Assembly: GCF_004366815.1 (NCBI RefSeq)
Contig: NZ_SORI01000004.1
Span: 1 to 64,000, forward strand
Length of the DNA stretch: 64,000 nucleotides
Direction: 5' to 3'
From: Aminivibrio pyruvatiphilus
GTDB lineage: Bacteria > Synergistota > Synergistia > Synergistales > Aminobacteriaceae
Shown: one piece after another, positions 1 to 64,000 of the stretch
Layout: each line of letters opens with the position of its first letter
Numbering within the stretch: the first letter of the stretch is position 1
Notes under the pieces: generated by a model
What the model was told of the DNA's origin: nothing
What the model saw: only the letters and a program-made list of their open reading frames with translations
Databases searched by the model: none
Made by a program: the position numbers and the translations under genes

Positions 1-83
1 TGGTCTTCGGGAAGCCAGTCCTCAATGGACTGGGGGAGTATGTACGGAGTCGCTCTGTCTACTGTCTGGAATCTGGTCACCAT
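1..83 (-). CDS. IS1182-family transposase, N-terminal fragment cut by window edge
   Basis: Reading minus from the ATG at 83 gives 27 codons before the window ends. They include TVDRATPYILPQSIEDWLPE, which matches the conserved opening of IS1182/IS5-like transposases (a short lead, then a DWLPEDHLARF-like segment). The rest of the protein, including the DDE catalytic domain, lies outside the window, so it is unknown whether the gene is intact. The short reading length limits certainty, but the DWLPED motif directly after the proline/leucine-rich stretch is characteristic. No other mobile-element gene was seen in the window. Confidence 0.6.
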   Translation of the reverse strand, partial: MVTRFQTVDRATPYILPQSIEDWLPED

Positions 84-150
84 GCTCTTTCGCCGCCTTT
101 GGTCGGGATGAGTCTATTTTATCCGATGTGGCCTAAGTCCGACAGGCTCC
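1..150 (-). mobile_element. End of an IS1182-type insertion sequence (partial)
   Basis: The left edge of the window contains the start of a transposase gene on the minus strand (ATG at 83) and about 70 bases of non-coding DNA upstream of it. The outermost stretch, read outward to inward on the minus strand from about 150, begins GAGCCTGTCGGACTTAGG. That is the kind of terminal sequence seen at ends of IS1182-type elements. The exact boundary and the target duplication cannot be fixed because the other end lies outside the window. The element would end about 70 bases upstream of the aminotransferase gene at 223 and could therefore affect its expression. Confidence 0.55.
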
Positions 151-222
151 TAGACTGCGAAAGACTTGAGGAAATGCACAATGTAATATGATAAAGTTTT
201 CAACACTTTAGGAGACAGCATT

Positions 223-1299
223 ATGCCCCTATATCTGGACAAAAATGAAAATCCTTTCCAGACGCCGAAGGAAATCAGGGATGCTGTTGCGAAAAAGATT
301 TCCGGTCTTCAGTTTAACAGGTACCCTGATCCGGGGTACCCTTTCCTGAAGCGTAAGCTCGCCGGTCTTGCAGACCTTTCTCCGGAATCCGTGGTGATCG
401 GCAACGGCGGCGATGAAATCCTCGGGATGGTTTTCTCCCGCTTTGTACGCCCCGGAGATCAGGTTCTGACGTTTTCTCCCACTTTTTCAGAGTATTACAG
501 GCTGTCCCGACTCGCCGGAGCGAGGCATATTACTCTTCCCATCCACCTGGAGGGGGAGGAACCGGTTTTTCCCGCCGGGGCTTTTCTCGAAGCGGTTGAA
601 AAGGAAAAGCCGGCTCTTGTTCTTCTCGACACGCCGAACAACCCCACCGGAAAAAGCCTGCCTTCTTCTTTTATCGGAGATGTAATTGCCCGAAGTGAGT
701 CCTTCGTGGTAGTTGATGAAGCCTACGGAGAATTCGGAGAAAGCACCTTTCTGGCGGGCCTTTCAGGGGCCCGGGTTCCTGACAACGTTATAGTTCTGAA
801 GACGCTCTCTAAGGCATGGGGAATGGCCGGGGTGCGCTTCGGATGGGCATACTGCGGAGCTTCTGCCGCATCCGCCCTGGAAGAGGCGAGGAGTCCCTTC
901 AATGTGGGAATTTTTACGGAAGCTGCGGCGGAGGTTGTCCTGGAATATCCCGGGTTCCCGGCCCTCTCCGCTGAAAGAGTGAAGAAACTGAGGGATGTTG
1001 TCCGGGAAGGCATCAATACCCTTGAAGGCTGGAAGGCCTTCGGGAGCGACGGGAATTTTCTTCTGCTGCGGTTGCCTGTTCCGGAAGGTGAGGTTCGTTC
1101 TGCTGCGGAAGGGCGCTTTTGTTTCAAGTTTCTCGATCTGACGCCGGAAACAGGGGACGGGCGTTGCTGGATCAGGCTGACGATCGGCACAGAGGATGAA
1201 ATGACTGAAGTTCTCCGTTTCTTTTCTTCACTGGGGAATAATCCGGAACGGTTCAGAAGCCGAGGAGGTGCCATTGATGGTCGAAAAATGGAAGGATAA
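223..1299 (+). CDS. hisC: Histidinol-phosphate/aromatic aminotransferase family protein (PLP fold type I)
   Basis: This is a 358-residue PLP-dependent aminotransferase of the HisC/CobD type. HisC converts imidazole acetol phosphate and glutamate to histidinol phosphate; relatives act on aromatic amino acids or on threonine phosphate. The N-terminal substrate segment LDKNENP, the TPNNPTGK motif (about 137-144), the VVDEAYGEF motif (about 163-171) and the Schiff-base lysine K197 in LKTLSKAWGMAG are all present. The start is ATG 223, with AGGAG about 8 bases upstream. No other his genes are nearby, so substrate identity is not supported by context. A corrinoid gene (cobO) lies 3.5 kb away on the other strand, so a CobD-like role is a weak alternative. 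The 3' end overlaps the next gene, implying co-transcription. Confidence 0.75.
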   Translation: MPLYLDKNENPFQTPKEIRDAVAKKISGLQFNRYPDPGYPFLKRKLAGLADLSPESVVIGNGGDEILGMVFSRFVRPGDQVLTFSPTFSEYYRLSRLAGARHITLPIHLEGEEPVFPAGAFLEAVEKEKPALVLLDTPNNPTGKSLPSSFIGDVIARSESFVVVDEAYGEFGESTFLAGLSGARVPDNVIVLKTLSKAWGMAGVRFGWAYCGASAASALEEARSPFNVGIFTEAAAEVVLEYPGFPALSAERVKKLRDVVREGINTLEGWKAFGSDGNFLLLRLPVPEGEVRSAAEGRFCFKFLDLTPETGDGRCWIRLTIGTEDEMTEVLRFFSSLGNNPERFRSRGGAIDGRKMEG

Positions 1300-1573
1300 A
1301 TTGACGGATCAGCTCTGCCAAGCGCTTCTCTCCCTCGAAACTCCGGAGGAAATTTACAGTTTCCTCGAAGACGTGGCAACCATTGGGGAAATCAGGGCTC
1401 TGGCCCAGCGGCTTGAAGTGTCCCGGCTCCTCAGCGAGGGATACACATACCCCCAGATTGCCCAGCAGACAGGCGCCAGCACCGCCACAATCAGCCGGGT
1501 GAAAAAATTTCTGGAATACGGAGCTGACGGCTACAAGATAGTGCTTGAAAGGCTGCGGAAGGAAGAATCCTGA
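1277..1573 (+). CDS. TrpR/YerC family transcriptional regulator
   Basis: This is a 98-residue all-helical protein of the TrpR superfamily, YerC/YecD subfamily. A helix-turn-helix lies in YTYPQIAQQTGASTATISRV (about residues 60-80). The preceding helices with TPEEIYSFLEDVATIGEIRA match the dimerisation part of the family. An upstream GTG at 1268 is in frame, but the Shine-Dalgarno CGAGGAGG (1261-1268) would overlap it. It is ideally spaced from the ATG at 1277, which I chose. The gene overlaps the end of the aminotransferase by 23 bases, so the two are probably one transcript. YerC proteins are widespread in Firmicutes; the natural ligand and operator are not evident here. A strong terminator follows 12 bases after the stop. 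Confidence 0.85.
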   Translation: MVEKWKDKLTDQLCQALLSLETPEEIYSFLEDVATIGEIRALAQRLEVSRLLSEGYTYPQIAQQTGASTATISRVKKFLEYGADGYKIVLERLRKEES

Positions 1574-1585
1574 AAATCGCCCCGC

Positions 1586-1629
1586 ACGGAAAAAACGGGC
1601 CCCTCATGAGAGGGGCCCGTTTTTTCCGT
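1586..1629. terminator. Bidirectional terminator, perfect 19-bp hairpin
   Basis: A perfect inverted repeat has arms at 1586-1604 and 1611-1629 (core ACGGGCCCCT / AGGGGCCCGT) flanked by A6 on the left and T6 on the right. It therefore reads as an intrinsic terminator on both strands. It separates the rightward hisC-yerC pair from leftward nth. The right arm also encodes the last residues of nth, whose stop codon falls at the arm/loop border. Confidence 0.9.
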
Positions 1630-2299
1630 TATAGGGACAGAGTCCGGAGATCCGGCATTTTCCGCAGGCCGGTTTTCTTGCACCGCAGACGCCCCTGCCG
1701 TGTTCGATGATATTAATGTGTCCCCCGTAAAAACGCTCCCGGGGAACCCATTTCTCGAGGAGAACCTGCATTTCTTCCGGCGCGGTCTTTTCCGAAACCC
1801 ACTCCATGCGTCTGCAGAACCTTGCAATGTGGGTGTCCACAGGAAAAGCCGGTTTCCCGAGATCGAACAGCATGACGCAGGCGATGGTTTTTGCGCCGAT
1901 ACCCGGCAGCGAGGAAAGGTATTCCCTGACCTTCGTGCCTTCCCAGCCCCTGAGTTCCTTCAGCGAGTAGGTCCCAAAGGTTTTCCTGATCGTATCGAGG
2001 ATGCGGAGCAGTCTTTCCGATTTTGTTTTCGCCAGCCCGGCGGGCCTGATGCATTCGGCGATGTCTTCGGAGGAAGCACCGGCTGCTGCGTTCCATTCCG
2101 GAAAGCGGGCCTTGAGAGCGTCAAAGGCCCTGTCCCTGTTTCGGTCATTGGTGTTCTGGGAAAGCAGGGTCAGCACAAGCCCGTCGAGGGGTTCCTCATG
2201 AGCCAGGTCCGGAGGAGCCGATTCATTCCCCCACATCTTTTCCAGGCCGTCAAATACCTCGTCGATTGCGGCGGGTCGGGGAAAGCTACTCTTCGCCAT
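1604..2299 (-). CDS. nth: Endonuclease III-type DNA glycosylase
   Basis: This is a base-excision repair glycosylase/AP lyase of 231 residues. The helix-hairpin-helix plus catalytic lysine lie in LSSLPGIGAKTIACVML (about 128-144), followed by the catalytic aspartate in FPVDTHIARF. The C-terminal 4Fe-4S cluster is given by cysteines spaced C-X6-C-X2-C-X5-C in CGARKPACGKCRISGLC. These are the signature residues of the family for oxidised pyrimidine removal. The 5' end overlaps the stop of the upstream protease gene by 14 bases, so the two are co-transcribed. The last codons form part of the shared terminator hairpin. Confidence 0.93.
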   Translation of the reverse strand: MAKSSFPRPAAIDEVFDGLEKMWGNESAPPDLAHEEPLDGLVLTLLSQNTNDRNRDRAFDALKARFPEWNAAAGASSEDIAECIRPAGLAKTKSERLLRILDTIRKTFGTYSLKELRGWEGTKVREYLSSLPGIGAKTIACVMLFDLGKPAFPVDTHIARFCRRMEWVSEKTAPEEMQVLLEKWVPRERFYGGHINIIEHGRGVCGARKPACGKCRISGLCPYNGKNGPLS

Positions 2300-4697
2300 C
2301 GTTTTCGTCTTCCTCCGCCTCGAGCTTGTACTTTTTCTTGAGTTTGGCCCCTTCCTTCATCCATTTCTTGAGCCTGTTTTTCACTTTCCTGTGGATGGTG
2401 GAAGGAGAAACGCCGGTAAGGAGCTCGATGCCTTCGTCAATGGTCTTGACGGAAAACACTCCGAACATGCCGTCCTTTACCGCTTCCAGGATTTTTTCCT
2501 CGAGCATGAGATGGCGGACGTTCTGGACCGGAATGATAACGCCCTGCTCCCCGGTGAGGCCGCGGTGTTCGCAGTACTGGAAAAATCCTTCGATTTTCTC
2601 GTTGACTCCGCCGATGGGCTGAATGTTGCCGAACTGATCCACCGATCCGGTCACGGCGAATCCCTGCTTCAGGGGGACACCGGAAAGGGCGGAAAGAAGG
2701 CAGTACAGCTCCGTTGAAGAGGCGCTGTCTCCCTCGATGCCTCCGTACATCTGTTCGAAGGTTATGCGGGCGGAAAGGGAAAGGGGCATGTCCTGGGCGT
2801 ATTTCCTTCCGAGGTAACTCGTCAGGATGAGCAGTCCCTTGTTGTGGATCGGCCCGGTGAGCTTTACTTCCCGTTCGATGTTGACAACGCCTTCCTGCCC
2901 CATGTAGACGTTCGCGGTTATCCGGGAGGGGTGCCCGAAACGATAGTCCATGAGATCCACCACGGAGAGGCCGTTGATCTGGCCGACGATTTCCCCGGAT
3001 GTGTCAATCCTGATGACCCCGTCCTCGTAGGCCCTGGCGATCCGTTCCTGGATCAGGTTTGAACGGAACTTCTTCTCTTCCACCGCCTTCTGCACGTGCC
3101 GGCCGGTGACGAGGGAGGCTCCGTCCGCTTTTGCCCACGCTGATGACTCCACGATGACTTCTGTTATTTTGTTGAACTCGGTGGATATTCTTTCCTGGTC
3201 GTCGGAAATTCTGCTCGACCAGTCGATGACTTCCGCAACTCCGGAAGCGTCGAAGGGCAGTCCGTTCTCCCGCTTCAGACAGGTGGCGATAAACCGGGCC
3301 ATCTGCTGTTCCGTCTCCGCGGTCCTCAGCATGTCCGTGTCGAAGTCGGCCTTTATCTTGAACATTTTCAGGAACTCGGGATCGTAATATTGAAGCAGGG
3401 CGTACAGGTAGGGGGTTCCCACCATGACGACCTTGAGTCGGATGGGAAGAGGCTGGGGTCTCAGGGAGGAGACGGGAACCGCACCGTACTGCTCGCCCAG
3501 GTTTTCAATGTTCGCCTCTCCCGTCCTGAGTACCCGCTTGAGCGCTTCCCATGACATGAAATTAAGAAGGACTTTCTCCGCATCAAGAACGAGAAATCCG
3601 CCGTTTGCCTTCTGGAAGGCTCCGGGCACGATCTTCCTGAAGTCGGTGTAGAGATATCCCTGGCGGCTTTCGTATTCAACTTTTCCTGAGAGATTGTAGT
3701 ATGTCGGGTTGGTCTCCCATATGACGGGAGAACCGTGCTCGGGGTCGTTGCAGACAAAGACGTTTACGGTATAGCGGGTGAAGTCTATGTCGGCGTTTTC
3801 GTCTTTCGCCGCGGCGACGAAGATGCTGAAGTTATCGATGATGTCTTCCGTCAGGGCGTCAATCCAGGAACAGAGGATCTCGGTCGTTCCGAACTTCTCC
3901 TTCACGTCCTGGAGGTAGGGGGTTATGGCGTTTCTGCATATTTCCGCCTCCAGCTTGACGATACGCTCCTTCAGCCCTTTCTCCAGGTCACGGATTTTCC
4001 TGAGTGTGTCCAGGGTTTTCTGGGAAACTTCTTCCGATTTTTTCTGCCAGGACTTCTGATCCTCGTCGGAAAGGGCCTCGAACTCCTCCTGCTGGATTTC
4101 CCGCTTCATTTTTTCCCCGTTTTCGCCTTCCTCCTCGGTGAGGGGAATATTGACGAATCCCTGGGGAGTCCTCTTCAGGGAGAATTCCTTTTCCGCAGCC
4201 CAGGCCTTCACCTCTTCCATAAGCTGGTTGACCTCTTCCTGGAATTCTTTGACCAGCTGTGCCTTTGCGTCTTCGTACTGGCTCTTCTCGAAGGCCTTGC
4301 TGATGGAGATCTTGAGTTCTTCAAGAAGTTCATCAAAGGCAGCGCCGAGAGCCTTTCCTTTCCCTGCCGGGAGGTTTATCGCCAGCGGCTGTCCAGGATC
4401 ATCAAAGTTATAAACGTACACCCAGTCGTCCGGGGCCGCTCGTTTCGCTGCCGCCGACCTTAGCCGCTCGAGAGAGTAGGTTGTTCTGCCGCTGCCGGGG
4501 TTGCCGAGGACAAAAATGTTGTAGCCCTTGCTCTCCACCTCCAGGCCGAAGGAAATGGCGGAAACGGCCCGTTTCTGGCCGATAAATTCCTGCAGGGGCT
4601 GAAGGTCCTCCGTTGTGCTGAAGCCGAGAGACCTGATATCTGTTTTTTTTCGAAGCTGTTCCAGTGAAATCTGTTTTCCTCCAGAGTGTTTTGCCAT
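2286..4697 (-). CDS. Lon-like ATP-dependent protease (AAA_32/Lon_C type)
   Basis: This is an 803-residue protein of the YcbZ/LonB-like group, distinct from classical LonA. The N-terminal P-loop is GNPGSGRTT (about 65-73), with arginine in place of the usual lysine, as is typical of this group. A long coiled-coil region rich in E and K (about 140-250) follows, and then the AAA core. The C-terminal serine-lysine protease domain has GIEGDSASST (catalytic serine near residue 660) and the lysine in GGVNEKIEGF (near 702). The start at 4697 has GGAGG nine bases upstream. It probably degrades damaged or regulatory proteins in the cytoplasm, but the substrates are unknown. It is co-transcribed with nth (14-base overlap). 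Confidence 0.9.
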   Translation of the reverse strand: MAKHSGGKQISLEQLRKKTDIRSLGFSTTEDLQPLQEFIGQKRAVSAISFGLEVESKGYNIFVLGNPGSGRTTYSLERLRSAAAKRAAPDDWVYVYNFDDPGQPLAINLPAGKGKALGAAFDELLEELKISISKAFEKSQYEDAKAQLVKEFQEEVNQLMEEVKAWAAEKEFSLKRTPQGFVNIPLTEEEGENGEKMKREIQQEEFEALSDEDQKSWQKKSEEVSQKTLDTLRKIRDLEKGLKERIVKLEAEICRNAITPYLQDVKEKFGTTEILCSWIDALTEDIIDNFSIFVAAAKDENADIDFTRYTVNVFVCNDPEHGSPVIWETNPTYYNLSGKVEYESRQGYLYTDFRKIVPGAFQKANGGFLVLDAEKVLLNFMSWEALKRVLRTGEANIENLGEQYGAVPVSSLRPQPLPIRLKVVMVGTPYLYALLQYYDPEFLKMFKIKADFDTDMLRTAETEQQMARFIATCLKRENGLPFDASGVAEVIDWSSRISDDQERISTEFNKITEVIVESSAWAKADGASLVTGRHVQKAVEEKKFRSNLIQERIARAYEDGVIRIDTSGEIVGQINGLSVVDLMDYRFGHPSRITANVYMGQEGVVNIEREVKLTGPIHNKGLLILTSYLGRKYAQDMPLSLSARITFEQMYGGIEGDSASSTELYCLLSALSGVPLKQGFAVTGSVDQFGNIQPIGGVNEKIEGFFQYCEHRGLTGEQGVIIPVQNVRHLMLEEKILEAVKDGMFGVFSVKTIDEGIELLTGVSPSTIHRKVKNRLKKWMKEGAKLKKKYKLEAEEDENDGEE

Positions 4698-4738
4698 AGA
4701 GATATCCTCCCGGAATATGTCTTGTATTCGGTGCCTTT

Positions 4739-5266
4739 TCAGCAGTCGATTCCCTTTCTGGCCAGAATTCCCTTCCTGTAGGGATGTTTCACCTCGGCCA
4801 TGTCTGTCACAAGGTCAGCTATTTCTATCAGCTCGGTCGGAGGATTCCTCCCCGTGAGCACCACTTCCACGTGGAGCGGTTTTCGTTTCAGGAGTTCGAG
4901 GACTTCCGCAAGGGGTACCAGGCCGAATGAGAGGGCTACGTTGATTTCGTCCAGAATGACAAGATCATAACATCCGGAGAGAAGGACCTGCCGGGCCGCC
5001 TGCAGTCCTTTTTCCGCTTCGGCGAAATCAACGGGGTCAATTTGCCCGGGATAGATGTAATCAGGACGGCCCGTTTGGATGAGCTTGACTCCGGGAAGAA
5101 ATGAGAGCCCCCGGACTTCGCTGTAGAGCCATCCTTTCATGAACTGGATAAAAGCGGTCTTTCCGCCGCATCCGGTCATGCGAACCACGAGTCCCAGGGC
5201 ACTTGTTGTTTTACCTTTGCCTTCACCCATATAAACATGAATGAGACCGAAGTCCAAAAGCGACAT
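4739..5266 (-). CDS. cobO: Cob(I)yrinic acid a,c-diamide adenosyltransferase (CobO/BtuR family)
   Basis: This 175-residue protein transfers the 5'-deoxyadenosyl group of ATP to reduced corrinoid. The P-loop variant GEGKGKTT opens the protein, followed by IQFMKG and the LVILDEIN block, all diagnostic of the CobA/CobO/BtuR family. Longer readings from 5320 exist, but ATG 5266 starts directly before the conserved core and has GGGGTGA upstream, so it is preferred. The gene is divergent from hypF with a 73-base gap that must carry both promoters. No other cobalamin biosynthesis genes lie in the window, so it may serve salvage or a distant pathway. Confidence 0.9.
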   Translation of the reverse strand: MSLLDFGLIHVYMGEGKGKTTSALGLVVRMTGCGGKTAFIQFMKGWLYSEVRGLSFLPGVKLIQTGRPDYIYPGQIDPVDFAEAEKGLQAARQVLLSGCYDLVILDEINVALSFGLVPLAEVLELLKRKPLHVEVVLTGRNPPTELIEIADLVTDMAEVKHPYRKGILARKGIDC

Positions 5267-5339
5267 GGCTTCATCACCCCGTTCCACTATGCACCTCTTT
5301 CTTTGTATATTACAATGCATTCAGATTGGAGGTTTGTCA

Positions 5340-7619
5340 ATGCTTTTCCACAGAAAGATTCTCGTCTCCGGCATCGTTCAGGGTGTCGGATTTCGTCCTT
5401 TTTGCGCCCGACTGGCAGAAAAACTTGGTCTTGCCGGATCGGTCAGAAATACGTCGGGAGGAGTTGAAGTCGAGCTCACCGGTGAACCTGAGGTCCTGGA
5501 CAGGTATCTCCACGCTCTTTCCACAGAGAATCCCCCGGCTTCCGTAATTACTTCGGCCGTTGTTCTCGAGGACCGCCGGGCGGAGGATTCGGGGGAAACG
5601 GCTTTCAGGATTCTCGAGAGCAAAAAGGAAGAAGAGCTGTCTGTGCTCATCCCGCCGGATCTTGCTGTCTGCGATGACTGCGTGTCAGAGATGCGGGACC
5701 CGTCCGACAGGAGATACCGGTATCCTTTTATTAACTGCACGAACTGCGGCCCCAGGTACACGATCATACGGGACCTCCCCTACGACCGGCCGAAGACGGC
5801 CATGGCCCCGTTTGCCATGTGTCCTTCCTGCAGCAGAGAATATCATGACTCTTTTGACAGGAGGTTCCATGCGCAGCCCAACGCCTGTTTCGACTGTGGT
5901 CCTTCGGTATGGCTGGCCGACGGCGGAGGGACCGTTCTCTGCCGCGGAGACGAAGCGGTCAGGGAATGCTCGGCCTTTCTCGAAGAGGGACGGATTGTAG
6001 CTGTTAAAGGCATCGGAGGGTTTCACATTGCATGCACGCCCTTCAGCGATGAGACAGTGACACTGCTGCGGCAGAGAAAAGGGAGAAAAGACAAGCCGTT
6101 TGCGGTTATGGCTTCTTCCATGGAAGAGGCGGAGAGGATGGCATATATCCCTGGAAGTGCCAGGGATCTGCTTCTTTCTCCGAGAAAGCCCATTGTTCTC
6201 TGCTGCCGGAGAACGAAATATCCCCTTTCGGAACTTGTGGCGCCGGGCCAGAAAACGGTGGGGCTGCTCCTCCCCTATTCACCTCTTCACCTGCTGATCC
6301 TTGAAGAAAAAAAAGCCCTGATCATGACCAGTGCGAATTTTTCCGATGAACCCATCGTTTCCTCGAACGAAAAAGCCCTCTCCGCCCTTGCGGGGATTGC
6401 AGACTTTTTTTTGCTCCATGACAGGGAAATTTATATGGCCATCGATGATTCGGTAGCCGCTCCCCTGGGACGGTCATACTTCCTTCTCCGGAGAGCGAGA
6501 GGGTATACACCCGCCCCCATGGCCATCCAGGAAGATACGCCGGTCATTCTCGGAGCGGGAGCGGAAATGAAGTCCACATTCTGCGTTTCAAAAGGAAACC
6601 TCGTTTTCCCGGGGCAATACCTTGGAGACATGAAACAGCGGGAAACGGCAGCCTATTTCGGCCGGGCGATGAAACACTTCATGACGTTGTACGGCCTCAG
6701 CCCGGAATACCTTGTCCATGATCTTCATCCCCAGTTCCTTTCCACCGCTGCCGCCCTGATGAACCTTCCTTCCTTTGAGGGAGAAAGATTGGCAGTACAG
6801 CATCATCACGCCCACCTCGCTGCATGCCTGCTTGAAAACGGCGTCAGGGGCCCTGCCATAGGGGCGATTTTTGACGGCACCGGATATGGTCCGGACGGAA
6901 CCGTCTGGGGCGGAGAATTTCTTGTGGGGGATTGTTCGGGTTTCTCCAGGAAAGGGCACTTCCATCCTTCCCGCCTTCCCGGAGGTGATGCCGCCGTGAT
7001 GGAGCCCTGGCGGTACGGGCTTTCACTTCTCGCCGAGACCATGGGACCAGAAACGGCACTGCCGCTGGGGGAGAAACTCTGGCCGGCCAGAAAAGCAGTG
7101 ATCCGTCAGGTTCTTTCCGTTCTCCGGATCTCGCCGCTCACGACCTCCTGCGGAAGATTCTTTGACGGCGTTTCCGCCCTTCTGGGACTTGCGGAAAAAA
7201 TCACCTTCGACGGGCAGGCTGCCATGGCTCTTGAAGGGATTGCGGAGGGAGGTCGGATCAGTGCTCCTTTTACTGTTGAAAACCGGGAAGGACACTTGAT
7301 ACTTGACTGGAGGCCCGCCGTCCGCTGGTTGATGGAAAATCGAGGCACCATGAGGAAGGAACTTATCGCGGGAGCGATGCACACAGGGCTTGCCCATGGG
7401 GTTGCCGAAGTCTGCTGCCGTTTGGCGGAAGACACAGGGATACGGGATGTGGCTCTTTCGGGAGGCGTCTGGCAGAACAGGAGACTGACGGCAACGGTAA
7501 AAAAACTCCTCGTGAAGAGGGGACTCAATCCCCTGCTCCACAGGCTTGTTCCGCCCAACGACGAGTGCGTTTCCGTCGGCCAGGTGGCCATCGGGGCTGA
7601 AAAGTGGAAAAAGAAATAA
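5340..7619 (+). CDS. hypF: Carbamoyltransferase HypF, [NiFe]-hydrogenase maturation
   Basis: This 759-residue protein makes the thiocarboxamide on HypE from carbamoyl phosphate, the source of the cyanide ligands of [NiFe] hydrogenases. In order there is an N-terminal acylphosphatase domain (VSGIVQGVGFRPF, residues about 8-20), a two-part zinc-finger region (CDDC...CTNCGP and CPSC...CFDCGP), a YrdC-like domain (KGIGGFHIAC, RKGRKDKPFAVM) and a C-terminal Kae1/carbamoyltransferase domain with HHHAHLAACL and FDGTGYGPDG. I chose ATG 5340 because GGAGG lies seven bases upstream; an upstream in-frame ATG at 5241 would run through the divergent cobO start. No hydrogenase or other hyp genes are in the window. 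Confidence 0.95.
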   Translation: MLFHRKILVSGIVQGVGFRPFCARLAEKLGLAGSVRNTSGGVEVELTGEPEVLDRYLHALSTENPPASVITSAVVLEDRRAEDSGETAFRILESKKEEELSVLIPPDLAVCDDCVSEMRDPSDRRYRYPFINCTNCGPRYTIIRDLPYDRPKTAMAPFAMCPSCSREYHDSFDRRFHAQPNACFDCGPSVWLADGGGTVLCRGDEAVRECSAFLEEGRIVAVKGIGGFHIACTPFSDETVTLLRQRKGRKDKPFAVMASSMEEAERMAYIPGSARDLLLSPRKPIVLCCRRTKYPLSELVAPGQKTVGLLLPYSPLHLLILEEKKALIMTSANFSDEPIVSSNEKALSALAGIADFFLLHDREIYMAIDDSVAAPLGRSYFLLRRARGYTPAPMAIQEDTPVILGAGAEMKSTFCVSKGNLVFPGQYLGDMKQRETAAYFGRAMKHFMTLYGLSPEYLVHDLHPQFLSTAAALMNLPSFEGERLAVQHHHAHLAACLLENGVRGPAIGAIFDGTGYGPDGTVWGGEFLVGDCSGFSRKGHFHPSRLPGGDAAVMEPWRYGLSLLAETMGPETALPLGEKLWPARKAVIRQVLSVLRISPLTTSCGRFFDGVSALLGLAEKITFDGQAAMALEGIAEGGRISAPFTVENREGHLILDWRPAVRWLMENRGTMRKELIAGAMHTGLAHGVAEVCCRLAEDTGIRDVALSGGVWQNRRLTATVKKLLVKRGLNPLLHRLVPPNDECVSVGQVAIGAEKWKKK

Positions 7620-7623
7620 AAAA

Positions 7624-7656
7624 AGAAGGCGGGAAGAGGTCACCTTTCCGCCTTCT
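7624..7656 (-). terminator. Intrinsic terminator for glpX (convergent junction with hypF)
   Basis: The inverted repeat has arms AGAAGGCGG (7624-7632) and CCGCCTTCT (7648-7656). On the minus strand it is followed by an uninterrupted T-rich run (complement of 7610-7623), giving a good rho-independent terminator for glpX. On the plus strand the tail is only CCTGCTT, so it would be weak for hypF. Confidence 0.75.
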
Positions 7657-7677
7657 CCTGCTTCAAGTCCTTTGTCT

Positions 7678-8676
7678 TCAGACCGTGCTGTATTCGATGC
7701 CGCTCACCTTGGAGAGTTCCGACAGCTTCTTCGGCATGTGGATGCTGTCCACGAAGCGGATAGTGCCGCTTCGTGATCTCATGACCATGGAACTTGTATG
7801 AATTTCCCGACCTTCGTAACGGACGCCCTTCAAAAAATCTCCGTCGGTGACGCCCGTAGCGGCAAAGAACACGTTGTCCCCCCTGACGAGGTCGTTGATG
7901 GTGAGAACCTGGTCAAGATCGAGGCCTCTTTTCCTGCTTTCGGCTATATCCTCGTCATTTCTCGGCCAGAGCTTGCACTGCATGCTGCCTCCGAGGCACT
8001 TGATGGCGCAGGCTGTGATAACTGCTTCCGGAGACCCGCCGATGCCCATGAGGAGGTCGGCTCCGCCGCGGTCCTTGCATGTGAGAAGAGCTCCGCCGAT
8101 GTCACCGTCGGGGATGAGCTTGATCCTGGCACCCACATTCCGTAGCCGGGTTTTCAGTTCCTCGTGGCGGGGGCGGTCCAGGACGACTACCGTAACATCA
8201 TCCAGGGCCTTTCCCTTTGCCTCCGCCACGCGGGCCACGTTTTCCTCGGGAGTGAGGTTGATGTCTATGACGTCCGCCGCTTCGGGACCGACGACGAGCT
8301 TGTTCATGTAGTAAATGTTCTTGGGGTTGAACATGGTACCCCGTTCGGAAACGGCGACGACGCTGATGGCTCCGGCAAGACCGAGAGCGGTCAGTCTGGT
8401 GCCGTCTATGGGATCGACGGCGATGTCGACTTCAGGGGCGTTTTCCGCTCCAAGCTTCTCTCCGTTGTAGAGCATGGGGGCTTCATCCTTTTCTCCTTCT
8501 CCGATGACAACGACACCGGACATGCTGACCGTGTTGAGAATGTACCGGAGCGCGTTTACCGCCGCTCCGTCAACAGCGTTCTTGTCTCCCCGCCCCATCC
8601 ATCGTCCCGCTGCCATGGCGGCCGCTTCTGTGGCCCTGACCAGCTCGAGCGCAAGGTTCCTGTCAGCAGCAAACAT
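7678..8676 (-). CDS. glpX: Fructose-1,6-bisphosphatase class II
   Basis: This 332-residue GlpX-family phosphatase hydrolyses fructose-1,6-bisphosphate to fructose-6-phosphate in gluconeogenesis. The metal-binding motifs are visible: VVIGEGEKDEAPML (about 55-68) and IAVDPIDGT (about 84-92). The downstream GIGGSPEAV and MQCKLWPRN segments are typical of class II enzymes. It follows purB after 35 bases, and the pair ends at the terminator beside hypF. Length and motifs match the family. Related GlpX enzymes can also hydrolyse sedoheptulose-1,7-bisphosphate, so dual activity is possible. Confidence 0.95.
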   Translation of the reverse strand: MFAADRNLALELVRATEAAAMAAGRWMGRGDKNAVDGAAVNALRYILNTVSMSGVVVIGEGEKDEAPMLYNGEKLGAENAPEVDIAVDPIDGTRLTALGLAGAISVVAVSERGTMFNPKNIYYMNKLVVGPEAADVIDINLTPEENVARVAEAKGKALDDVTVVVLDRPRHEELKTRLRNVGARIKLIPDGDIGGALLTCKDRGGADLLMGIGGSPEAVITACAIKCLGGSMQCKLWPRNDEDIAESRKRGLDLDQVLTINDLVRGDNVFFAATGVTDGDFLKGVRYEGREIHTSSMVMRSRSGTIRFVDSIHMPKKLSELSKVSGIEYSTV

Positions 8677-8711
8677 AGTATCTCCTCCCGAATAGATTAT
8701 ATGTTGCCCTG

Positions 8712-10007
8712 TTACCGGCGGAAACGTGCGAATATCTCGTCAACCCAGCGGAAATAGTGATCGGTTGAAAAAAGGCCCTCCAGGTCCTCCGGGGAAAGAC
8801 GGGATGCGATCCGTTCATCTTCAAGGAGCAGCTCCTGGAAAGATTTTCCCCCTGACCAGCATTTCATCGCGTTTTCCTGAACTATGGCGTAGGCTTCTTC
8901 CCTCGGAAGGCCGAACCGCTCGACCAGATCGAGGAGAATACGCTGGCTGAAAACGAGTCCCCGGGTTATATCCAGATTTTCTCTCATTTTAGAGGTATTT
9001 ACAACCATATTTTTAACAATATATGTCATTTTTGAGAGCATATAGGTGATCAGGTGAAAAGCATCCGGCCAGATGACTCTTTCAGCGGAGGAATGGCTTA
9101 TATCCCGTTCATGCCAGAGGGTCATGTTCTCCATGGCGGTGAGGGCGTATCCTCTCAGGAGCCGGCTCATTCCGGAAATGCGCTCGCACAGGATGGGGTT
9201 TCTCTTGTGGGGCATGGCGCTCGAACCTTTCTGTTTTGCGCCGAAGGGTTCCATTGCCTCCATAACTTCCGTTCTCTGCAGATGGCGGATTTCTGTTGCA
9301 AATCGGTCGAGAGCGCCTCCGAGGAGGGCAAGTGTGTTCATTGCGTTGCTGTGCCTGTCTCTCTGGAGAATCTGGGTTGAAACCAGAGAGGGTTTGAGTC
9401 CGAGAAGGTCGCACACTCTCCGTTCCACAGAAGGTTCGCAGTGGGCGTAGGTTCCCACTGCCCCTGAAATTTTGCCGTAGCTGACCTGTTCTTCCGCCAG
9501 TTCCAGCCTTTCCGTGTCCCTCTGGAGCTGGTAGAGCCAGTTGAGGAGTTTCAGCCCGAAAGTGGTGGGTTCGCCGTGGATCCCGTGAGTTCGCCCGACG
9601 CAGGGGGTGTATTTGAATTCTTCTGCCCGCTCGGCTATGGCGCCCATCAGGGCTGCGGTTTTTTCTTTCACTATGGAGAAAGAGCGTTTCAGCGACAGGG
9701 AGGACGCAGTGTCAATCACATCGCTGCTTGTCAGGCCGAGATGGATGTATCTGCCGTTTTCCCCGACTTTTTCGGCGACGGCGGAAACAAAGGCGATGAC
9801 ATCATGGTGCACCTGCTCCTCTATCTCGTTGATTCTCCCGATGTCAAAAGAGGCTTTTTCACAGATGTCCGTGTAGGCATCCGCAGGGATGATTCCCTTT
9901 TCCATCCAGACCCTGCAAACGGCGAGCTCCACTTCCAGCCAGGCTCGGAATTTGCACTCTTCGCTCCAGATGGCTTTCATTTCTGCTGTTTGGTATCTCC
10001 CGATCAT
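8712..10007 (-). CDS. purB: Adenylosuccinate lyase
   Basis: This 431-residue fumarase/aspartase-superfamily lyase acts twice in purine synthesis, releasing fumarate from SAICAR and from adenylosuccinate. The superfamily signature GSSAMPHKRNP is present at about residues 260-270, and the histidine loop VGRTHGIHGEPTTFG at about 138-152. LTSSDVIDTA is the third conserved region. ATG 10007 is preferred over an upstream in-frame start because GAGGAGG precedes it and MIGRYQT is the usual N-terminus. The start overlaps the stop of the upstream DUF4416 gene in an ATGA, so translation is probably coupled. Confidence 0.97.
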   Translation of the reverse strand: MIGRYQTAEMKAIWSEECKFRAWLEVELAVCRVWMEKGIIPADAYTDICEKASFDIGRINEIEEQVHHDVIAFVSAVAEKVGENGRYIHLGLTSSDVIDTASSLSLKRSFSIVKEKTAALMGAIAERAEEFKYTPCVGRTHGIHGEPTTFGLKLLNWLYQLQRDTERLELAEEQVSYGKISGAVGTYAHCEPSVERRVCDLLGLKPSLVSTQILQRDRHSNAMNTLALLGGALDRFATEIRHLQRTEVMEAMEPFGAKQKGSSAMPHKRNPILCERISGMSRLLRGYALTAMENMTLWHERDISHSSAERVIWPDAFHLITYMLSKMTYIVKNMVVNTSKMRENLDITRGLVFSQRILLDLVERFGLPREEAYAIVQENAMKCWSGGKSFQELLLEDERIASRLSPEDLEGLFSTDHYFRWVDEIFARFRR

Positions 10008-10543
10008 TTTTTGCTCCTCCTCGATTCCATTTCCAGGATCCATTTTTTCCTTACGGCTGAAAGAAAACCGTCATACAGGCCTTGTGCAAAATCGGGAAAG
10101 GTGTAGTCGAAGGACTCCCATTTCTTGAATCGGAAACGGAGGGTCACTTCGCCGTGAATTCCTCCGCCGATGTACACCCGATGCGCGTGGTCCTTGGTCG
10201 AGGCAAGCACCAGCCGCGCTCCGTTCACATACCCCGGATCGATGTTCACCGCTCTCGGGGCGCCGCTCTCATTCTCGAGCCGGCAGGCGGCCCGTTTCCA
10301 TTCCGGCAGAGCCCCGCCGTCACGAAGACCCGGAAAGGAAAGAAACCGGCGGAACAGGACGGGGGAAATGTCGGTGTAATAGTCCGTGACGGTGAAGGGA
10401 AACTCGGAACTGACATCTTCTGGTAATCCCCAGAGGGCCGAGAGTTTCTCCGCCGTCCAGATCCAGCGGTTTTCGTCCGGGTAGAGAACACCCACGACAA
10501 GTTTAACGGGATAAAACAGCGTACCGTCAGAATTCCTTTCCAT
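10004..10543 (-). CDS. DUF4416 family protein, function unknown
   Basis: This 179-residue protein resembles the DUF4416 family: an opening VKLVVGVLYPDE, a central FTVTDYYTDISPVLFRRFLSF, and the conserved NIDPGYVNGARLVLASTKDH / HRVYIGGGIHGEVTLRF block. No catalytic motif is recognised. The family occurs in anaerobes such as Synergistota and deltaproteobacterial lineages. The gene overlaps purB by four bases (ATGA) and overlaps the 3' end of the gene upstream of it by 17 bases, so it sits in the middle of a tight operon from ftsY to glpX. Coupling to purB hints at nucleotide or RNA metabolism, but this is only context. Confidence 0.75.
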   Translation of the reverse strand: MERNSDGTLFYPVKLVVGVLYPDENRWIWTAEKLSALWGLPEDVSSEFPFTVTDYYTDISPVLFRRFLSFPGLRDGGALPEWKRAACRLENESGAPRAVNIDPGYVNGARLVLASTKDHAHRVYIGGGIHGEVTLRFRFKKWESFDYTFPDFAQGLYDGFLSAVRKKWILEMESRRSKK

Positions 10544-11300
10544 CCTTCACCTTCAGGTATCCCAGGATGTTATCGTCCCATACGCAGGCCAGGACTTCAT
10601 CCCGTTCATCTTCAGCGGCAGAGGGAACTTCCGTTGTCTTCTCCACGGAAAAGCCCTTTCCCCTGAGGCGTGAAACGAAGGCTTTCCCTACCGCAGCCCA
10701 CCATGTCATCTCTTTGGCGTTCCCCATATCCTCGGAGACATCATCCACCAGAAATACTGCGGGATGAATCTCCCTGAACAAAAAGCACTTTCCGCCGGAC
10801 GTCTCACAGAGAAACTCAGGTCCCTTCCCCCGGGGCACCGGGATGCCGCCGAGCACCTCCGCCGCTTTCCGGTTGGCGGTGAAGCGCCCGCCGGTCCAGG
10901 ATACGAAAGGAAGGGGGGCATCCCACCAGAGGGGAATGCCCGTTTCGACGTCCCCTTCCGCCATTCCCGCTATGGATGAAACCGAAAGAATCCTCAGGTC
11001 GGCGTCCTTCAGAACAAGAAGTTCCGTCTGTTTAACGAGGACCTTCTTTTCAAGAAGGTCCTCAAGAGTTGAAAAGGAAGGGCAGAGTTTCGTCAGTTCA
11101 CAGACGTTTCTTTCCCCTTCACCCTTTTCGAGCACGGAGATGATCTGATCCTTTGAAAAAACAGGATGCCCCTCACAGGGAGAGAAGAAAAGGCAGAATT
11201 CTATTCCGTGGAGGTAGAGATCACGGAGAACCTTCGAAAGTGTAGGGGCGGCTTTTTCGTCTATTCGTCTTCGGGGGGTCTTTTTAGTTTCCCTGCCCAT
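10527..11300 (-). CDS. Hypothetical protein between ftsY and a DUF4416 gene
   Basis: I do not recognise this 257-residue protein. It begins with a short basic segment ([12 protein letters not shown]), has no signal peptide or membrane helix, and contains a mid-section with a PAS-like flavour (PFVSWTGGRFTANRKAAEVLG, about residues 135-155, partly quoted as a resemblance only). A C-terminal part ends in VWDDNILGYLKVKDG. An ATG at 11300 is chosen because TTGGAG lies nine bases before it; the in-frame ATG at 11309 sits directly against that sequence. The gene overlaps the end of ftsY by 17 bases and the next gene by 17 bases. It is probably a soluble cytoplasmic protein specific to this lineage. 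Confidence 0.6.
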   Translation of the reverse strand: MGRETKKTPRRRIDEKAAPTLSKVLRDLYLHGIEFCLFFSPCEGHPVFSKDQIISVLEKGEGERNVCELTKLCPSFSTLEDLLEKKVLVKQTELLVLKDADLRILSVSSIAGMAEGDVETGIPLWWDAPLPFVSWTGGRFTANRKAAEVLGGIPVPRGKGPEFLCETSGGKCFLFREIHPAVFLVDDVSEDMGNAKEMTWWAAVGKAFVSRLRGKGFSVEKTTEVPSAAEDERDEVLACVWDDNILGYLKVKDGKEF

Positions 11301-12225
11301 GGCTGTCATCTCCAAGGAGGGCACTGACGAATTCCCTTATATCGAAAGCCCGGAGATCTTCTTCCCCCTCTCCAAGCCCGACATAGCGCACGGGAATTTT
11401 CAGGCTGTCTGCGATAGCAAGAAGAATGCCTCCCTTTGCTGTGTTATCGTATTTCGTGAGAACCACGCCGGACAGGGGGAGCAGTTTGTTGAACGTCTCA
11501 GCCTGGGCAAGGCCGTTCTGACCCATGACGGAATCAAGAACCAGCAGTACTTCCATCCGGGAGTCTCCCTTTTCTTTTTCCAGGATGCGGTGAATCTTTC
11601 CCAGTTCTTCCATGAGGTTGTGCTTGGAATGAAGCCTTCCGGCCGTATCCACGATGAGCACGTCAGCACCGGAGGCCTTCGCTGCCTGGAAGGCGTCAAA
11701 GGCGACGGCCGCTGCGTCGCTTCCCTGCTGCTGGGCTATGACGCGGACGCCGGAGCGATCTCCCCACACTTTCAGCTGCTCGATGGCCGCGGCACGGAAT
11801 GTGTCTGCTGCGGCGAAAACGACCTTTTTCCCTTCTTTCGTCCACCGGGAAGCGAGTTTTCCTGCCGTTGTTGTTTTTCCGCTGCCGTTGACGCCTACAA
11901 GGAGGATAATGACCGGCCTTGGATGGGCTATTGACAGGGGCTGCCCCATGGAAGGAACGGCAAGAAGCTGGGAAGAAATTGTATCCTCGAAAAGCCTGAA
12001 AAGGTCTTCGGGCCTGCTGATTCTCTTCTCGGCGGATTCCTTCTTCAGCGAATCGATCAACCTGAGCGTCAGGTCAATCCCCACGTCACCGCTGATGAGT
12101 ATTTCTTCAAGATTGTCCCAGAAGGCCTCATCCACGACGCTTCCGGAAAAGAGGCGGGACAATCCCCCGCTCCACCGCTCCCGGACACCTTTCAGTCCCT
12201 GCTTCAACCTTTCAAAAAAGACCAC
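11284..12225 (-). CDS. ftsY: Signal recognition particle receptor FtsY
   Basis: This 313-residue SRP-family GTPase docks ribosome-SRP complexes at the membrane. The N domain (about 1-95) is followed by the G domain with [15 protein letters not shown] (G1, about 115-129), the [13 protein letters not shown] insertion-box motif, DTAGR (G3) and [11 protein letters not shown] (G4 region). The usual sequence of the last is TKLDGTAKGG, so tyrosine and asparagine replace leucine and glycine while the lysine and aspartate remain. The long acidic A domain of E. coli FtsY is absent, as in many non-enteric bacteria. It follows ricT after six bases. Confidence 0.97.
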
Positions 12226-12231
12226 GGCGCT

Positions 12232-13554
12232 CTACACCTCCGGAGATGGACTGGCTTTTGTATTCTCGCCCTGCTGTGATGGTGTTTCCCTGTTTCCTTT
12301 CTGGGGGCGCCTTCGCCTGCTGTTCGGTTTCTTTTTTTTCTGTCCTTCACCCTGACGGACTTCCTGTTCCTGCTGCCTGGGTTTTTCAGGAGCAACAGGT
12401 GTCTTTTCAGGGGAAGAAACCGGGGTTGCCGGGGCTTTTTCTCCCTGGGAGGGTTTTCTTTTTCTCCGTCGTTTTTTCTTCGCCGCTCCCGCCTGGGGAG
12501 CGGTATCCTTTTCTTTTTCCTGCTCCCGGGGAATTTTCTCCTCGGTTTTCCGTCGCTCCTGTCGGGGAGGGGATTTTTCTCCCGCGGCTTCCTCCCTGGG
12601 TTCGGGAGTTCTTTTCCTTGCCGGCCGGAAAGTGTCCTCTCGGGTGCTCCTGAGTTCCTTCGGTGCGGCTGCATCTTCCCAGGAACCGCCCTCCATGACC
12701 GTTTCTTTGAACCGCTGGAATTCTTCGGTTTTTACAAGAATTTCCTTCCCTTCCGGTGTCCTTATCCGGACGGATTGGGCAGAGAGCTCAACTCCGTCAA
12801 TAAGGAAGTTGCCGCCCGGGGTCCTGAGTTTCGAGCCTGGATTCGGCAGCCCCTTCCAGAGTTCTCCGTAGAGATGGTGTTCATAGGACATGCAGCACAT
12901 AAGTCTGCCGCAGATGCCGGAAATTTTCGTGGGATTCAATGCCAGGTTCTGTTCTTTCACCATTTTGATGCAGATGGGGGTGAACCGGTGAAGCCAGTAG
13001 CTGCAGCAGCAGCGCTGGCCGCATGGAGCCAGCCCCTTGACGGCCTTGGCTTCGTCTCTGACGCCTATCTGCCTGAGCTCGATGCGGGTTTTGAATTCCT
13101 TTGCGAGGTCTCTGACGAAAGCCCGGAAGTCGACTCTCTGTTCCGAGGTAAAATAAAAAAACAGTTTTTTCCTGTCGAGAAGGAACTCAACATCCACGAG
13201 TTTCATGGAAAGATTGTGATTCCTGAGGAGTTCCCTGGCCTTCAGGAGAACGGAGTTCTCCTCTTCCCTCTCCAGGGACGCGTCGTTCATATCCTCTTCG
13301 GTTGCTTCTCTGACGAAGGCTATTTCCTGCAGCGCAGGTTCGCCGCCCTTCACCTGGCTGTCCGAGGAATCGTCGCTGCATGAGTTTCTGTAGCGTTCCT
13401 CCTGTTCCGGCGAGAGAGGGCCGCCCAGAAGCGCGAGTTCTATCCCCCGCATTGTTTCAGTTACAAGCCAGGCACCTCGTACGGGCACCGGTTCCTGGAG
13501 GTCGAGAAGTCCGAGATATCTTGGTTTACCAAAAATCGCCAAATAAATGCTCAA
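12232..13554 (-). CDS. ricT: PSP1-domain protein RicT (YaaT) with long charged C-terminal tail
   Basis: The N-terminal ~300 residues match the PSP1/YaaT family: [18 protein letters not shown] and [19 protein letters not shown] carry the cysteines that in Bacillus bind iron-sulfur clusters in the RicAFT complex, which stimulates RNase Y processing and phosphorelay steps. Residues about 310-440 form a low-complexity tail rich in K, R, E and P, ending in repeats of RRKRK type. This is far longer than the Bacillus protein and may bind RNA or ribosomes. The start is uncertain: TTG 13560 lies only three bases from AAGGAGG, so I prefer TTG 13554. The gene overlaps holB and precedes ftsY in the conserved tmk-yaaR-holB-yaaT order. 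Confidence 0.88.
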
Positions 13555-14296
13555 AAACAATACCCTCCTTGAGAGCCAGCACTGTCAGATCAAGAGCCAT
13601 GGTTCGGGAAAGACGCCTGGATTCCAGCAGAATTCTCAGGCGTTCAGCTTTTCCTGCCCCCTCATGGTCACCGGATTCCACCAGGTGGCGGATCCATGGT
13701 TCGAACTGCGGCAGTACGTCGTCAATCTCACTGCCGCTGTTTTTTTCAACCCATCTGCCCCACTCTTCCGGTGAGGACGGGACGGGTTTTTTCTCCGTCT
13801 TTTTCCCGTCACGAAGGGACACCGTCCAGGCCCTGCTTTTCAGCGTGGGGAGCAAACGCTCTTCCTCGGAGACGAGAAAGAACACAACACCATGTACGGG
13901 CGGTTCTTCCGCAAGTTTCAAAAGGCTGTTGGCTGCAGGCAGCAGCATTCGTTCGGCGGAAAAAATAACGGCGCACCGTTTATGAGAGACCACCGGACGG
14001 TATGCCATGGCCCGTATGACCTCTCTGCAGGCGTCTATGGCAGGAGCCTTTCCCGGCTCTCCGCCCCTGACGAGGTCAGGATGGTCTTCCCCTGACCATG
14101 CCCTGCAGGCTGTACAGTCGTCTCCCCCGGTCCGGTTGAGGCAGAGAATCATCTCCGCTATTTCCCTGGCGAGCATTCCGTGGATATTCTCCGGTGCCGA
14201 AAGGGAAATGCAGTGGGGGAAGAGATCGAGGGCAGCGAGAGACTGAAGTCTCTTCCAGGGTTCGGATGCGGTTAGAGAAGCAGGGAAATGAGACAT
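13526..14296 (-). CDS. holB: DNA polymerase III subunit delta'
   Basis: This 256-residue clamp-loader subunit is recognised by the order of conserved elements: a degenerate nucleotide-binding segment near the N-terminus, a zinc-binding region (CLNRTGGDDCTAC...HPDL), AYRPVVSHKRCAVIFSAERM, the LLKLAEEPP motif and LPTLKSR near residue 170. The arginine-finger SRC motif reads SRA here. The start at ATG 14296, with GAGGTG upstream, follows the end of yaaR with a 25-base overlap; the longer reading would extend through yaaR. Its position between yaaR and ricT matches the Firmicutes-type cluster. The sequence is divergent in the C-terminal third. Confidence 0.85.
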   Translation of the reverse strand: MSHFPASLTASEPWKRLQSLAALDLFPHCISLSAPENIHGMLAREIAEMILCLNRTGGDDCTACRAWSGEDHPDLVRGGEPGKAPAIDACREVIRAMAYRPVVSHKRCAVIFSAERMLLPAANSLLKLAEEPPVHGVVFFLVSEEERLLPTLKSRAWTVSLRDGKKTEKKPVPSSPEEWGRWVEKNSGSEIDDVLPQFEPWIRHLVESGDHEGAGKAERLRILLESRRLSRTMALDLTVLALKEGIVFEHLFGDFW

Positions 14297-14709
14297 CCCT
14301 TCACCTCTTCCATCAACTGAAGCATTCGGGTCCTTTCGCCTTCCCTCCTGAAAACGACTTCCAGTTCTCCCAGGATGGATTCGACTTTTTCCACCGTGAC
14401 GTACAGATTGCGGTCGTTCCGTCTCCATTTCATGTCCCTGCGGATACGCAAACCGCCGATTGCCCTCCGGAGGAGCTCTTTCACCAGGTTTCTGTATTGC
14501 TGCAGGGTGCTTTCCGCAGGGAACTGGGTCATTTTTCTGCCCAGGAGTTCCAGTTTTTCAATGAGTTCCATTGTCTCGGCGTCTTCGAGAGACTGGGAAA
14601 ACGGACGGGGTTCCGTTCCCCGGGCCGGGGAGGAAAGCCCTTTCTTTCTCGCCTGGAATCCGGATTCTCCCCCGGAAATTCGTTCATCGGCGTTTTTCTT
14701 GACCTTCAA
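14272..14709 (-). CDS. YaaR family protein (DUF327)
   Basis: This 145-residue, mostly helical protein of the YaaR/DUF327 family has an unknown role. The conserved core is PAESTLQQYRNLVKELLRRA followed by IRRDMKWRRNDRNLYVTVEKV (quoted in parts; about residues 63-110). A charged N-terminal 35 residues precedes it. It overlaps tmk by four bases (ATGA) and holB by 25 bases. The tmk-yaaR-holB-yaaT order is conserved from Bacillus to this organism and supports the family call even though the protein is short. Confidence 0.85.
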   Translation of the reverse strand: MKVKKNADERISGGESGFQARKKGLSSPARGTEPRPFSQSLEDAETMELIEKLELLGRKMTQFPAESTLQQYRNLVKELLRRAIGGLRIRRDMKWRRNDRNLYVTVEKVESILGELEVVFRREGERTRMLQLMEEVKGCLISLLL

Positions 14710-15335
14710 GGGGAAAGAAGCACCTCCGCCCTCCGCGCAATCTCTCCGGCAATGGCGTCTGCGTCATTGTCTCCGTCCAGCCGGGTTATTCGTTCCGGTT
14801 CCCGTTCGGAGAGAAAAAGAAAGCCCCTGCGGACATTTTCAAGAAAGGGTGTTCCCTTCTCCTCCATACGGTCCGGGCCTCCCCGGCGTGACACTCTATG
14901 ATAGGCTTTCCCGGGCGGCAAATCAATCCAGAAGGTCTGGTCCGGAACAGGAAATGCACACCACCGAAACAGCTCCTCGATCTTTTCGAGGGGTATCTTC
15001 CTGCCCCATGACTGATAGGCAAGGGTGGAATCGGTATATCTTTCGCATACGACAATTTTCCCCGCTTCAAGGGCGGGAGCGACAACTTCCCTGATATGTT
15101 CGCACCGGTCGGCGAGAAAGAGAAAAAGCTCGCTCAGAGGATGCTGCATTCCGTGTTTAAGGAGAAGATCCCGTATTTTCTCCCCTCCTGTCCATCCGCC
15201 CGGTTCTTTTGTCCAGAGAACGGCATCATCCCCAAACCGCGAAGCCAGGTTCCCCACAAGGATGCGGGCCTGGGTTGTTTTGCCGCATCCGTCAATGCCT
15301 TCCAGGGTGAGAAACACCCCGTTACTCCTCTTCAT
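14706..15335 (-). CDS. tmk: Thymidylate kinase
   Basis: This 209-residue dTMP kinase makes dTDP for DNA synthesis. The P-loop is LEGIDGCGKTTQA (about 9-21), the substrate motif CERYTDSTLAYQ (about 96-107) holds the DR(Y/H)-like segment (here ERY), and the lid region is RRGGPDRMEE. TKEPGG matches the conserved TREPGG. I chose ATG 15335, ten codons before the P-loop region. A longer in-frame start at 15362 cannot be excluded because the upstream protease gene ends at 15322, so both starts overlap it. Confidence 0.95.
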   Translation of the reverse strand: MKRSNGVFLTLEGIDGCGKTTQARILVGNLASRFGDDAVLWTKEPGGWTGGEKIRDLLLKHGMQHPLSELFLFLADRCEHIREVVAPALEAGKIVVCERYTDSTLAYQSWGRKIPLEKIEELFRWCAFPVPDQTFWIDLPPGKAYHRVSRRGGPDRMEEKGTPFLENVRRGFLFLSEREPERITRLDGDNDADAIAGEIARRAEVLLSP

Positions 15336-17178
15336 CTTCAGTCTGCTCGCTGTTCTTTCCATCGCCCTGCTTCACGTTCACAATTTTTCTGAGCAGTCCC
15401 TCCACGACGAATTCTGATTTGAAAATCTGGAGAGTGCCGTCCTCGAGCCGCCGTTTCTTCATCTCGCTCAAAAGTTCCTGTTCTTCCCTGGAAACCGGAT
15501 CCTCGGTATCCCTGCGGTCTTTTCCTCGTTTTGAAACCTTTTCGTAGTTGAACTCAATGATCAGTTCGTTGTTTGTTTCCAGGGCGGACATTTCGGTAAA
15601 CATCTGGCGGAAATTCGCAATGGTCTTCCACCCCTGGATAACTGCCGACTGATTGAGAGGCTCGATTCCGCCGCCCCTGACGAGAATTTCGCACAATCCT
15701 CCGGCATCTTTCGGAATAACGATTTTGAAGACTTTTTTTACCTGCTTCCTGCGGTAAGGCCTCAGGTTAACTTCCACTTCGACCGTGTCTCCCGCAGAAA
15801 ACGATTCTCCCTTGACCTCGATGCCCTCGATGAACATTAGTCTCGGTTCCTCGGTGAATTCCGCCGAGACTGTCACGCCGAGGGGGTAGACTTCCGCAAA
15901 TGGGTTGAGGAAGATGATATCCAGCAGGTCAGCCGCTTCCTTCAGCGCGTCGGCTGCAAGGTCCTTGTCGGAGAAGAACATGTTCCTCCGGGTCCAGCCC
16001 TGCCCCATGCCCCTTCCGTGTACCGTCAGGGAAAAAACGGCGGTCCCCTGCCCTTTTCTGCCCCAGAGATCGTCGATGAGCCCTGTGAATATTCCGGCGG
16101 AAAGCTTTGCCCCAATGAAAGGATCCGGCACGAAGTGGAACCGCTTTCTGCCGTCTGCCTTCCTGTCGGTGTCCATGAAATTGAGAGTGGCCGAAACGGA
16201 GGGAGTGAAATAGCCGATTCTCCCTCCGATGGCCTGGGGCCTGTCATGGGTAACTGTTCCGACGATTCTGAGGGGGCTTCCGACCTTGAACGGCGCCTCG
16301 AGACTGGGCACGACGCTGTGGATATAGGCCCTCGCTACGGGATAATTCACTGCTCCCTTTCCGAGGAAGGGGTGGGCGAATCCGATGAACCGACCGTCCT
16401 GAGCGACCGCCGTGAGGGTTCCGGTTGACCCGATGGTTACATCGCCCCAGGCAAGAAGAACGGTGATCGCCTCTCCGGGAAGAAGTTTGGCATTCATTTC
16501 GACGGGGATGTCTTCTGAAAAGCCTCCTCCCGGAACATACCGTTCCTTTCCCAGAAGAGCGGTGAGTTCCGTGGCTTTTCTGGAGCTGATCCCGTCAATG
16601 AAAAGAGGTGATACTTCTCCCTGCAGCAGCGGCCCGTCCTCTTCTTCGTCCTTTTCTTTCTCCCGGGTTTCTTTCCGGCTGTTTTCAGGTTTTTCTTCCT
16701 TTTGGTCGTTGTCATCTTCGGCTGGCCCGGTTCCCAAAGGAGGGAGGCCCGGAAGGACAACCTTCTTTTCCGGCCAGTCCCATATGGAGGCCATATCCTC
16801 GAGAGGCGTCACAAGGCCGAGGTTGTGTTCGCTGAAGTTCCATCCGTACCCGATGGCACCGATGAGCTTTCCATTCACGTACACGGGGCTCCCGCTCATC
16901 CCCGCTGCTATTCCCCCGGTTTTCGCTATTACCGGTCCGGAAGCCCGTACCATGATGAGGTTTCTCGGTGAGCCTTTTCTTGGAATGACGCTGACGATCT
17001 CAACGGGGAACCGGATTATCTCCCGCCCGGAAACGACCGTCAGGGCATGTCCCTTCATTCCCGGCCTGAGCGATGACGCACCCAGGGAAGGCCCGGAGGG
17101 CCTGAAGGGTGCTGCGTCTGCAGAGACAGCCAGCAGAACGGACAAAAGGAGAAACAAAAAACAACGAACAGGCTTCAT
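15322..17178 (-). CDS. SpoIVB-type (S55) serine peptidase domain protein, exported
   Basis: This 618-residue protein has a clear signal peptide (a basic start, then a hydrophobic stretch about 6-20, then ADAAPF). The S55 domain includes RPGMKGHALTVVSG (about 38-51), GGIAAGMSGSPVYVNGKLIG (serine motif GMSGSP at 93-98) and GFAHPFLGKGAVNYP. These are hallmarks of the SpoIVB peptidase domain family, which also occurs in non-sporulating bacteria. A strongly charged insertion rich in E, K and D lies at about 150-190, and a large C-terminal part of unknown fold is present, ending in acidic residues. It probably acts in the periplasm. It lies between prfB and tmk in the operon. No sporulation genes are nearby. 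Confidence 0.8.
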   Translation of the reverse strand: MKPVRCFLFLLLSVLLAVSADAAPFRPSGPSLGASSLRPGMKGHALTVVSGREIIRFPVEIVSVIPRKGSPRNLIMVRASGPVIAKTGGIAAGMSGSPVYVNGKLIGAIGYGWNFSEHNLGLVTPLEDMASIWDWPEKKVVLPGLPPLGTGPAEDDNDQKEEKPENSRKETREKEKDEEEDGPLLQGEVSPLFIDGISSRKATELTALLGKERYVPGGGFSEDIPVEMNAKLLPGEAITVLLAWGDVTIGSTGTLTAVAQDGRFIGFAHPFLGKGAVNYPVARAYIHSVVPSLEAPFKVGSPLRIVGTVTHDRPQAIGGRIGYFTPSVSATLNFMDTDRKADGRKRFHFVPDPFIGAKLSAGIFTGLIDDLWGRKGQGTAVFSLTVHGRGMGQGWTRRNMFFSDKDLAADALKEAADLLDIIFLNPFAEVYPLGVTVSAEFTEEPRLMFIEGIEVKGESFSAGDTVEVEVNLRPYRRKQVKKVFKIVIPKDAGGLCEILVRGGGIEPLNQSAVIQGWKTIANFRQMFTEMSALETNNELIIEFNYEKVSKRGKDRRDTEDPVSREEQELLSEMKKRRLEDGTLQIFKSEFVVEGLLRKIVNVKQGDGKNSEQTEDEEE

Positions 17179-17205
17179 GGGTTATTTCCTCCCGAATAAG
17201 AATCG

Positions 17206-18307
17206 TCAGTTCTGTTTCTTCCAGCGCAGGAAATTCATGATAAATTCGTCGATATCGCCGTCGAGAACAGCCTGAACGTTTCCCGTTTCGTGTCCTGTCC
17301 GGTGATCTTTCACCAGCGTGTAGGGATGAAGAACGTAGCTTCGTATCTGGCTTCCCCAGCTGATTTCCTTCTTTTCTCCCTGAATTGCCAGAAGTTCCTG
17401 CTGCCTTTCCTGCCATGCCTTTTCAAAAAGCCTGCTTCGCAGCACCTGCATGGCCACCTGCCTGTTCATGTGCTGGGATCTTTCGTTCTGGCATGCGACA
17501 ATGATTCCACTCGGAATATGGGTTATCCGGACCGCTGAATCCGTCCTGTTGACATACTGACCTCCGGCTCCGCTGGCCCTGTAGGTGTCCATCTTCAGGT
17601 CCTCCGGCCGGATCTCGATCTCCACATCGTCAGGCAGCTCGGGCGCAACGTCCACCGAGGCAAAGCTCGTATGGCGGCGTTTTGCCGCATCGAAGGGAGA
17701 TATCCTGACGAGTCGGTGAACGCCCTTTTCCGACTTCAGGAAACCATAGGCAAAATCACCTTCCACAAGAACGGTGGCACTCTTTATACCGGCTTCCTCA
17801 TCCTGGAGAATTTCGAGAATTCTGGCTTTGCAGCCTTCTCTTTCCGCCCAGCGGAGGAAAAGCCGGAGGAGCATTTCCGCCCAGTCCTGGGAGTCAAGTC
17901 CTCCCGACCCCGCATGTACTGAAAGGATTGCGTTGTTGCCGTCGTATTCTTCAGAAAGAAGCAGAAGAAGCTGTTCTTTTTCAATGATTTTCTTCAGGTT
18001 CGCAGAAGTTGTGCTAAATTCGCTCTGCAGTTCATCGTCGTCAGATTCGGACAGCATTTCTGAGAGAACGGCCAGGTCCTGAAAAATGCCGTCCACCCTG
18101 TCCCAGGTGTCCATTTTTTGCTGAAGCCGGGCTATCTCCCTGGTGACGGTATGACAGTCCTCCCGGCCCCAGAAATCCGGGGCGGACGCGGAAGCTTCCA
18201 GTTTTTCTTTCTTTTCCCTTATCGAATCCAGGTCAAAGACTGTCCTGCAGGTCTTTTCTCATAACCCGCAGTTCCTCCAGAACAGTGGCGTTTGAAGTTA
18301 TCGCCAT
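17206..18307 (-). CDS. prfB: Peptide chain release factor 2 (programmed +1 frameshift)
   Basis: The complete gene is read in two frames. Translation starts at ATG 18307, gives 24 codons ending in CTT, meets an in-frame TGA (18235-18233) followed by C, and must shift +1 to continue from 18234. The product is 366 residues, matching the usual RF2 length. The GGQ catalytic loop is in ASGAGGQYVNR and the SPF stop-recognition tripeptide is in VRISPFDAAKRRH. The second frame alone appears as a reading from 18114 and could be mistaken for a truncated gene. It heads the long minus-strand operon that continues into the S55 protease after 27 bases. A TATAAT-like -10 lies at 18353-18348 with no good -35. 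Confidence 0.95.
18232..18249 (-). promoter_or_regulatory. RF2 autoregulatory frameshift site CTT TGA C
   Basis: The canonical slippery sequence CTTTGAC occurs at 18238-18232 on the minus strand, preceded by an AGGA element a few bases upstream that can act as the internal Shine-Dalgarno stimulator. Low RF2 slows termination at UGA and favours the +1 slip, so RF2 regulates its own synthesis. Both frames are open and encode conserved RF2 sequence on either side. Confidence 0.95.
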
Positions 18308-18385
18308 GTCGATTCCCCCTCATTGTTATTGTGCTGCGTGATTTTTCATTATATCATTCGGCTTGGAAGATAAGGGGGACATTCC

Positions 18386-19390
18386 ATGAAATCTCGACGC
18401 GCAACCGTTGAACTCTGCCGCCTTCTCCGCGATTCCGGGGGGACCGTTGTTTCAGGAGGAGTTGTCTCGCAGGTGCTTTCCCTTTCAAGACAGGCTGTCT
18501 GGAAGGCCGTTCGTGACCTCGAAGAGGAAGGTTTTTCCGTTGCTTCTGTTCCGCAGAAAGGGTACATTCTCCGGGAACTCCCGGTGTATGATCTTGCTCC
18601 TTCCCTGATCGGCAGCATGATTTCTCCTGATTGCCCCTGGGGAGGGGAAATCCATGTTTTCGAAAGCGTTTCGTCCACCCAGGAGGCTGCCAAAAGAATA
18701 GGCAGGCAGGGCGAAACCGACGGAATTGTCGTCATTGCGGAAGAACAGACAAAGGGCAGGGGGAGAAGAGACAGAACCTGGGTTTCTCCCCGGGGCGCAG
18801 GCCTGTACTTTTCCGTTTTTTTCAGGCCCCGCATGCTTCCCGGACGCCTGCAGCTGGTGAACCTGGCCGCAGGGCTGGCGGTCAGGGAAGCAATACGCTC
18901 CGTCTGCGGCCGTGAGGTATCTCTCAAATGGCCGAACGACCTGCTGTTCAGGGGGAGAAAAATCTGCGGAATCCTTTCCGAGGCTTCAAGCGATCCCGAA
19001 AGAATACGGGACTGCTGTACAGGAATAGGTATCAACATTTCCCTGAGCAGGGAGGATCTTGCCGGCGGCGGACTGGAAAACGCGGCATCCCTGGGTTGGG
19101 AAACCGGGCCGGTCCACAGGGGTGCCCTCTGCGCGGCGGTCATAGAGAAGTTTTACCTTCTTATAGCAGGCCTTTCCGGCGACGGGGGAGAATCCCTCCT
19201 TTCCCGCTACAGGGAAGAATGCTCAACTATCGGAAAAAACGTTACCGTTCTTACGGAAGAAGAATCCTTTGCCGGAAGAGCCTCGGGCATCGGCGAAAAT
19301 GGAGAGCTTCTTGTGGAAAACGGCAAGGGTAGCAGGTCATTTTGTGCCGCTGACGTTGTCCATGCCACACCGGAGGGGAAAGGGCTCTAA
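18386..19390 (+). CDS. birA: Bifunctional biotin operon repressor / biotin-[acetyl-CoA-carboxylase] ligase
   Basis: This 334-residue BirA has an N-terminal winged helix-turn-helix (VVSQVLSLSRQAVWKAVRDL, about 26-45), so it can probably repress transcription as well as attach biotin. The ligase domain has FESVSSTQEAAK, the biotin-binding TKGRGRRDRTW (about 124-134) and SLKWPNDLLFRGRKICGIL with the catalytic lysine (about 186). A C-terminal SH3-like domain follows. The start at 18386 has AGGGGG upstream. It is divergent from prfB with about 78 bases between the starts. Its own terminator follows. No biotin synthesis genes are in the window. Confidence 0.95.
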   Translation: MKSRRATVELCRLLRDSGGTVVSGGVVSQVLSLSRQAVWKAVRDLEEEGFSVASVPQKGYILRELPVYDLAPSLIGSMISPDCPWGGEIHVFESVSSTQEAAKRIGRQGETDGIVVIAEEQTKGRGRRDRTWVSPRGAGLYFSVFFRPRMLPGRLQLVNLAAGLAVREAIRSVCGREVSLKWPNDLLFRGRKICGILSEASSDPERIRDCCTGIGINISLSREDLAGGGLENAASLGWETGPVHRGALCAAVIEKFYLLIAGLSGDGGESLLSRYREECSTIGKNVTVLTEEESFAGRASGIGENGELLVENGKGSRSFCAADVVHATPEGKGL

Positions 19391-19442
19391 GAGGGAATTT
19401 TCGGGCTGGTGCCGTCTCGAAGGACAAAACCCGCCTTTTCGG

Positions 19443-19479
19443 AAAGCCTGAATTCATCAGCTGAATTCAGGCTTTTTTT
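19443..19479 (+). terminator. Intrinsic terminator after birA
   Basis: A perfect 14-bp hairpin (AAAGCCTGAATTCA at 19443-19456 and its complement at 19462-19475) with a five-base loop is followed by a run of seven T. It is a textbook rho-independent terminator for birA. Confidence 0.93.
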
Positions 19480-19536
19480 GCCCGGTTTCATCCGTTAATC
19501 TCCCTTTTCCGGGTACCGGCGAAGGCCCGAAATGCG

Positions 19537-19565
19537 TTGTAATTGTAGACAAAACATAGTATCAT
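19537..19565 (+). promoter_or_regulatory. Probable sigma70-type promoter of the MFS transporter gene
   Basis: TTGTAA (19537-19542), a 17-base spacer and TATCAT (19560-19565) form a reasonable promoter. If it is used, transcription starts near 19572. That rules out the in-frame ATG at 19564 as the start codon and supports the TTG at 19624. Confidence 0.5.
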
Positions 19566-19623
19566 GAATCTGGTATATAAATATGGAACGAAAAAATCAA
19601 CATGGAACGATCGGAGTGTATTT

Positions 19624-20799
19624 TTGTTGTTTTCAACAGAGGTTTCCTACAGCAAAATTTTAACCGTTCTCAGCCTTTCCATGTTCTGTGCCATGCTGGG
19701 GATCGGCATTATTGCCCCCGTGCTGCCTCTCTATGCGAAGCGGCTTGGTGCAAGCGGTCTCGCCATAGGAATGATTATCGGTTCCTTTTCCTTTTCCAGG
19801 ACCGGCGGTATGATCGTATCCGGAGAACTGGCGGAGAGGATGAACAGAAAAGTACTCCTTCTTTCGGGCCTTGCTTTTTACGCTCTTGCATCCGTTGCCT
19901 ATACATTTGCAGCCACCACGGAAGGCCTCATCGCCATCAGGATAGGCCATGGCATCGGTTCAGCCATGGTCGTCCCCATTACCATGGCCATAGGGGCCGA
20001 AGTGGCGCCGAAAGGGAAAGAGGGAGTTTTTTTCGGCTCCCTCCAGGGTGCCCTTTTTCTCGGGGTGGGTACGGGCCCGCTCCTGAGCGGTCTCCTCGCC
20101 GAAACAATCGGTTTTAATGCACCTTTCTACGCCATGACGGCATTGACCGTCCTTTCCATGGTCCTTGTCTTCCGTTTCCTGCCCGGCAACCTTTCTTCCG
20201 GTCGGGGAAGCGAGGCTTTCTGCGGGCTCAGGTCTGTTTTCCACGGGATTCTCACGGACCATGAAATGCTGATCGTTTTTTTCTTCCAGTTCTGCTCCGC
20301 CATGTCCCGGGGAGTGCTTGTGATGATGATTCCCCTCCTCGCCTCGGAAATACGGCTTTCTCTTTCGGAAATTGGATTCGTGGTTTCCCTCAACTCTCTC
20401 TCCACCGGCCTTCTGCAGCGGGTTTCCGGCAGGCTCGCCGACAACCTGCACAAGCACCGGCTCATTCTTGTGGGGGGACTGATTTCTGCAGTAACACTTC
20501 TTGGTCTTCCGAACCTGAGAACTCTCCTGAGCCTCTCCATTGCCAGCGTAGCCTTCGGCGTCGGCCATGCCTTTGCTTCTCCATCCCTGGCCGCCATGGC
20601 TGCGTCAAGGGGAAAGACGTATGGGTCCGGGCGCATAATGGGCCTTTTCAACATTGCCTTCAGTCTCGGAATGACTACGGGGCCTGTCCTGGTGGGAATG
20701 CTTCTCGATCATACTGGGAAAGGGATTCCGTTCTATTTTCTCAGTGTCATGCTGCTTCTTGCCGCATATCCTTTCTTTTCGCTGAAAGAAGCAGGATAA
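19624..20799 (+). CDS. Major facilitator superfamily transporter
   Basis: This MFS protein of about 391 residues has about twelve predicted membrane segments. The conserved loop 2-3 motif is degenerate (GELAERMNRKVLLLSGL), and PVLPLYAKRLGASGLAIG near the start is typical of multidrug/sugar MFS members. Substrate is unknown. ATG 19564 lacks a ribosome site and may lie inside the promoter; TTG 19624 has CGGAG seven bases upstream and leaves a normal short cytoplasmic N-terminus, so I chose it. It stands alone between birA and the convergent lipid operon; the 31-base gap to the next stop holds only a weak hairpin. Confidence 0.85.
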   Translation: MLFSTEVSYSKILTVLSLSMFCAMLGIGIIAPVLPLYAKRLGASGLAIGMIIGSFSFSRTGGMIVSGELAERMNRKVLLLSGLAFYALASVAYTFAATTEGLIAIRIGHGIGSAMVVPITMAIGAEVAPKGKEGVFFGSLQGALFLGVGTGPLLSGLLAETIGFNAPFYAMTALTVLSMVLVFRFLPGNLSSGRGSEAFCGLRSVFHGILTDHEMLIVFFFQFCSAMSRGVLVMMIPLLASEIRLSLSEIGFVVSLNSLSTGLLQRVSGRLADNLHKHRLILVGGLISAVTLLGLPNLRTLLSLSIASVAFGVGHAFASPSLAAMAASRGKTYGSGRIMGLFNIAFSLGMTTGPVLVGMLLDHTGKGIPFYFLSVMLLLAAYPFFSLKEAG

Positions 20800-20830
20800 G
20801 GGAAACGGTACACCGGGAATGCCGGTTGAT

Positions 20831-21703
20831 TCAGGAGCTTTCTTTTCCTGTCTGCTGACGCTGCCTGAGAGGGGCCAGACGATTCCACAGCAAAAGAAAC
20901 TGATCGTGGAAAAAAAGGAGAAGATCCTGTTCCTGCCCGGGCCGTCCAAGAACAAGGATGTCCTTGTTTCCCTTCAGGGCATCCCTGATCGGTTTTGGGG
21001 TGCCCGGGTCGACAATCACCGGAATCCTCTGCTTCAGCGCGTCGCTGACGTTCATCTGCATGCTCTGCAGATCCTCTCCCCTTCCCCACCTTTCCTTCAG
21101 TTCCCTGTCCCCGGGTAGAAGAGAGCATCCCGCCGCCGATAGAAGGCTGGAAAAACCGCCGGAAAGGTCAAACACCGGATAGCCCTTCAAAAGCTGTCTA
21201 CCAACGAGAACAGTACTGTCGAGCCTGGTCTGGAATTCCGATAATCTTCTCTGGTAATAGGAGTAATTCCCCGGATCGAACTGGGACAGGGCAGTAAGGA
21301 CTCTCTGGGCAATAAAGGGGAGAACGGACGGGTCGGAAAAGTGATAGTCCGCCCGTGTCCTGTCGAAGGGCACCGTGCCGTAAAGGATGAAAAGTCCGGA
21401 GAACTGTTTCCGGTCGAGCCCCAGAGAGGCGGCTTCGGAAGCGTCAAGAGCCACTATTCTCGAATCGGTGGGAATGTTCCGCTGGCGTATCTTCCTGAAG
21501 GGTAATCCTTCCTCGTTCCATTCCTGGACTGGTTTTACCGAAACATTGACTCCGCCGATGAAGCGGGCTATCGTGGAAAGCCAGGGAGAGGAAACGAACA
21601 GATCCCATGAATATCCCGGCGCAGCAGGAAAGAAAATCAGAATGATGGAAAGGGAAAGAAGGAACGCCGGGAAACGGATTCGCGTGGTACGTTTTTTTTT
21701 CAT
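20831..21703 (-). CDS. Exported protein resembling metal-ABC substrate-binding (TroA/ZnuA-like) proteins, degenerate
   Basis: This 290-residue protein has an N-terminal signal peptide (KKKRTTR, then a hydrophobic stretch to about residue 31). The mature part follows the TroA-fold layout: VSSPWLSTIARFIGGVNVSV at the start, DYHFSDPSVLPFIAQRVLTA where ZnuA has its H-x-W-LDP segment, a long helix with DPGNYSYYQRRLSEFQTRL, and a C-terminal lobe with PVIVDPGTPKP. Several metal-ligand histidines of ZnuA appear missing. No permease or ATPase genes are adjacent. The ATG overlaps the rnc stop (ATGA), so it is the last gene of the lipid operon. The family link is a judgement by eye. Confidence 0.5.
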   Translation of the reverse strand: MKKKRTTRIRFPAFLLSLSIILIFFPAAPGYSWDLFVSSPWLSTIARFIGGVNVSVKPVQEWNEEGLPFRKIRQRNIPTDSRIVALDASEAASLGLDRKQFSGLFILYGTVPFDRTRADYHFSDPSVLPFIAQRVLTALSQFDPGNYSYYQRRLSEFQTRLDSTVLVGRQLLKGYPVFDLSGGFSSLLSAAGCSLLPGDRELKERWGRGEDLQSMQMNVSDALKQRIPVIVDPGTPKPIRDALKGNKDILVLGRPGQEQDLLLFFHDQFLLLWNRLAPLRQRQQTGKESS

Positions 21704-22419
21704 TTTGTCTCCGAGGCCTCCCGGTTCAGCAAAAAAACAGCGTTCCGTGCGGCGGCGAATTCGGCGGATTTTCTGCTTTCACCCTCCCCCGCTCCGGCTT
21801 CTTCGCTTCCTACAAGGACCCGGACTGAAAACACGGGAGAATGAGCCGGGCCCGAGACCGAAAGGATTTCATAGACGGGACTCGGCATTCCTTTCTCATG
21901 GGCCAGCATCTGGAGGGCGGATTTCGGGTCGTTTTCTTCGCCGTCTATGGGATGACGGGAAAAATGGAAAGCGAGATACCGGTTGACCACATCCATTGCC
22001 CTGGAGAACCCCCCATCCAGGAAAACCGCCCCCAATAGAGCCTCCACCGCATCGGAACAGAGAGATCCATGGCGCACCTGCTCTGTTTCAAGGCCCCTGC
22101 CTGTCCTGAGCAGCTCGCTCAGTCCGAGCTCCCTTCCCCACTCTGCAAGAGATTTCCCGCAGACAATGGCGGCCCGGGACCGGGTCAGCCTGCCTTCGTC
22201 AAAGGAGGGAAAGGAGTCGTACAGAAAACGGGAGACGCCGAGCTCAAGCACGGCATCTCCCAGATACTCCATTCTCTCGTTATGGTCCGATTTGCCCTTT
22301 TCGTAGGCGTAGGAAGAATGCACCAGGGCGTTCTCCAGTTTTCCCGCGTCACTGAAGCAATATCCAAGACGATCCTGGAGTTTTTCCAGCTCTCCGGAAA
22401 ACCAGGCTGCATAGTTCAT
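21700..22419 (-). CDS. rnc: Ribonuclease III
   Basis: This 239-residue double-strand-specific endoribonuclease processes rRNA and other RNAs. The catalytic signature reads HNERMEYLGDAVLELG (about 46-61), with a second metal-binding site around DAVEALLGAVFLDGG (about 122-136). A C-terminal dsRNA-binding domain (DPKSALQMLAHEKG ... SAEFAAARNAVFLL) completes the normal layout. It follows fabF after 15 bases; linkage of rnc to the fab/acpP cluster is also seen in Bacillus. Its stop overlaps the start of the next gene by four bases. Confidence 0.96.
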   Translation of the reverse strand: MNYAAWFSGELEKLQDRLGYCFSDAGKLENALVHSSYAYEKGKSDHNERMEYLGDAVLELGVSRFLYDSFPSFDEGRLTRSRAAIVCGKSLAEWGRELGLSELLRTGRGLETEQVRHGSLCSDAVEALLGAVFLDGGFSRAMDVVNRYLAFHFSRHPIDGEENDPKSALQMLAHEKGMPSPVYEILSVSGPAHSPVFSVRVLVGSEEAGAGEGESRKSAEFAAARNAVFLLNREASETK

Positions 22420-22434
22420 GGAGAAACGGACAGC

Positions 22435-23673
22435 CTAATCCTCAAATTTCTGGAAAGCGGCCACGCCGTTATGCCCGCCGAATCCGAAACTGTTGACGAG
22501 GAACCTTGAGACGTTCTTCTCCACTGCCCTGGAACCGACAACATTGATGGCGCATTCAGGGTCAAGCGTGTCAAGATTGATCGTCGGGTGGATAATCCCT
22601 TCCTGGATTGACTGCATGGCAGCCACTGTTTCCAGCGCACCGGCCGCACCGAGACAGTGCCCGATCATGGATTTTGTGGAATTGACCAGCACCTTGTCCG
22701 TATGTTCACCGAAAACCGAACGGATAGCCATTGCCTCCATCTTGTCGTTGAGAGGAGTGGAAGTTCCGTGGGCATTGATGTAATCAACGTCTTCCGGCAG
22801 CCATTTTGCGTGGGCCATTGCTTTGCGCATGGCCCTGGCCGCTCCGTTGCCTTCTGGATCCGGGGCGGTGATATGGCTCGCGTCACATGTGGATCCGTAG
22901 CCGACGAGTTCGGCGTAAATATGAGCGCCTCTTTTCAGTGCATGTTCCAGTTCTTCAAGGACGAGCACGCCTGCCCCTTCGCCCATGACAAAACCGTCCC
23001 GGTCAATGTCGAAGGGACGGGACGCTTTTTCGGGAGCGTCCATCCGGGTGGAAATCGCTTTCATTGCAGCGAATCCGGCGATGCTGATGCTTCTGAGAGC
23101 TGCCTCCGTACCTCCGGCCAGAATGACATCCGCATCGTCCCGAATGATGGTGTGGTATGCCTCGCCCATGCTGTGGACCGATGTGGCGCAGGCTGTGACA
23201 ACACACATGTTCGGCCCCTGCGCATGGTGCTTGATGGCCACGTACGCTGTGGACATGTTACTGATCATCATGGGAATGAAAAAGGGACTGACTCTTTTCG
23301 CCCCTTTTTCCATCATGGTCTTGAAGTTGTTGAATGTTGTTTCTATGCCGCCTTGTCCGCTTCCTATGTAGACTCCGAATTTATGGGGATCCAGGCTTGC
23401 CGTATCAAGCTTCGCGTCAGTGACGGCCAAATCCGCGGCTGCCACTGCAAATTGAATGACCCGGTCGGAGCGCTTGGCTTCCTTGTTGTCCATCCACTGG
23501 GACGGGTCGAAATCCTTGATTTCCGCTCCAAAGGGAACAGGGCAATCTGTGACATCAAAAGTGGTATACGGCCCGATGCCGTTTTTGCCTGCTTTCAATG
23601 CCTGCCAGTAATTTTCTCTTCCTGTTGCAATTGGGCTCACGACTCCAAGCCCGGTTACGACAACCCTTCTCAA
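22435..23673 (-). CDS. fabF: 3-oxoacyl-ACP synthase II
   Basis: This 412-residue elongating condensing enzyme of type II fatty acid synthesis has the catalytic cysteine C162 in VVTACATSVHSMGEA and histidines in NAHGTSTPLND (about 305) and SMIGHCLGAAG (about 340), giving the Cys-His-His triad. The N-terminus RRVVVTGLGVVSPIATG is normal. It is separated from acpP by about 100 bases that contain a strong hairpin, so it may be expressed at a different level from acpP despite being in the same operon. Confidence 0.97.
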   Translation of the reverse strand: MRRVVVTGLGVVSPIATGRENYWQALKAGKNGIGPYTTFDVTDCPVPFGAEIKDFDPSQWMDNKEAKRSDRVIQFAVAAADLAVTDAKLDTASLDPHKFGVYIGSGQGGIETTFNNFKTMMEKGAKRVSPFFIPMMISNMSTAYVAIKHHAQGPNMCVVTACATSVHSMGEAYHTIIRDDADVILAGGTEAALRSISIAGFAAMKAISTRMDAPEKASRPFDIDRDGFVMGEGAGVLVLEELEHALKRGAHIYAELVGYGSTCDASHITAPDPEGNGAARAMRKAMAHAKWLPEDVDYINAHGTSTPLNDKMEAMAIRSVFGEHTDKVLVNSTKSMIGHCLGAAGALETVAAMQSIQEGIIHPTINLDTLDPECAINVVGSRAVEKNVSRFLVNSFGFGGHNGVAAFQKFED

Positions 23674-23722
23674 AACGCTTCACTCCTCCGCAGCAGGGTT
23701 GGAACATAATAAAACGAAAGGG

Positions 23723-23757
23723 ACCTGACGGGAAATCCGACGGACTTCCCGTCAGGT
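23723..23757 (-). terminator. Hairpin between acpP and fabF (attenuator or RNA end)
   Basis: A perfect 12-bp inverted repeat (ACCTGACGGGAA at 23723-23734, complement at 23746-23757) follows the acpP stop by 16 bases on the minus strand. It is followed by CCCTTTCGTTTTATT, which is only moderately T-rich. It could terminate part of the transcripts or protect an acpP-containing mRNA end, giving more acpP than fabF message. Confidence 0.6.
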
Positions 23758-23772
23758 CAGTTTCCCTGCGAC

Positions 23773-24024
23773 CTACTCTTCAACTCCGAGTTTGCCGAGG
23801 GTATAGTTCATTGCTTCTCCCACGGACGTCAGCTTTTCAGCGTCTTCGTCGGGAATTTCAATGTCAAATTCTTCCTCGATGCCCATAATGAGCTCGACGA
23901 TGTCCAGCGAATCTGCGCCGAGGTCTTCCACGAAGGAAGCCTCCGGAACTATCTGGTCCTCTTCGACATCAAGCCTGTCGATGATAATTTCTTTCAAACG
24001 GGCGAGCATTTCCTCTTTTTTCAT
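23773..24024 (-). CDS. acpP: Acyl carrier protein
   Basis: This 83-residue acidic protein carries acyl chains on a phosphopantetheine arm attached to S39 in the motif [13 protein letters not shown]. The length and helix pattern are typical. It lies in the fab operon between fabG and fabF. A Shine-Dalgarno GGGGGTGA is present upstream of the ATG at 24024. Confidence 0.97.
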
Positions 24025-24050
24025 TCTCGTTCACCCCCTTCCATTTAATT

Positions 24051-24794
24051 TCAGCACATGGTCATACCGCCGTCAACGGCGATTACCTGCCCGGTTATAT
24101 ATGACGCATCCCCGGAGGCGAGAAAAGCCGCTGCCGCCGCCACATCTTCCGGGGTTCCCGAACGGCCGGCAGGAACCTGCTGTAAAAGTGCGGTTCTTGC
24201 GGCGTCAGGAAGGGCATCCGTCATTTCCGTGGAGATAAACCCCGGAGCGAGTGCATTCACTGTAATGCCCTTGCCGGCGTATTCTCTCGCCACGGCCTTG
24301 GTAAAGCCGATGATGCCGGCCTTGGAAGCGCAATAGTTGGCCTGTCCGGGATTTCCTATCAGGGCGACCACCGACGAGATATTGATGATCCTGCCCCACT
24401 TCGCCCGTACCATTCCTCGAATAGCTTCCCTGGTGCAATGATACACCGAGGACAGATTGGCTGTCAGCACGGAATCCCAATCCTCGGCGGGCATTCTCAT
24501 AAGAAGCCCGTCTTTAGTTATTCCCGCGTTGTTGACCAGCACGGACACAGGGCTTAGTTTCTTCTCCACTTCGGAAAACAGTTTTTTCACGTCACTCCCG
24601 GAAGAAACATCTCCCCTAAAGGGAAATGCTGTTCCCCCGGAATCGCTGATCATCCGGCAGACTTCCTTCGCCTGCTCTTCGCTTCGATTGTAGTTTACCG
24701 CGACAAGAAATCCCATCCCCGCAAGACGGAGGGCAACCGCTCTGCCTATCCCCTTGCCTGCACCGGTAACAAGTGCGGTCCTGGCATCCGTCAT
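24051..24794 (-). CDS. fabG: 3-oxoacyl-ACP reductase
   Basis: This 247-residue short-chain dehydrogenase uses NADPH to reduce 3-oxoacyl-ACP. The cofactor motif is TGAGKGIG (about 10-17), with NNAG at about 88-91 and the catalytic Ser-Tyr-Lys set in INISSVVALIGNPGQANYCASKAG (split here: serine in INISS, tyrosine and lysine in YCASK). The C-terminus ITGQVIAVDGGMTM is standard. The start lies one base past the fabD stop region, and the gene is followed by acpP after 26 bases. Confidence 0.96.
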   Translation of the reverse strand: MTDARTALVTGAGKGIGRAVALRLAGMGFLVAVNYNRSEEQAKEVCRMISDSGGTAFPFRGDVSSGSDVKKLFSEVEKKLSPVSVLVNNAGITKDGLLMRMPAEDWDSVLTANLSSVYHCTREAIRGMVRAKWGRIINISSVVALIGNPGQANYCASKAGIIGFTKAVAREYAGKGITVNALAPGFISTEMTDALPDAARTALLQQVPAGRSGTPEDVAAAAAFLASGDASYITGQVIAVDGGMTMC

Positions 24795-24795
24795 T

Positions 24796-25743
24796 CTACA
24801 CCATCTCCTTCAGTTTGGTTGAAAGAGCTTCGAATTCTTGAACAGAGCTGCAGGTTTGGGCGGTGACTCCCTTTCTGCATTTTTTTACCAGCCCGGTGAG
24901 CACTGATCCGGGGCCGATTTCAAAGAATGTATCGACGCCGTCGTCCGCCATTCTGATGACCGAGTCGTGCCACAGGACGGGCATGAAGGTCTGGTCGAAA
25001 AGGGCCTGCTGTATTTCGGCGACGGAACGTACCGGCCGTGCAAGTGCGTTGGAGATGATCGCCACTGAAGGCTCATTCCACATCAGGGAGCCAAAGGCTT
25101 CCCGGAGTTGGTCGGCTACGGGGCGCATCTGCCTGCTGTGGAAGGGGGCGCTGACGTTCAGGAGAACGGTTTTTTTCGCCCCCGCTTCTTTTGCCTTCTC
25201 CATGGCCGCATGGACAAAAGCCGTGTTCCCCGAAATGACCACCTGGCCCGGGGAGTTGAAGTTCGCCGGCTGACACTCCCCCCCGGGGGCTGCGGCCGAA
25301 CAGACTGCAGAAACCGATTCCTGGTCGAGTCCGAGAATGGCTGCCATGGCGCCTTCACCTTCAGGCACCGCTTCCTGCATGAGCCTGCCCCGAAGATGAA
25401 CCAGCCGAACGCCGTCTTCGAGAGAAAGGACTCCCGAGGCCACAAGAGCCGTGTATTCCCCGAGACTGTGTCCGGCCAGGGAAAGAGGCGCGGGATTAAT
25501 GCCTGCTTCCTTTTTCAGGCATTCCAGAATGGCTGTGCTGACAGTGAGGATTGCCGGCTGGGTGAATGCGGTCCTTCTGAGTTCTTCCTCCGGACCGTTG
25601 AAGATGATATCCGACAGCGAAAACCCGAGAGCCTGGTCGGCTCGAAGGAAAATTTCCCTTGCAGAGGAAAAGGCATCGTAGAAATCTTTTCCCATCCCCG
25701 CTTCCTGGGACCCCTGGCCGGGGAAGATGAGCGAATAGGCCAT
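24796..25743 (-). CDS. fabD: Malonyl-CoA:ACP transacylase
   Basis: This 315-residue enzyme loads malonyl groups onto ACP. It has FPGQGSQ at the N-terminus, the catalytic serine S93 in AGHSLGEYTAL, and the conserved histidine in the VSAPFHSRQM segment (about 200). ATG 25743 is chosen over longer readings because MAYSLIFPGQGSQ is the normal start and AGGTG lies nine bases upstream. It follows fabK by 13 bases. Confidence 0.96.
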   Translation of the reverse strand: MAYSLIFPGQGSQEAGMGKDFYDAFSSAREIFLRADQALGFSLSDIIFNGPEEELRRTAFTQPAILTVSTAILECLKKEAGINPAPLSLAGHSLGEYTALVASGVLSLEDGVRLVHLRGRLMQEAVPEGEGAMAAILGLDQESVSAVCSAAAPGGECQPANFNSPGQVVISGNTAFVHAAMEKAKEAGAKKTVLLNVSAPFHSRQMRPVADQLREAFGSLMWNEPSVAIISNALARPVRSVAEIQQALFDQTFMPVLWHDSVIRMADDGVDTFFEIGPGSVLTGLVKKCRKGVTAQTCSSVQEFEALSTKLKEMV

Positions 25744-25756
25744 AACACGCATCACC

Positions 25757-26728
25757 TCACCTGAAAATCTTTCCGGGAAGGGAGTCAACAACGTGCTCCG
25801 CTCCCGAGAAGAGTTCTTTAATGATATCGGCTGCGGGCAGAATGGCATTCACGAGAGCGGCGCTCTGCCCCGCCATGACGGAACCCCACTCCACGTCGCC
25901 GTCGACGACCGCGGCACGGAGTTTTCCGGCGCCGAGCCGTTCGTATTCCTCCACTGAGGCGCCGCCTTTTTCAAGTTCCTCGAATTTTGCGGTCAGCTTG
26001 TTCTTCAGGCAGCGTACGGGATGTCCCGTAAAACGTCCTGTCACCACGTTGCTCCTGTCCCTGGCGTTGATGACGGCTTCCTTGTAGGCCCGGTGAACAG
26101 TGGATTCCTCACAGCAGATAAAACGGGTTCCGACCTGAACTCCCTCAGCTCCTAGGGCGAAGGCTGCTGCCACTCCCCTGCCGTCGGCAATGCCGCCGGC
26201 AGCGATGACGGGTATCTCCACGGAATCGGCGATTTGAGGGATGAGGACCATGGTCGTGAGTTCCCCGATGTGCCCGCCCGCCTCCATTCCTTCAGCCACC
26301 ACGGCGTCGGCCCCCTGTTTTTCCACTCTTTTAGCCTGGGCGACCGAAGCGATAACGGGAACGATAATAGTACCCAGCGGCTTAAGAATTTCGATAACCT
26401 TTCCCGGGCTTCCCGCTCCGGTGGTCACAATGGGAACCCTGTATTTGGCCACCAGGTCGATAACCTGGTCGACGGTGGGCGACATGAGCATGATGTTAAC
26501 CCCGAAGGGCCTGTCAGTCAGGGTCCTCACCTTCTGCAGCTGGATCTCGAGAAGGTCGGGGGGCATATTCGCCGCGGCGATGAGGCCAAGCCCTCCGCCG
26601 TTGCTCACCGCAGCGGCAAGACTGGCATCCGCTACCCAGGCCATGCCTCCCTGGACCAGGGGGTACCTGCACCCGAAAAGACGGGTAATTCTGTTTTCGC
26701 TGAAAGCAGCGCCGGAGTCATGCTTCAT
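25757..26728 (-). CDS. fabK: Enoyl-ACP reductase II, FMN-dependent
   Basis: This 323-residue flavoprotein of the nitronate monooxygenase/FabK fold performs the last reduction of each fatty acid cycle; no fabI is seen in the cluster. Motifs include PLVQGGMAWVADASLAAAVS near the start, GVNIMLMSP, VAEGMEAGGHIGE (the FMN phosphate region, about 145-157) and PVIAAGGIADGRGVAAA. ATG 26728 has GGAGG eight bases before it. The start overlaps the fabH stop by 11 bases. A FabK as sole enoyl reductase is known to confer low triclosan sensitivity, as established for other bacteria. Confidence 0.95.
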   Translation of the reverse strand: MKHDSGAAFSENRITRLFGCRYPLVQGGMAWVADASLAAAVSNGGGLGLIAAANMPPDLLEIQLQKVRTLTDRPFGVNIMLMSPTVDQVIDLVAKYRVPIVTTGAGSPGKVIEILKPLGTIIVPVIASVAQAKRVEKQGADAVVAEGMEAGGHIGELTTMVLIPQIADSVEIPVIAAGGIADGRGVAAAFALGAEGVQVGTRFICCEESTVHRAYKEAVINARDRSNVVTGRFTGHPVRCLKNKLTAKFEELEKGGASVEEYERLGAGKLRAAVVDGDVEWGSVMAGQSAALVNAILPAADIIKELFSGAEHVVDSLPGKIFR

Positions 26729-27716
26729 AGATAATACCTCCATAGGTCATGCCCGCTCCGAAAGCCGTAAAGAGCAGCCTGTCTCCTTTTTGCACCCCGC
26801 CCGCCCCGAAAAATTCATGGAGAGCGATGAAAACCGAAGCCGCTGAAGTGTTGCCGTATTCGTCGATGTTGATGACCACTTTTTCGGGAGAAATTCCGAG
26901 ACGTTCCGCCGCCCGCTCGATTATTCTCTGGTTTGCCTGGTGGAAAAACCACCAGTTAATTTCTTCCGGTTCCATTCCGGAGTCAAGGCAGAACTGGCGC
27001 AAAAAAGGCGGAATGATCCGGTTTACGAACCGGAAGACGTCATTTCCTTTCATTGAAACGAAATGAAGCTTGTTTTCAAGAGTTTCAGTTGATGCCGGAT
27101 GTTCCACTAGCCCGCCGGATAAGGTGATCTGGTCGTGTTTTGTTCCGTCGGATCTCAGGTCTGCGGAAATAAACCGGCCTTCACCTTCTCCGGACACGCC
27201 GAGCACCACGGCGCCTGCACCGTCTCCGAAAAGGATGCATGTGTTTCTGTCCGTCCAGTCTATCAGGGGAGAAAGAACTTCGGCCCCGATGACGAGGACT
27301 TTTTTCCAGATCCCCGATGCAATGCCGCCGGCCGCCAGGGATAGGGCGTACACGCCGCTCGTGCATCCCGACTGGACGTCAAAAGCGCCTGCCTTTTCCG
27401 CTCCGAGGAGGCCCTGTACCTTTGGGCCGACTCCGGGAAAGAGAGTATCGGGGCTGTTCGTCGCCACAATAATCATATCAAGGTCAAGGGGATCGGTACC
27501 GGAATTCAGGAGGGCGTCGCGGGCCGCCCTGAAGGCAACGTCGCTTGTCAGCTCTCCTTCCGCTGCAATATGCCGGCGGCAGATGCCGGTTCTCTCCCGA
27601 ATCCACTCGTCGTTCGTTTCGACCATCCGGGAAAGATCGTCATTCGTCAGTACCTTGTCGGGAACATACATTCCCGTACCCTTTATTGAAACGGGAACAC
27701 CGGAAAAAAAACCCAT
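26718..27716 (-). CDS. fabH: 3-oxoacyl-ACP synthase III
   Basis: This 332-residue initiating condensing enzyme joins acetyl-CoA (or branched acyl-CoA) with malonyl-ACP. The catalytic cysteine is C118 in DVQSGCTSGVYAL, the histidine lies in WFFHQANQRIIE (about 258) and the asparagine in DEYGNTSAASV (about 287). The N-terminal KGTGMYVPDKVLTNDDL is typical. It is in the order plsX-fabH-fabK-fabD-fabG-acpP-fabF. Confidence 0.97.
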   Translation of the reverse strand: MGFFSGVPVSIKGTGMYVPDKVLTNDDLSRMVETNDEWIRERTGICRRHIAAEGELTSDVAFRAARDALLNSGTDPLDLDMIIVATNSPDTLFPGVGPKVQGLLGAEKAGAFDVQSGCTSGVYALSLAAGGIASGIWKKVLVIGAEVLSPLIDWTDRNTCILFGDGAGAVVLGVSGEGEGRFISADLRSDGTKHDQITLSGGLVEHPASTETLENKLHFVSMKGNDVFRFVNRIIPPFLRQFCLDSGMEPEEINWWFFHQANQRIIERAAERLGISPEKVVINIDEYGNTSAASVFIALHEFFGAGGVQKGDRLLFTAFGAGMTYGGIIYEA

Positions 27717-27730
27717 AGGGGAAACCTCCT

Positions 27731-28720
27731 TTACCCCAGCTCTTCTCTGATAAGCTCGACGCCGTTCTGCAGAACGAAATTCCGTGCCACTCTCAGGGCA
27801 TTCGTGATAGCCGGGGCCTTGGACCGGCCGTGGGCCTTCACAACGATCCCGTTTACTCCGAGGAGGGGGGTGCCTCCGTGTTTCTCATAGTTGAACCGTG
27901 CCCAGAGGTCCTTCATCATGGGAATCATGAAGACCATTCCGAACTTGGGCATTATTCTGTGTCCCATCTCTTCCTTGAGTATGGAGTACACCGCCGACAT
28001 CAGGCCTTCCGCAAACTTGAGCACCACGTTCCCCGAAAAGCCGTCGCAGACGACAACATCGGCCCGGCTGTAGGGAATGTCGTCTCCTTCAACGTAACCG
28101 GAGAAATTCAGGCCGCTGGCCTTAATGAGAGTTTTCGCTCCCGCTATGACCTCATCGCCCTTGATTTCTTCCGACCCGTTCGCCAGGAGTGCAACCTGGG
28201 GCTCGGAAACACCGAGGATTTTTTTTGAATACACGTTGCCCATGTGAGCAAACTGAAACAGGTTTTCGGGCTTGCTCCGAACGGTCGCCCCCACGTCGAG
28301 CAGAAAGGTGTACTTGTTGAGCGTCGGGAGAGCCACTCCAAGGGCGGGCCGGTCGATTCCCGCAATCCGTCCCACAACCAGAACGCCACCAGCTACAATC
28401 GCTCCCGTGTTGCCGGCGGAAACACATCCCGAAGCCTCGCCGCTCCGGACCATTTCCATAGCTACACGAAGGCTCGAGCGGCGTTTCTTTCGGATGGCGA
28501 CCGTAGGATGCTCGTCCATGCCTATCCGTTCTTCCGCATGGACAATGGAAATTCTCCCGGAAACGTCCCGTGACACTCCTGCGAGCAGCGGCTCAATATC
28601 AGAGCTTTGGCCCACGAGAACAAGTTCGAGATCAGGGTGCTCTTCGCAGGCGGAAATCGCTCCCCTGCAAACTTCTGAAGGGCCATGGTCACCGCCCATG
28701 GCATCCAGGGCAAGAATCAA
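27731..28720 (-). CDS. plsX: Phosphate acyltransferase PlsX
   Basis: This 329-residue enzyme makes acyl-phosphate from acyl-ACP as the first step from fatty acid to phospholipid synthesis. Recognised by LALDAMGGDHGP at the N-terminus, RKKRRSSLRVAMEMV, SAGNTGAIVAGG (about 103-114), VVVCDGFSGNVVLK (about 230-243) and the C-terminal LGVNGIVVKAHGRS. It follows fapR by about 20 bases, the same arrangement as in Bacillus. Confidence 0.97.
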   Translation of the reverse strand: MILALDAMGGDHGPSEVCRGAISACEEHPDLELVLVGQSSDIEPLLAGVSRDVSGRISIVHAEERIGMDEHPTVAIRKKRRSSLRVAMEMVRSGEASGCVSAGNTGAIVAGGVLVVGRIAGIDRPALGVALPTLNKYTFLLDVGATVRSKPENLFQFAHMGNVYSKKILGVSEPQVALLANGSEEIKGDEVIAGAKTLIKASGLNFSGYVEGDDIPYSRADVVVCDGFSGNVVLKFAEGLMSAVYSILKEEMGHRIMPKFGMVFMIPMMKDLWARFNYEKHGGTPLLGVNGIVVKAHGRSKAPAITNALRVARNFVLQNGVELIREELG

Positions 28721-28741
28721 ATGGAGTTCACCTCTCTCACG

Positions 28742-29326
28742 CTACGCTGGTCCGCTGTGTGATACTACTGCAGCAATGAATCTCCCGACGAAAATTTCCT
28801 TTTCGCCCACTTTCGTCCTCACGCTGACAATATACTTTTCGTCCTTATGGACACCGACCTTGGCCCTGGCGACCAGGGAATCTCCCACCCTCGCGTGTCC
28901 CTTGTATTCTCCCCGCATGGAATCCACTATGACAAGATCGGCTTCCACGACGGCGATGGCAATCGAGCTTGCCTGGGCGTAGATGTAATGATCCCACACC
29001 ATGTCCGTTTCCCGGAAAGCCATTTCTCTGCGGGTTTCCAGCACCGAAAGGGCCCACTTGTTCGGCTCAAGTTCAAGAAGGTCTCCCACCACTTCGCTTT
29101 GTTTCAGAGAGCGGAGCCTGCTGGTGGCCTTCTGGGCCATGGAGCGCATCCTTTCCCTCAGCTCCGGGACACCCAGAACAGCTCTGTCCAGCCTGATGGT
29201 GCTCACGCTTGCTGTAAGGAAAGCCGCGAGTTCTTCATCGGTGGCCAGAGGATTGTGTTCGATAAGCTTCAATAGCCTGTCCTGTCTGTTTTTCTTTTTT
29301 TGAGACTTAATGGATGTCCCCTCCAT
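28742..29326 (-). CDS. fapR: FapR, fatty acid and phospholipid biosynthesis repressor
   Basis: This 194-residue regulator has an N-terminal DNA-binding helix-turn-helix (ATDEELAAFLTASVSTIRLDR, split here, about residues 28-48) joined to a hot-dog-fold effector domain (about 95-185, with ARVGDSLVARAKVGVHKDEKY). This matches FapR, which in Bacillus is released from DNA by malonyl-CoA. It is the first gene of the lipid operon, directly upstream of plsX, so autoregulation is expected. A palindrome overlapping its promoter is a candidate operator. Confidence 0.92.
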   Translation of the reverse strand: MEGTSIKSQKKKNRQDRLLKLIEHNPLATDEELAAFLTASVSTIRLDRAVLGVPELRERMRSMAQKATSRLRSLKQSEVVGDLLELEPNKWALSVLETRREMAFRETDMVWDHYIYAQASSIAIAVVEADLVIVDSMRGEYKGHARVGDSLVARAKVGVHKDEKYIVSVRTKVGEKEIFVGRFIAAVVSHSGPA

Positions 29327-29359
29327 TTTGGCACCTGATGATATTATCTGCTCTTAAGA

Positions 29360-29380
29360 TGTGGCAAGTATAGTACCACA
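29360..29380. promoter_or_regulatory. Candidate FapR operator: inverted repeat over the -10 element
   Basis: The 21-base segment reads TGTGG, eleven bases, CCACA and covers the whole -10 hexamer plus its flanks. Its centre, GTACTATACTT, loosely resembles the TAGTACCTAGTCTTA core of Bacillus FapR boxes. Position and symmetry fit a repressor site. The match to the known box is partial, so FapR binding is an inference. Confidence 0.45.
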
Positions 29381-29395
29381 GGGGCGAACGGTCAA
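29367..29395 (-). promoter_or_regulatory. Sigma70-type promoter of the fapR-plsX-fab operon
   Basis: On the minus strand TTGACC (29395-29390), a 17-base spacer and TATACT (29372-29367) form a near-consensus promoter. Transcription would begin near 29360, about 35 bases before the fapR start. The upstream rpmF terminator makes an own promoter necessary here. Confidence 0.8.
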
Positions 29396-29410
29396 TATGG
29401 GGGAGGGCGG

Positions 29411-29444
29411 AAAATAAAAAAAGAGGAAGGTTTCCCTTCCTCTT
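29411..29444 (-). terminator. Intrinsic terminator after rpmF
   Basis: A perfect 10-bp hairpin (AAGAGGAAGG at 29421-29430, complement at 29435-29444) is followed on the minus strand by a run of T residues interrupted by one A. It ends the ackA-yceD-rpmF transcript before the fapR promoter. Confidence 0.88.
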
Positions 29445-29460
29445 GCCTGGTTTCTCCGGA

Positions 29461-29664
29461 TTAAGCCTCTTTTTTCTCTTCCGAGGCGGTCTTTATCACT
29501 TGCCTGCCCCGGTAAAAACCACACTCACCGCAGGCCCGGTAATTCTGGATCACCTCACCGCAATGGGGGCACGTCGTAACTTCCGGAGCAGTAAGAGCCC
29601 CGATCCACTCAGACTTCCTTTTATGTGTACGGGCATGGGATACCCTGCTTTTCGGCGTTGCCAT
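29461..29664 (-). CDS. rpmF: Large ribosomal subunit protein bL32
   Basis: This 67-residue ribosomal protein starts MATPKSRVSHARTHKRK, the normal basic N-terminus of L32. Four cysteines (CPHC and CGEC, about residues 32-48) form the zinc site, so this is the zinc-containing C+ form. It follows the yceD gene after about 22 bases, the common yceD-rpmF pairing. Confidence 0.96.
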   Translation of the reverse strand: MATPKSRVSHARTHKRKSEWIGALTAPEVTTCPHCGEVIQNYRACGECGFYRGRQVIKTASEEKKEA

Positions 29665-29685
29665 TCTGGACTTCCCTCCTTTTCG

Positions 29686-30261
29686 TTATTCTGGCGTCTC
29701 TTCAATGTTTATGCCGAGAAGCTTTTCCATCCTCGGATCGAGCTCATTCAGTGAACAGCTGCACTTCCCGTTTTTGAGAGGACGCCCGCACTGGGGGCAT
29801 AGCCCCTTGCAGTCAGCTGAACAGAGAACTTTGCTGGGAAGTGATATAACAATGCACTCCCATACATGATCCGAAATATCGAAAAAACGCTGCCATCTCG
29901 ACACCTGTACGACATGGAAATCTTCATCCGCGGAAGTGTCCCCGGCAGACGCTTTCTTCCGCAATGAATAAAGATACAGGAAATCGTTCAGAATTTCAAT
30001 ACGTGAAGGTTCAAGACATCGTGAACATGGAACGGAAAAGGCTGCGGAGATCTTCATTGAAACCGCAAGATCGCTGTCGGCCCAACGGGCCTCTGCATCC
30101 ACGACCATCGGTCCCTCAAAGGCAAATGTCAGGCCGTCGTACAAAATGCTGTCGAGCTGCTCTGTTCCCGTTTCGGCATGAAGACTGGTCACGGCTTCCG
30201 GGTTGCCGAGTTCCGGAGTTTCAAGCTCGAATTTCCATGACGCCGGCTTTTCTGTCAGCAT
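29686..30261 (-). CDS. YceD/DUF177 family protein
   Basis: This 191-residue protein belongs to the DUF177/YceD family, encoded next to rpmF in most bacteria and implicated in 23S rRNA accumulation and ribosome biogenesis in other organisms. Two cysteine pairs are seen: CSRCLEP (about 78-84) and CSADCKGLCPQCGRPLKNGKC (split here; about 147-167), which could bind a metal. The acidic C-terminal tail is usual. The gene lies between ackA and rpmF. Confidence 0.85.
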   Translation of the reverse strand: MLTEKPASWKFELETPELGNPEAVTSLHAETGTEQLDSILYDGLTFAFEGPMVVDAEARWADSDLAVSMKISAAFSVPCSRCLEPSRIEILNDFLYLYSLRKKASAGDTSADEDFHVVQVSRWQRFFDISDHVWECIVISLPSKVLCSADCKGLCPQCGRPLKNGKCSCSLNELDPRMEKLLGINIEETPE

Positions 30262-30290
30262 TCTCTGAAGGGCCTCTCGGGATTTTTCCT

Positions 30291-31493
30291 TTAGTTCCTG
30301 TCCATGGCGATCTTCTTCGTATCCCTGGCGATGACGAGTTCTTCATCGGTGGGAACGACGAGGACCTTTACCCGGCTGTCGTCGGTGCTGATAATGCGCT
30401 CCTTGCCGCGGACATTGTTTTTCTCAAGGTCAAGCTTGACCCCCATGAACTCAAGGCCGGTGCAGATGCCTTCCCTGGCCCTGCCGCTGTTTTCGCCGAT
30501 GCCGGCGGTGAAAACCAGCACGTCCATTCCGCCCATGGCGGCGGCATAGGATCCGATGTACTTCCTGACTCCGTAATACAGCATGTCTTCCGCAAGCCTG
30601 GCTCTCTGGTTTCCAGCATCCGCTGCTTCTTCGATATCTCTGAGGTCACTGCTCACGCCGGAAATTCCCAGAAGTCCGCTTTCTTTGTTGAGAACATGGC
30701 TCATGGCTTTGTTGTCAATTCCTTCCTGGTCAGAGAGGAAGGAAACAAGCAGCGGGTCAACGTCCCCGGATCTCGTTCCCATGATCACGCCGGGAAGAGG
30801 GCTGAATCCCATGCTGGTATCCACGGATTTTCCGCCCTTGACGGCGGCGATGGAACTGCCGTTGCCCATGTGGCATGTGACGATGTTGAGGGATTCCACG
30901 GGTTTCCCGAGGATTTCCGCAGCCCTCCTGGACACGTAGAAGTGGCTTGTGCCGTGGAAACCGTAGCGGCGGACCTTGTACTTCTCGTAATAGTGGTAGG
31001 GAACACCGTACATGTAGGCATATCCCGGCATGGTCTGATGGAAGGCGGTGTCGAAAACGCCCACCTGGGGTATGTTGGGAAGGGCTTCTGTAACGGCATA
31101 AATGCCCATGAGGTTTGCGGGGTTATGGAGGGGGGCGAGGGGGACGCACTCTTCAAGGGCGTCGATGACATCCTGGGTGATCATGACTGAGCCGGCATAC
31201 TTTTCCCCTGCATGGACTACCCGGTGTCCCACGGCGGAAAGTTCGTCGAGGCTCTTCAGCGCTCCGTGGCTATCGTCGAGCAAGGCCTCGACTACAACCT
31301 TGAAGGCCACCTTGTGGTTGGAAATCTCCGTGTTCCTGATAACGGCATCCATACCGGTCTTCGTGTGCTTGATCCGGGCTCCCTCTATGCCTATTCTCTC
31401 CACAAGTCCCTTGGCGAGGACCGATTCGTCGGTCATGTCAAAAAGCTGATACTTGAGGGATGAACTACCGCAGTTGACCACCAGAATTTTCAT
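30291..31493 (-). CDS. ackA: Acetate kinase
   Basis: This 400-residue enzyme converts acetyl phosphate and ADP to acetate and ATP, the energy-yielding end of pyruvate fermentation through the PFOR encoded at 35201. Signatures: VVNCGSSSLKYQLF (residues 5-18), GVFDTAFHQTMP (about 172-183), GFHGTSHFYV (about 206) and HMGNGSSIAAVKGGKSVDTS (about 235). No pta gene is adjacent. It heads the ackA-yceD-rpmF unit and is divergent from tmcAL, whose product consumes acetate. Confidence 0.97.
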   Translation of the reverse strand: MKILVVNCGSSSLKYQLFDMTDESVLAKGLVERIGIEGARIKHTKTGMDAVIRNTEISNHKVAFKVVVEALLDDSHGALKSLDELSAVGHRVVHAGEKYAGSVMITQDVIDALEECVPLAPLHNPANLMGIYAVTEALPNIPQVGVFDTAFHQTMPGYAYMYGVPYHYYEKYKVRRYGFHGTSHFYVSRRAAEILGKPVESLNIVTCHMGNGSSIAAVKGGKSVDTSMGFSPLPGVIMGTRSGDVDPLLVSFLSDQEGIDNKAMSHVLNKESGLLGISGVSSDLRDIEEAADAGNQRARLAEDMLYYGVRKYIGSYAAAMGGMDVLVFTAGIGENSGRAREGICTGLEFMGVKLDLEKNNVRGKERIISTDDSRVKVLVVPTDEELVIARDTKKIAMDRN

Positions 31494-31518
31494 TACGCAA
31501 CCCCTTCCTCTCTTCTTC

Positions 31519-31548
31519 TTGACCGCTGCCGTCCCCAGGCTGTATTTT
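31519..31548 (+). promoter_or_regulatory. Probable promoter of tmcAL
   Basis: TTGACC (31519-31524) is followed at 17-18 bases by GTATTTT. A start near 31555 would place the in-frame ATG at 31550 outside the message and favours the ATG at 31574. Confidence 0.5.
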
Positions 31549-31573
31549 TATGGTGAAACCCTGCGGAAGGCGG

Positions 31574-32818
31574 ATGGTCGGAATATATAAAAAAATAATA
31601 GGTATTGTGGCCGAATATAACCCGTTTCATAACGGTCATCTTTTTCATCTCGGAAAAGCAAGAGAAAACAAGGACGACGCCATTGTTGTCGTGCTCTCTT
31701 CCTATTTTACCCAACGGGGCGAACCTGCCATAATGAGCAAATGGGACAGGGCTGAATCAGCACTCAGGGCCGGGGCCAATCTCGTGCTTGAACTGCCGGC
31801 TTTTTTTTCCTGTCATAACGCCGGTGTTTTCGCCGCAGGTGCTGTGGATATTTTAGCCGCCGCGGGGGTGGTGGATTCTCTTTCTTTCGGGATGGAGCAG
31901 CCCGAATTCGACACGGCCCCTATTCTTGATATTCTAGTGCACGAACCCTCACATTTCAAGGATAATCTGAAAAAAAAGCTGAATTCGGGATTTTCCTACG
32001 TCAAGGCCCGGGCCGCAGCCCTCGAAGAAATACACGGCGGGTGGGGGACTTTTGTGTCGTTGCCGAACAATACTCTTGCTCTCTCATATATGGAAAGAAT
32101 TGCAAAAAAAGGGTACTGTCTTTCCTGCAGGCCTGTGCAGCGGAAGGGAGCCGGGTTTCATGACACGACGCTGGGAGATGCCCTGCCGAGCGCTGCGGCA
32201 GTGAGGAAGGCCCTTGCGGAGGGCAATCGAGAAAAGGCCCAAAAAGCCCTTCCCTCCTCTACCGTCGGGATATTAAGCCGATGCATCAGAGACGGGAAAG
32301 TGGTTCTCTCCGGGGAAATGCTCTGGAGACTGACCCGCTTTCTGATCCTCAGAACGCCCCCGGAAGAGCTGGCCCGGTCGTCCGAGATGACCGAAGGCAT
32401 GGAAAACAGGATGAAAAAATATGCCGCCCTCAGTACTTCCTGGCCCGGTTTCGTCTCACAGTGCATCACGGCCCGCTATCCGCGGGGCAGAATACAGCGC
32501 CAGCTGATCCATTTCCTCCTTGGGATAGGTCACCAGGAAAACAGGAAGCTTCAGCGCTCGGGCCCTCAATATATACGGGTTCTCGGTGCGGACGTGGTCG
32601 GTATGGAGATTCTTCGAAAAATGCGTTCCGCGGCGTGCCTCCCCGTGATGGGGAAAGCCCCGGCAGGACTGAAGGGAGAAGGTCTTCTCCTCGCAGGCAT
32701 TGAACAGACGGCGTGCACTGTGTGGGAAGAGCTGACGTCCGTTTTTTCTCCGGGAGAAGAAAAGAAACGGCATCCCCTCATGGGAGAATGTTTCCCGGAA
32801 GGGGAAAACGTTCCCTGA
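31574..32818 (+). CDS. tmcAL: tRNA(Met) cytidine acetate ligase (YlbM family)
   Basis: This 414-residue protein activates acetate with ATP and transfers it to C34 of elongator tRNA-Met to make ac4C, as shown for Bacillus TmcAL. Features: IGIVAEYNPFHNGHLFHL (nucleotidyltransferase-like HxGH segment, about 10-27), SSYFTQRGEPAIMSKWDRAE (about 43-62), VSLPNNTLALSYM (the normally LPN/S-NxLxxxY segment). ATG 31574 has GGAAGGCGG just upstream. It is divergent from ackA, so both genes handle acetate. Its 3' end overlaps convergent coaD by 41 bases. Confidence 0.9.
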   Translation: MVGIYKKIIGIVAEYNPFHNGHLFHLGKARENKDDAIVVVLSSYFTQRGEPAIMSKWDRAESALRAGANLVLELPAFFSCHNAGVFAAGAVDILAAAGVVDSLSFGMEQPEFDTAPILDILVHEPSHFKDNLKKKLNSGFSYVKARAAALEEIHGGWGTFVSLPNNTLALSYMERIAKKGYCLSCRPVQRKGAGFHDTTLGDALPSAAAVRKALAEGNREKAQKALPSSTVGILSRCIRDGKVVLSGEMLWRLTRFLILRTPPEELARSSEMTEGMENRMKKYAALSTSWPGFVSQCITARYPRGRIQRQLIHFLLGIGHQENRKLQRSGPQYIRVLGADVVGMEILRKMRSAACLPVMGKAPAGLKGEGLLLAGIEQTACTVWEELTSVFSPGEEKKRHPLMGECFPEGENVP

Positions 32819-33284
32819 GCCGCCGGAAGACCCCGGGGGGTACCATGTCATGGACTGCGCCGCCGAACTGGTAAATTTCCTTCACCGCATGGCTCGACAG
32901 GTATGAATACCGCGCCTCGGTGACGATGAACAGCGTTTCGATTTCCGGAGCAAGCTGTCTGTTCATAAGGGCAAGCTGGAACTCGTACTCGAAGTCCGAA
33001 AGGGCCCGGAGTCCCCTGATGATGATCCGGCTCTGCTCCTGCCGCAGAAAGTCCACAAGGAGGCCCGAAAAAGAGTCAACCTTTACGTTGGGAAGATGGC
33101 TCAAAGCCTCCCGGGCCATTGCCTTTCGCTCTTCAACCGAAAAGGCCGCCTTTTTTTGGGGATTCAGCAGAACGCTGACCACAACCTCGTCGAACAGAGC
33201 GGCTGCCCGTTCTGCAATATAGATGTGCCCGTTCGTGATCGGGTCAAAGGAACCAGGGTACACCGCGCTTATTGACCGTTTCAT
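32778..33284 (-). CDS. coaD: Phosphopantetheine adenylyltransferase
   Basis: This 168-residue enzyme forms dephospho-CoA from phosphopantetheine and ATP. The nucleotidyltransferase motif is YPGSFDPITNGH (residues 9-20), with RGLRALSDFEYEFQLALMNR (about 95-114) and the usual SST-x-V/I-KE motif present as SSHAVKEI (about 132-139). The start overlaps the rsmD stop in an ATGA, a pairing seen in many bacteria. The end overlaps the convergent tmcAL by 41 bases, so there is no spacer for a normal terminator. Confidence 0.96.
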   Translation of the reverse strand: MKRSISAVYPGSFDPITNGHIYIAERAAALFDEVVVSVLLNPQKKAAFSVEERKAMAREALSHLPNVKVDSFSGLLVDFLRQEQSRIIIRGLRALSDFEYEFQLALMNRQLAPEIETLFIVTEARYSYLSSHAVKEIYQFGGAVHDMVPPGVFRRLRERFPLPGNILP

Positions 33285-33790
33285 TCTTCTCCCCCTCTCC
33301 CGGCAGACGAGAGAAATGTCAGGACCGAGTCTCCGTATTCCCGGCTGTCAATAACCTGCCAGCCTTCCCCTTCCGGCATCTCCTCCCTTGAGGAATGTTC
33401 CACAACCGCCGTTCCCCCCGGAGCGAGAAGGGATCCTTCGGGGGGAAAGAGAATCGGCCCCAGGACGGAAGGCCACCCTTCCCCGTAGGGAGGGTCAGCG
33501 AATATCACATCGAAAAGAAAGCCCTTTCTCCGCAGAAAACCGACGGCTCTTCTGACATCCATAGTCAGTATGGTAACATCGTCATCTCCGGAAAAAAGGG
33601 ACCTGATGTCCTTCACCCTCCGGGGCAGAATTTCGACAGCCGCCACAGGGGCCGCTCCACGGTCCCTCGCCAGGCGGGCAACTCTTCCCGTACCGGAAAA
33701 CAGGTCGAGGAACGCCTTGCCGCGCAGATCGCCGAGAATGTTGAAAAGGGCCTGCAGTACTATCCCGGAGGTTGGACGGACTTCCTTCAC
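33281..33790 (-). CDS. rsmD: 16S rRNA (guanine-N2)-methyltransferase RsmD, short N-terminus
   Basis: This 169-residue SAM-dependent methyltransferase is the partner of coaD in many genomes and methylates G966 of 16S rRNA. SAM motif I is LDLFSGTGRVARLA (about 28-41) and the catalytic motif is FADPPYGEG (about 98-106). The start is GTG 33790 with GAGGGG about eight bases upstream; an in-frame stop lies just before, so the RIIGGKYKGR-like opening segment of typical RsmD is missing. VRPTSGIVLQALFNIL aligns to the normal LRPTTDRVREALFNIL region, so only about 15 residues are lost. Confidence 0.9.
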   Translation of the reverse strand: MKEVRPTSGIVLQALFNILGDLRGKAFLDLFSGTGRVARLARDRGAAPVAAVEILPRRVKDIRSLFSGDDDVTILTMDVRRAVGFLRRKGFLFDVIFADPPYGEGWPSVLGPILFPPEGSLLAPGGTAVVEHSSREEMPEGEGWQVIDSREYGDSVLTFLSSAGRGGEE

Positions 33791-33805
33791 CTGGGCCGCC
33801 CCTCT

Positions 33806-34774
33806 TCAGCTCTGCCCGCAAAGAGACTTTTCGCCTGCGCGGGGCCCGAGCTTTTCAGCGAGATTTTCGATGGCGCCCTTTACCGAGGGAGTCAGAAAGG
33901 GTGCGGAATACGGCGACACTTTGATAAGCACGTCTTCCTCACGCTGGACCGCCTGGAGAAAAAACTTCTGTTCGAAAGCTCCGTCGGAGGCGACCACTTC
34001 AATCAAACGGACTCCGTCTCCGGCAGCGTACTGTTTCCTGAACACCCAGCGGGCATCAGGCACGCCGCCTTCAGCGCCATAGAGACTGCCGAGAAAAGAA
34101 TCCAGATCATGTTTTCCCATTACGCGAATATGCACGTTTTCAGCCCTCCCAAGGAAACCGGACTTCCTTTCGCAGTTCCCGTCTCTTTTCGAAAATCGTG
34201 ACAGAAATATCTTTTTCCCCATGTCGAGCCATTTTCGTTCATATTTTGTCCTGATACTTCTCGGGGGATTAATTTCCCATGCGCTGAGCGAAAGCGCCGG
34301 GTGGGATGAAAGGGCGTCCCGTACTTCCCTCCCGTACCATTCCTCGTCCGTGACCAGTTCAAAAAAACCTCCGGGCCTGAGCACCCTTGCGATTTCCGCC
34401 GAAAATTCTCCGCTCGACACCCTTCTCTTCGAATGCTTCTTTTTCGGCCACGGGCAGGGAAAATTCATATAAATACCCTGAAGAGAACAGGAGGGAACGC
34501 ATTCTTTCAAAATGAACCTGGCGTCTCCGCATACAAGGAAAGCATTGAGGAGATCCTTTTTTTCAATTCTTTTCCAGGCTCTCATCAGGCAGGCTTTTGA
34601 CATTTCAACGCCCCAGAAAACCCCCTGCCTGTTTACTCCGGCGAGGTTCTCGAGAAATTCTCCGTTGCCGAATCCTATCTCGAGAAACACATCCGCTCCG
34701 GTCTTTCCCCGGTCCATTTCCAGGGGAAGATCCTCCTTCTCGGGCGAAACAATGGCTCTGTTCATATCGCTCAC
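33806..34774 (-). CDS. trmB: tRNA (guanine-N7-)-methyltransferase, long form
   Basis: This 322-residue TrmB-type enzyme makes m7G46 in tRNA. SAM-binding EIGFGNGEFLENLA (about 32-45) and NFPCPWPKKKHSKRR (about 104-118) identify the family. The latter normally reads FPDPWPKKRHxKRR; the aspartate is cysteine (C107). A C-terminal extension of about 100 residues beyond the classical domain (KYERKWLDMGKKIF onward) ends in VKGAIENLAEKLG; long forms are known in Thermotoga and epsilonproteobacteria. The start is GTG 34774 with AGGGG upstream. The gene heads a trmB-rsmD-coaD unit. Confidence 0.88.
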   Translation of the reverse strand: MSDMNRAIVSPEKEDLPLEMDRGKTGADVFLEIGFGNGEFLENLAGVNRQGVFWGVEMSKACLMRAWKRIEKKDLLNAFLVCGDARFILKECVPSCSLQGIYMNFPCPWPKKKHSKRRVSSGEFSAEIARVLRPGGFFELVTDEEWYGREVRDALSSHPALSLSAWEINPPRSIRTKYERKWLDMGKKIFLSRFSKRDGNCERKSGFLGRAENVHIRVMGKHDLDSFLGSLYGAEGGVPDARWVFRKQYAAGDGVRLIEVVASDGAFEQKFFLQAVQREEDVLIKVSPYSAPFLTPSVKGAIENLAEKLGPRAGEKSLCGQS

Positions 34775-34818
34775 ATTCGGGACCCCTCTTCGTTCAGTTC
34801 AAAGTTTTCAGGGTTACA

Positions 34819-34827
34819 ATTATAACA
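34819..34827 (-). promoter_or_regulatory. Extended -10 promoter of trmB
   Basis: The minus strand reads TGTTATAAT (34827-34819), an extended -10 element with perfect TATAAT. No good -35 lies 16-18 bases upstream, as is usual for extended -10 promoters. Transcription would start near 34812, about 38 bases before trmB. Confidence 0.55.
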
Positions 34828-34975
34828 GCCCTGATCCCGCCTCCGCACAAACGATGCCGAAAATGGCTTTTGCCTCACGGAAAACCGGAATCTGCAGTCT
34901 GAACCATTTCCCGGTGACAGGCCTCTCCCGCGGTTTCTGATTCAGCAATTTTTCTCACACAATTTTTTTCACAAA

Positions 34976-35003
34976 TTGACCGGACGAAACTTTATGGTAA
35001 GAT
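34976..35003 (+). promoter_or_regulatory. Sigma70-type promoter of the PFOR gene
   Basis: TTGACC (34976-34981), 16 bases and TAAGAT (34998-35003), preceded by an A/T-rich stretch (about 34949-34975) that could act as an UP element. The start site would be near 35010, leaving a leader of about 190 bases. This fits the strong expression expected for PFOR. Confidence 0.7.
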
Positions 35004-35009
35004 CAGCAC

Positions 35010-38755
<3,746 letters not shown>

Positions 38756-38771
38756 GTTTCACGGTACGCTG

Positions 38772-38802
38772 GGGGGAGAGGCATTGCTTCTCCCCCTTTT
38801 TT
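38772..38802 (+). terminator. Intrinsic terminator after the PFOR gene
   Basis: Hairpin GGGGGAGA (38772-38779) / TCTCCCCC (38789-38796) followed by six T residues, starting 16 bases after the stop codon. A strong rho-independent terminator. Confidence 0.93.
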
Positions 38803-38827
38803 CAAAAGAGTACATTATTTTTCTCCC

Positions 38828-38856
38828 TTGACCGATGCGCCGGAAAAGGGTAGAAT
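38828..38856 (+). promoter_or_regulatory. Promoter of tRNA-Pro
   Basis: TTGACC (38828-38833), exactly 17 bases, TAGAAT (38851-38856). The start would fall about 7 bases before the mature tRNA 5' end. A near-consensus sigma70-type promoter. Confidence 0.85.
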
Positions 38857-38869
38857 ATCCCGGTCAGTA

Positions 38870-38947
38870 CGGGACGTAGCGCAGTCTGGTTAGCGTACCT
38901 GCATGGGGTGCAGGTGGTCGGAGGTTCGAATCCTCTCGTCCCGACCA
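38870..38947 (+). tRNA. tRNA-Pro (anticodon GGG)
   Basis: A complete cloverleaf: acceptor CGGGACG (38870-38876) pairs with CGTCCCG (38937-38943), the anticodon stem CCTGC/GCAGG encloses the loop ATGGGGT with anticodon GGG, and the T arm GGAGGTTCGAATCCTCT is standard. The 3' CCA is encoded. It has its own promoter and terminator. Confidence 0.97.
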
Positions 38948-38955
38948 GAAATGAC

Positions 38956-38984
38956 AAGCGGGGTTTTACAGCCCCGCTTTTTTT
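38956..38984 (+). terminator. Intrinsic terminator after tRNA-Pro
   Basis: Hairpin AAGCGGGG (38956-38963) / CCCCGCTT (38972-38979) followed by a T run to 38984. It ends the tRNA transcript about 25 bases before the rsmA start, so rsmA depends on readthrough or on a promoter that I could not define. Confidence 0.9.
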
Positions 38985-39009
38985 GTATTCTCATGGGAGT
39001 GAAAACAGC

Positions 39010-39810
39010 ATGGTTGAAAGGAAGCCGTTCCGCCATAAAAAGAGCCTGGGGCAGAACTTTCTTGCCGACAGGAACATTCTCCGGAAAATCGTCGAAAGGG
39101 CCGCTCCTGCGCCCGGAGATGTTCTTCTGGAGGTGGGAGCGGGCCAGGGAGTGCTCACCAGGGAGCTCCTTGCCTCTCCATGCGCCTTTTTGTACAGCAT
39201 GGAAATCGACAGGGGACTGGAGCCTTTTCTTTCCGATATCCCCCTTCTCCACCCCGCCCGCTTTCGCCTCATCTGGGGCGACGCGCTGGAGGCAGACTTT
39301 TCTCTGCTTTCCCCTGCTCCGGACAAGGTGGTGGCAAACATCCCCTACAATATAACGACCCCCCTGCTCTGGAAACTTCTCGAGACCCTTCCTTCTGCCG
39401 CCTATTTTCTGCTCATGGTCCAGAAAGAGGCCGCAGACAGAATGATTGCTCCTCCCGCCACGAAAGAACGGTATCCGCTGGGGGTAACCCTTGAATTGAC
39501 GGGGAGTGTCCGGAATGTGCTGAATGTTCCGCCGACGGCTTTCCGTCCTGTTCCGGCGGTCAATTCCTGCCTGCTGGAAATATCCCTGGGGAAAGAACAC
39601 CGGGAACTTGCCACGGACGTCTTTTGGAGAGGAATGCTCAGGAGCGGTTTTGCCCAGAGGAGAAAAAAGCTGCTGAAAAACCTGAAGGCCTTCAGGGATG
39701 ATGTTCCGTGGCCGGAGGTATTTGCAGATCTGGGGATAGGGGAGAATTCGAGGGCTGAAGAGCTTTCCGGAGAAAAATGGCTTGCATTGTACCGGAGAGC
39801 AAAAAAATGA
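39010..39810 (+). CDS. rsmA: 16S rRNA (adenine1518-N6/adenine1519-N6)-dimethyltransferase
   Basis: This 266-residue KsgA/RsmA enzyme dimethylates two adjacent adenines near the 3' end of 16S rRNA. Motifs: KKSLGQNFLADRNIL (about 10-24), LEVGAGQGVLTRELL (SAM motif I, about 41-55) and VVANIPYNITTPLLW (motif IV, about 111-125), and RPVPAVNSCLLEI. ATG 39010 has GGGAGTG nine bases upstream; a longer reading would start inside the tRNA. The gene follows the tRNA-Pro terminator. Confidence 0.96.
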   Translation: MVERKPFRHKKSLGQNFLADRNILRKIVERAAPAPGDVLLEVGAGQGVLTRELLASPCAFLYSMEIDRGLEPFLSDIPLLHPARFRLIWGDALEADFSLLSPAPDKVVANIPYNITTPLLWKLLETLPSAAYFLLMVQKEAADRMIAPPATKERYPLGVTLELTGSVRNVLNVPPTAFRPVPAVNSCLLEISLGKEHRELATDVFWRGMLRSGFAQRRKKLLKNLKAFRDDVPWPEVFADLGIGENSRAEELSGEKWLALYRRAKK

Positions 39811-39841
39811 AGGCCTCTTCTTCAAAAAAAGAGAAGAGGCC
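39794..39841 (-). terminator. Intrinsic terminator for hup (convergent with rsmA)
   Basis: Arms GGCCTCTTC (39812-39820) and GAAGAGGCC (39833-39841) form a hairpin with a T-rich loop on the minus strand, followed after TTCA by seven T residues that are the complement of the last rsmA codons (AAAAAAA). It functions for hup; on the plus strand there is no T run. Confidence 0.75.
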
Positions 39842-39865
39842 AACCAAAAAAAGAAAGGAGAGCGA

Positions 39866-40141
39866 TTATTCCACCTTGTCCTTGAGAGCTTTTCCGGGCC
39901 TGAAAACGGGAACCTTCTTCGCAGGGATCTTGATGACTTTCTTGGGATCCTGGGGGTTCCGGCCTTCACGGGCAGCTCTTTCACGGACTTCGAACGTTCC
40001 GAAGCCAACCAGCTGAACCTTTTCACCCTTTGCAAGGGCACTTTCGATGGCTTCGAAAATCGCTCCGACGGCAGCGCCGGAAGCCTTTTTGTTCAACCCT
40101 GTCGCCTTTGCAACCTCAGTTACGAGTTCTGCTTTGGTCAC
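39866..40141 (-). CDS. hup: HU-family DNA-binding protein
   Basis: This 91-residue nucleoid protein bends and compacts DNA as a dimer. [18 protein letters not shown] is the usual opening, and [20 protein letters not shown] (about 46-65) contains the signature and start of the DNA-binding arm; [27 protein letters not shown] (in parts) completes it. The start codon is GTG at 40141 with GGAGG about nine bases upstream. It has its own promoter and terminator. It could be HU rather than IHF, as it lies alone and has the homodimer type sequence. Confidence 0.96.
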
Positions 40142-40225
40142 CTTTTACAGCCTCCTCTGGATTAAAATGTGGTACCGGTTCGAGTAAAATAAAGCCAACT
40201 CAGGTCCGAACCATCATTACGTTTA

Positions 40226-40254
40226 TTATTACCAGCAAGTCCAGTTCTGGTCAA
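40226..40254 (-). promoter_or_regulatory. Promoter of hup
   Basis: On the minus strand TTGACC (40254-40249), a 17-base spacer and TAATAA (40231-40226). It begins 11 bases after the der stop codon. The message would have a leader of about 80 bases before the GTG start. Confidence 0.7.
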
Positions 40255-40264
40255 GCATTAAACT

Positions 40265-41581
40265 TCATTTTTCCTCTTTTCCCCGCCAGAAAATGCGAAG
40301 AGGTACCCCTTCGAAGTCTTCAAGTTCCCGCAATTCGTTTTCGATATGGTTTTCAAATGCCTTTTCAGCCAGTTCCGGATAATTGACGAAAAAGATAAAC
40401 GTCGGCGGCTCGATCTCTGCCTGGGTACAGTAAAATATCTTGAAAGCTCTCCCCCTGTTGTCGGTGGGAAGCCTGTCAAAGGCGAGGATATCACGGAGAA
40501 GCCTGTTTAATAAAGTGGTTTTTATCCGTTTCTTCCGGTTTTCGAACACTTTGATCACAAGGTCCGATATTTTCTGCATCCCTCTTCCCGTAAGGGCAGA
40601 GACGAAATGCACAGGCGCATGGGAAACGAAGACCATTTCATCCTTTAGCTTCTTTTTCATGGAATCTCCGAGGGTCTCTTTCTTCCCGAGGAGATCCCAT
40701 TTGTTCAGAAGAAGCACAATCCCTTTTCCCCGTTCGATGATTTCCCCCGCAAGTTTTTTGTCCTGATCGGTAAAGGGCTCTTCGGCATCCATTACGAGGA
40801 GGGCGACATCGCACCTGTCGATGGCCTGAAGTGTTCTCACGTAGGAATAATATTCGATGTTGTCTTCGACCCGGCTTTTTCTCCTCAGGCCGGCGGTGTC
40901 GATCAGGCGGAATGTGGTGTCGCCAATTTTTACAAGGGTGTCGAGGGCATCCCTGGTAGTTCCGGGTATATCGCTCACCAGGGCCCGCTCTTCCCCTGCA
41001 AGCCGGTTGAGGATACTTGATTTGCCCACGTTCGGCCTGCCTACGATGGCCACTCTCACGGCACTGTCATCCTGGGGGACGGGAGCGTCTTTGGGAATCT
41101 TATCAAGAATGAGGTCCAGAAGGTCGTAAATATATCTTTTGTGTTCGGCGCTGATCCCTATGACATCCTCAAATCCCAGGGAGTAGGCCTGAAAGACGGA
41201 GTCTTCGTGGACTCCCTCGTCAATTTTATTTGCCACGACGATGACGGGTTTTCCTGATTTTCTCAGCATATCTGCAACGTCTTCGTCCATCCACGTGGGG
41301 CCTTCCCTTCCATTGATGACGAAGAGGACGAGATCGCTTTCGGCGATGGCCGTCGCGACCTGCTGTCTCATACCGTGGACGAAGGCGTTTTCATCCTTGG
41401 CGAGAAAACCCCCGGTGTCGATAACGTAAAACTTTCTTTCCCTCCACTCCACCTCGCCGTACAGCCTGTCCCTGGTTACCCCCGGCATATCGTCGACGAT
41501 GGCTTCCCGCCGGCCGATAAGCCGGTTGAAAAGCGATGATTTGCCGACATTCGGTCTTCCGATGATGGATACTACTGGCAT
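40265..41581 (-). CDS. der: Ribosome biogenesis GTPase Der (EngA)
   Basis: This 438-residue protein has two GTPase domains in tandem: GRPNVGKSSLFNRL (residues 8-21) with DTGGF, NKID, and GRPNVGKSSILNRL (about 184-197) with DTAGLRRKSRVEDNIEYYS (split) and NKWDLLGKKE. A KH-like domain forms the C-terminus. It is needed for 50S subunit assembly. It ends the long run of genes from trpS and is separated from priA by about 22 bases. Confidence 0.97.
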   Translation of the reverse strand: MPVVSIIGRPNVGKSSLFNRLIGRREAIVDDMPGVTRDRLYGEVEWRERKFYVIDTGGFLAKDENAFVHGMRQQVATAIAESDLVLFVINGREGPTWMDEDVADMLRKSGKPVIVVANKIDEGVHEDSVFQAYSLGFEDVIGISAEHKRYIYDLLDLILDKIPKDAPVPQDDSAVRVAIVGRPNVGKSSILNRLAGEERALVSDIPGTTRDALDTLVKIGDTTFRLIDTAGLRRKSRVEDNIEYYSYVRTLQAIDRCDVALLVMDAEEPFTDQDKKLAGEIIERGKGIVLLLNKWDLLGKKETLGDSMKKKLKDEMVFVSHAPVHFVSALTGRGMQKISDLVIKVFENRKKRIKTTLLNRLLRDILAFDRLPTDNRGRAFKIFYCTQAEIEPPTFIFFVNYPELAEKAFENHIENELRELEDFEGVPLRIFWRGKEEK

Positions 41582-41603
41582 GGATACTATTTCCTCCTTG
41601 GGC

Positions 41604-43439
41604 TCAATCTATCCAGACGGTAATTTCGGGAAAACCGGTCCTGGAGTTTCCTATGGAAAAAAAGGGAGCAAGGGCATTCTGAACCCTGGACGGTGAAGGA
41701 ACCGTCACCCAGAAGACAAGAGGCGGTTCTCCCGGATCCATCGGGACCAGCCCTGTTTCCTCCAGTTTCGCCATTATACTCTCTTTCAGGCGCTGGGAAG
41801 GAGACTTGATCTCGAGAAGAAACGAAAAAGGAGGCAGCTCGAGTTCCCTTCTTTCGCGGAGTTCATCGTTCCAGAAATGATCCCAGCCGAGAAGCATCCC
41901 CTTTTGCCACCCGCTGCCCGGACGCCTGCTCTGGAGGAGGACGGTGCGCCCATCCGGGCTTCCTCTCCAGAGAGATTCCCACATCATGGAAAAGGCCGTG
42001 AATTTCGCCTGAAATGAAACACTCCTCACTTCGCTGTCGGCGTCGATCCACGCAGCGAAGCCCACGTCGGCCATGTCGCACAGAGCCAGGGCGGAACGGG
42101 TTCCCAGGACGATGCCCCCCTCCGCGAATTCTTTTCTGAGTTCCTGGGCTGCCTTCTTTCCCGAGGCTTTTGTTCCATCCCAGACAAGCACCGGTTTCTT
42201 ATCAGGCGCTGCCGCCCGGGCCACTGGAAGGAGGGCCTCAAGACCGGGGCGCTTCCCTGTGAGAAGGACTCCCCTGCAGGAGGGGCAGGCCTCAGGAAGG
42301 GGGAAAACCCTGCCGCAGGAAGTGCATCTGAGTCTCCGGCGTTTTTCCTCCCAGGCTGCGACCCGTCCGCAGAAACTGCATAAAAGGGGATTTCCGCATT
42401 CCTCGCAGGCCACCTCGCCTGCGTATCCCTTTCTGTCCAGAAGCCAGAGAGCCGTTTTCCCCGCGGCAAGGACCCGCGTTGTTTCTGAGAAAAGCGCGGC
42501 GGAAAGGGGAAGGGAACCCGAGATGCCCTGGAATTCGGAAGAAAAGCTGTCTTTCAGATCCACAAGCTTTACTGACTCCCGGGGAGGGCGCCGGGTGCAT
42601 TTCGGTTTTCCGCGAAGGTATACCCTCGAGGAAGGCAGCCGTCCTGAAAGGATGAGGGCCGCTTGTGCCAAAAGGGCCTTTCTGGCGGCAACCGACCTGA
42701 TGTTGAGAAAGGGGCGCCTGTAGGTCCTGTAAGCGCCGCTGCTTTCTTCATCCACAATGACGGAGCGGATACGGCAGAGCGGGGCGAAAACGGCTCCCGG
42801 CCCCCCGATAATGCCTCTAACCCGCCCCATTCGTGCTGCAAGCCAGGCATCGTGCAGTTTTTTCCCTCCTGTCGGGGGCCACAGGAGAGAAGTTTCCCTG
42901 GCCGTGGGTGAAAGAACGTCAAAAAACGCTGCTGCCATCCTCTGTTCCGGGAAAAGGGCAAGGAAGGGATGACCGTTGTTCAGGGATTCTGCAAGTTTTT
43001 TCCACCGGGAGGAGGTGTCGCATTCATAGAGGAACATCTCTTCGTACTGGCCGGGGACCTCCGGAAAAGGCCCTTCTGCTGGGGTAAAGTCTTCAAGAGA
43101 GCCGGGGCAGGAGAGAACGTCAGGCGGCACGGCAATTTTCAAAACCTCGCCGGGACCGCAGAGGAAGGTCTTTCCGGTCCAGTTGATGAGATCGAGTTCT
43201 TCGTCCGTTACCAGGGGGCCGCCATCGCAAAGAATCTCCGCCTGACGAACGGTGAATGATTCTTTTTCCGGAAGGGAGGCAAAAAATGAATCCGCTATTC
43301 CGAACCGCGTTCCCCTGCCTACAGGTATCCTCAGGCGGCATCCGCGGGGAAGGGGTGAAGGCAGTTCATAGGTCAGGGGGTTCCACCATGGTCCCGGTAC
43401 GATGACATTGCAGAAACAGGGAGCCCCCACATTATTCAC
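41604..43439 (-). CDS. priA: PriA-like primosomal protein with eroded helicase motifs
   Basis: This 611-residue protein sits exactly where priA does in many genomes (gmk-rpoZ-coaBC-priA) and keeps the PriA layout: an N-terminal 3' DNA-binding domain (NVIVPGPWWNPLTYELPSPL), the eight-cysteine zinc region (CEEC, CSFC, CTSC, CPSC at about 341-384) and LDRKGYAGEVACEECG. The helicase motifs look lost: the Walker A site is replaced by LYECDTSSRWKKLAE (about 136-150), DEEH is DEESSGAYR (about 230), LGSATPS is LSGRLPS, GTQMxxKGHDFP is GTRSALALCDMAD, and the QVAGRAGR motif is absent. It is about 120 residues shorter than E. coli PriA. The reading frame is intact, so it is likely a functional non-helicase restart factor. 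The start overlaps the coaBC stop (ATGA). Confidence 0.85.
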   Translation of the reverse strand: MNNVGAPCFCNVIVPGPWWNPLTYELPSPLPRGCRLRIPVGRGTRFGIADSFFASLPEKESFTVRQAEILCDGGPLVTDEELDLINWTGKTFLCGPGEVLKIAVPPDVLSCPGSLEDFTPAEGPFPEVPGQYEEMFLYECDTSSRWKKLAESLNNGHPFLALFPEQRMAAAFFDVLSPTARETSLLWPPTGGKKLHDAWLAARMGRVRGIIGGPGAVFAPLCRIRSVIVDEESSGAYRTYRRPFLNIRSVAARKALLAQAALILSGRLPSSRVYLRGKPKCTRRPPRESVKLVDLKDSFSSEFQGISGSLPLSAALFSETTRVLAAGKTALWLLDRKGYAGEVACEECGNPLLCSFCGRVAAWEEKRRRLRCTSCGRVFPLPEACPSCRGVLLTGKRPGLEALLPVARAAAPDKKPVLVWDGTKASGKKAAQELRKEFAEGGIVLGTRSALALCDMADVGFAAWIDADSEVRSVSFQAKFTAFSMMWESLWRGSPDGRTVLLQSRRPGSGWQKGMLLGWDHFWNDELRERRELELPPFSFLLEIKSPSQRLKESIMAKLEETGLVPMDPGEPPLVFWVTVPSPSRVQNALAPFFSIGNSRTGFPEITVWID

Positions 43440-44653
43440 AGAAGCCAGTCCTCTTCAAGAATTCTGTTCCACACCCTTTCGGCCACATCCTCCTTTGTTC
43501 CGGAGAATTCGTCGGCGCTCCCGTCCCTGGAAAGAAGCCTGACCGAGTTGGTGTCGGTCCCGAAACCTGAACCGGAGGCGGTTATGTCATTGGCAACAAT
43601 ATAATCGAGATTTTTCCGCTTCATTTTTTCGGAGGCGTTGGCCAGCAGGTCGTGGCTTTCAGCGGCGAAGCCGATGAGAGTCTGTCCCTGCCGCTTCCGC
43701 TCCCCGAGCGAAGCGGCAATGTCCGTGTTCTGGACCAGGTCCACCGTGACAGCGTCGGCATTCGCCCTCTTGATTTTTCTGTCGCTGAAGGAGGCTGCCC
43801 GGAAATCGCCCACTGCGGCCGCCTTGACGATATAGTCCATTTCTTCTGAAAGGGCCAGAACCGTCCGCTTCATTTCCTCTGCAGACACAACGGACTTGAC
43901 GTCAAACCCGCTGAGGTTGGAAAAGGCGGCAGGACCATGGACAAAGGTTACCGAGGCGCCTCTGTACCATGCAGATCTCGCCATGGCATACCCCATCTTC
44001 CCCGTGCTGGGATTGCTGAGAAACCTGACGGGATCAAGAAATTCCCAGGTGGGGCCGGCGGTGACGAGGACATTTTTTCCCTCGAGTTTTTTTGAAGGGC
44101 ACAGGGTTTTCCACATTTCCTCCAGAATAACCTCCACGGAGGGGAGCCTGCCTTTGCCTTCGTATCCGCATGCCAGGCTTCCCGTTTCCGGATCGGCAAT
44201 GATGATTCCCGTTTCCTTCAGGATTTCCATGTTTCTGGCCGTAGCGGGATGATTGAGCATATTCACGTTCATTGCCGGGAACACCACTACGGGCGCTCCG
44301 GTAGCAAGGAGCAGAGAGCAGAGCAATTCCTTTCCCGCCCCCCTGGCCATGTTCGACAGTGTTTCCGCTGTGCAGGGGGCGACGATGACCACATCAGCCC
44401 AGTCCGCCAGCGTAATATGGGGTATTTTCCACCCCGCGTCATCGGAAAGGAAGTCGGATTGTCTCCAGACCCGTTTGCCGGCCAGTGTGGACAGTACCAT
44501 GGGGCTGACGAACTTTTCGCCGTCGGAGGTGAGCACTGCCTCCACGTCACACCCGGATTTCACGAGAGCACGTACGATCTCCGGGGTCTTATAGGCGGAA
44601 ATGCCTCCCGTTATGCCGAGAACGACTTTTCTCTTCTGCTTCCAGTCAGGCAT
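43436..44653 (-). CDS. coaBC: Bifunctional phosphopantothenoylcysteine decarboxylase / phosphopantothenate-cysteine ligase
   Basis: This 405-residue fusion performs two consecutive CoA steps. The CoaC flavoprotein half has LGITGGISAYKTPEIVRAL (about 12-30), VIVAPCTAETLSNMARG (about 88-104) and PAMNVNMLNHPA (about 125-136). The CoaB half begins near 190 with NVLVTAGPTWEFLDPVRFLSNPSTGKMG (in parts) and has FVHGPA and KAAAVGDFR. With coaD at 32778, two CoA genes are in the window. It lies between rpoZ and priA, the widespread order. Confidence 0.97.
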   Translation of the reverse strand: MPDWKQKRKVVLGITGGISAYKTPEIVRALVKSGCDVEAVLTSDGEKFVSPMVLSTLAGKRVWRQSDFLSDDAGWKIPHITLADWADVVIVAPCTAETLSNMARGAGKELLCSLLLATGAPVVVFPAMNVNMLNHPATARNMEILKETGIIIADPETGSLACGYEGKGRLPSVEVILEEMWKTLCPSKKLEGKNVLVTAGPTWEFLDPVRFLSNPSTGKMGYAMARSAWYRGASVTFVHGPAAFSNLSGFDVKSVVSAEEMKRTVLALSEEMDYIVKAAAVGDFRAASFSDRKIKRANADAVTVDLVQNTDIAASLGERKRQGQTLIGFAAESHDLLANASEKMKRKNLDYIVANDITASGSGFGTDTNSVRLLSRDGSADEFSGTKEDVAERVWNRILEEDWLL

Positions 44654-44659
44654 GGCGAA

Positions 44660-44890
44660 TCAGGAATCGGCTCCGTTCTCCGGGGCGGATTCCTGCTCCA
44701 GGGAGAGGCGGACTGCGCCGAGATCAAATTCCTGAAGGGCTGTGGAGATGAATTTTTCGTTGTCCTCATCAAGGGTACGCCCTTTCTGTTCGCTGAGAGC
44801 CCGGGCACGGGCTGCCACTGCGGCGGTGAGGAGATATTTGTTGTTTATACCCTGTTTTTGGGCCAGAGAATCCATATCGTAGAAAATCAT
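44660..44890 (-). CDS. rpoZ: DNA-directed RNA polymerase subunit omega
   Basis: This 76-residue small subunit assists assembly of RNA polymerase. Recognised from NNKYLLTAAVAARARALSEQK (split; about 16-36), the conserved omega helix, and from its place between gmk and coaBC. The start overlaps the gmk stop in an ATGA, indicating coupled translation. The acidic C-terminal tail is variable in the family. Confidence 0.93.
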   Translation of the reverse strand: MIFYDMDSLAQKQGINNKYLLTAAVAARARALSEQKGRTLDEDNEKFISTALQEFDLGAVRLSLEQESAPENGADS

Positions 44891-45474
44891 TTTCGTTCCT
44901 CCCTGATTGATCTGTAGCCGGTAATTACGGACTTCAGTTCTTCGGAAGCCCGTTCGGCGTCATCGTTCACTATAACGTAATCATAATCTTTGGCTTTCAT
45001 CATCTCAAGCCTGGCATTTTTCATCCTGAGCCGGAGATGTTCACCGCTCTCCGTTCCCCTTTCCCTCAGGCGGTGCTCAAGTTCTTCGAGGGAAGGAGGA
45101 GAGACGAACACAAGGACGCTCTCGGGCATTTTTTCCCTTATCTGGAAAGCTCCCTGGACGTCAATTTCGAGTACCATATCAAGGCCGCCTGAAAGTGCCT
45201 GCTCCACGTCTTCCCTGAGGGTTCCGTAGTAATGTCCATGGACTTCCGCATGTTCGAGAAACTTGTCCTCCTTCAGAAGGGAAAGAAAGGCTTCTTCGGA
45301 AATAAACCGATAGTCTATGCCCTCCTTCTCTCCCTGCCGGGGAGGCCTTGTGGTGCATGATATCGAAAAACGGATGCCCTGCACCGTTTCGAAGACTTTT
45401 TTCCGCAGTGTTCCCTTGCCGGCGCCGCTTGGGCCGGAAAGGACAAAGAGCTTACCCCTGTCCGAGCGATTCAT
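44887..45474 (-). CDS. gmk: Guanylate kinase
   Basis: This 195-residue enzyme phosphorylates GMP to GDP. P-loop [16 protein letters not shown] (about 13-28), [20 protein letters not shown] (about 43-62) for GMP binding, and [22 protein letters not shown] (split; about 130). An in-frame TTG at 45480 also exists; I prefer ATG 45474. It overlaps remA by 23 bases and rpoZ by four, in the conserved yicC-remA-gmk-rpoZ-coaBC-priA order. Confidence 0.97.
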
Positions 45475-45721
45475 CCTCAATATCTTCCTCGAATCTGTTC
45501 ACGATTGTCTCGGGCTGAATTGCCGAAAGCACTACATGGTTGCTGTCGGTGATCAGAATCGCCCTCGTTTTTCGGCCCTGGGTGGCGTCAATGAGCCTGC
45601 CCTGTTCCTTCGCTTCCTCCTTGAGACGCTTGATGGGAGCCGAGGTGGGATGAATGATTGCCACGATCCTCTCCCCTACGATCATATTGCCGAATCCGAT
45701 ATGAACAAGCTTTGCCGTCAT
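45452..45721 (-). CDS. remA: RemA-like extracellular matrix regulator family protein (DUF370)
   Basis: This 89-residue protein starts [20 protein letters not shown] and continues with [20 protein letters not shown], the pattern of RemA/YlzA proteins. In Bacillus RemA binds DNA and activates matrix genes; in other phyla, where it always sits between yicC and gmk, its targets are unknown. ATG 45721 is chosen because the family starts MT-x-K-x-x-x-IG and GGAG is nine bases upstream. The GTG at 45730 would abut the Shine-Dalgarno. Confidence 0.88.
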
Positions 45722-45726
45722 CACGG

Positions 45727-46611
45727 TCACTCCACGTTCTGAACCTGTTCCCGGATTTTCTCCAGGAGAGTCTTTGCCTCCACCACCATCCAGCGGAGCT
45801 CGGCATCCGTTATTTTGGATCCCATGGTATTGACTTCCCGATTCATCTCCTGAATCAGGAAATCAAGTTTTCTCCCCTCGGAAGAGGGGCCTTCAAGGAT
45901 GGTGCGGAATTGTCTGCAATGGCTCCTGGAACGGACGAACTCTTCGGAAATGTCCCATTTGTCCCCCATAAGGGCAAGTTCCTGGGCTACCCGCCCCTGA
46001 TCAGCTTCAGTCGTCACTCCTTCAAGCAGAAGGGTGACCCGTTTCCTGAGTTCTTCGAAGAGCTCCTCCTTTTTTCCGGTCCAGTATTTTTCAATGGAAC
46101 CGACGAGGGATTCAAAGGAGGAAAGATACCCGTCGACCGCCCGCCGCAGGTTCTCACCCTCTCTTTCCCGCATCCCGGCAAGGCTTGTAATTCCGGTCCC
46201 CACGATTTCTTCAAGGGCCCCGCCCACCTGCCCCTCCACCATGGAGAGCACGGAGGGCGAGTCGAGAACGCCCGGAAGGGACAGAAGGGACGGAAGCCCC
46301 GGTTTCTGCCCGGTTCCGAGTTCCTCCGAGAGAGAGAGGATCTGGGTATAATAATTGCGGAGGACGTCCCCGTCAATGGCGAGGGCCCTGTACCTCGGAG
46401 CCCAGCTTATTTCGGCGAAGAACCGTACCTTCCCCCGTCCCAGGCCGGAACGGAGAAGGCCTCCGATTGCCGATTCGAAGGAGGCGAGTTCCCTCGGCAG
46501 ACGGATCGTAAGTTCCTGGTACCTGTGGTTCACCGAGGAAATCTCTATGGTGAGGGTTCCCCACTCGAAGTTTCTGCTTTCCCTTGTAAAACCCGTCATG
46601 CTGCGTATCAT
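45727..46611 (-). CDS. yicC: YicC family endoribonuclease
   Basis: This 294-residue protein begins [19 protein letters not shown], the invariable opening of the YicC family, and ends with [19 protein letters not shown], the conserved C-terminal signature (DUF1732 part). The E. coli member is an RNA endonuclease acting on small RNA. It lies between hflX and remA with a four-base overlap to hflX. Confidence 0.95.
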
Positions 46612-47735
46612 GAGTCCCCATTCCCTTCTCTGGAAATCGTCTCCGTCTTTTGGAGAAAGGCGTCAAGGGTTGCGAGCAGCTCGGGCAACCCTGTTCCGGA
46701 AAGGGCGCTGATTGAAACGGCTGCTTCTCCCGCCTCCCTGAACTTCTCCTCCACAGCCCGGCTTTCATCCGGGGCGAGAAGATCGCATTTGTTCAGGGCA
46801 AAAAAACGGGGAATCTCTCCTCCGCCGATCTCCTGAACAGTTTTCTCGACGACTTCCCGAACCTCCTGGTAATCCGGAGCGGCTACATCCAGAACAAAAA
46901 CGAGAAAAGCGGACGACACGATTTCTTCCAGTGTTGTCCTGAAAGCCGCCACGAGGCCGGGAGGAAGGTCCCTGATGAAGCCCACTGTATCGGAAAGCAG
47001 AATCTCCCTTCCCGACGGCAGTCTCACTTTCCTCATGAACGTATCCAGGGTTGAAAAGAGCCTGTTCTCCGCCACAAGAGACGCATCCCTGCTCAGCGCC
47101 CTGAGGAGGGATGATTTTCCGCTGTTCGTATATCCCACCAGCGAAACAACGGGAAGATTCATTTTCTTCCTCCGGTCACGCTGCAGGGTCCTCTTTCTTT
47201 TCAGCACTCCGAGTTTTTTGCTGATGTCCCGCACACGCCGCTCAAGCTTTCTCCTGTGGCGCTCGAATTCCGTCTCTCCCGGGCCCCTGGTCCCGATTCC
47301 GCCCCCGAGGCGGGACATCTGCGCTCCGAGTCCCTTCAGGTGAGGTATCTCATATTTGCACAGCGCCATCTCCACCTGCATTTTCGCTTCGGAAGAACTT
47401 GCCCGGAGCTCGAAGATTTTCATAATGACAAAGGGCCGGTCCCACACCTCCACGCCTGTGGCTTTCTGGAGGTTGTTTTTCTGCCCCGGAGTCAGCGATT
47501 CGTTGCATACGAGAAGCGTTGCGCCCACGCTTTTGCAGAAGAGAGCCAGTTCTTCCGCCTTGCCTTTCCCTAGGAGAAAAGCCGGGTCGGGCCTGCTTCG
47601 CCGCTGTATGACCGAACCTGCGGACGCTATGCCCAGATTTCCGAGGAGAAGCTCCAGCTCCTCAAGAAGCACCGAGGGAGAAAAAGGCTGATCCGGGAGT
47701 TCCAGTCCCGCTATCACCGCCTTACGTTCAGGCAT
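46608..47735 (-). CDS. hflX: GTPase HflX
   Basis: This 375-residue ribosome-associated GTPase splits stalled ribosomes. The N-terminal HflX domain has FLLGKGKAEELALFC (about 50-64) and LTPGQKNNLQKATGVEVWDR (about 80-99); a coiled linker with GGIGTRGPGETEFERHRR follows; the G domain has LVGYTNSGKSSLLRAL (about 200-215), DTVGFIRDLP (G3) and NKCD (G4). A TTG at 47744 is also in frame, but ATG 47735 fits the family start better. It overlaps yicC by four bases. Confidence 0.96.
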   Translation of the reverse strand: MPERKAVIAGLELPDQPFSPSVLLEELELLLGNLGIASAGSVIQRRSRPDPAFLLGKGKAEELALFCKSVGATLLVCNESLTPGQKNNLQKATGVEVWDRPFVIMKIFELRASSSEAKMQVEMALCKYEIPHLKGLGAQMSRLGGGIGTRGPGETEFERHRRKLERRVRDISKKLGVLKRKRTLQRDRRKKMNLPVVSLVGYTNSGKSSLLRALSRDASLVAENRLFSTLDTFMRKVRLPSGREILLSDTVGFIRDLPPGLVAAFRTTLEEIVSSAFLVFVLDVAAPDYQEVREVVEKTVQEIGGGEIPRFFALNKCDLLAPDESRAVEEKFREAGEAAVSISALSGTGLPELLATLDAFLQKTETISREGNGDS

Positions 47736-47740
47736 GACCG

Positions 47741-48379
47741 TCAAAGAAGGGCCCGGGCCCTGGGCTCGAGGGAAACCAGTTCTTCTTCCAGTTTTTTGAG
47801 CAGCAGATCTCGCCCCTCCCTGCCAAGTCTTGCATATTCTGCTGTTTCAATGGTCTCGCCGACAACCACCGAAAGATGGAGGGGCTTGACGAATTTTGAG
47901 CCCGGAGGCATGGCCTCGAAAGTTCCGGCGACAAAGGCCGGGACGACCGGTGCGCCCGATTTCAGGGCGATAAGGGCGGCCCCTCCTTCAAGGGGTTGGA
48001 GCTTTCCGTCCAGAGATCGGCCTCCCTCCGGAAACAGAAGCACATTTTCACCGTCATCGAGCAGCTTCAAAAATGCCCTCAATGCGGCTCCGGCGCTCTG
48101 GCTGTCCTGTTTCAGCACTGGAGTGGCGCCCAGTGCACGGACCATGCTCCCGAAAATGAAGGGCTCAAAGAGCTCTGCCTTGGCGAGAAAGCGGAGCCTT
48201 CCGGGGAAAATTGCTCCCATGACCACGGGGTCAAGGTTGCTGCAGTGATTGGCTATGACGATGTAATTCCGGCGCGGAAGCGGAGAGAGCCAACGGATTG
48301 AAATCCTGTTGTACACCTTGAGGGAGATGTAAAAGAACCATTTTACAAAAAAATAAAAGAGTTTATTGGACAGCGTCAT
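47741..48379 (-). CDS. plsC: 1-acyl-sn-glycerol-3-phosphate acyltransferase family protein
   Basis: This 212-residue membrane-associated acyltransferase has the PlsC HX4D motif in IANHCSNLDPVVMG (about 42-55) and the FPEGGRSLDGKLQP motif (about 116-129), which bind the acyl and glycerol phosphate substrates. A hydrophobic N-terminal segment (LFYFFVKWFFYISL) anchors it. It makes phosphatidic acid from lysophosphatidic acid, the next stage after the PlsX route. It overlaps cmk by 17 bases; a cmk-plsC pairing is common in Firmicutes and anaerobes. Confidence 0.9.
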   Translation of the reverse strand: MTLSNKLFYFFVKWFFYISLKVYNRISIRWLSPLPRRNYIVIANHCSNLDPVVMGAIFPGRLRFLAKAELFEPFIFGSMVRALGATPVLKQDSQSAGAALRAFLKLLDDGENVLLFPEGGRSLDGKLQPLEGGAALIALKSGAPVVPAFVAGTFEAMPPGSKFVKPLHLSVVVGETIETAEYARLGREGRDLLLKKLEEELVSLEPRARALL

Positions 48380-49055
48380 TATGATTCTCCTTGTTCAGGA
48401 TTTCTCTCACCAGAGCGAGCACACTGCCGGTCACTTCCCCGATAGTCAGTCCGTCGGTACTCAGCTCGACCGCGTCATCGGCCTTCCGCAGCGGAGCTGT
48501 GGAGCGGCTGCTGTCCGCCCGGTCCCTCTCCCGTATCTGTTCAAGCACATCTTCATAGCGTGCGTTTTCCTTCCGCTCCCTGAGTTCGAGAAAACGGCGC
48601 CGTGCCCTTTCCTCGTCAGATGCGGTGAGGAAAATCTTCACCCGGGCATCAGGAAATACGACGGTCGCCATGTCTCGCCCGTCCGCTACAAGACCTTTCC
48701 TTTTTCCCTGTTCCCGCTGGAGGTCAAGGAGGCGGTTCCTGACCATGGGCAGCGATGCGTAGGCGGAAACAACGGTGTCGATGCGGGGAGTGCGTATTTC
48801 GGCCCCGACGTTTTTTCCCTCGAGCAGGATTTCTTTTTCGGTTATTTCCAGGGAGACCTCCTGAAGGGCTGAATACAGTGCATCGCATTCCACGGGCGGA
48901 ATGCCCCTGGCGTCAAGAAAGAGGGCAAGCGCCCTGTACAACGCCCCGGTGTCAAGATAGGGAACCCCCAGGGATCCGGCTACCAGTTTCGCCACGGTGC
49001 TTTTTCCGGCTCCGGCCGGTCCGTCGATGGCCACAATGAGCGGCTGGGCCGTCAT
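48363..49055 (-). CDS. cmk: Cytidylate kinase
   Basis: This 230-residue (d)CMP kinase has P-loop AIDGPAGAGKSTVAKLVA (about 10-27), YLDTGALYRALAL (about 34-46) for CMP binding, and ADGRDMATVVFPDA (about 126-139). All are diagnostic of Cmk. It overlaps the HDOD gene by four bases (ATGA) and plsC by 17 bases. No rpsA/ispH fusion follows. Confidence 0.97.
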   Translation of the reverse strand: MTAQPLIVAIDGPAGAGKSTVAKLVAGSLGVPYLDTGALYRALALFLDARGIPPVECDALYSALQEVSLEITEKEILLEGKNVGAEIRTPRIDTVVSAYASLPMVRNRLLDLQREQGKRKGLVADGRDMATVVFPDARVKIFLTASDEERARRRFLELRERKENARYEDVLEQIRERDRADSSRSTAPLRKADDAVELSTDGLTIGEVTGSVLALVREILNKENHNDAVQ

Positions 49056-49942
49056 TGGAAAGCTTCCTCCATTTCCGACAGCTCCGCCTCTGCCTGGGCG
49101 ACGAAATCCACCAATTCGGACATGAGAAGTTCATAATCGGTGATGCCGAGCCTTTCCAGCGACTCTGGATAGAGATAGCTCTGGAGGCCGTCGGCGCCGA
49201 GTCCGACGCCGAGCATGAGGCAGAGGGAGTTTGCGATATGGACCACGTCGACCAGGGGTTGGTATTTCGGTTCCTGAAGGGCGTTGGGAGAGTGGTGATA
49301 CGCCACCGCAAATCTGAAGGGGTCGGGAAGTCCCCATTTTTCTACCAGAAGGGTTCCCACAGCGGCGTGGTCAAACCCGAGAACCTGGACTTCGGCGTCG
49401 AGGAAGGGAATCTGCTGCTCCTCCACCAGTTTGACGATGATGCCGTATCCGAAACGGACATAATCGTTCAGCACCACTTTCCCGATATCGTGAAGAAGCC
49501 CTCCGACGTAGGCTTCTTCCGGAAGGGCTTTCCTGGTCTTCTGGGAAATGTACCGTGCCGCATAGGCCACGGTGAGGGAATGGCGCCAGAGGGCTCCCCT
49601 GTCAAGGGCATATCCCGTGAGGGATTTGTCCATCACGGAGTAAACCGAGGCCGAGAGAACGATGTTGCTGATGTTCTTGTACCCCAGGAGAGCGATGGCT
49701 TCCGCGACGCTCGAAATCTCCCTGGAAATTCCATAGGCAGCGGAATTGGCCAGCTTGAGGGTCCGGATAACAAGCCCCTCGTCCCGGGAAAGGCTGGCGG
49801 CCACATCCTGGGCGCTGCTGTCCGGGTCATTCAGTTTGCGCATCGTTTCCACGACGAACTGCGGAAAAGATTTGATTTCCTTTATTTTGTTGAGGATGCG
49901 TGTTTTAATGAGTTCCCGTGACCGCTCGTCAATTCCGTCCAT
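49052..49942 (-). CDS. HDOD domain protein
   Basis: This 296-residue protein consists of an HDOD domain (about 20-220), a relative of HD phosphohydrolases used in bacterial signalling and stress responses. The opening IKEIKSFPQFVVETMRKLND and the helix LSRDEGLVIRTLKLANSAAYG are typical. Unlike many HDOD proteins it keeps histidine/aspartate residues (LWRHSLTVAYAAR and GLLHDIGKVVLND), so metal-dependent hydrolysis is possible. No receiver or GGDEF domain is attached. It lies between cmk and rluB, an unusual place for a signalling protein. AAGGAGG precedes the ATG. Its actual role is unknown. Confidence 0.88.
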   Translation of the reverse strand: MDGIDERSRELIKTRILNKIKEIKSFPQFVVETMRKLNDPDSSAQDVAASLSRDEGLVIRTLKLANSAAYGISREISSVAEAIALLGYKNISNIVLSASVYSVMDKSLTGYALDRGALWRHSLTVAYAARYISQKTRKALPEEAYVGGLLHDIGKVVLNDYVRFGYGIIVKLVEEQQIPFLDAEVQVLGFDHAAVGTLLVEKWGLPDPFRFAVAYHHSPNALQEPKYQPLVDVVHIANSLCLMLGVGLGADGLQSYLYPESLERLGITDYELLMSELVDFVAQAEAELSEMEEAFQ

Positions 49943-49963
49943 CTTCCGCCCTCCTTGAATGAC

Positions 49964-50692
49964 CTAAACGCTTCCCCCCGACCGGATCGCATTCCAGAGT
50001 TCCCCGCGGGACATCTCGACGAACTTTCCCGCAGGAAGTTCCTTCAGCTCCATTTTACCAATTCTTTTCCGAACAAGCACTTCGACTTCAAAGCCGAGAC
50101 TTTGGGCCATCCGGCGCACCTCCCGCTTGACCCCCTCCGCCAGGACCACGGAGACCCACCTGCCCGCTGGTTCCCGGTCAAGGATAAGAACACTTGCCGG
50201 CTTCAGCAGACGCCCGTCGAGCTCCACGCCGGAAAGCCACTCCCTGGCGGATTTCCGGTTAATTTCCCTGTCGAGAAGGGCGTGGTATTCCCGCAGTATT
50301 CTCCGGGAGGGGTGCAGCACCTCCTGGGCGAAGGTGCCGTCATTGGTGAGGATCAGCAGGCCTTCTGTTTCCCTGTCGAGCCGACCCACGGGAAACAGGC
50401 GGAAGGAGCGGTACTTTTCCGGAAGCAGGCCGGCTATGACCGGATCAAAGGGATCGCTGACGGAACAGACCCAGCCCGCAGGCTTGTTCATAACGACGTA
50501 CACTTTGCTTTCAGGCTGAACACGGCTGCCGTCGACGGTAACTTCATTTCCTTCGTCCACACGGTATGCCGGCATGAGAACCACCTTTCCGTCCACCTTA
50601 ACACGGCCGGAAGAAATGATATCCTCGACCTTTCTTCTCGCTCCCAGCCCGCACATGGCCAGGAACCTGTTGAGCCTGATCCCTTCATTCAC
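49964..50692 (-). CDS. rluB: Ribosomal large subunit pseudouridine synthase (RsuA/RluB family)
   Basis: This 242-residue enzyme has an N-terminal S4 RNA-binding domain (RLNRFLAMCGLGARRKVEDI, about 6-25) and a catalytic domain with the active-site aspartate in FPVGRLDRETEGLLILTNDG (about 100-119). YVVMNKPAGWVCS is typical of the RluB/RluE/RluF group. The start GTG 50692 overlaps the scpB stop. The scpA-scpB-rluB order is conserved in Firmicutes. Confidence 0.95.
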   Translation of the reverse strand: MNEGIRLNRFLAMCGLGARRKVEDIISSGRVKVDGKVVLMPAYRVDEGNEVTVDGSRVQPESKVYVVMNKPAGWVCSVSDPFDPVIAGLLPEKYRSFRLFPVGRLDRETEGLLILTNDGTFAQEVLHPSRRILREYHALLDREINRKSAREWLSGVELDGRLLKPASVLILDREPAGRWVSVVLAEGVKREVRRMAQSLGFEVEVLVRKRIGKMELKELPAGKFVEMSRGELWNAIRSGGSV

Positions 50693-51323
50693 GGCAGATC
50701 ATCCCCTCTCCGCCGTCCCCGATTTCTTTCGGCTGACCGGCCGATTCCTTCCGGGGCTTTTCTTCGGGCGGCGGCGCAAGTTCCTGAAGCTCCTCAAGGG
50801 TGGGAAGTTCTGAAATGGAGGAAAGGCCGAAGGTCTCCAGAAAGAGGTCCGTGGTCCTGTAGAGCAGCGGTGAGCCGGTGCCTTTTTTTCTTCCGGCGAT
50901 TCTGATCATCCCGTGAGAAAGGAGTGTTTCAATCACCCGTTCGCACCTGACCCCCCGGATGTCCTCCACTTCGCTCCTGGTCACCGGCTGGTTGTAGGCG
51001 ATCACGGCCAGCGTTTCGACCGCTGCCCTGCTCAGGCGGATCTTCTGCGTCTGGGCTGTATCGCGGAACAGGGAGACTGTATCGGCCACGTCCTCTGCCG
51101 TCACCATCCGCCATCCTCCTGCAGTTTCCTGGAGGAGAAGCCCCGATCCGGTCCTCCTGAGGAAGTCTCCGAGTCGCCGTATTTCTCCTGAGATGATTGA
51201 AAGAGGCAGGGACAGGACCTCTGCAAGTTCCGCAGCCGCAACAGGAGTTCCGGCGACGAAGAGGATCGCCTGAATCCTTCGGCCGGTGTCGGAAATGCCT
51301 TCAGACACTGTATATGAGCACAT
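50685..51323 (-). CDS. scpB: Segregation and condensation protein B
   Basis: This 212-residue kleisin-associated winged-helix protein forms the SMC-ScpA-ScpB complex that compacts and segregates chromosomes. Recognised by IQAILFVAGTPVAAAELAEVL (about 17-37), LSRAAVETLAVIAYNQPVTRSEVEDIRGV (split; about 95-123) and the conserved FLETFGLSSISELPTLEEL end. A proline/glutamate-rich tail of about 30 residues follows. It overlaps scpA by 23 bases. The smc gene is not in this window. Confidence 0.96.
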   Translation of the reverse strand: MCSYTVSEGISDTGRRIQAILFVAGTPVAAAELAEVLSLPLSIISGEIRRLGDFLRRTGSGLLLQETAGGWRMVTAEDVADTVSLFRDTAQTQKIRLSRAAVETLAVIAYNQPVTRSEVEDIRGVRCERVIETLLSHGMIRIAGRKKGTGSPLLYRTTDLFLETFGLSSISELPTLEELQELAPPPEEKPRKESAGQPKEIGDGGEGMICRE

Positions 51324-52080
51324 CCCTGAACAGCTCCTCCTGTACGATGCGGATTCGCCCCATTCTGCTCATTTCGAGCAGGGAAAGAAGCGTCACGACG
51401 AAAACGCCCACGTTTCTGCCGTTTCCGAGAAGGCCCGAGAAGGAGAACGCCGGGGATTTTTTGAGAATCCCCATTATCTCCGAAATCTTCATGTCGATCT
51501 GCTCCTCATCCGGCAGCGGAACAGGCATTCCTTCCCAGTCATCTTCCCTGTCCATCCAGGAGAGCTTTCCCGAAGAACCGGAGGACCTTTTTTCTTCCAG
51601 AAGGTCCCACCAGAGACTGCACAGTCCGTAGAGGTCGCCGAGGTCCCAGGATTGTCCTTCTTCCCCGGAGGAAGGACGGAAAAAAACGAAATCCTGCTTT
51701 TCCTTCCTGTTCCAAAGGAAAAAGGCTGCTTTCCGGTATGGCCTGTACCGGGAAAGTTTTTCCTCCACATCGTACCCGTCAAGGGGTTCATCTTCCATGC
51801 CGGACTGGTCATCTTCCTGCCCTCCGGCTTTCCCCGGGAGAAGGAACCTGATCTTGTTCAGCACCAGAGAGGCCGCCAGGGTCAAAAATTCGGAGACCAC
51901 GGCAACGGAGACCCGCCTCGTGTTGGCCAGGTAGGCTCCGTAGATCCTGACGGCCTGACCGACGGAAATACCGGCCGCATCGAGCTGTCTGTTTTCCACC
52001 AGGTAGCATAGCAGGTCGAAAGGGCCGGAAAAACCGCTTACCTCCGCCTGAAAACCGCTCAGGTTGTGGTTCGGAACCAC
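51301..52080 (-). CDS. scpA: Segregation and condensation protein A
   Basis: This 259-residue kleisin bridges the SMC heads. N-terminal VSGFSGPFDLLCYLVENRQL (about 14-33) matches the FEGPLDLLLxLI pattern, and LTLAASLVLNKIRFLLPG (about 66-83) the LVMAATLLxIKSRxLLP pattern. A poorly conserved middle rich in D and E (about 84-120) is normal. The C-terminal winged helix has VTLLSLLEMSRMGRIRIVQ. The start is GTG 52080, just past the trpS stop. It is longer in acidic linker than in Bacillus. Confidence 0.93.
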   Translation of the reverse strand: MVPNHNLSGFQAEVSGFSGPFDLLCYLVENRQLDAAGISVGQAVRIYGAYLANTRRVSVAVVSEFLTLAASLVLNKIRFLLPGKAGGQEDDQSGMEDEPLDGYDVEEKLSRYRPYRKAAFFLWNRKEKQDFVFFRPSSGEEGQSWDLGDLYGLCSLWWDLLEEKRSSGSSGKLSWMDREDDWEGMPVPLPDEEQIDMKISEIMGILKKSPAFSFSGLLGNGRNVGVFVVTLLSLLEMSRMGRIRIVQEELFRDVLIYSV

Positions 52081-52089
52081 ATCATCGAC

Positions 52090-53085
52090 CTACCCTCTCC
52101 GGACGAATCCCAGGGCGGCCACAACCTCGTCCATGGTTTTGCGGGCGACAGCCCCGGCCTTCACTGCTCCCTCCCTGAGGATGTCCCCGAGAAGATCGGG
52201 ATTTTTTTCGTAATATGCCCGTTTCTCCCGTATGGGGTTCATTACCCTCTCCACATGAACCTTCAGCTTCTTCTTGCAGTCCACGCAGCCGATGCCTGCG
52301 GTCCTGCAGCCCTCCGCTATCTCGGCTTTTTCACTGTCGCTGTTGTTGAAGACCTTGTGGATATCCCAGACAGGGCATTTTTCCGGATCGCCGGGGTCGG
52401 TGCGTTTTTCCCGGGCAGGGTCGGTCACCATGGTCCGCAGTTTGTTCCAGACATCCTCAGGGCTGTCGGCAAGGTTGATCGAATTTCCGTAGGATTTGCT
52501 CATTTTCTTGCCGTCCGTTCCGGGAACCTTCGGAGTGGGGGTCAGCATGATCTGGGGTTCGACCAGGACCTCCCCGAAAAAGCCGTTGAATCTCCGCACC
52601 ATTTCCCTGGCAATTTCCAGGTGGGCGCTCTGATCCTCGCCCACGGGCACGATCCCCGCCTTGTACAGAAGAATGTCCGCCGCCATGAGGACAGGGTATC
52701 CGAGGAAAGCATAATTGCTGAGGTCCTTGTTCTGTATGTTGATGATCTGTTCCTTGTACGTGGGGCATCTCTGGAGCCAGCCGAGCGGTGTGACCATGGA
52801 AAGGGCAAGATGCAGCTCCGCGTGCTGGGGGACGTGGGACTGAACGAAAATGACGCACTTTTCAGGGTCAAGGCCGGAGGAAAGCCAGTCGATAAGGACC
52901 TCCCTGCAGTTTGATTCTATTTTGGAGCTGTCGGCATAGTCCGACATGAGGGCATGCCAGTCAACAATGCTGTAGAAGCAATCATACCCATCCTGGAGCT
53001 TGATCCAATTCGTCAGGGCTCCCGCAAGATGCCCAAGGTGGAGCTGTCCTGTGGGTCTCATTCCGCTGAAAACACGCTGGTTCAT
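52090..53085 (-). CDS. trpS: Tryptophanyl-tRNA synthetase
   Basis: This 331-residue class I synthetase has the HIGH motif as GQLHLGHLAGAL (about 14-25) and the signature KMSKSYGN (about 195-202). VPVGEDQSAHLEIAREM (about 146-162) is diagnostic for TrpRS. The length matches bacterial TrpRS. No T-box leader is seen in the 97 bases upstream. The gene begins the 15-gene run that ends with der. Confidence 0.97.
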   Translation of the reverse strand: MNQRVFSGMRPTGQLHLGHLAGALTNWIKLQDGYDCFYSIVDWHALMSDYADSSKIESNCREVLIDWLSSGLDPEKCVIFVQSHVPQHAELHLALSMVTPLGWLQRCPTYKEQIINIQNKDLSNYAFLGYPVLMAADILLYKAGIVPVGEDQSAHLEIAREMVRRFNGFFGEVLVEPQIMLTPTPKVPGTDGKKMSKSYGNSINLADSPEDVWNKLRTMVTDPAREKRTDPGDPEKCPVWDIHKVFNNSDSEKAEIAEGCRTAGIGCVDCKKKLKVHVERVMNPIREKRAYYEKNPDLLGDILREGAVKAGAVARKTMDEVVAALGFVRRG

Positions 53086-53182
53086 TTCTAACCACCTCGA
53101 ATGGGAAATGTCCGGAAAAATCCGTCAAAAAATCTAAGATATCATATCATTTGAACCGGAATCGTCATAGGCTAGAATGATG

Positions 53183-53965
53183 TCAGCCTATGACGACAGG
53201 GGCACGGGGCATGCCTCTGAAAACAGGAACTCCGGATCCTGAGGCTTCGGAAACAGTCCCGGCCAGTGCCTCGAGAGAAAACGACTCTGCTTCCCCGTGA
53301 TCTCCAATGAGGAGAAGAAGTCCTCCCTCAAGGGCCTCCAGCCTTTCGTGGTACTTCACATCTGATGTGAAGTAGGCGTCAGCCCCGGAAGCTTTCGCTC
53401 CGCCCCACAGGCTGCCACCGGAGCCTCCGCACAGTGCGAGCCTGTTCACTGAACGGTGGGGGGCGCCGTAGAGGTCGAGACGGGAGAGCTTCAGCACGGA
53501 ACGGATCATCTGCCCCAGTTCCTGCCCTGTCATAGCTGCTGGAAGATTTCCCAGGGCTCCGAGTCCCCATGCACCGGAGGCTGAGGGAACAAGGGGGCAG
53601 ACGGACTCCAGTCCCAGGGCCCCGGCTATGGCGGCGTTGACGCCTCTCGGGCTCGAATCCCAGTTTGTATGCATGGAGATCACGGCAATGTCTTTTTTCA
53701 GCGCGAAGGCGACGGCCTTTCCGGTGCAGGTGGAAACATCAATCTTTTTCAGCGGGGAAAAGATGAGAGGATGGTGGCTCACCAGGACGGAGCATCCATT
53801 TTCGGCCGCATATTCCATGGCTTCCGGAGTCGGGTCGAGGCATACCGCGACCCCCGTCACCGGAGACTCGGGATTTCCCGTGATGAGTCCCGAATTGTCC
53901 CACTCCTCCGCCCAGCTGAAAGGAACCATGGCGTCAAGGTTCCTGAGAAGATCCTTCACTCGCAT
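53183..53965 (-). CDS. Nif3-like dinuclear metal centre protein
   Basis: This 260-residue member of the Nif3/DUF34/YbgI family has EEWDNSGLITG (about 20-30), VLVSHHPLIFSPLKKID (about 62-78, with metal-ligand histidines), MHTNWDSSPRGVN (about 96-108) and GDHGEAE near the C-terminus, which supply the metal ligands. The biochemical role remains unclear; suggestions include GTP cyclohydrolase-like or metal insertase activity. ATG 53965 with GGAGG upstream is preferred to a start 24 bases earlier. It lies directly behind a tRNA terminator. Confidence 0.92.
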   Translation of the reverse strand: MRVKDLLRNLDAMVPFSWAEEWDNSGLITGNPESPVTGVAVCLDPTPEAMEYAAENGCSVLVSHHPLIFSPLKKIDVSTCTGKAVAFALKKDIAVISMHTNWDSSPRGVNAAIAGALGLESVCPLVPSASGAWGLGALGNLPAAMTGQELGQMIRSVLKLSRLDLYGAPHRSVNRLALCGGSGGSLWGGAKASGADAYFTSDVKYHERLEALEGGLLLLIGDHGEAESFSLEALAGTVSEASGSGVPVFRGMPRAPVVIG

Positions 53966-53992
53966 CGCCTTTCCTCCTCCCAAATCCAAATA

Positions 53993-54020
53993 AAAAAAAC
54001 CGTTCCCCCGGAAGGAAACG
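53993..54020 (-). terminator. Intrinsic terminator after the CAU tRNA
   Basis: On the minus strand the segment CCGTTTCC...GGGGGAACGG forms an imperfect stem followed by seven T residues (complement of 53993-53999). It ends the tRNA transcript about 28 bases before nif3. Confidence 0.8.
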
Positions 54021-54030
54021 GCGATTTTCG

Positions 54031-54107
54031 TGGTGGGCCTACCTGGACTCGAACCAGGAACCTTCCGGTTATGAGCCGGTGGCTCTAACCACTTGAGCTA
54101 TAGGCCC
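54031..54107 (-). tRNA. tRNA with CAT anticodon, more likely tRNA-Ile2 (lysidine type) than elongator Met
   Basis: A 77-base cloverleaf with encoded CCA: acceptor GGGCCTA/TAGGCCC, anticodon loop CTCATAA, T arm CCTGGTTCGAGTCCAGG. CAT can be Met or Ile2. The acceptor pairs C4-G69 and C5-G68 and the D-arm sequence AGTGGTTAGAGC match E. coli tRNA-Ile2, where those pairs are TilS determinants, whereas E. coli elongator Met has T4 and A5. I therefore lean to Ile2. It is not an initiator tRNA (the first pair is G-C and the anticodon stem lacks the three G-C pairs). Confidence 0.9.
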
Positions 54108-54187
54108 GGAAAGAAGCGTTGCTCATTATACGCCCCAGGTCTGAGGAAATGCAAGGAGCATGCCATATTTCTAAAAAATCCGCCGAT

Positions 54188-54370
54188 TTACTCCTCTATA
54201 ACGATGCAGCCCACAGGGCAGCTCTCGGCAGCTTCCTGAGCGCAATCGCCGCCTTCGGGGCGAATTACCTTGGAAACCCCTGCATCTTCGTCCATGGAAA
54301 AGACCTCGGGGCACACCTGAGCGCATACACCACAGCCGATACATTCTTCCTGATTAATAGATACACGCAT
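54188..54370 (-). CDS. Ferredoxin, single [4Fe-4S]
   Basis: This 60-residue electron carrier has the cluster motif CIGCGVCAQVCPEVF (residues about 10-24) and a last ligand in SCPVGCIVIEE at the C-terminus. It resembles the Thermotoga-type single-cluster ferredoxin with CX2CX2CX3CP spacing. It is a plausible electron acceptor for PFOR. ATG 54370 is preferred; the in-frame GTG at 54385 would overlap the Shine-Dalgarno AAGGAGG. A rather long gap (14 bases) separates that Shine-Dalgarno from the ATG. Confidence 0.93.
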   Translation of the reverse strand: MRVSINQEECIGCGVCAQVCPEVFSMDEDAGVSKVIRPEGGDCAQEAAESCPVGCIVIEE

Positions 54371-54456
54371 GAAAGATGTGGTCACCTCCTTCCGTCAGAG
54401 GGATTGTATATCAGCGGGGGGCTATCGTCAAACCCGCCCGGCCTGAATCCCTGGAC

Positions 54457-55254
54457 TCACTCCCACAGGGCCACCTTCGGCTGTCTCTTTTCCACGCCGT
54501 CAAGCCGAAGCAGAGCCTTGTAGGAGGAAACGGCCTTCACCTCGGGGTCAGAGGAAACCATGAAAATTCCCGTTCCCGCAACCTCAGCACCGAATTCCTT
54601 GGCTACCAGGAGCATTCCGGCTGCCGTACTGCCGCCGCGCATGAAGTCGTCAACTATGAGGACCCGCTTCCCCTTTCCGAGCTGCTTGGTTCCCATGTAC
54701 ATGGCTTTTACATCGCCGTTCTTTGTGGGGTAATGGACGGTGACAGCCGATCCGTCGCTCGCCCGGTTCCGGAAACGGCATACCGCCAGGGGAATGCCCA
54801 TGGCGTGGGCGGTAAAAATGGCGAGGGGAATGCCCTTGACTTCGGATGTCATGACCACGTCCGGCCTCGTCTCGCTGAAGAGGGAGGCCATGGCGTACCC
54901 GAGACGGAGGGCGTAGTGGGGGTTGAAGAGGATGTCGCTGTAATAGACCAGCCCTCCGGGAAGAAAACGGTCTTCGCAGTTGAGGAGGTCCATTATTTCC
55001 TTGAGGAGGGTGTCCTTGACCCCCGCCGCCATCCTCGGAACGAAGGACGCGCCGCCCGTTCTTCCCCGGTCGACGCTGATCCCCCCCATCCCCTCCCGGG
55101 AAAGGGCTTCGTCGATGATCGCCACATCATCGCTGATGACCGTCTTCGACACAAGGAAGTCCTCGGCAAGGGATGTCAGTGAAAGCTGCTTCGAAGGGCA
55201 GGTTAAAAACCTGGCCGCAGTGCGGATAAGCCTTTCTGTTCTTTGTCCTTTCAT
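54457..55254 (-). CDS. purR: Pur operon repressor PurR (Bacillus type)
   Basis: This 265-residue regulator has an N-terminal winged helix (ERLIRTAARFLTCPSKQLSL...VSKTVISDDVAIID, about 6-48) fused to a phosphoribosyltransferase-like domain with the PRPP motif VLIVDDFMRGGSTAAGML (about 200-217). In Bacillus it represses purine genes and is relieved by PRPP. It is next to ispE, as purR-ispE (yabJ-spoVG region) in Firmicutes. A purB gene lies at 8712 without an obvious nearby PurR box that I can confirm. Confidence 0.93.
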   Translation of the reverse strand: MKGQRTERLIRTAARFLTCPSKQLSLTSLAEDFLVSKTVISDDVAIIDEALSREGMGGISVDRGRTGGASFVPRMAAGVKDTLLKEIMDLLNCEDRFLPGGLVYYSDILFNPHYALRLGYAMASLFSETRPDVVMTSEVKGIPLAIFTAHAMGIPLAVCRFRNRASDGSAVTVHYPTKNGDVKAMYMGTKQLGKGKRVLIVDDFMRGGSTAAGMLLVAKEFGAEVAGTGIFMVSSDPEVKAVSSYKALLRLDGVEKRQPKVALWE

Positions 55255-55261
55255 TTCGTCA

Positions 55262-56113
55262 TCACTCCAGGCAGAAAATTTTCCGTATCCAGTCGTATTT
55301 CGTCATATCTCTGAAAAAACAGCCGAGGCCGCTTTTTTCGTAGAAGAGCCCGAAACAGGCACTCCCGCTTCCCGTTATTCCCCAGCCTGTGGCGCCGTAT
55401 TCGCCGAAAGCGCTGAAGAGATCCGAATACCGGGGGTGTAAAGTCCGAAGCACCGGCAGAAAATCGTTCGGCAAAAGCCCGACGTGCCGTTGTGCCCGCA
55501 AAGCGCCCAGAATGTCTTCCGTTTCCTTTTCCGCCTCGCCGGCGTTCAGGGGAAACCGTCCGCCGTATGTGTTCTCGAGGAGAGAAAAAGCCCTTTTTGT
55601 GGACATCTCCCAGGACGGAACCGCAACAAGAACCGCAGGCGTTTCCGGTGGAGAGGAAACAGGCATGATATTGTCTCCCCTTCCGCTCACTACGGCCCAT
55701 TCGGCATCGCTGAAAAGAAAGGGGACATCGGAGCCGAATTCCCCCGGCCCGGGATTATTTCTCCCGCTCATGCGCTGCAGCCAGGAAAGCAGGGCCGCGG
55801 CGTTTCCGCTTCCTCCGCCCAGTCCGCTTCCCGGCGGGATATTCTTCACAAGGTTTATGTGAAGGGGTGGAAGATCCATGGTCTGCCCGGCAGCGGTCAG
55901 CACTTCCTCAAGTATGTTTCTTCCCGGGACGGTCTCTCCGTAAACGGACAGGCTGTTCCGGACATTATGATCATATTGCGGTGTAATTGTCAATGATTCT
56001 ACCGAGGATAGTCGCAAAAAAACCGATCTGAGTTCGTGGTATCCGTCAGACCGTTTGCCGGTGATCCGCAACGAGATATTGATTTTGGCATCCGAATGGA
56101 CAAAAAAGGACAT
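55262..56113 (-). CDS. ispE: 4-diphosphocytidyl-2-C-methyl-D-erythritol kinase
   Basis: This 283-residue GHMP kinase is part of the MEP isoprenoid pathway. Conserved: SDAKINISLRITGKRSDGYH (about 7-26), the ATP motif PPGSGLGGGSGNAAALLSWL (about 97-116), and GITGSGSACFGLF near the C-terminus. ATG 56113 with GAGGAGG seven bases upstream is preferred over a longer start that would lie in the veg terminator. It is followed after seven bases by purR. No other MEP genes are present in the window. Confidence 0.95.
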   Translation of the reverse strand: MSFFVHSDAKINISLRITGKRSDGYHELRSVFLRLSSVESLTITPQYDHNVRNSLSVYGETVPGRNILEEVLTAAGQTMDLPPLHINLVKNIPPGSGLGGGSGNAAALLSWLQRMSGRNNPGPGEFGSDVPFLFSDAEWAVVSGRGDNIMPVSSPPETPAVLVAVPSWEMSTKRAFSLLENTYGGRFPLNAGEAEKETEDILGALRAQRHVGLLPNDFLPVLRTLHPRYSDLFSAFGEYGATGWGITGSGSACFGLFYEKSGLGCFFRDMTKYDWIRKIFCLE

Positions 56114-56134
56114 AATGGCCTCCTCTTGCGAGAG

Positions 56135-56174
56135 AAAAAAAAGATGCCCCGGCACGGAGGGGTGTCGGGGCGTC
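56135..56174 (-). terminator. Intrinsic terminator after veg, just upstream of ispE
   Basis: A 13-bp stem (56143-56155 with 56162-56174, two G-T wobbles) is followed on the minus strand by eight T residues (complement of 56135-56142). It lies only about 15 bases before the ispE Shine-Dalgarno, so it both ends the veg transcript and may limit ispE expression. Confidence 0.88.
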
Positions 56175-56197
56175 TTTTTTCGGACGTTCGAAAGGGA

Positions 56198-56434
56198 TCA
56201 GTTCCTGCTTCCGGAAAGAAGCTCCAGTTCTACCTCGCGGGTCAAAAGCTCCGCATAGCTGAAGGATACCTTGCTATCCTGAGATTCGACGTAAAGGGTA
56301 AAGAGGTTCGGATAGGTTTCCAGGATGACTCCCTGGCGTTCTTCAACCTTGCGGCGCCCCTTGGCTGTCCTGTACCGGACTTTCAATCCCTTGTACAACG
56401 CAACCTGTTCACGGATCGAAGTTATTGTCGCCAT
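56198..56434 (-). CDS. veg: Veg family protein
   Basis: This 78-residue protein matches the Veg family of Firmicutes: ITSIREQVALYKGLKVRYRT (about 4-23) followed by AKGRRKVEERQGVILETYPNLF (split). In Bacillus Veg influences biofilm matrix formation, and the gene is highly transcribed upstream of ispE, as here. The start is ATG 56434 with GGGAGTGA upstream; a longer reading would start inside the promoter. A strong promoter precedes it. Confidence 0.92.
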   Translation of the reverse strand: MATITSIREQVALYKGLKVRYRTAKGRRKVEERQGVILETYPNLFTLYVESQDSKVSFSYAELLTREVELELLSGSRN

Positions 56435-56468
56435 TCGGGTCACTCCCAATACTGCAAATGTTGCATGA

Positions 56469-56497
56469 ATCTTATCATAAATATGAAAAAATATCAA
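56469..56497 (-). promoter_or_regulatory. Strong promoter of veg
   Basis: On the minus strand TTGATA (56497-56492), 17 bases of A/T-rich spacer, TAAGAT (56474-56469). The veg promoter is famously strong in Bacillus, and the near-consensus elements here agree. Confidence 0.8.
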
Positions 56498-56542
56498 ATG
56501 TCAGGGGGGCTCATGCCGACCCGGGGCCAGGGGCCCGGTACC

Positions 56543-58489
56543 TCAGGGACCGGAAATTTCCCGGGGGAGCTTTGACGCGAGAAGGACCCTTTTCTCTCCC
56601 GCTCTCCGGGTGAACCCCTTCGCATCAAGATATTCGAGCAACGGGAGAATGAATTTTCTCGAACTCCCCGTGATATCCCGTACCCGGGCCAGGGTGATGC
56701 CGTCTTTCTCCCGGAGGAGGATACGGAGAAGCTCATTCTCCACCTCCGCTGAAAGAAGAAACTCTCCGGACACAACGGAAACCATGCCCGTTTCCCGCAT
56801 GCCGTTGAGCAGTGTAGAAAAAGCCTCCTCTCCGATGGCGAGGATCTCTCTCGCCTCAGAAATCACGGGAGGCTGGAATCCTCTTTCCCTGCACAAGGAA
56901 AGGATCCCGGCGGACCGTCTTTCAAAGGCCTCGTCGTCTCTCGGCAGAAAATTTCCCAGGCGGAGAAGCCCTTCTTCCGTGAGTACCACGGAACCGCCTG
57001 AAACGAGGGCTTCGAGAAAAGCCTTCGCCGTTCTCGAATCGAAGGATTTGAGAGAGGAAAGGGCTGTCACGTCAGGAGGAGCACCCTTCTGGGACGGATG
57101 GGAGTCGTGGTAGGACCCGAGGAAGGCTTCCACGTTCCCCGCCAGCCGAAGAAAGCATTCCCTGGAAAGAAGGAGCTTTTTTTCCCCCTGGAGAAACACA
57201 ATGTCTTCCCTCTTCCTGAGCTTCTCCGCCAGGCGGGCAGTTTCTCCGGGGGATTCCTGGATAAAGAGGGCTCCATCGGAAAGCTCCAGCATGGAAAAAG
57301 ACCTGACCAGCGCAAGGAGCCTTTCTTCAGGGTCGTGGACCGCGGCAAGGTCCCGTACCCTTTCAATGCATGAGGTCCTGGCTTTTCTGCCCTTGGGCTT
57401 GGCGGCGTAGGGAAACAGGACTCTCCCGCCGGCGATGGTCTCAAGGGGGCTGTATCTCCGCAGGACGAAGCGCTGGTCCACGAGGCAGACGATATCCTCC
57501 TCGGCGACGATCTGGGCCGGAGCGGTCTCTCCAGGCTGGAGCAGGGGATTTTCGAGAAGGGCGATACGGGCCACCACATCGGAGGTCCCGATGTGCAGGC
57601 GTACTCTCTGCCAGTGACGAACCGGCTCTCCGGCGCTCTCAAGCAGACGGAGTTCGCACTCGAAACACCGCGTGGTCCTGTAGACACCCTTTGCGCAGAG
57701 GACATCACCCCTGGACAGCCCATCGGAAGAAATCCCCGCGACGCTCACAGCGACCCTCTGTCCGGCCCAGGCCGTCTGGACACCGGCTCCGTGCACCTGC
57801 ACGCTGCGGATCCTGCCTTCGCTACCTGAGGGGAGAGCCGCGGCTTCCATGCCGACGGATATTTCCCCCCTGTAGGCAGTCCCGGTGACCACGGCGCCGA
57901 AACCCGCCACGGGGAATGTCCGGTCAATGGGAAGGAAGAAAGGGCCTTTCCTGGGCCTCGGGCGGATTCGGTCCACAAGACTCCCGAGTTCCTCCCGGAG
58001 AAGAGAAAGGTTCGTCCCGGAAAGTGCGGAAACGGGTATTACCGGTTTTCCTTCCAGGAATGAACCGCGAAGGAAATCACGGACATCCTCAAGGGCGAGC
58101 TCCAGGAATTCCTCATCCACAGAGTCCGTTTTCGTCACGGCGACAAGCCCGTCCTTTACGCCGAGGAGTTTCAGTATCTCGAGATGTTCCCTTGTCTGGG
58201 GCATTACCCCCTCGTCGGCGGCCACCACGAGAAGCACCCCGTCAATTCCGGAGGCTCCGGCCACCATCTGGCGGATAAACCGTTCATGACCGGGGACATC
58301 CACAATGCTGACAATCCTGCCGTCGTCAAGGACGAGGGGGGCGAATCCGAGCTCGATGGTTATTCCCCGCTTTTTTTCCTCGCTGAGGCGGTCGCAGTCA
58401 ACCCCGGTTATGGCTTTCACGAGGGTTGTCTTTCCATGGTCGATATGACCTGCCGTTCCGAGCACAAGGGAAATTTCCCGGCGGTCCAC
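56543..58489 (-). CDS. selB: Selenocysteine-specific elongation factor
   Basis: This 648-residue GTPase delivers selenocysteyl-tRNA to UGA codons next to a SECIS element. The EF-Tu-like part has GTAGHIDHGKTTLVKAITG (about 9-27), DVPGHERFIRQM (G3) and TKTD (G4); the C-terminal third is a set of winged helices for SECIS binding (VRDITGSSRKFILPLLEYLD near the end). The start is GTG 58489, seven bases behind GGGAGG, which itself lies inside the last codons of selA, with the TGA of selA just upstream. Longer ATG readings start inside selA and are not needed. The selA-selB linkage is typical. Confidence 0.96.
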   Translation of the reverse strand: MDRREISLVLGTAGHIDHGKTTLVKAITGVDCDRLSEEKKRGITIELGFAPLVLDDGRIVSIVDVPGHERFIRQMVAGASGIDGVLLVVAADEGVMPQTREHLEILKLLGVKDGLVAVTKTDSVDEEFLELALEDVRDFLRGSFLEGKPVIPVSALSGTNLSLLREELGSLVDRIRPRPRKGPFFLPIDRTFPVAGFGAVVTGTAYRGEISVGMEAAALPSGSEGRIRSVQVHGAGVQTAWAGQRVAVSVAGISSDGLSRGDVLCAKGVYRTTRCFECELRLLESAGEPVRHWQRVRLHIGTSDVVARIALLENPLLQPGETAPAQIVAEEDIVCLVDQRFVLRRYSPLETIAGGRVLFPYAAKPKGRKARTSCIERVRDLAAVHDPEERLLALVRSFSMLELSDGALFIQESPGETARLAEKLRKREDIVFLQGEKKLLLSRECFLRLAGNVEAFLGSYHDSHPSQKGAPPDVTALSSLKSFDSRTAKAFLEALVSGGSVVLTEEGLLRLGNFLPRDDEAFERRSAGILSLCRERGFQPPVISEAREILAIGEEAFSTLLNGMRETGMVSVVSGEFLLSAEVENELLRILLREKDGITLARVRDITGSSRKFILPLLEYLDAKGFTRRAGEKRVLLASKLPREISGP

Positions 58490-58493
58490 GGCA

Positions 58494-59897
58494 TCACCTC
58501 CCGGAAGCGATGGCCCTGAAGGCATCGCAGATTCTTTCTTCGTCTCCCGGAAGGAGAGTGCGGACGTGAAGGAGAACCACATTGTCCCGGGCGCCTGCTA
58601 TAACAGGAACAGGGAGAGTTCTCAGAAGGGAGAGGATCGTCCCGGCGCTCCCTACGGATTCCAGGACAATTCCCACTGCCCATCCCGGAAGCCGTTCTGC
58701 CGGAAAGGCGCCTCCGCCCACGGCGTCATCGGCTTCCGTCAGGGAAACGGTACCCGCCGGGAGAATCCTTTTCAGTTTATCAGAGAGTCTCCGGGCTTTC
58801 TTTCGGAGGGAATCGCCTGTTTCATTCAGCATGGCGAGAGTCGGAATCCTGAGATGCCTCCCGGAAAGATAGAGGCGGAGGGTTGCCTCGAAGGCGGCGA
58901 GGGTCATCTTGTCTACTCTCAGCGCCCTCAGAAGAGGATAACTGCGCAGCCTGTCCACAATCTCCTTCTTTCCGGCCAGGCCCCCGATCTGGGGTCCGCC
59001 GAGCATTTTATCTCCGGAAAAAGTCACAAGGTCCACTCCCGCGCGGAGGCACGAGGAGACTGTCGGCTCCCCCTTCAGACCGAAGGGGGCCATGTCGATG
59101 AGGGTTCCGCTCCCCAGGTCTTCCAGGAAAAGGAGTCCTCTTTCTTTGGCAAGGCCGTTAAGCTCTTCTCTCGGGACCGAGGAGGTAAAACCCTCCATCC
59201 GGAAATTCGACGGGTGGACCTTCAGAAGAGCTGCCGTGTTTTCCGTCACCGCGTTTCCGTAATCCTTCAGGTGGGTTCTGTTCGTGGACCCCACCTCCAC
59301 GAGACGGGCGCCCGAAAAGGCCATTATGTCGGGAATGCGGAAGGATCCTCCGATTTCCACGAGTTCCCCCCTGGAGACGATAACTTCTTTTCCGGCGCAC
59401 AGCCCGGCCAGCATGAGAAGGACCGCCCCGGCGTTGTTGTTCACCACCAGCCCCGCATCGGCACCGGTGATTTCCTTCAGGAGCCATTCCACGTGATCAC
59501 TCCTGTGCCCCCGCTTGCCTTCGGAAATGTCGTATTCGAGGGTACTGTACCTGTCGGCCACGGCCAGAACCGCGTCCCTGGCCTCGGGGGCCAGGCATGA
59601 CCTGCCGAGGTTCGTGTGAATCACCACGCCCGTGGCGTTCACTACCGGCCTGAGACTTTTTCCGGCCCTGGCGGCAAGTACGGGAAGAGCCAGTGTCAGG
59701 ACGGATTCCGCGGAAGGTTCGGCCCCCTCGCCTTCGAGAATTTTTTTCCGGAGGGAGTCCATGGCGTCCCCAAGGACTGTCTTCACCGCCTCTCTGCCCA
59801 TGCTTTCCAGAAAGGGCTCCATGTCCGGCATGCCAAGGAGGCTGTCCATGGCCGGGAGAGAGCGGAGCCTGTTTTTTTCTGCATTCTGTGCCTTCAT
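58494..59897 (-). CDS. selA: L-seryl-tRNA(Sec) selenium transferase
   Basis: This 467-residue PLP enzyme converts seryl-tRNA(Sec) to selenocysteyl-tRNA with selenophosphate. The N-terminal RSLPAMDSLLG, RPVVNATGVVIHTNLGRS (about 120-137), AGLVVNNNAGAVLLML (about 180) and the PLP lysine in TFSGDKMLGGPQIGGLAG (about 297) are all as expected. ATG 59897 gives the usual length (463 in E. coli); a start 105 bases further up would add an unlikely extension. The selA 3' end contains the Shine-Dalgarno of selB, so the two are coupled. No tRNA-Sec or selD was seen in the window. Confidence 0.96.
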   Translation of the reverse strand: MKAQNAEKNRLRSLPAMDSLLGMPDMEPFLESMGREAVKTVLGDAMDSLRKKILEGEGAEPSAESVLTLALPVLAARAGKSLRPVVNATGVVIHTNLGRSCLAPEARDAVLAVADRYSTLEYDISEGKRGHRSDHVEWLLKEITGADAGLVVNNNAGAVLLMLAGLCAGKEVIVSRGELVEIGGSFRIPDIMAFSGARLVEVGSTNRTHLKDYGNAVTENTAALLKVHPSNFRMEGFTSSVPREELNGLAKERGLLFLEDLGSGTLIDMAPFGLKGEPTVSSCLRAGVDLVTFSGDKMLGGPQIGGLAGKKEIVDRLRSYPLLRALRVDKMTLAAFEATLRLYLSGRHLRIPTLAMLNETGDSLRKKARRLSDKLKRILPAGTVSLTEADDAVGGGAFPAERLPGWAVGIVLESVGSAGTILSLLRTLPVPVIAGARDNVVLLHVRTLLPGDEERICDAFRAIASGR

Positions 59898-59988
59898 GGA
59901 AGAAACATCACCTTTCTCCGGAGAAAAGAAGTGTACAACGAAAGGGCAAGCGTCCCGCACCGTAAAAGGCCGGGTGGAGGAAAATACT

Positions 59989-60017
59989 TTGCTCCCGCCC
60001 ATATTCTACCCTATAAT
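59989..60017 (+). promoter_or_regulatory. Promoter of yedF
   Basis: TTGCTC (59989-59994), 17 bases, perfect TATAAT (60012-60017). The start would be near 60024 with a leader of about 44 bases. It lies in the 170-base divergent region between selA and yedF. Confidence 0.75.
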
Positions 60018-60067
60018 AGCAGGCTGTACGGGTCGGGATTTTCAAAACACTTCGGGGAGGCGACAGT

Positions 60068-60661
60068 ATGGCGAAGATCGACGCCAGGGGCAAAAGCTGC
60101 CCCCAGCCGGTCATGATGACCAAAACGCATGTGGACTCGGGAGAAAAGGAACTCGAGATTTACCTCGACAACGCGGTGTCCGCTTCCAACGTCCAGCGTT
60201 TTCTTGAAAAAAACGGATTTCGGGTACAGATCATAGACGAGGACGGAACCATTACCATCAGGGGGACGAAAGGCGACTGGCCGGAAAATGCCGTCAAGGC
60301 AACGGAAGAACAGCAAAAGGCCTTGCAGAATACGGCCGTCCTGATTGCCGACAGGGTAATCGGAGGAGAAGACCAGGTATTGGGAGAAGTGCTCATGAAG
60401 GGCTTCCTCGGAACCCTCTCCCAGCTCTCAAACCCGCCGTCGGTGGTGGCGCTCATGAACGAGGGCGTCAAGCTCGCCCTGAAAAACACGTCATCCTGCG
60501 ACCATCTCTCCGCTCTTCGGAAGAAGGGAACCAGAATCCTCGTCTGCGGCACCTGCACCAATCATTTCGGCATTACTGCCGATATCGGCGCGGGAGTGAT
60601 CTCCAACATGTTCGAGATCACGGAAGCCCTTCTTTCCGCCGAGAAGCAGCTTACCGTCTGA
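60068..60661 (+). CDS. yedF: YedF-like sulfurtransferase, selenium metabolism
   Basis: This 197-residue protein has a TusA-like N-terminal domain with the CPQP motif (DARGKSCPQPVMMTKTHVDS, about 5-24) and a DsrE-like C-terminal domain containing CGTCTNHFGI (about 159-168). This two-domain type is the YedF family, usually linked to selD and selA in selenium-using organisms and thought to help channel selenium. GGGGAGG precedes the ATG. Its position divergent from selA supports the role. Biochemical function is not settled for the family. Confidence 0.92.
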   Translation: MAKIDARGKSCPQPVMMTKTHVDSGEKELEIYLDNAVSASNVQRFLEKNGFRVQIIDEDGTITIRGTKGDWPENAVKATEEQQKALQNTAVLIADRVIGGEDQVLGEVLMKGFLGTLSQLSNPPSVVALMNEGVKLALKNTSSCDHLSALRKKGTRILVCGTCTNHFGITADIGAGVISNMFEITEALLSAEKQLTV

Positions 60662-60666
60662 AGAGT

Positions 60667-60713
60667 CCTGCTTTCATGCCTCCCCTTCCCTGAAGGGGAG
60701 GCATGAAAGCAGG
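60667..60713. repeat. Perfect 21-bp inverted repeat at the yedF/unknown-gene convergent junction
   Basis: Arms 60667-60687 and 60693-60713 are exact complements (CCTGCTTTCATGCCTCCCCTT and its complement) with a five-base loop CCCTG. No T run follows on either side, so it is not a classical intrinsic terminator. It begins five bases after the yedF stop and includes the last codons and stop of the minus-strand gene at 60674. It may act as a bidirectional transcription block or as an mRNA-stabilising 3' structure. Confidence 0.9.
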
Positions 60714-61273
60714 TATTCCGCCAGGAAAGAAAGAGCTTCCCCGGTGCTTCTATCGGGAGAAAGAAACGTCATAAGCCTTTCCTCCGCAGGAAGGTAGGCC
60801 ACGTGGACCTCGCTGTCGAGTATGTCCTGCTCCGCTTCCGGTGCGTCCTCGTCGAAAAGAAGCATCCATCCCGGCGTAGTGACCCCTACCAGCGTCCAGT
60901 CCGTCCCTGGGTAGGTATGGTGAATGACACCGCTGAAGTTTCGTCCCGACCGTGAAACAAGCCTGCCGCTGATCCAGCGGGCCCGCTCCTCCATGGAGTC
61001 CGCCGCGATGAGAAGGGATCCTCCCTCCTCCTCCAGGGAAACATAGACCCTCGACAGGGGGAGCAGCGACCCCCCGTTGAACCCGTTTCCTCCGTCCACG
61101 CCTTCCATGAAGGAAAGGCCGCCCCGCAGAGAGTCGGAAACATTCACCGCATATCCCTTCACGGGCCGTGGGGGCGAAAATCTCGCAAGGCACATGAGCA
61201 CGTCTTCCACCACGTAATCTTCGCCGGAACCAAAGCGGATCATTCCGTATTCCACAGGAGCAGCCCCTTTCAT
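60674..61273 (-). CDS. Unknown protein downstream of hemW
   Basis: I do not recognise this 199-residue protein. It is acidic, lacks a signal peptide or membrane helix, and has no obvious catalytic motif. Notable segments are VVEDVLMCLARFSPPRPVKG (about 16-35), GVIHHTYPGTDWTLVGVTTP (about 118-137) and a C-terminal FLSPDRSTGEALSFLAEYLL. ATG 61273 is chosen because it lies just past the hemW stop. A further upstream in-frame start exists but would overlap hemW by 85 bases. It follows hemW after five bases, so the two are one transcript. The end is embedded in the 21-bp inverted repeat. It may be a lineage-specific protein. Confidence 0.6.
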   Translation of the reverse strand: MKGAAPVEYGMIRFGSGEDYVVEDVLMCLARFSPPRPVKGYAVNVSDSLRGGLSFMEGVDGGNGFNGGSLLPLSRVYVSLEEEGGSLLIAADSMEERARWISGRLVSRSGRNFSGVIHHTYPGTDWTLVGVTTPGWMLLFDEDAPEAEQDILDSEVHVAYLPAEERLMTFLSPDRSTGEALSFLAEYLLSCLPFREGEA

Positions 61274-61278
61274 CTTTC

Positions 61279-62448
61279 TTAGACTATCAGACTCCAGAGG
61301 GCGTTTGCGACCCTCATCCCTTTCGGTGTCAGCGAAAGGCTGCCCGGGCTTTCCGAAAAACAATCGGCGGGAGCTTCCCGCCTGAGGGTATCCTGAATGC
61401 TGTCAAGTATTGCCTGACCGTATTTGTGCGAAAAAGCGTCGAAGGGAATGCCCCATTGTGTCCGGAGCAGAAGCACAGCTGCTTCCCTGGCAGCCTTCTC
61501 CCCTGAGACCGACTCCATCCCGGCCACGCTTCCCCCGAAGGCACGAACGGAAGAAGCGTACCCCTCAAGGCTGCCCTCATTCCGGTACCGTTTTTCCCCG
61601 AGAAAACCCCAGGCACCTGCTCCAAGCCCCAGGACGGGATCCCTCCGCCAGTAGGCGGTGTTGTGGCGGCTGTGGCGCCCGGGCAGGGAAAAACTGGCGA
61701 TTTCATACTGGCTGAAGCCTTTGCGGGGAAGATACCACTGGCTCCACCTATAGAAAGGATACCCGTCCGTTCTTCCGGAAGGGGGGGAGGAATTCCACCG
61801 GCATCCTTCGTCAATGCTGAGCTGGTACAGGGAAATATGGTCCACTCCGAGCCCCAGTGCAGTCTTCACGGAACCCGCCCAGGACCGGAGCGTCTGGTCC
61901 CGCAGCCCGAACATCAGGTCGGCGCTGACGGAAAAGCCTCCCAGGACCGCAGTCCTGACGGCTTCGCATGCTTTTGAGGCATCATGGGGGCGTCCGAGCC
62001 AGAGAAGATCACCGTCCGAAAAACTCTGGACGCCGATGCTTACCCTGGAAACCCTCCTCTTCTTCCAGACGGCGGCATGCCTCTCCGAAAAAGACTCCGG
62101 ATTCGCCTCCACCGTAATTTCCGCGCACGGTGAAACGGGAATGTTCTCTTCCAGAAATGACAGCAGGTCTTCCCACTGGCCCGGGGAAAGCATGGTGGGC
62201 GTGCCGCCTCCGAAGTACAGAGTGGACGCTTCGGATTTCTCCCCGAGGAATGCCCGGTAAAAGAGGATCTCCTTTTTCAGCAGATCCAGGTATTTTTCGC
62301 TCTCCCCGGGTGTTGCGGGAACGCTGAAAAAAGAACAGTAAGGGCATTTCCGGAGGCAGAAGGGAATATGGATGTAGACAGAAAAGGGTCCGGAAAGGTC
62401 TCCCAGAGAAGAACCGATTTCGTGTGAAAGGGAGCTATTTTTCCTCAT
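61279..62448 (-). CDS. hemW: Radical SAM family heme chaperone HemW
   Basis: This 389-residue radical SAM protein is related to coproporphyrinogen III dehydrogenase but is generally a heme chaperone. The cluster motif is [14 protein letters not shown] (about 29-42; CX3CX2C), followed by [12 protein letters not shown] (about 75-86), ITVEANPES and [19 protein letters not shown] (about 134-152). [12 protein letters not shown] is another family mark. The gene overlaps lepA by 14 bases; lepA-hemW linkage is very common in bacteria. Heme synthesis genes are not in view. Confidence 0.94.
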
Positions 62449-64000
62449 CCTCTTCCACCTGGAGGAAAGCGAGGAACGCCTCCTGGGGAATGGAGACCTT
62501 GCCGATCTGTTTCATCCGCTTCTTCCCTTCCTTCTGCTTTTCGAGCAGTTTCCTCTTCCTGGTGATGTCTCCTCCGTAGCATTTGGCGAGAACATCCTTG
62601 CGAAGGGCTTTCACGTTCTGGCGTACGATGACTTTTTTTCCTACGGAGGCCTGGATGGGAACCTCGAAAAGCTGGCTGGGGATCAGCTCCTTCAGTTTCC
62701 TCACGGCCGCCTGCCCCCTGTAATAGGCTGAATCCCGGTGGCAGATGAAGGAAAATGCATCCGCAGCCTCGCCGCTCACAAGCACATCGACCCTCACGAG
62801 ATCGGCCGCTTTCAGGCCGATGAACTCGTAGTCAAGGGAGGCGTACCCTCTCGTCTGGGATTTGAGCTTGTCGTGAAAGTCGATGATGAATTCCGCCAGT
62901 GGAAGTTCATACACCAGCCGGACCCTGTCCGGAGCGAGATAATCCATGGAAACATAGGTGCCCCGCTTGTCCTGGCAGAGTTTCATCACCTTCCCGACAT
63001 ACTCCGTGGGAACGAAAAGGGAGATCTTGATCACCGGTTCCCGGACTTCCTGGATCTCGCCGATTTCGGGGAAATCGGAAGGCCTGTGGGCCTCGATGAG
63101 GCCCCCGTCCTTCGTCACAACTTCGTAGACCACGTTGGGGGCTGTAGCCACGAGTTCCACCCCGAACTCCCTCCGGAGCCGTTCCTTCGAGACATCCATG
63201 TGCAACAGGCCGAGAAAGCCGCACCGGAAGCCGAAACCGAGGGCCACGGACGTCTCGGGCTCGAAGTTGATGGAGGAATCATTGAGGGTCAGTTTTTCCA
63301 GGGCATCCCGGAGCTGAGGGTAATCATCCCGCTCCACGGGATAAAACCCGCAGAACACCACGGGCTTGACCTTGCGGTAGCCCGGGAGGGGCGAGGCAGC
63401 GGGCCTGCCGTTGTCGGTGATGGTATCGCCTGTGTGGGCTTCCGCCACTGTTTTGATATTGGAGACCACATACCCGACTTCTCCGGCGGCAAGTTCATCG
63501 CAGGGCTGGAAACCGGGGCGGAACACTCCCACTTCCTCCACGGGGAAGACACCTCCGGTGGCCATGAAACGGATGGTCTGCCCCGGGCGGATCCTGCCGT
63601 TTACCACGCGAATGTAGCAGATGACCCCCTTATAATTATCGTAGACGGAATCGAAAATCATCGCCTGGAGGGGAGCCTCCCGGTCGCCCAAAGGAGCGGG
63701 AACTTTCTCTACTACCCGTTCCAGGATATCATCGATTCCCTTTCCCTCCTTGGCGCTGGCGAGGATGACATGATCGCAGTCAAGGCCCACCACGTCCTCG
63801 ATTTCCCGAATCACGTACTCCGGCCTGGAGGACGGAAGATCTATCTTGTTGATCACCGGGAGGATCTCGAGCCCCTGGTCCACTGCCATATAGGCGTTTG
63901 CCAGGGTCTGGGCCTCCACGCCCTGGGTGGCGTCCACCACGAGCAGCGCCCCTTCGCAGGCCGCAAGGGACCGGGAAACCTCGTACCCGAAGTCCACGTG
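62435..64000 (-). CDS. lepA: Elongation factor 4 (LepA), 5' part outside window
   Basis: At least 521 residues of this translational GTPase are present; the N-terminal ~80 residues with the P-loop lie beyond the right edge, and the first residues seen ([12 protein letters not shown]) are the G3 region. [13 protein letters not shown] contains G4. Domains II, III, V and the unique LepA C-terminal domain are complete: [20 protein letters not shown] (about, in parts), [20 protein letters not shown], and the C-terminal [19 protein letters not shown] segment with [14 protein letters not shown]. It back-translocates or rescues ribosomes under ionic stress. It overlaps hemW by 14 bases. Confidence 0.97.

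Follow-up and report, generated by a model that had tools for sequence, protein, structure and literature searches.

The priA locus and the domains of its product

The window, by which we mean the whole 64,000-nucleotide stretch of Aminivibrio pyruvatiphilus DNA that was analysed, comes from a 3.35-Mb draft assembly (98.9% complete) and contains a priA orthologue between coaBC and der. Its reading frame is open throughout and encodes 611 amino acids, 121 fewer than the 732 of E. coli PriA. The features of the locus are as follows.

43436..44653 (-): coaBC, the upstream neighbour of priA
41604..43439 (-): priA orthologue, 611 aa, with a GTG start overlapping the coaBC stop codon
43125..43409 (-): 3' DNA-binding domain, residues 11-105, kept (PF17764 above cut-off)
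43047..43124 (-): residues 106-131, a short linker in the place of the lost winged-helix domain (20 aa, 95 in E. coli)
42984..43043 (-): strand-loop-helix remnant of Walker A, residues 133-152, with the loop cut to about 3 residues and R145 at or next to the K230 position
42741..42752 (-): Walker B, residues 230-233, DEES instead of DEEH
42633..42647 (-): motif III, residues 265-269, SGRLP instead of GSATP
42276..42407 (-): cysteine-rich region, C345-C388, with eight zinc cysteines invariant in 77 sequences
41961..41981 (-): motif VI, residues 487-493, WESLWRG instead of QVAGRAGR
41607..41888 (-): residues 518-611, the C-terminal domain, which has lost about 26 aa relative to E. coli and keeps the ER-ELxLPPF segment
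40265..41581 (-): der (EngA GTPase), the downstream neighbour of priA

The identification of the gene as a priA orthologue is based on a match to the 3' DNA-binding domain (3'BD), matches to PriA models, and synteny. In Pfam, the 3'BD (PF17764, E 4.9e-11) was the only domain above the cut-off and no helicase domain was reported. The NCBIfam PriA models matched with E values down to 3.7e-43 and 141-148 bits, beginning at about residue 150, which is far below their cut-offs of 230 bits and more; for instance, TIGR00595 scored 140.9 bits against a cut-off of 230.35, short of what an active helicase was expected to reach. The solved structures related by sequence were PriA chains only, and the named relatives returned by an alignment-based search were all from Synergistota (Synergistaceae MAGs, Acetomicrobium hydrogeniformans, a Dethiosulfovibrio MAG, and others). 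The coaBC-priA position, which the first-pass annotation had described as conserved, proved to be part of a gene order, gmk-coaBC-priA-der, that recurs in both Synergistota classes: of the 79 loci with sufficient flanking sequence, some of them from genomes counted twice, 78 have coaBC upstream of priA on the same strand (in the window with an overlap of four bases), and der lies downstream in most loci of both classes. The coaBC-priA adjacency is also found in Bacillus velezensis.

The domains of the protein were found to be unevenly retained. The first-pass annotation had stated that the DNA-binding N-terminus is kept, which holds for the 3'BD (97 aa versus 99 in E. coli) and fails for the winged helix. 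The stretch between the 3'BD and the helicase core is only 11-38 aa across the phylum, whereas the winged-helix domain and linker take up 95 in E. coli, and these lengths indicate that the winged-helix domain is deleted in Synergistota PriA. In E. coli, this domain docks on the parental duplex (PMC10175261). All eight zinc cysteines, already noticed in the first pass, lie inside the second helicase lobe as in other PriA proteins. The shortfall of about 120 residues, also noticed then, results mostly from the loss of the winged helix, which had been overlooked, and further from shortening of the P-loop region and of the C-terminal domain. The 3'BD, the cysteine-rich region, the predicted fold, and the coaBC neighbourhood are therefore all those of a PriA; the winged helix, which is usual in PriA and was not taken as essential, is the one absent feature.

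Helicase motifs and the predicted fold

Alignment to E. coli PriA supported the first-pass observation that the Walker A, DEEH, LGSATPS-like, and GRAGR motifs are missing or changed. At Walker A, LAGVTGSGKTEV of E. coli is replaced by LYECDTSSRWKK, and the P-loop GVTGSGKT, which marks an active helicase, is absent; Walker B changes from DEEHD to DEESS, motif III from LGSAT to LSGRL, and motif VI from QVAGRAGR to ESLWR-GS or ESLWRG. An intact P-loop would have spoken against a dead motor. No such loop was found in the alignments, and in the AlphaFold model, the strand of residues 133-138 joins the helix of residues 142-152 via three residues. The model thus indicates that the phosphate-binding loop is absent and not simply mutated.

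Several parts of the former nucleotide pocket are nevertheless conserved. R145, invariant in 77 sequences, was placed on K230 of E. coli in two MAFFT alignments and shifted by one to T231 by hhalign. The position of E. coli E322 is Glu in 77 of 78 Synergistota sequences, which makes E232 nearly invariant, and 69 of 78 keep the first motif VI arginine. These residues could suggest that PriA is still an ATP-driven helicase that uses a rearranged, unorthodox pocket with Arg at the Walker lysine and a single Walker B Glu. We regard this as very improbable, because the glycine-rich loop is missing from all sequences and from the model, half of the sequences carry Asp for the catalytic Walker B Glu (E. 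coli E321), motif III is changed, and K230R alone abolishes the ATPase of E. coli PriA (PMC4504706). The conserved parts of the pocket, E232 and the motif VI arginine, perhaps have a structural role only.

The predicted overall fold, in contrast to the motor motifs, is that of PriA. The AlphaFold model (pLDDT 94, pTM 0.92) had PriA structures as its top nine PDB matches, the best being E. coli PriA bound to a fork (8fak, TM 0.80, rmsd 5.2) and the second-best being 6dcr, an E. coli PriA from which the winged helix was deleted by design. The apo and ADP crystal forms of PriA matched less closely (TM 0.60-0.69, rmsd 8-10), and every domain of the fork-bound fold except the winged helix is kept in the model. 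It has been reported that upon fork binding by E. coli PriA, the zinc domain pivots by about 85 degrees, a pore for the lagging strand forms, and a partner site is exposed (PMC10175261). The Synergistota protein may adopt the fork-bound shape by default, judging from one model made without a canonical-PriA control.

Distribution and selection in Synergistota

The same state was found throughout the phylum. The Synergistota PriA query was matched in 176 of 188 genomes, or in 115 of 116 among those of good quality. Walker A is absent from all 78 aligned Synergistota PriAs of both classes, and motifs III and VI are changed in nearly all of them. The aligned representatives were drawn from twelve families, and five of the genomes belong to the deep-branching second class. 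All of them lack both Walker A and the winged helix, with identical boundaries. Since essentially the same changes occur in 77 other Synergistota PriAs, chance or sequencing error is excluded as their origin, and the question left by the first pass, whether the whole phylum shares the loss, can be answered in the affirmative. The TIGR00595 cut-off was exceeded in four genomes only, all of the deep class. These were considered as possible carriers of an intact PriA and rejected, because their matches do not begin until position 12-14 of the profile, beyond the P-loop, and the proteins have no P-loop.

A second, full-length PriA would have allowed the helicase function to reside elsewhere. None was found in the host genome, where the remaining matches were partial and fell within large frames of other helicase-like proteins. 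The 188 Synergistota genomes likewise yielded no PriA with a motor. No PriA was found in viral contigs. In a plasmid collection, priA was matched in records (hits H22, H31, H45, and H87) of which several are chromosome-sized (for example, Acinetobacter, 4.1 Mb, and Fusobacterium, 2.1 Mb); the chromosome-sized ones are useful as reference sequences and are probably mislabelled.

In the phylogenetic tree, which is unrooted and has long branches, the canonical PriAs all fell on one side (support 83/89), and the deep class did not form a resolved clade. This topology is consistent with a single loss of the motor in the Synergistota ancestor, and the comparisons taken together indicate that the loss is phylum-wide and old.

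The eroded gene is under constraint, as indicated by dN/dS values of 0.158 and 0.159 in comparisons with two congeneric relatives. Highly conserved positions are present in all domains, the dead motor lobes included (e.g. W199, E232, G266, W464, D468, S489, and G493), and this spread suggests that the lobes are kept as structure. Retention under selection of a gene whose motifs are degenerate across an entire phylum is one of the marks of a pseudohelicase of the Deinococcus type. In a few genomes of the phylum, priA is interrupted by a stop codon or a break in the frame, as might be expected of a decaying pseudogene or an assembly error; such an explanation is refuted for the gene in the window by its open frame, its dN/dS of about 0.16, and the identical state in 77 relatives and both classes, and we assign it practically no probability. 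The breaks are a frame change in G118 (C1:1285401-1287166) and internal stops in G035 (TAG, C4:64215-65993) and G061 (TAA, C93:7500-8858), and may reflect either sequencing error or real decay.

Two further variants were observed. In genome G057, the priA frame (contig C449:1222-3642) encodes 861 aa, with repetitive inserts rich in Asn, Gln, Ser, and Leu between the conserved blocks. One of these inserts adjoins what was once motif VI, and insertions thus seem to be tolerated by the dead motor. In genome G028, the synonymous divergence of priA from that in the window is about 0.7 over most of the gene and only 0.16 over the last ~90 codons, as after recombination at the priA/der end.

It could also be considered that PriA has left replication restart for another DNA-binding task, such as one at the origin or in recombination, with restart having become independent of PriA. 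The protein has lost the fork-binding winged helix and part of its C-terminal domain, and the pocket for the 3' end differs at F16/D17, as such a change of task might produce. However, D17 varies among canonical PriAs as well, and, apart from the winged helix, the fork-bound fold is retained in all its domains under purifying selection. We therefore consider a departure from restart unlikely, although less so than a cryptic ATPase.

Replication restart and comparison with known PriAs

The reading that we favour, and hold to be highly probable, is that Synergistota PriA is a pseudohelicase that recognises forks and helps to reload DnaB without unwinding DNA. This agrees with the first-pass proposal of a helicase-dead scaffold, which is the best-supported reading of the sequences given the phylum-wide loss, the lack of a second PriA, and the precedent of D. 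radiodurans. We infer that PriA would recognise abandoned forks and D-loops by means of the 3'BD, the inactive two-lobe core, and the cysteine-rich zinc domain, and would then serve as a landing site at which DnaB is put back on the lagging strand, probably with the help of the loader DciA. With the P-loop cut out, normal ATP binding and hydrolysis should be impossible, and the lagging arm would not be unwound by PriA itself. Opening a lagging arm that is duplex would require a different enzyme, and the UvrD-type helicases encoded in the host genome are candidates for this task. DciA, a helicase loader, is encoded in the host genome and in 25 of 26 sampled Synergistota genomes, and a loader of the DnaD type is absent from the host genome. 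IstB/DnaC-family ATPases were also matched there, however, and DciA is thus a candidate for the loader.

A more far-reaching possibility, which we put forward tentatively and think rather less likely than not to hold in full, is that unwinding was lost in the Synergistota ancestor and that removal of the P-loop and winged helix fixed PriA in a fork-bound, loader-recruiting shape, so that restart proceeds through DciA and DnaB without an ATP-driven switch in PriA. If true, helicase-free restart would be the permanent state of a phylum and would extend beyond an oddity of Deinococcus. Whatever its origin, Synergistota PriA offers a natural minimal PriA, with neither winged helix nor motor, for testing which role of the protein is indispensable, and "helicase" annotations of priA are misleading in this phylum.

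A scaffold role without unwinding would be in line with what has been reported for E. coli. PriA that is dead as an ATPase still assembles primosomes (PMC4504706), and the ATPase and helicase activities of PriA are dispensable for PriA-PriB restart in vivo (PMC10175261). Synergistota PriA has the 3'BD, two helicase lobes, cysteine-rich region, and C-terminal domain in common with E. coli PriA (8fak, 4nl4, and 6dcr), and differs from it in the absence of the winged helix and P-loop and in the changes to motifs II, III, and VI.

The first-pass annotation had pointed to actinobacterial PriA-like proteins as the parallel, and in the literature the PriA of this group is called "smaller and very divergent" (PMC1193525). 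In the one actinomycete that was compared, Tsukamurella, the likeness holds in that a short priA lies near coaBC, motifs I, II, and VI are lost, and the zinc cysteines are retained. It fails in that other residues occupy every lost motif (WDDGD, and no motif VI) and the tree branch is much longer. The actinobacterial loss is probably separate from that in Synergistota, and the resemblance looks parallel.

Deinococcus-Thermus is the better-documented parallel. The helicase motifs of PriA have been described as well conserved, with this group as the notable exception (PMC4504706), and work published in 2015 showed that the D. radiodurans protein has no measurable ATPase or unwinding activity and yet binds forks and DnaB (PMC4504706). 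Walker A and B are degenerate across the phylum in both cases. The Walker lysine has become Arg in Deinococcus-Thermus (GKT to GRT; PMC4504706), and Synergistota PriA has an invariant Arg on or next to the equivalent residue. In contrast, the Walker motif of Deinococcus-Thermus is still recognisable (PMC4504706), whereas in Synergistota the loop and the winged-helix domain are deleted. A search of open-licence papers for PriA with Synergistetes found, as judged by titles, only genome reports and unrelated papers. A PriA pseudohelicase is thus already known in kind from D. radiodurans, and what is new is the phylum, the depth of the erosion, which has taken away the P-loop as well as the winged helix, and how widely the erosion has spread. 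The occurrence of a further whole phylum in which the loss has been taken further than in Deinococcus-Thermus suggests that the indispensable role of PriA is fork recognition and helicase loading.
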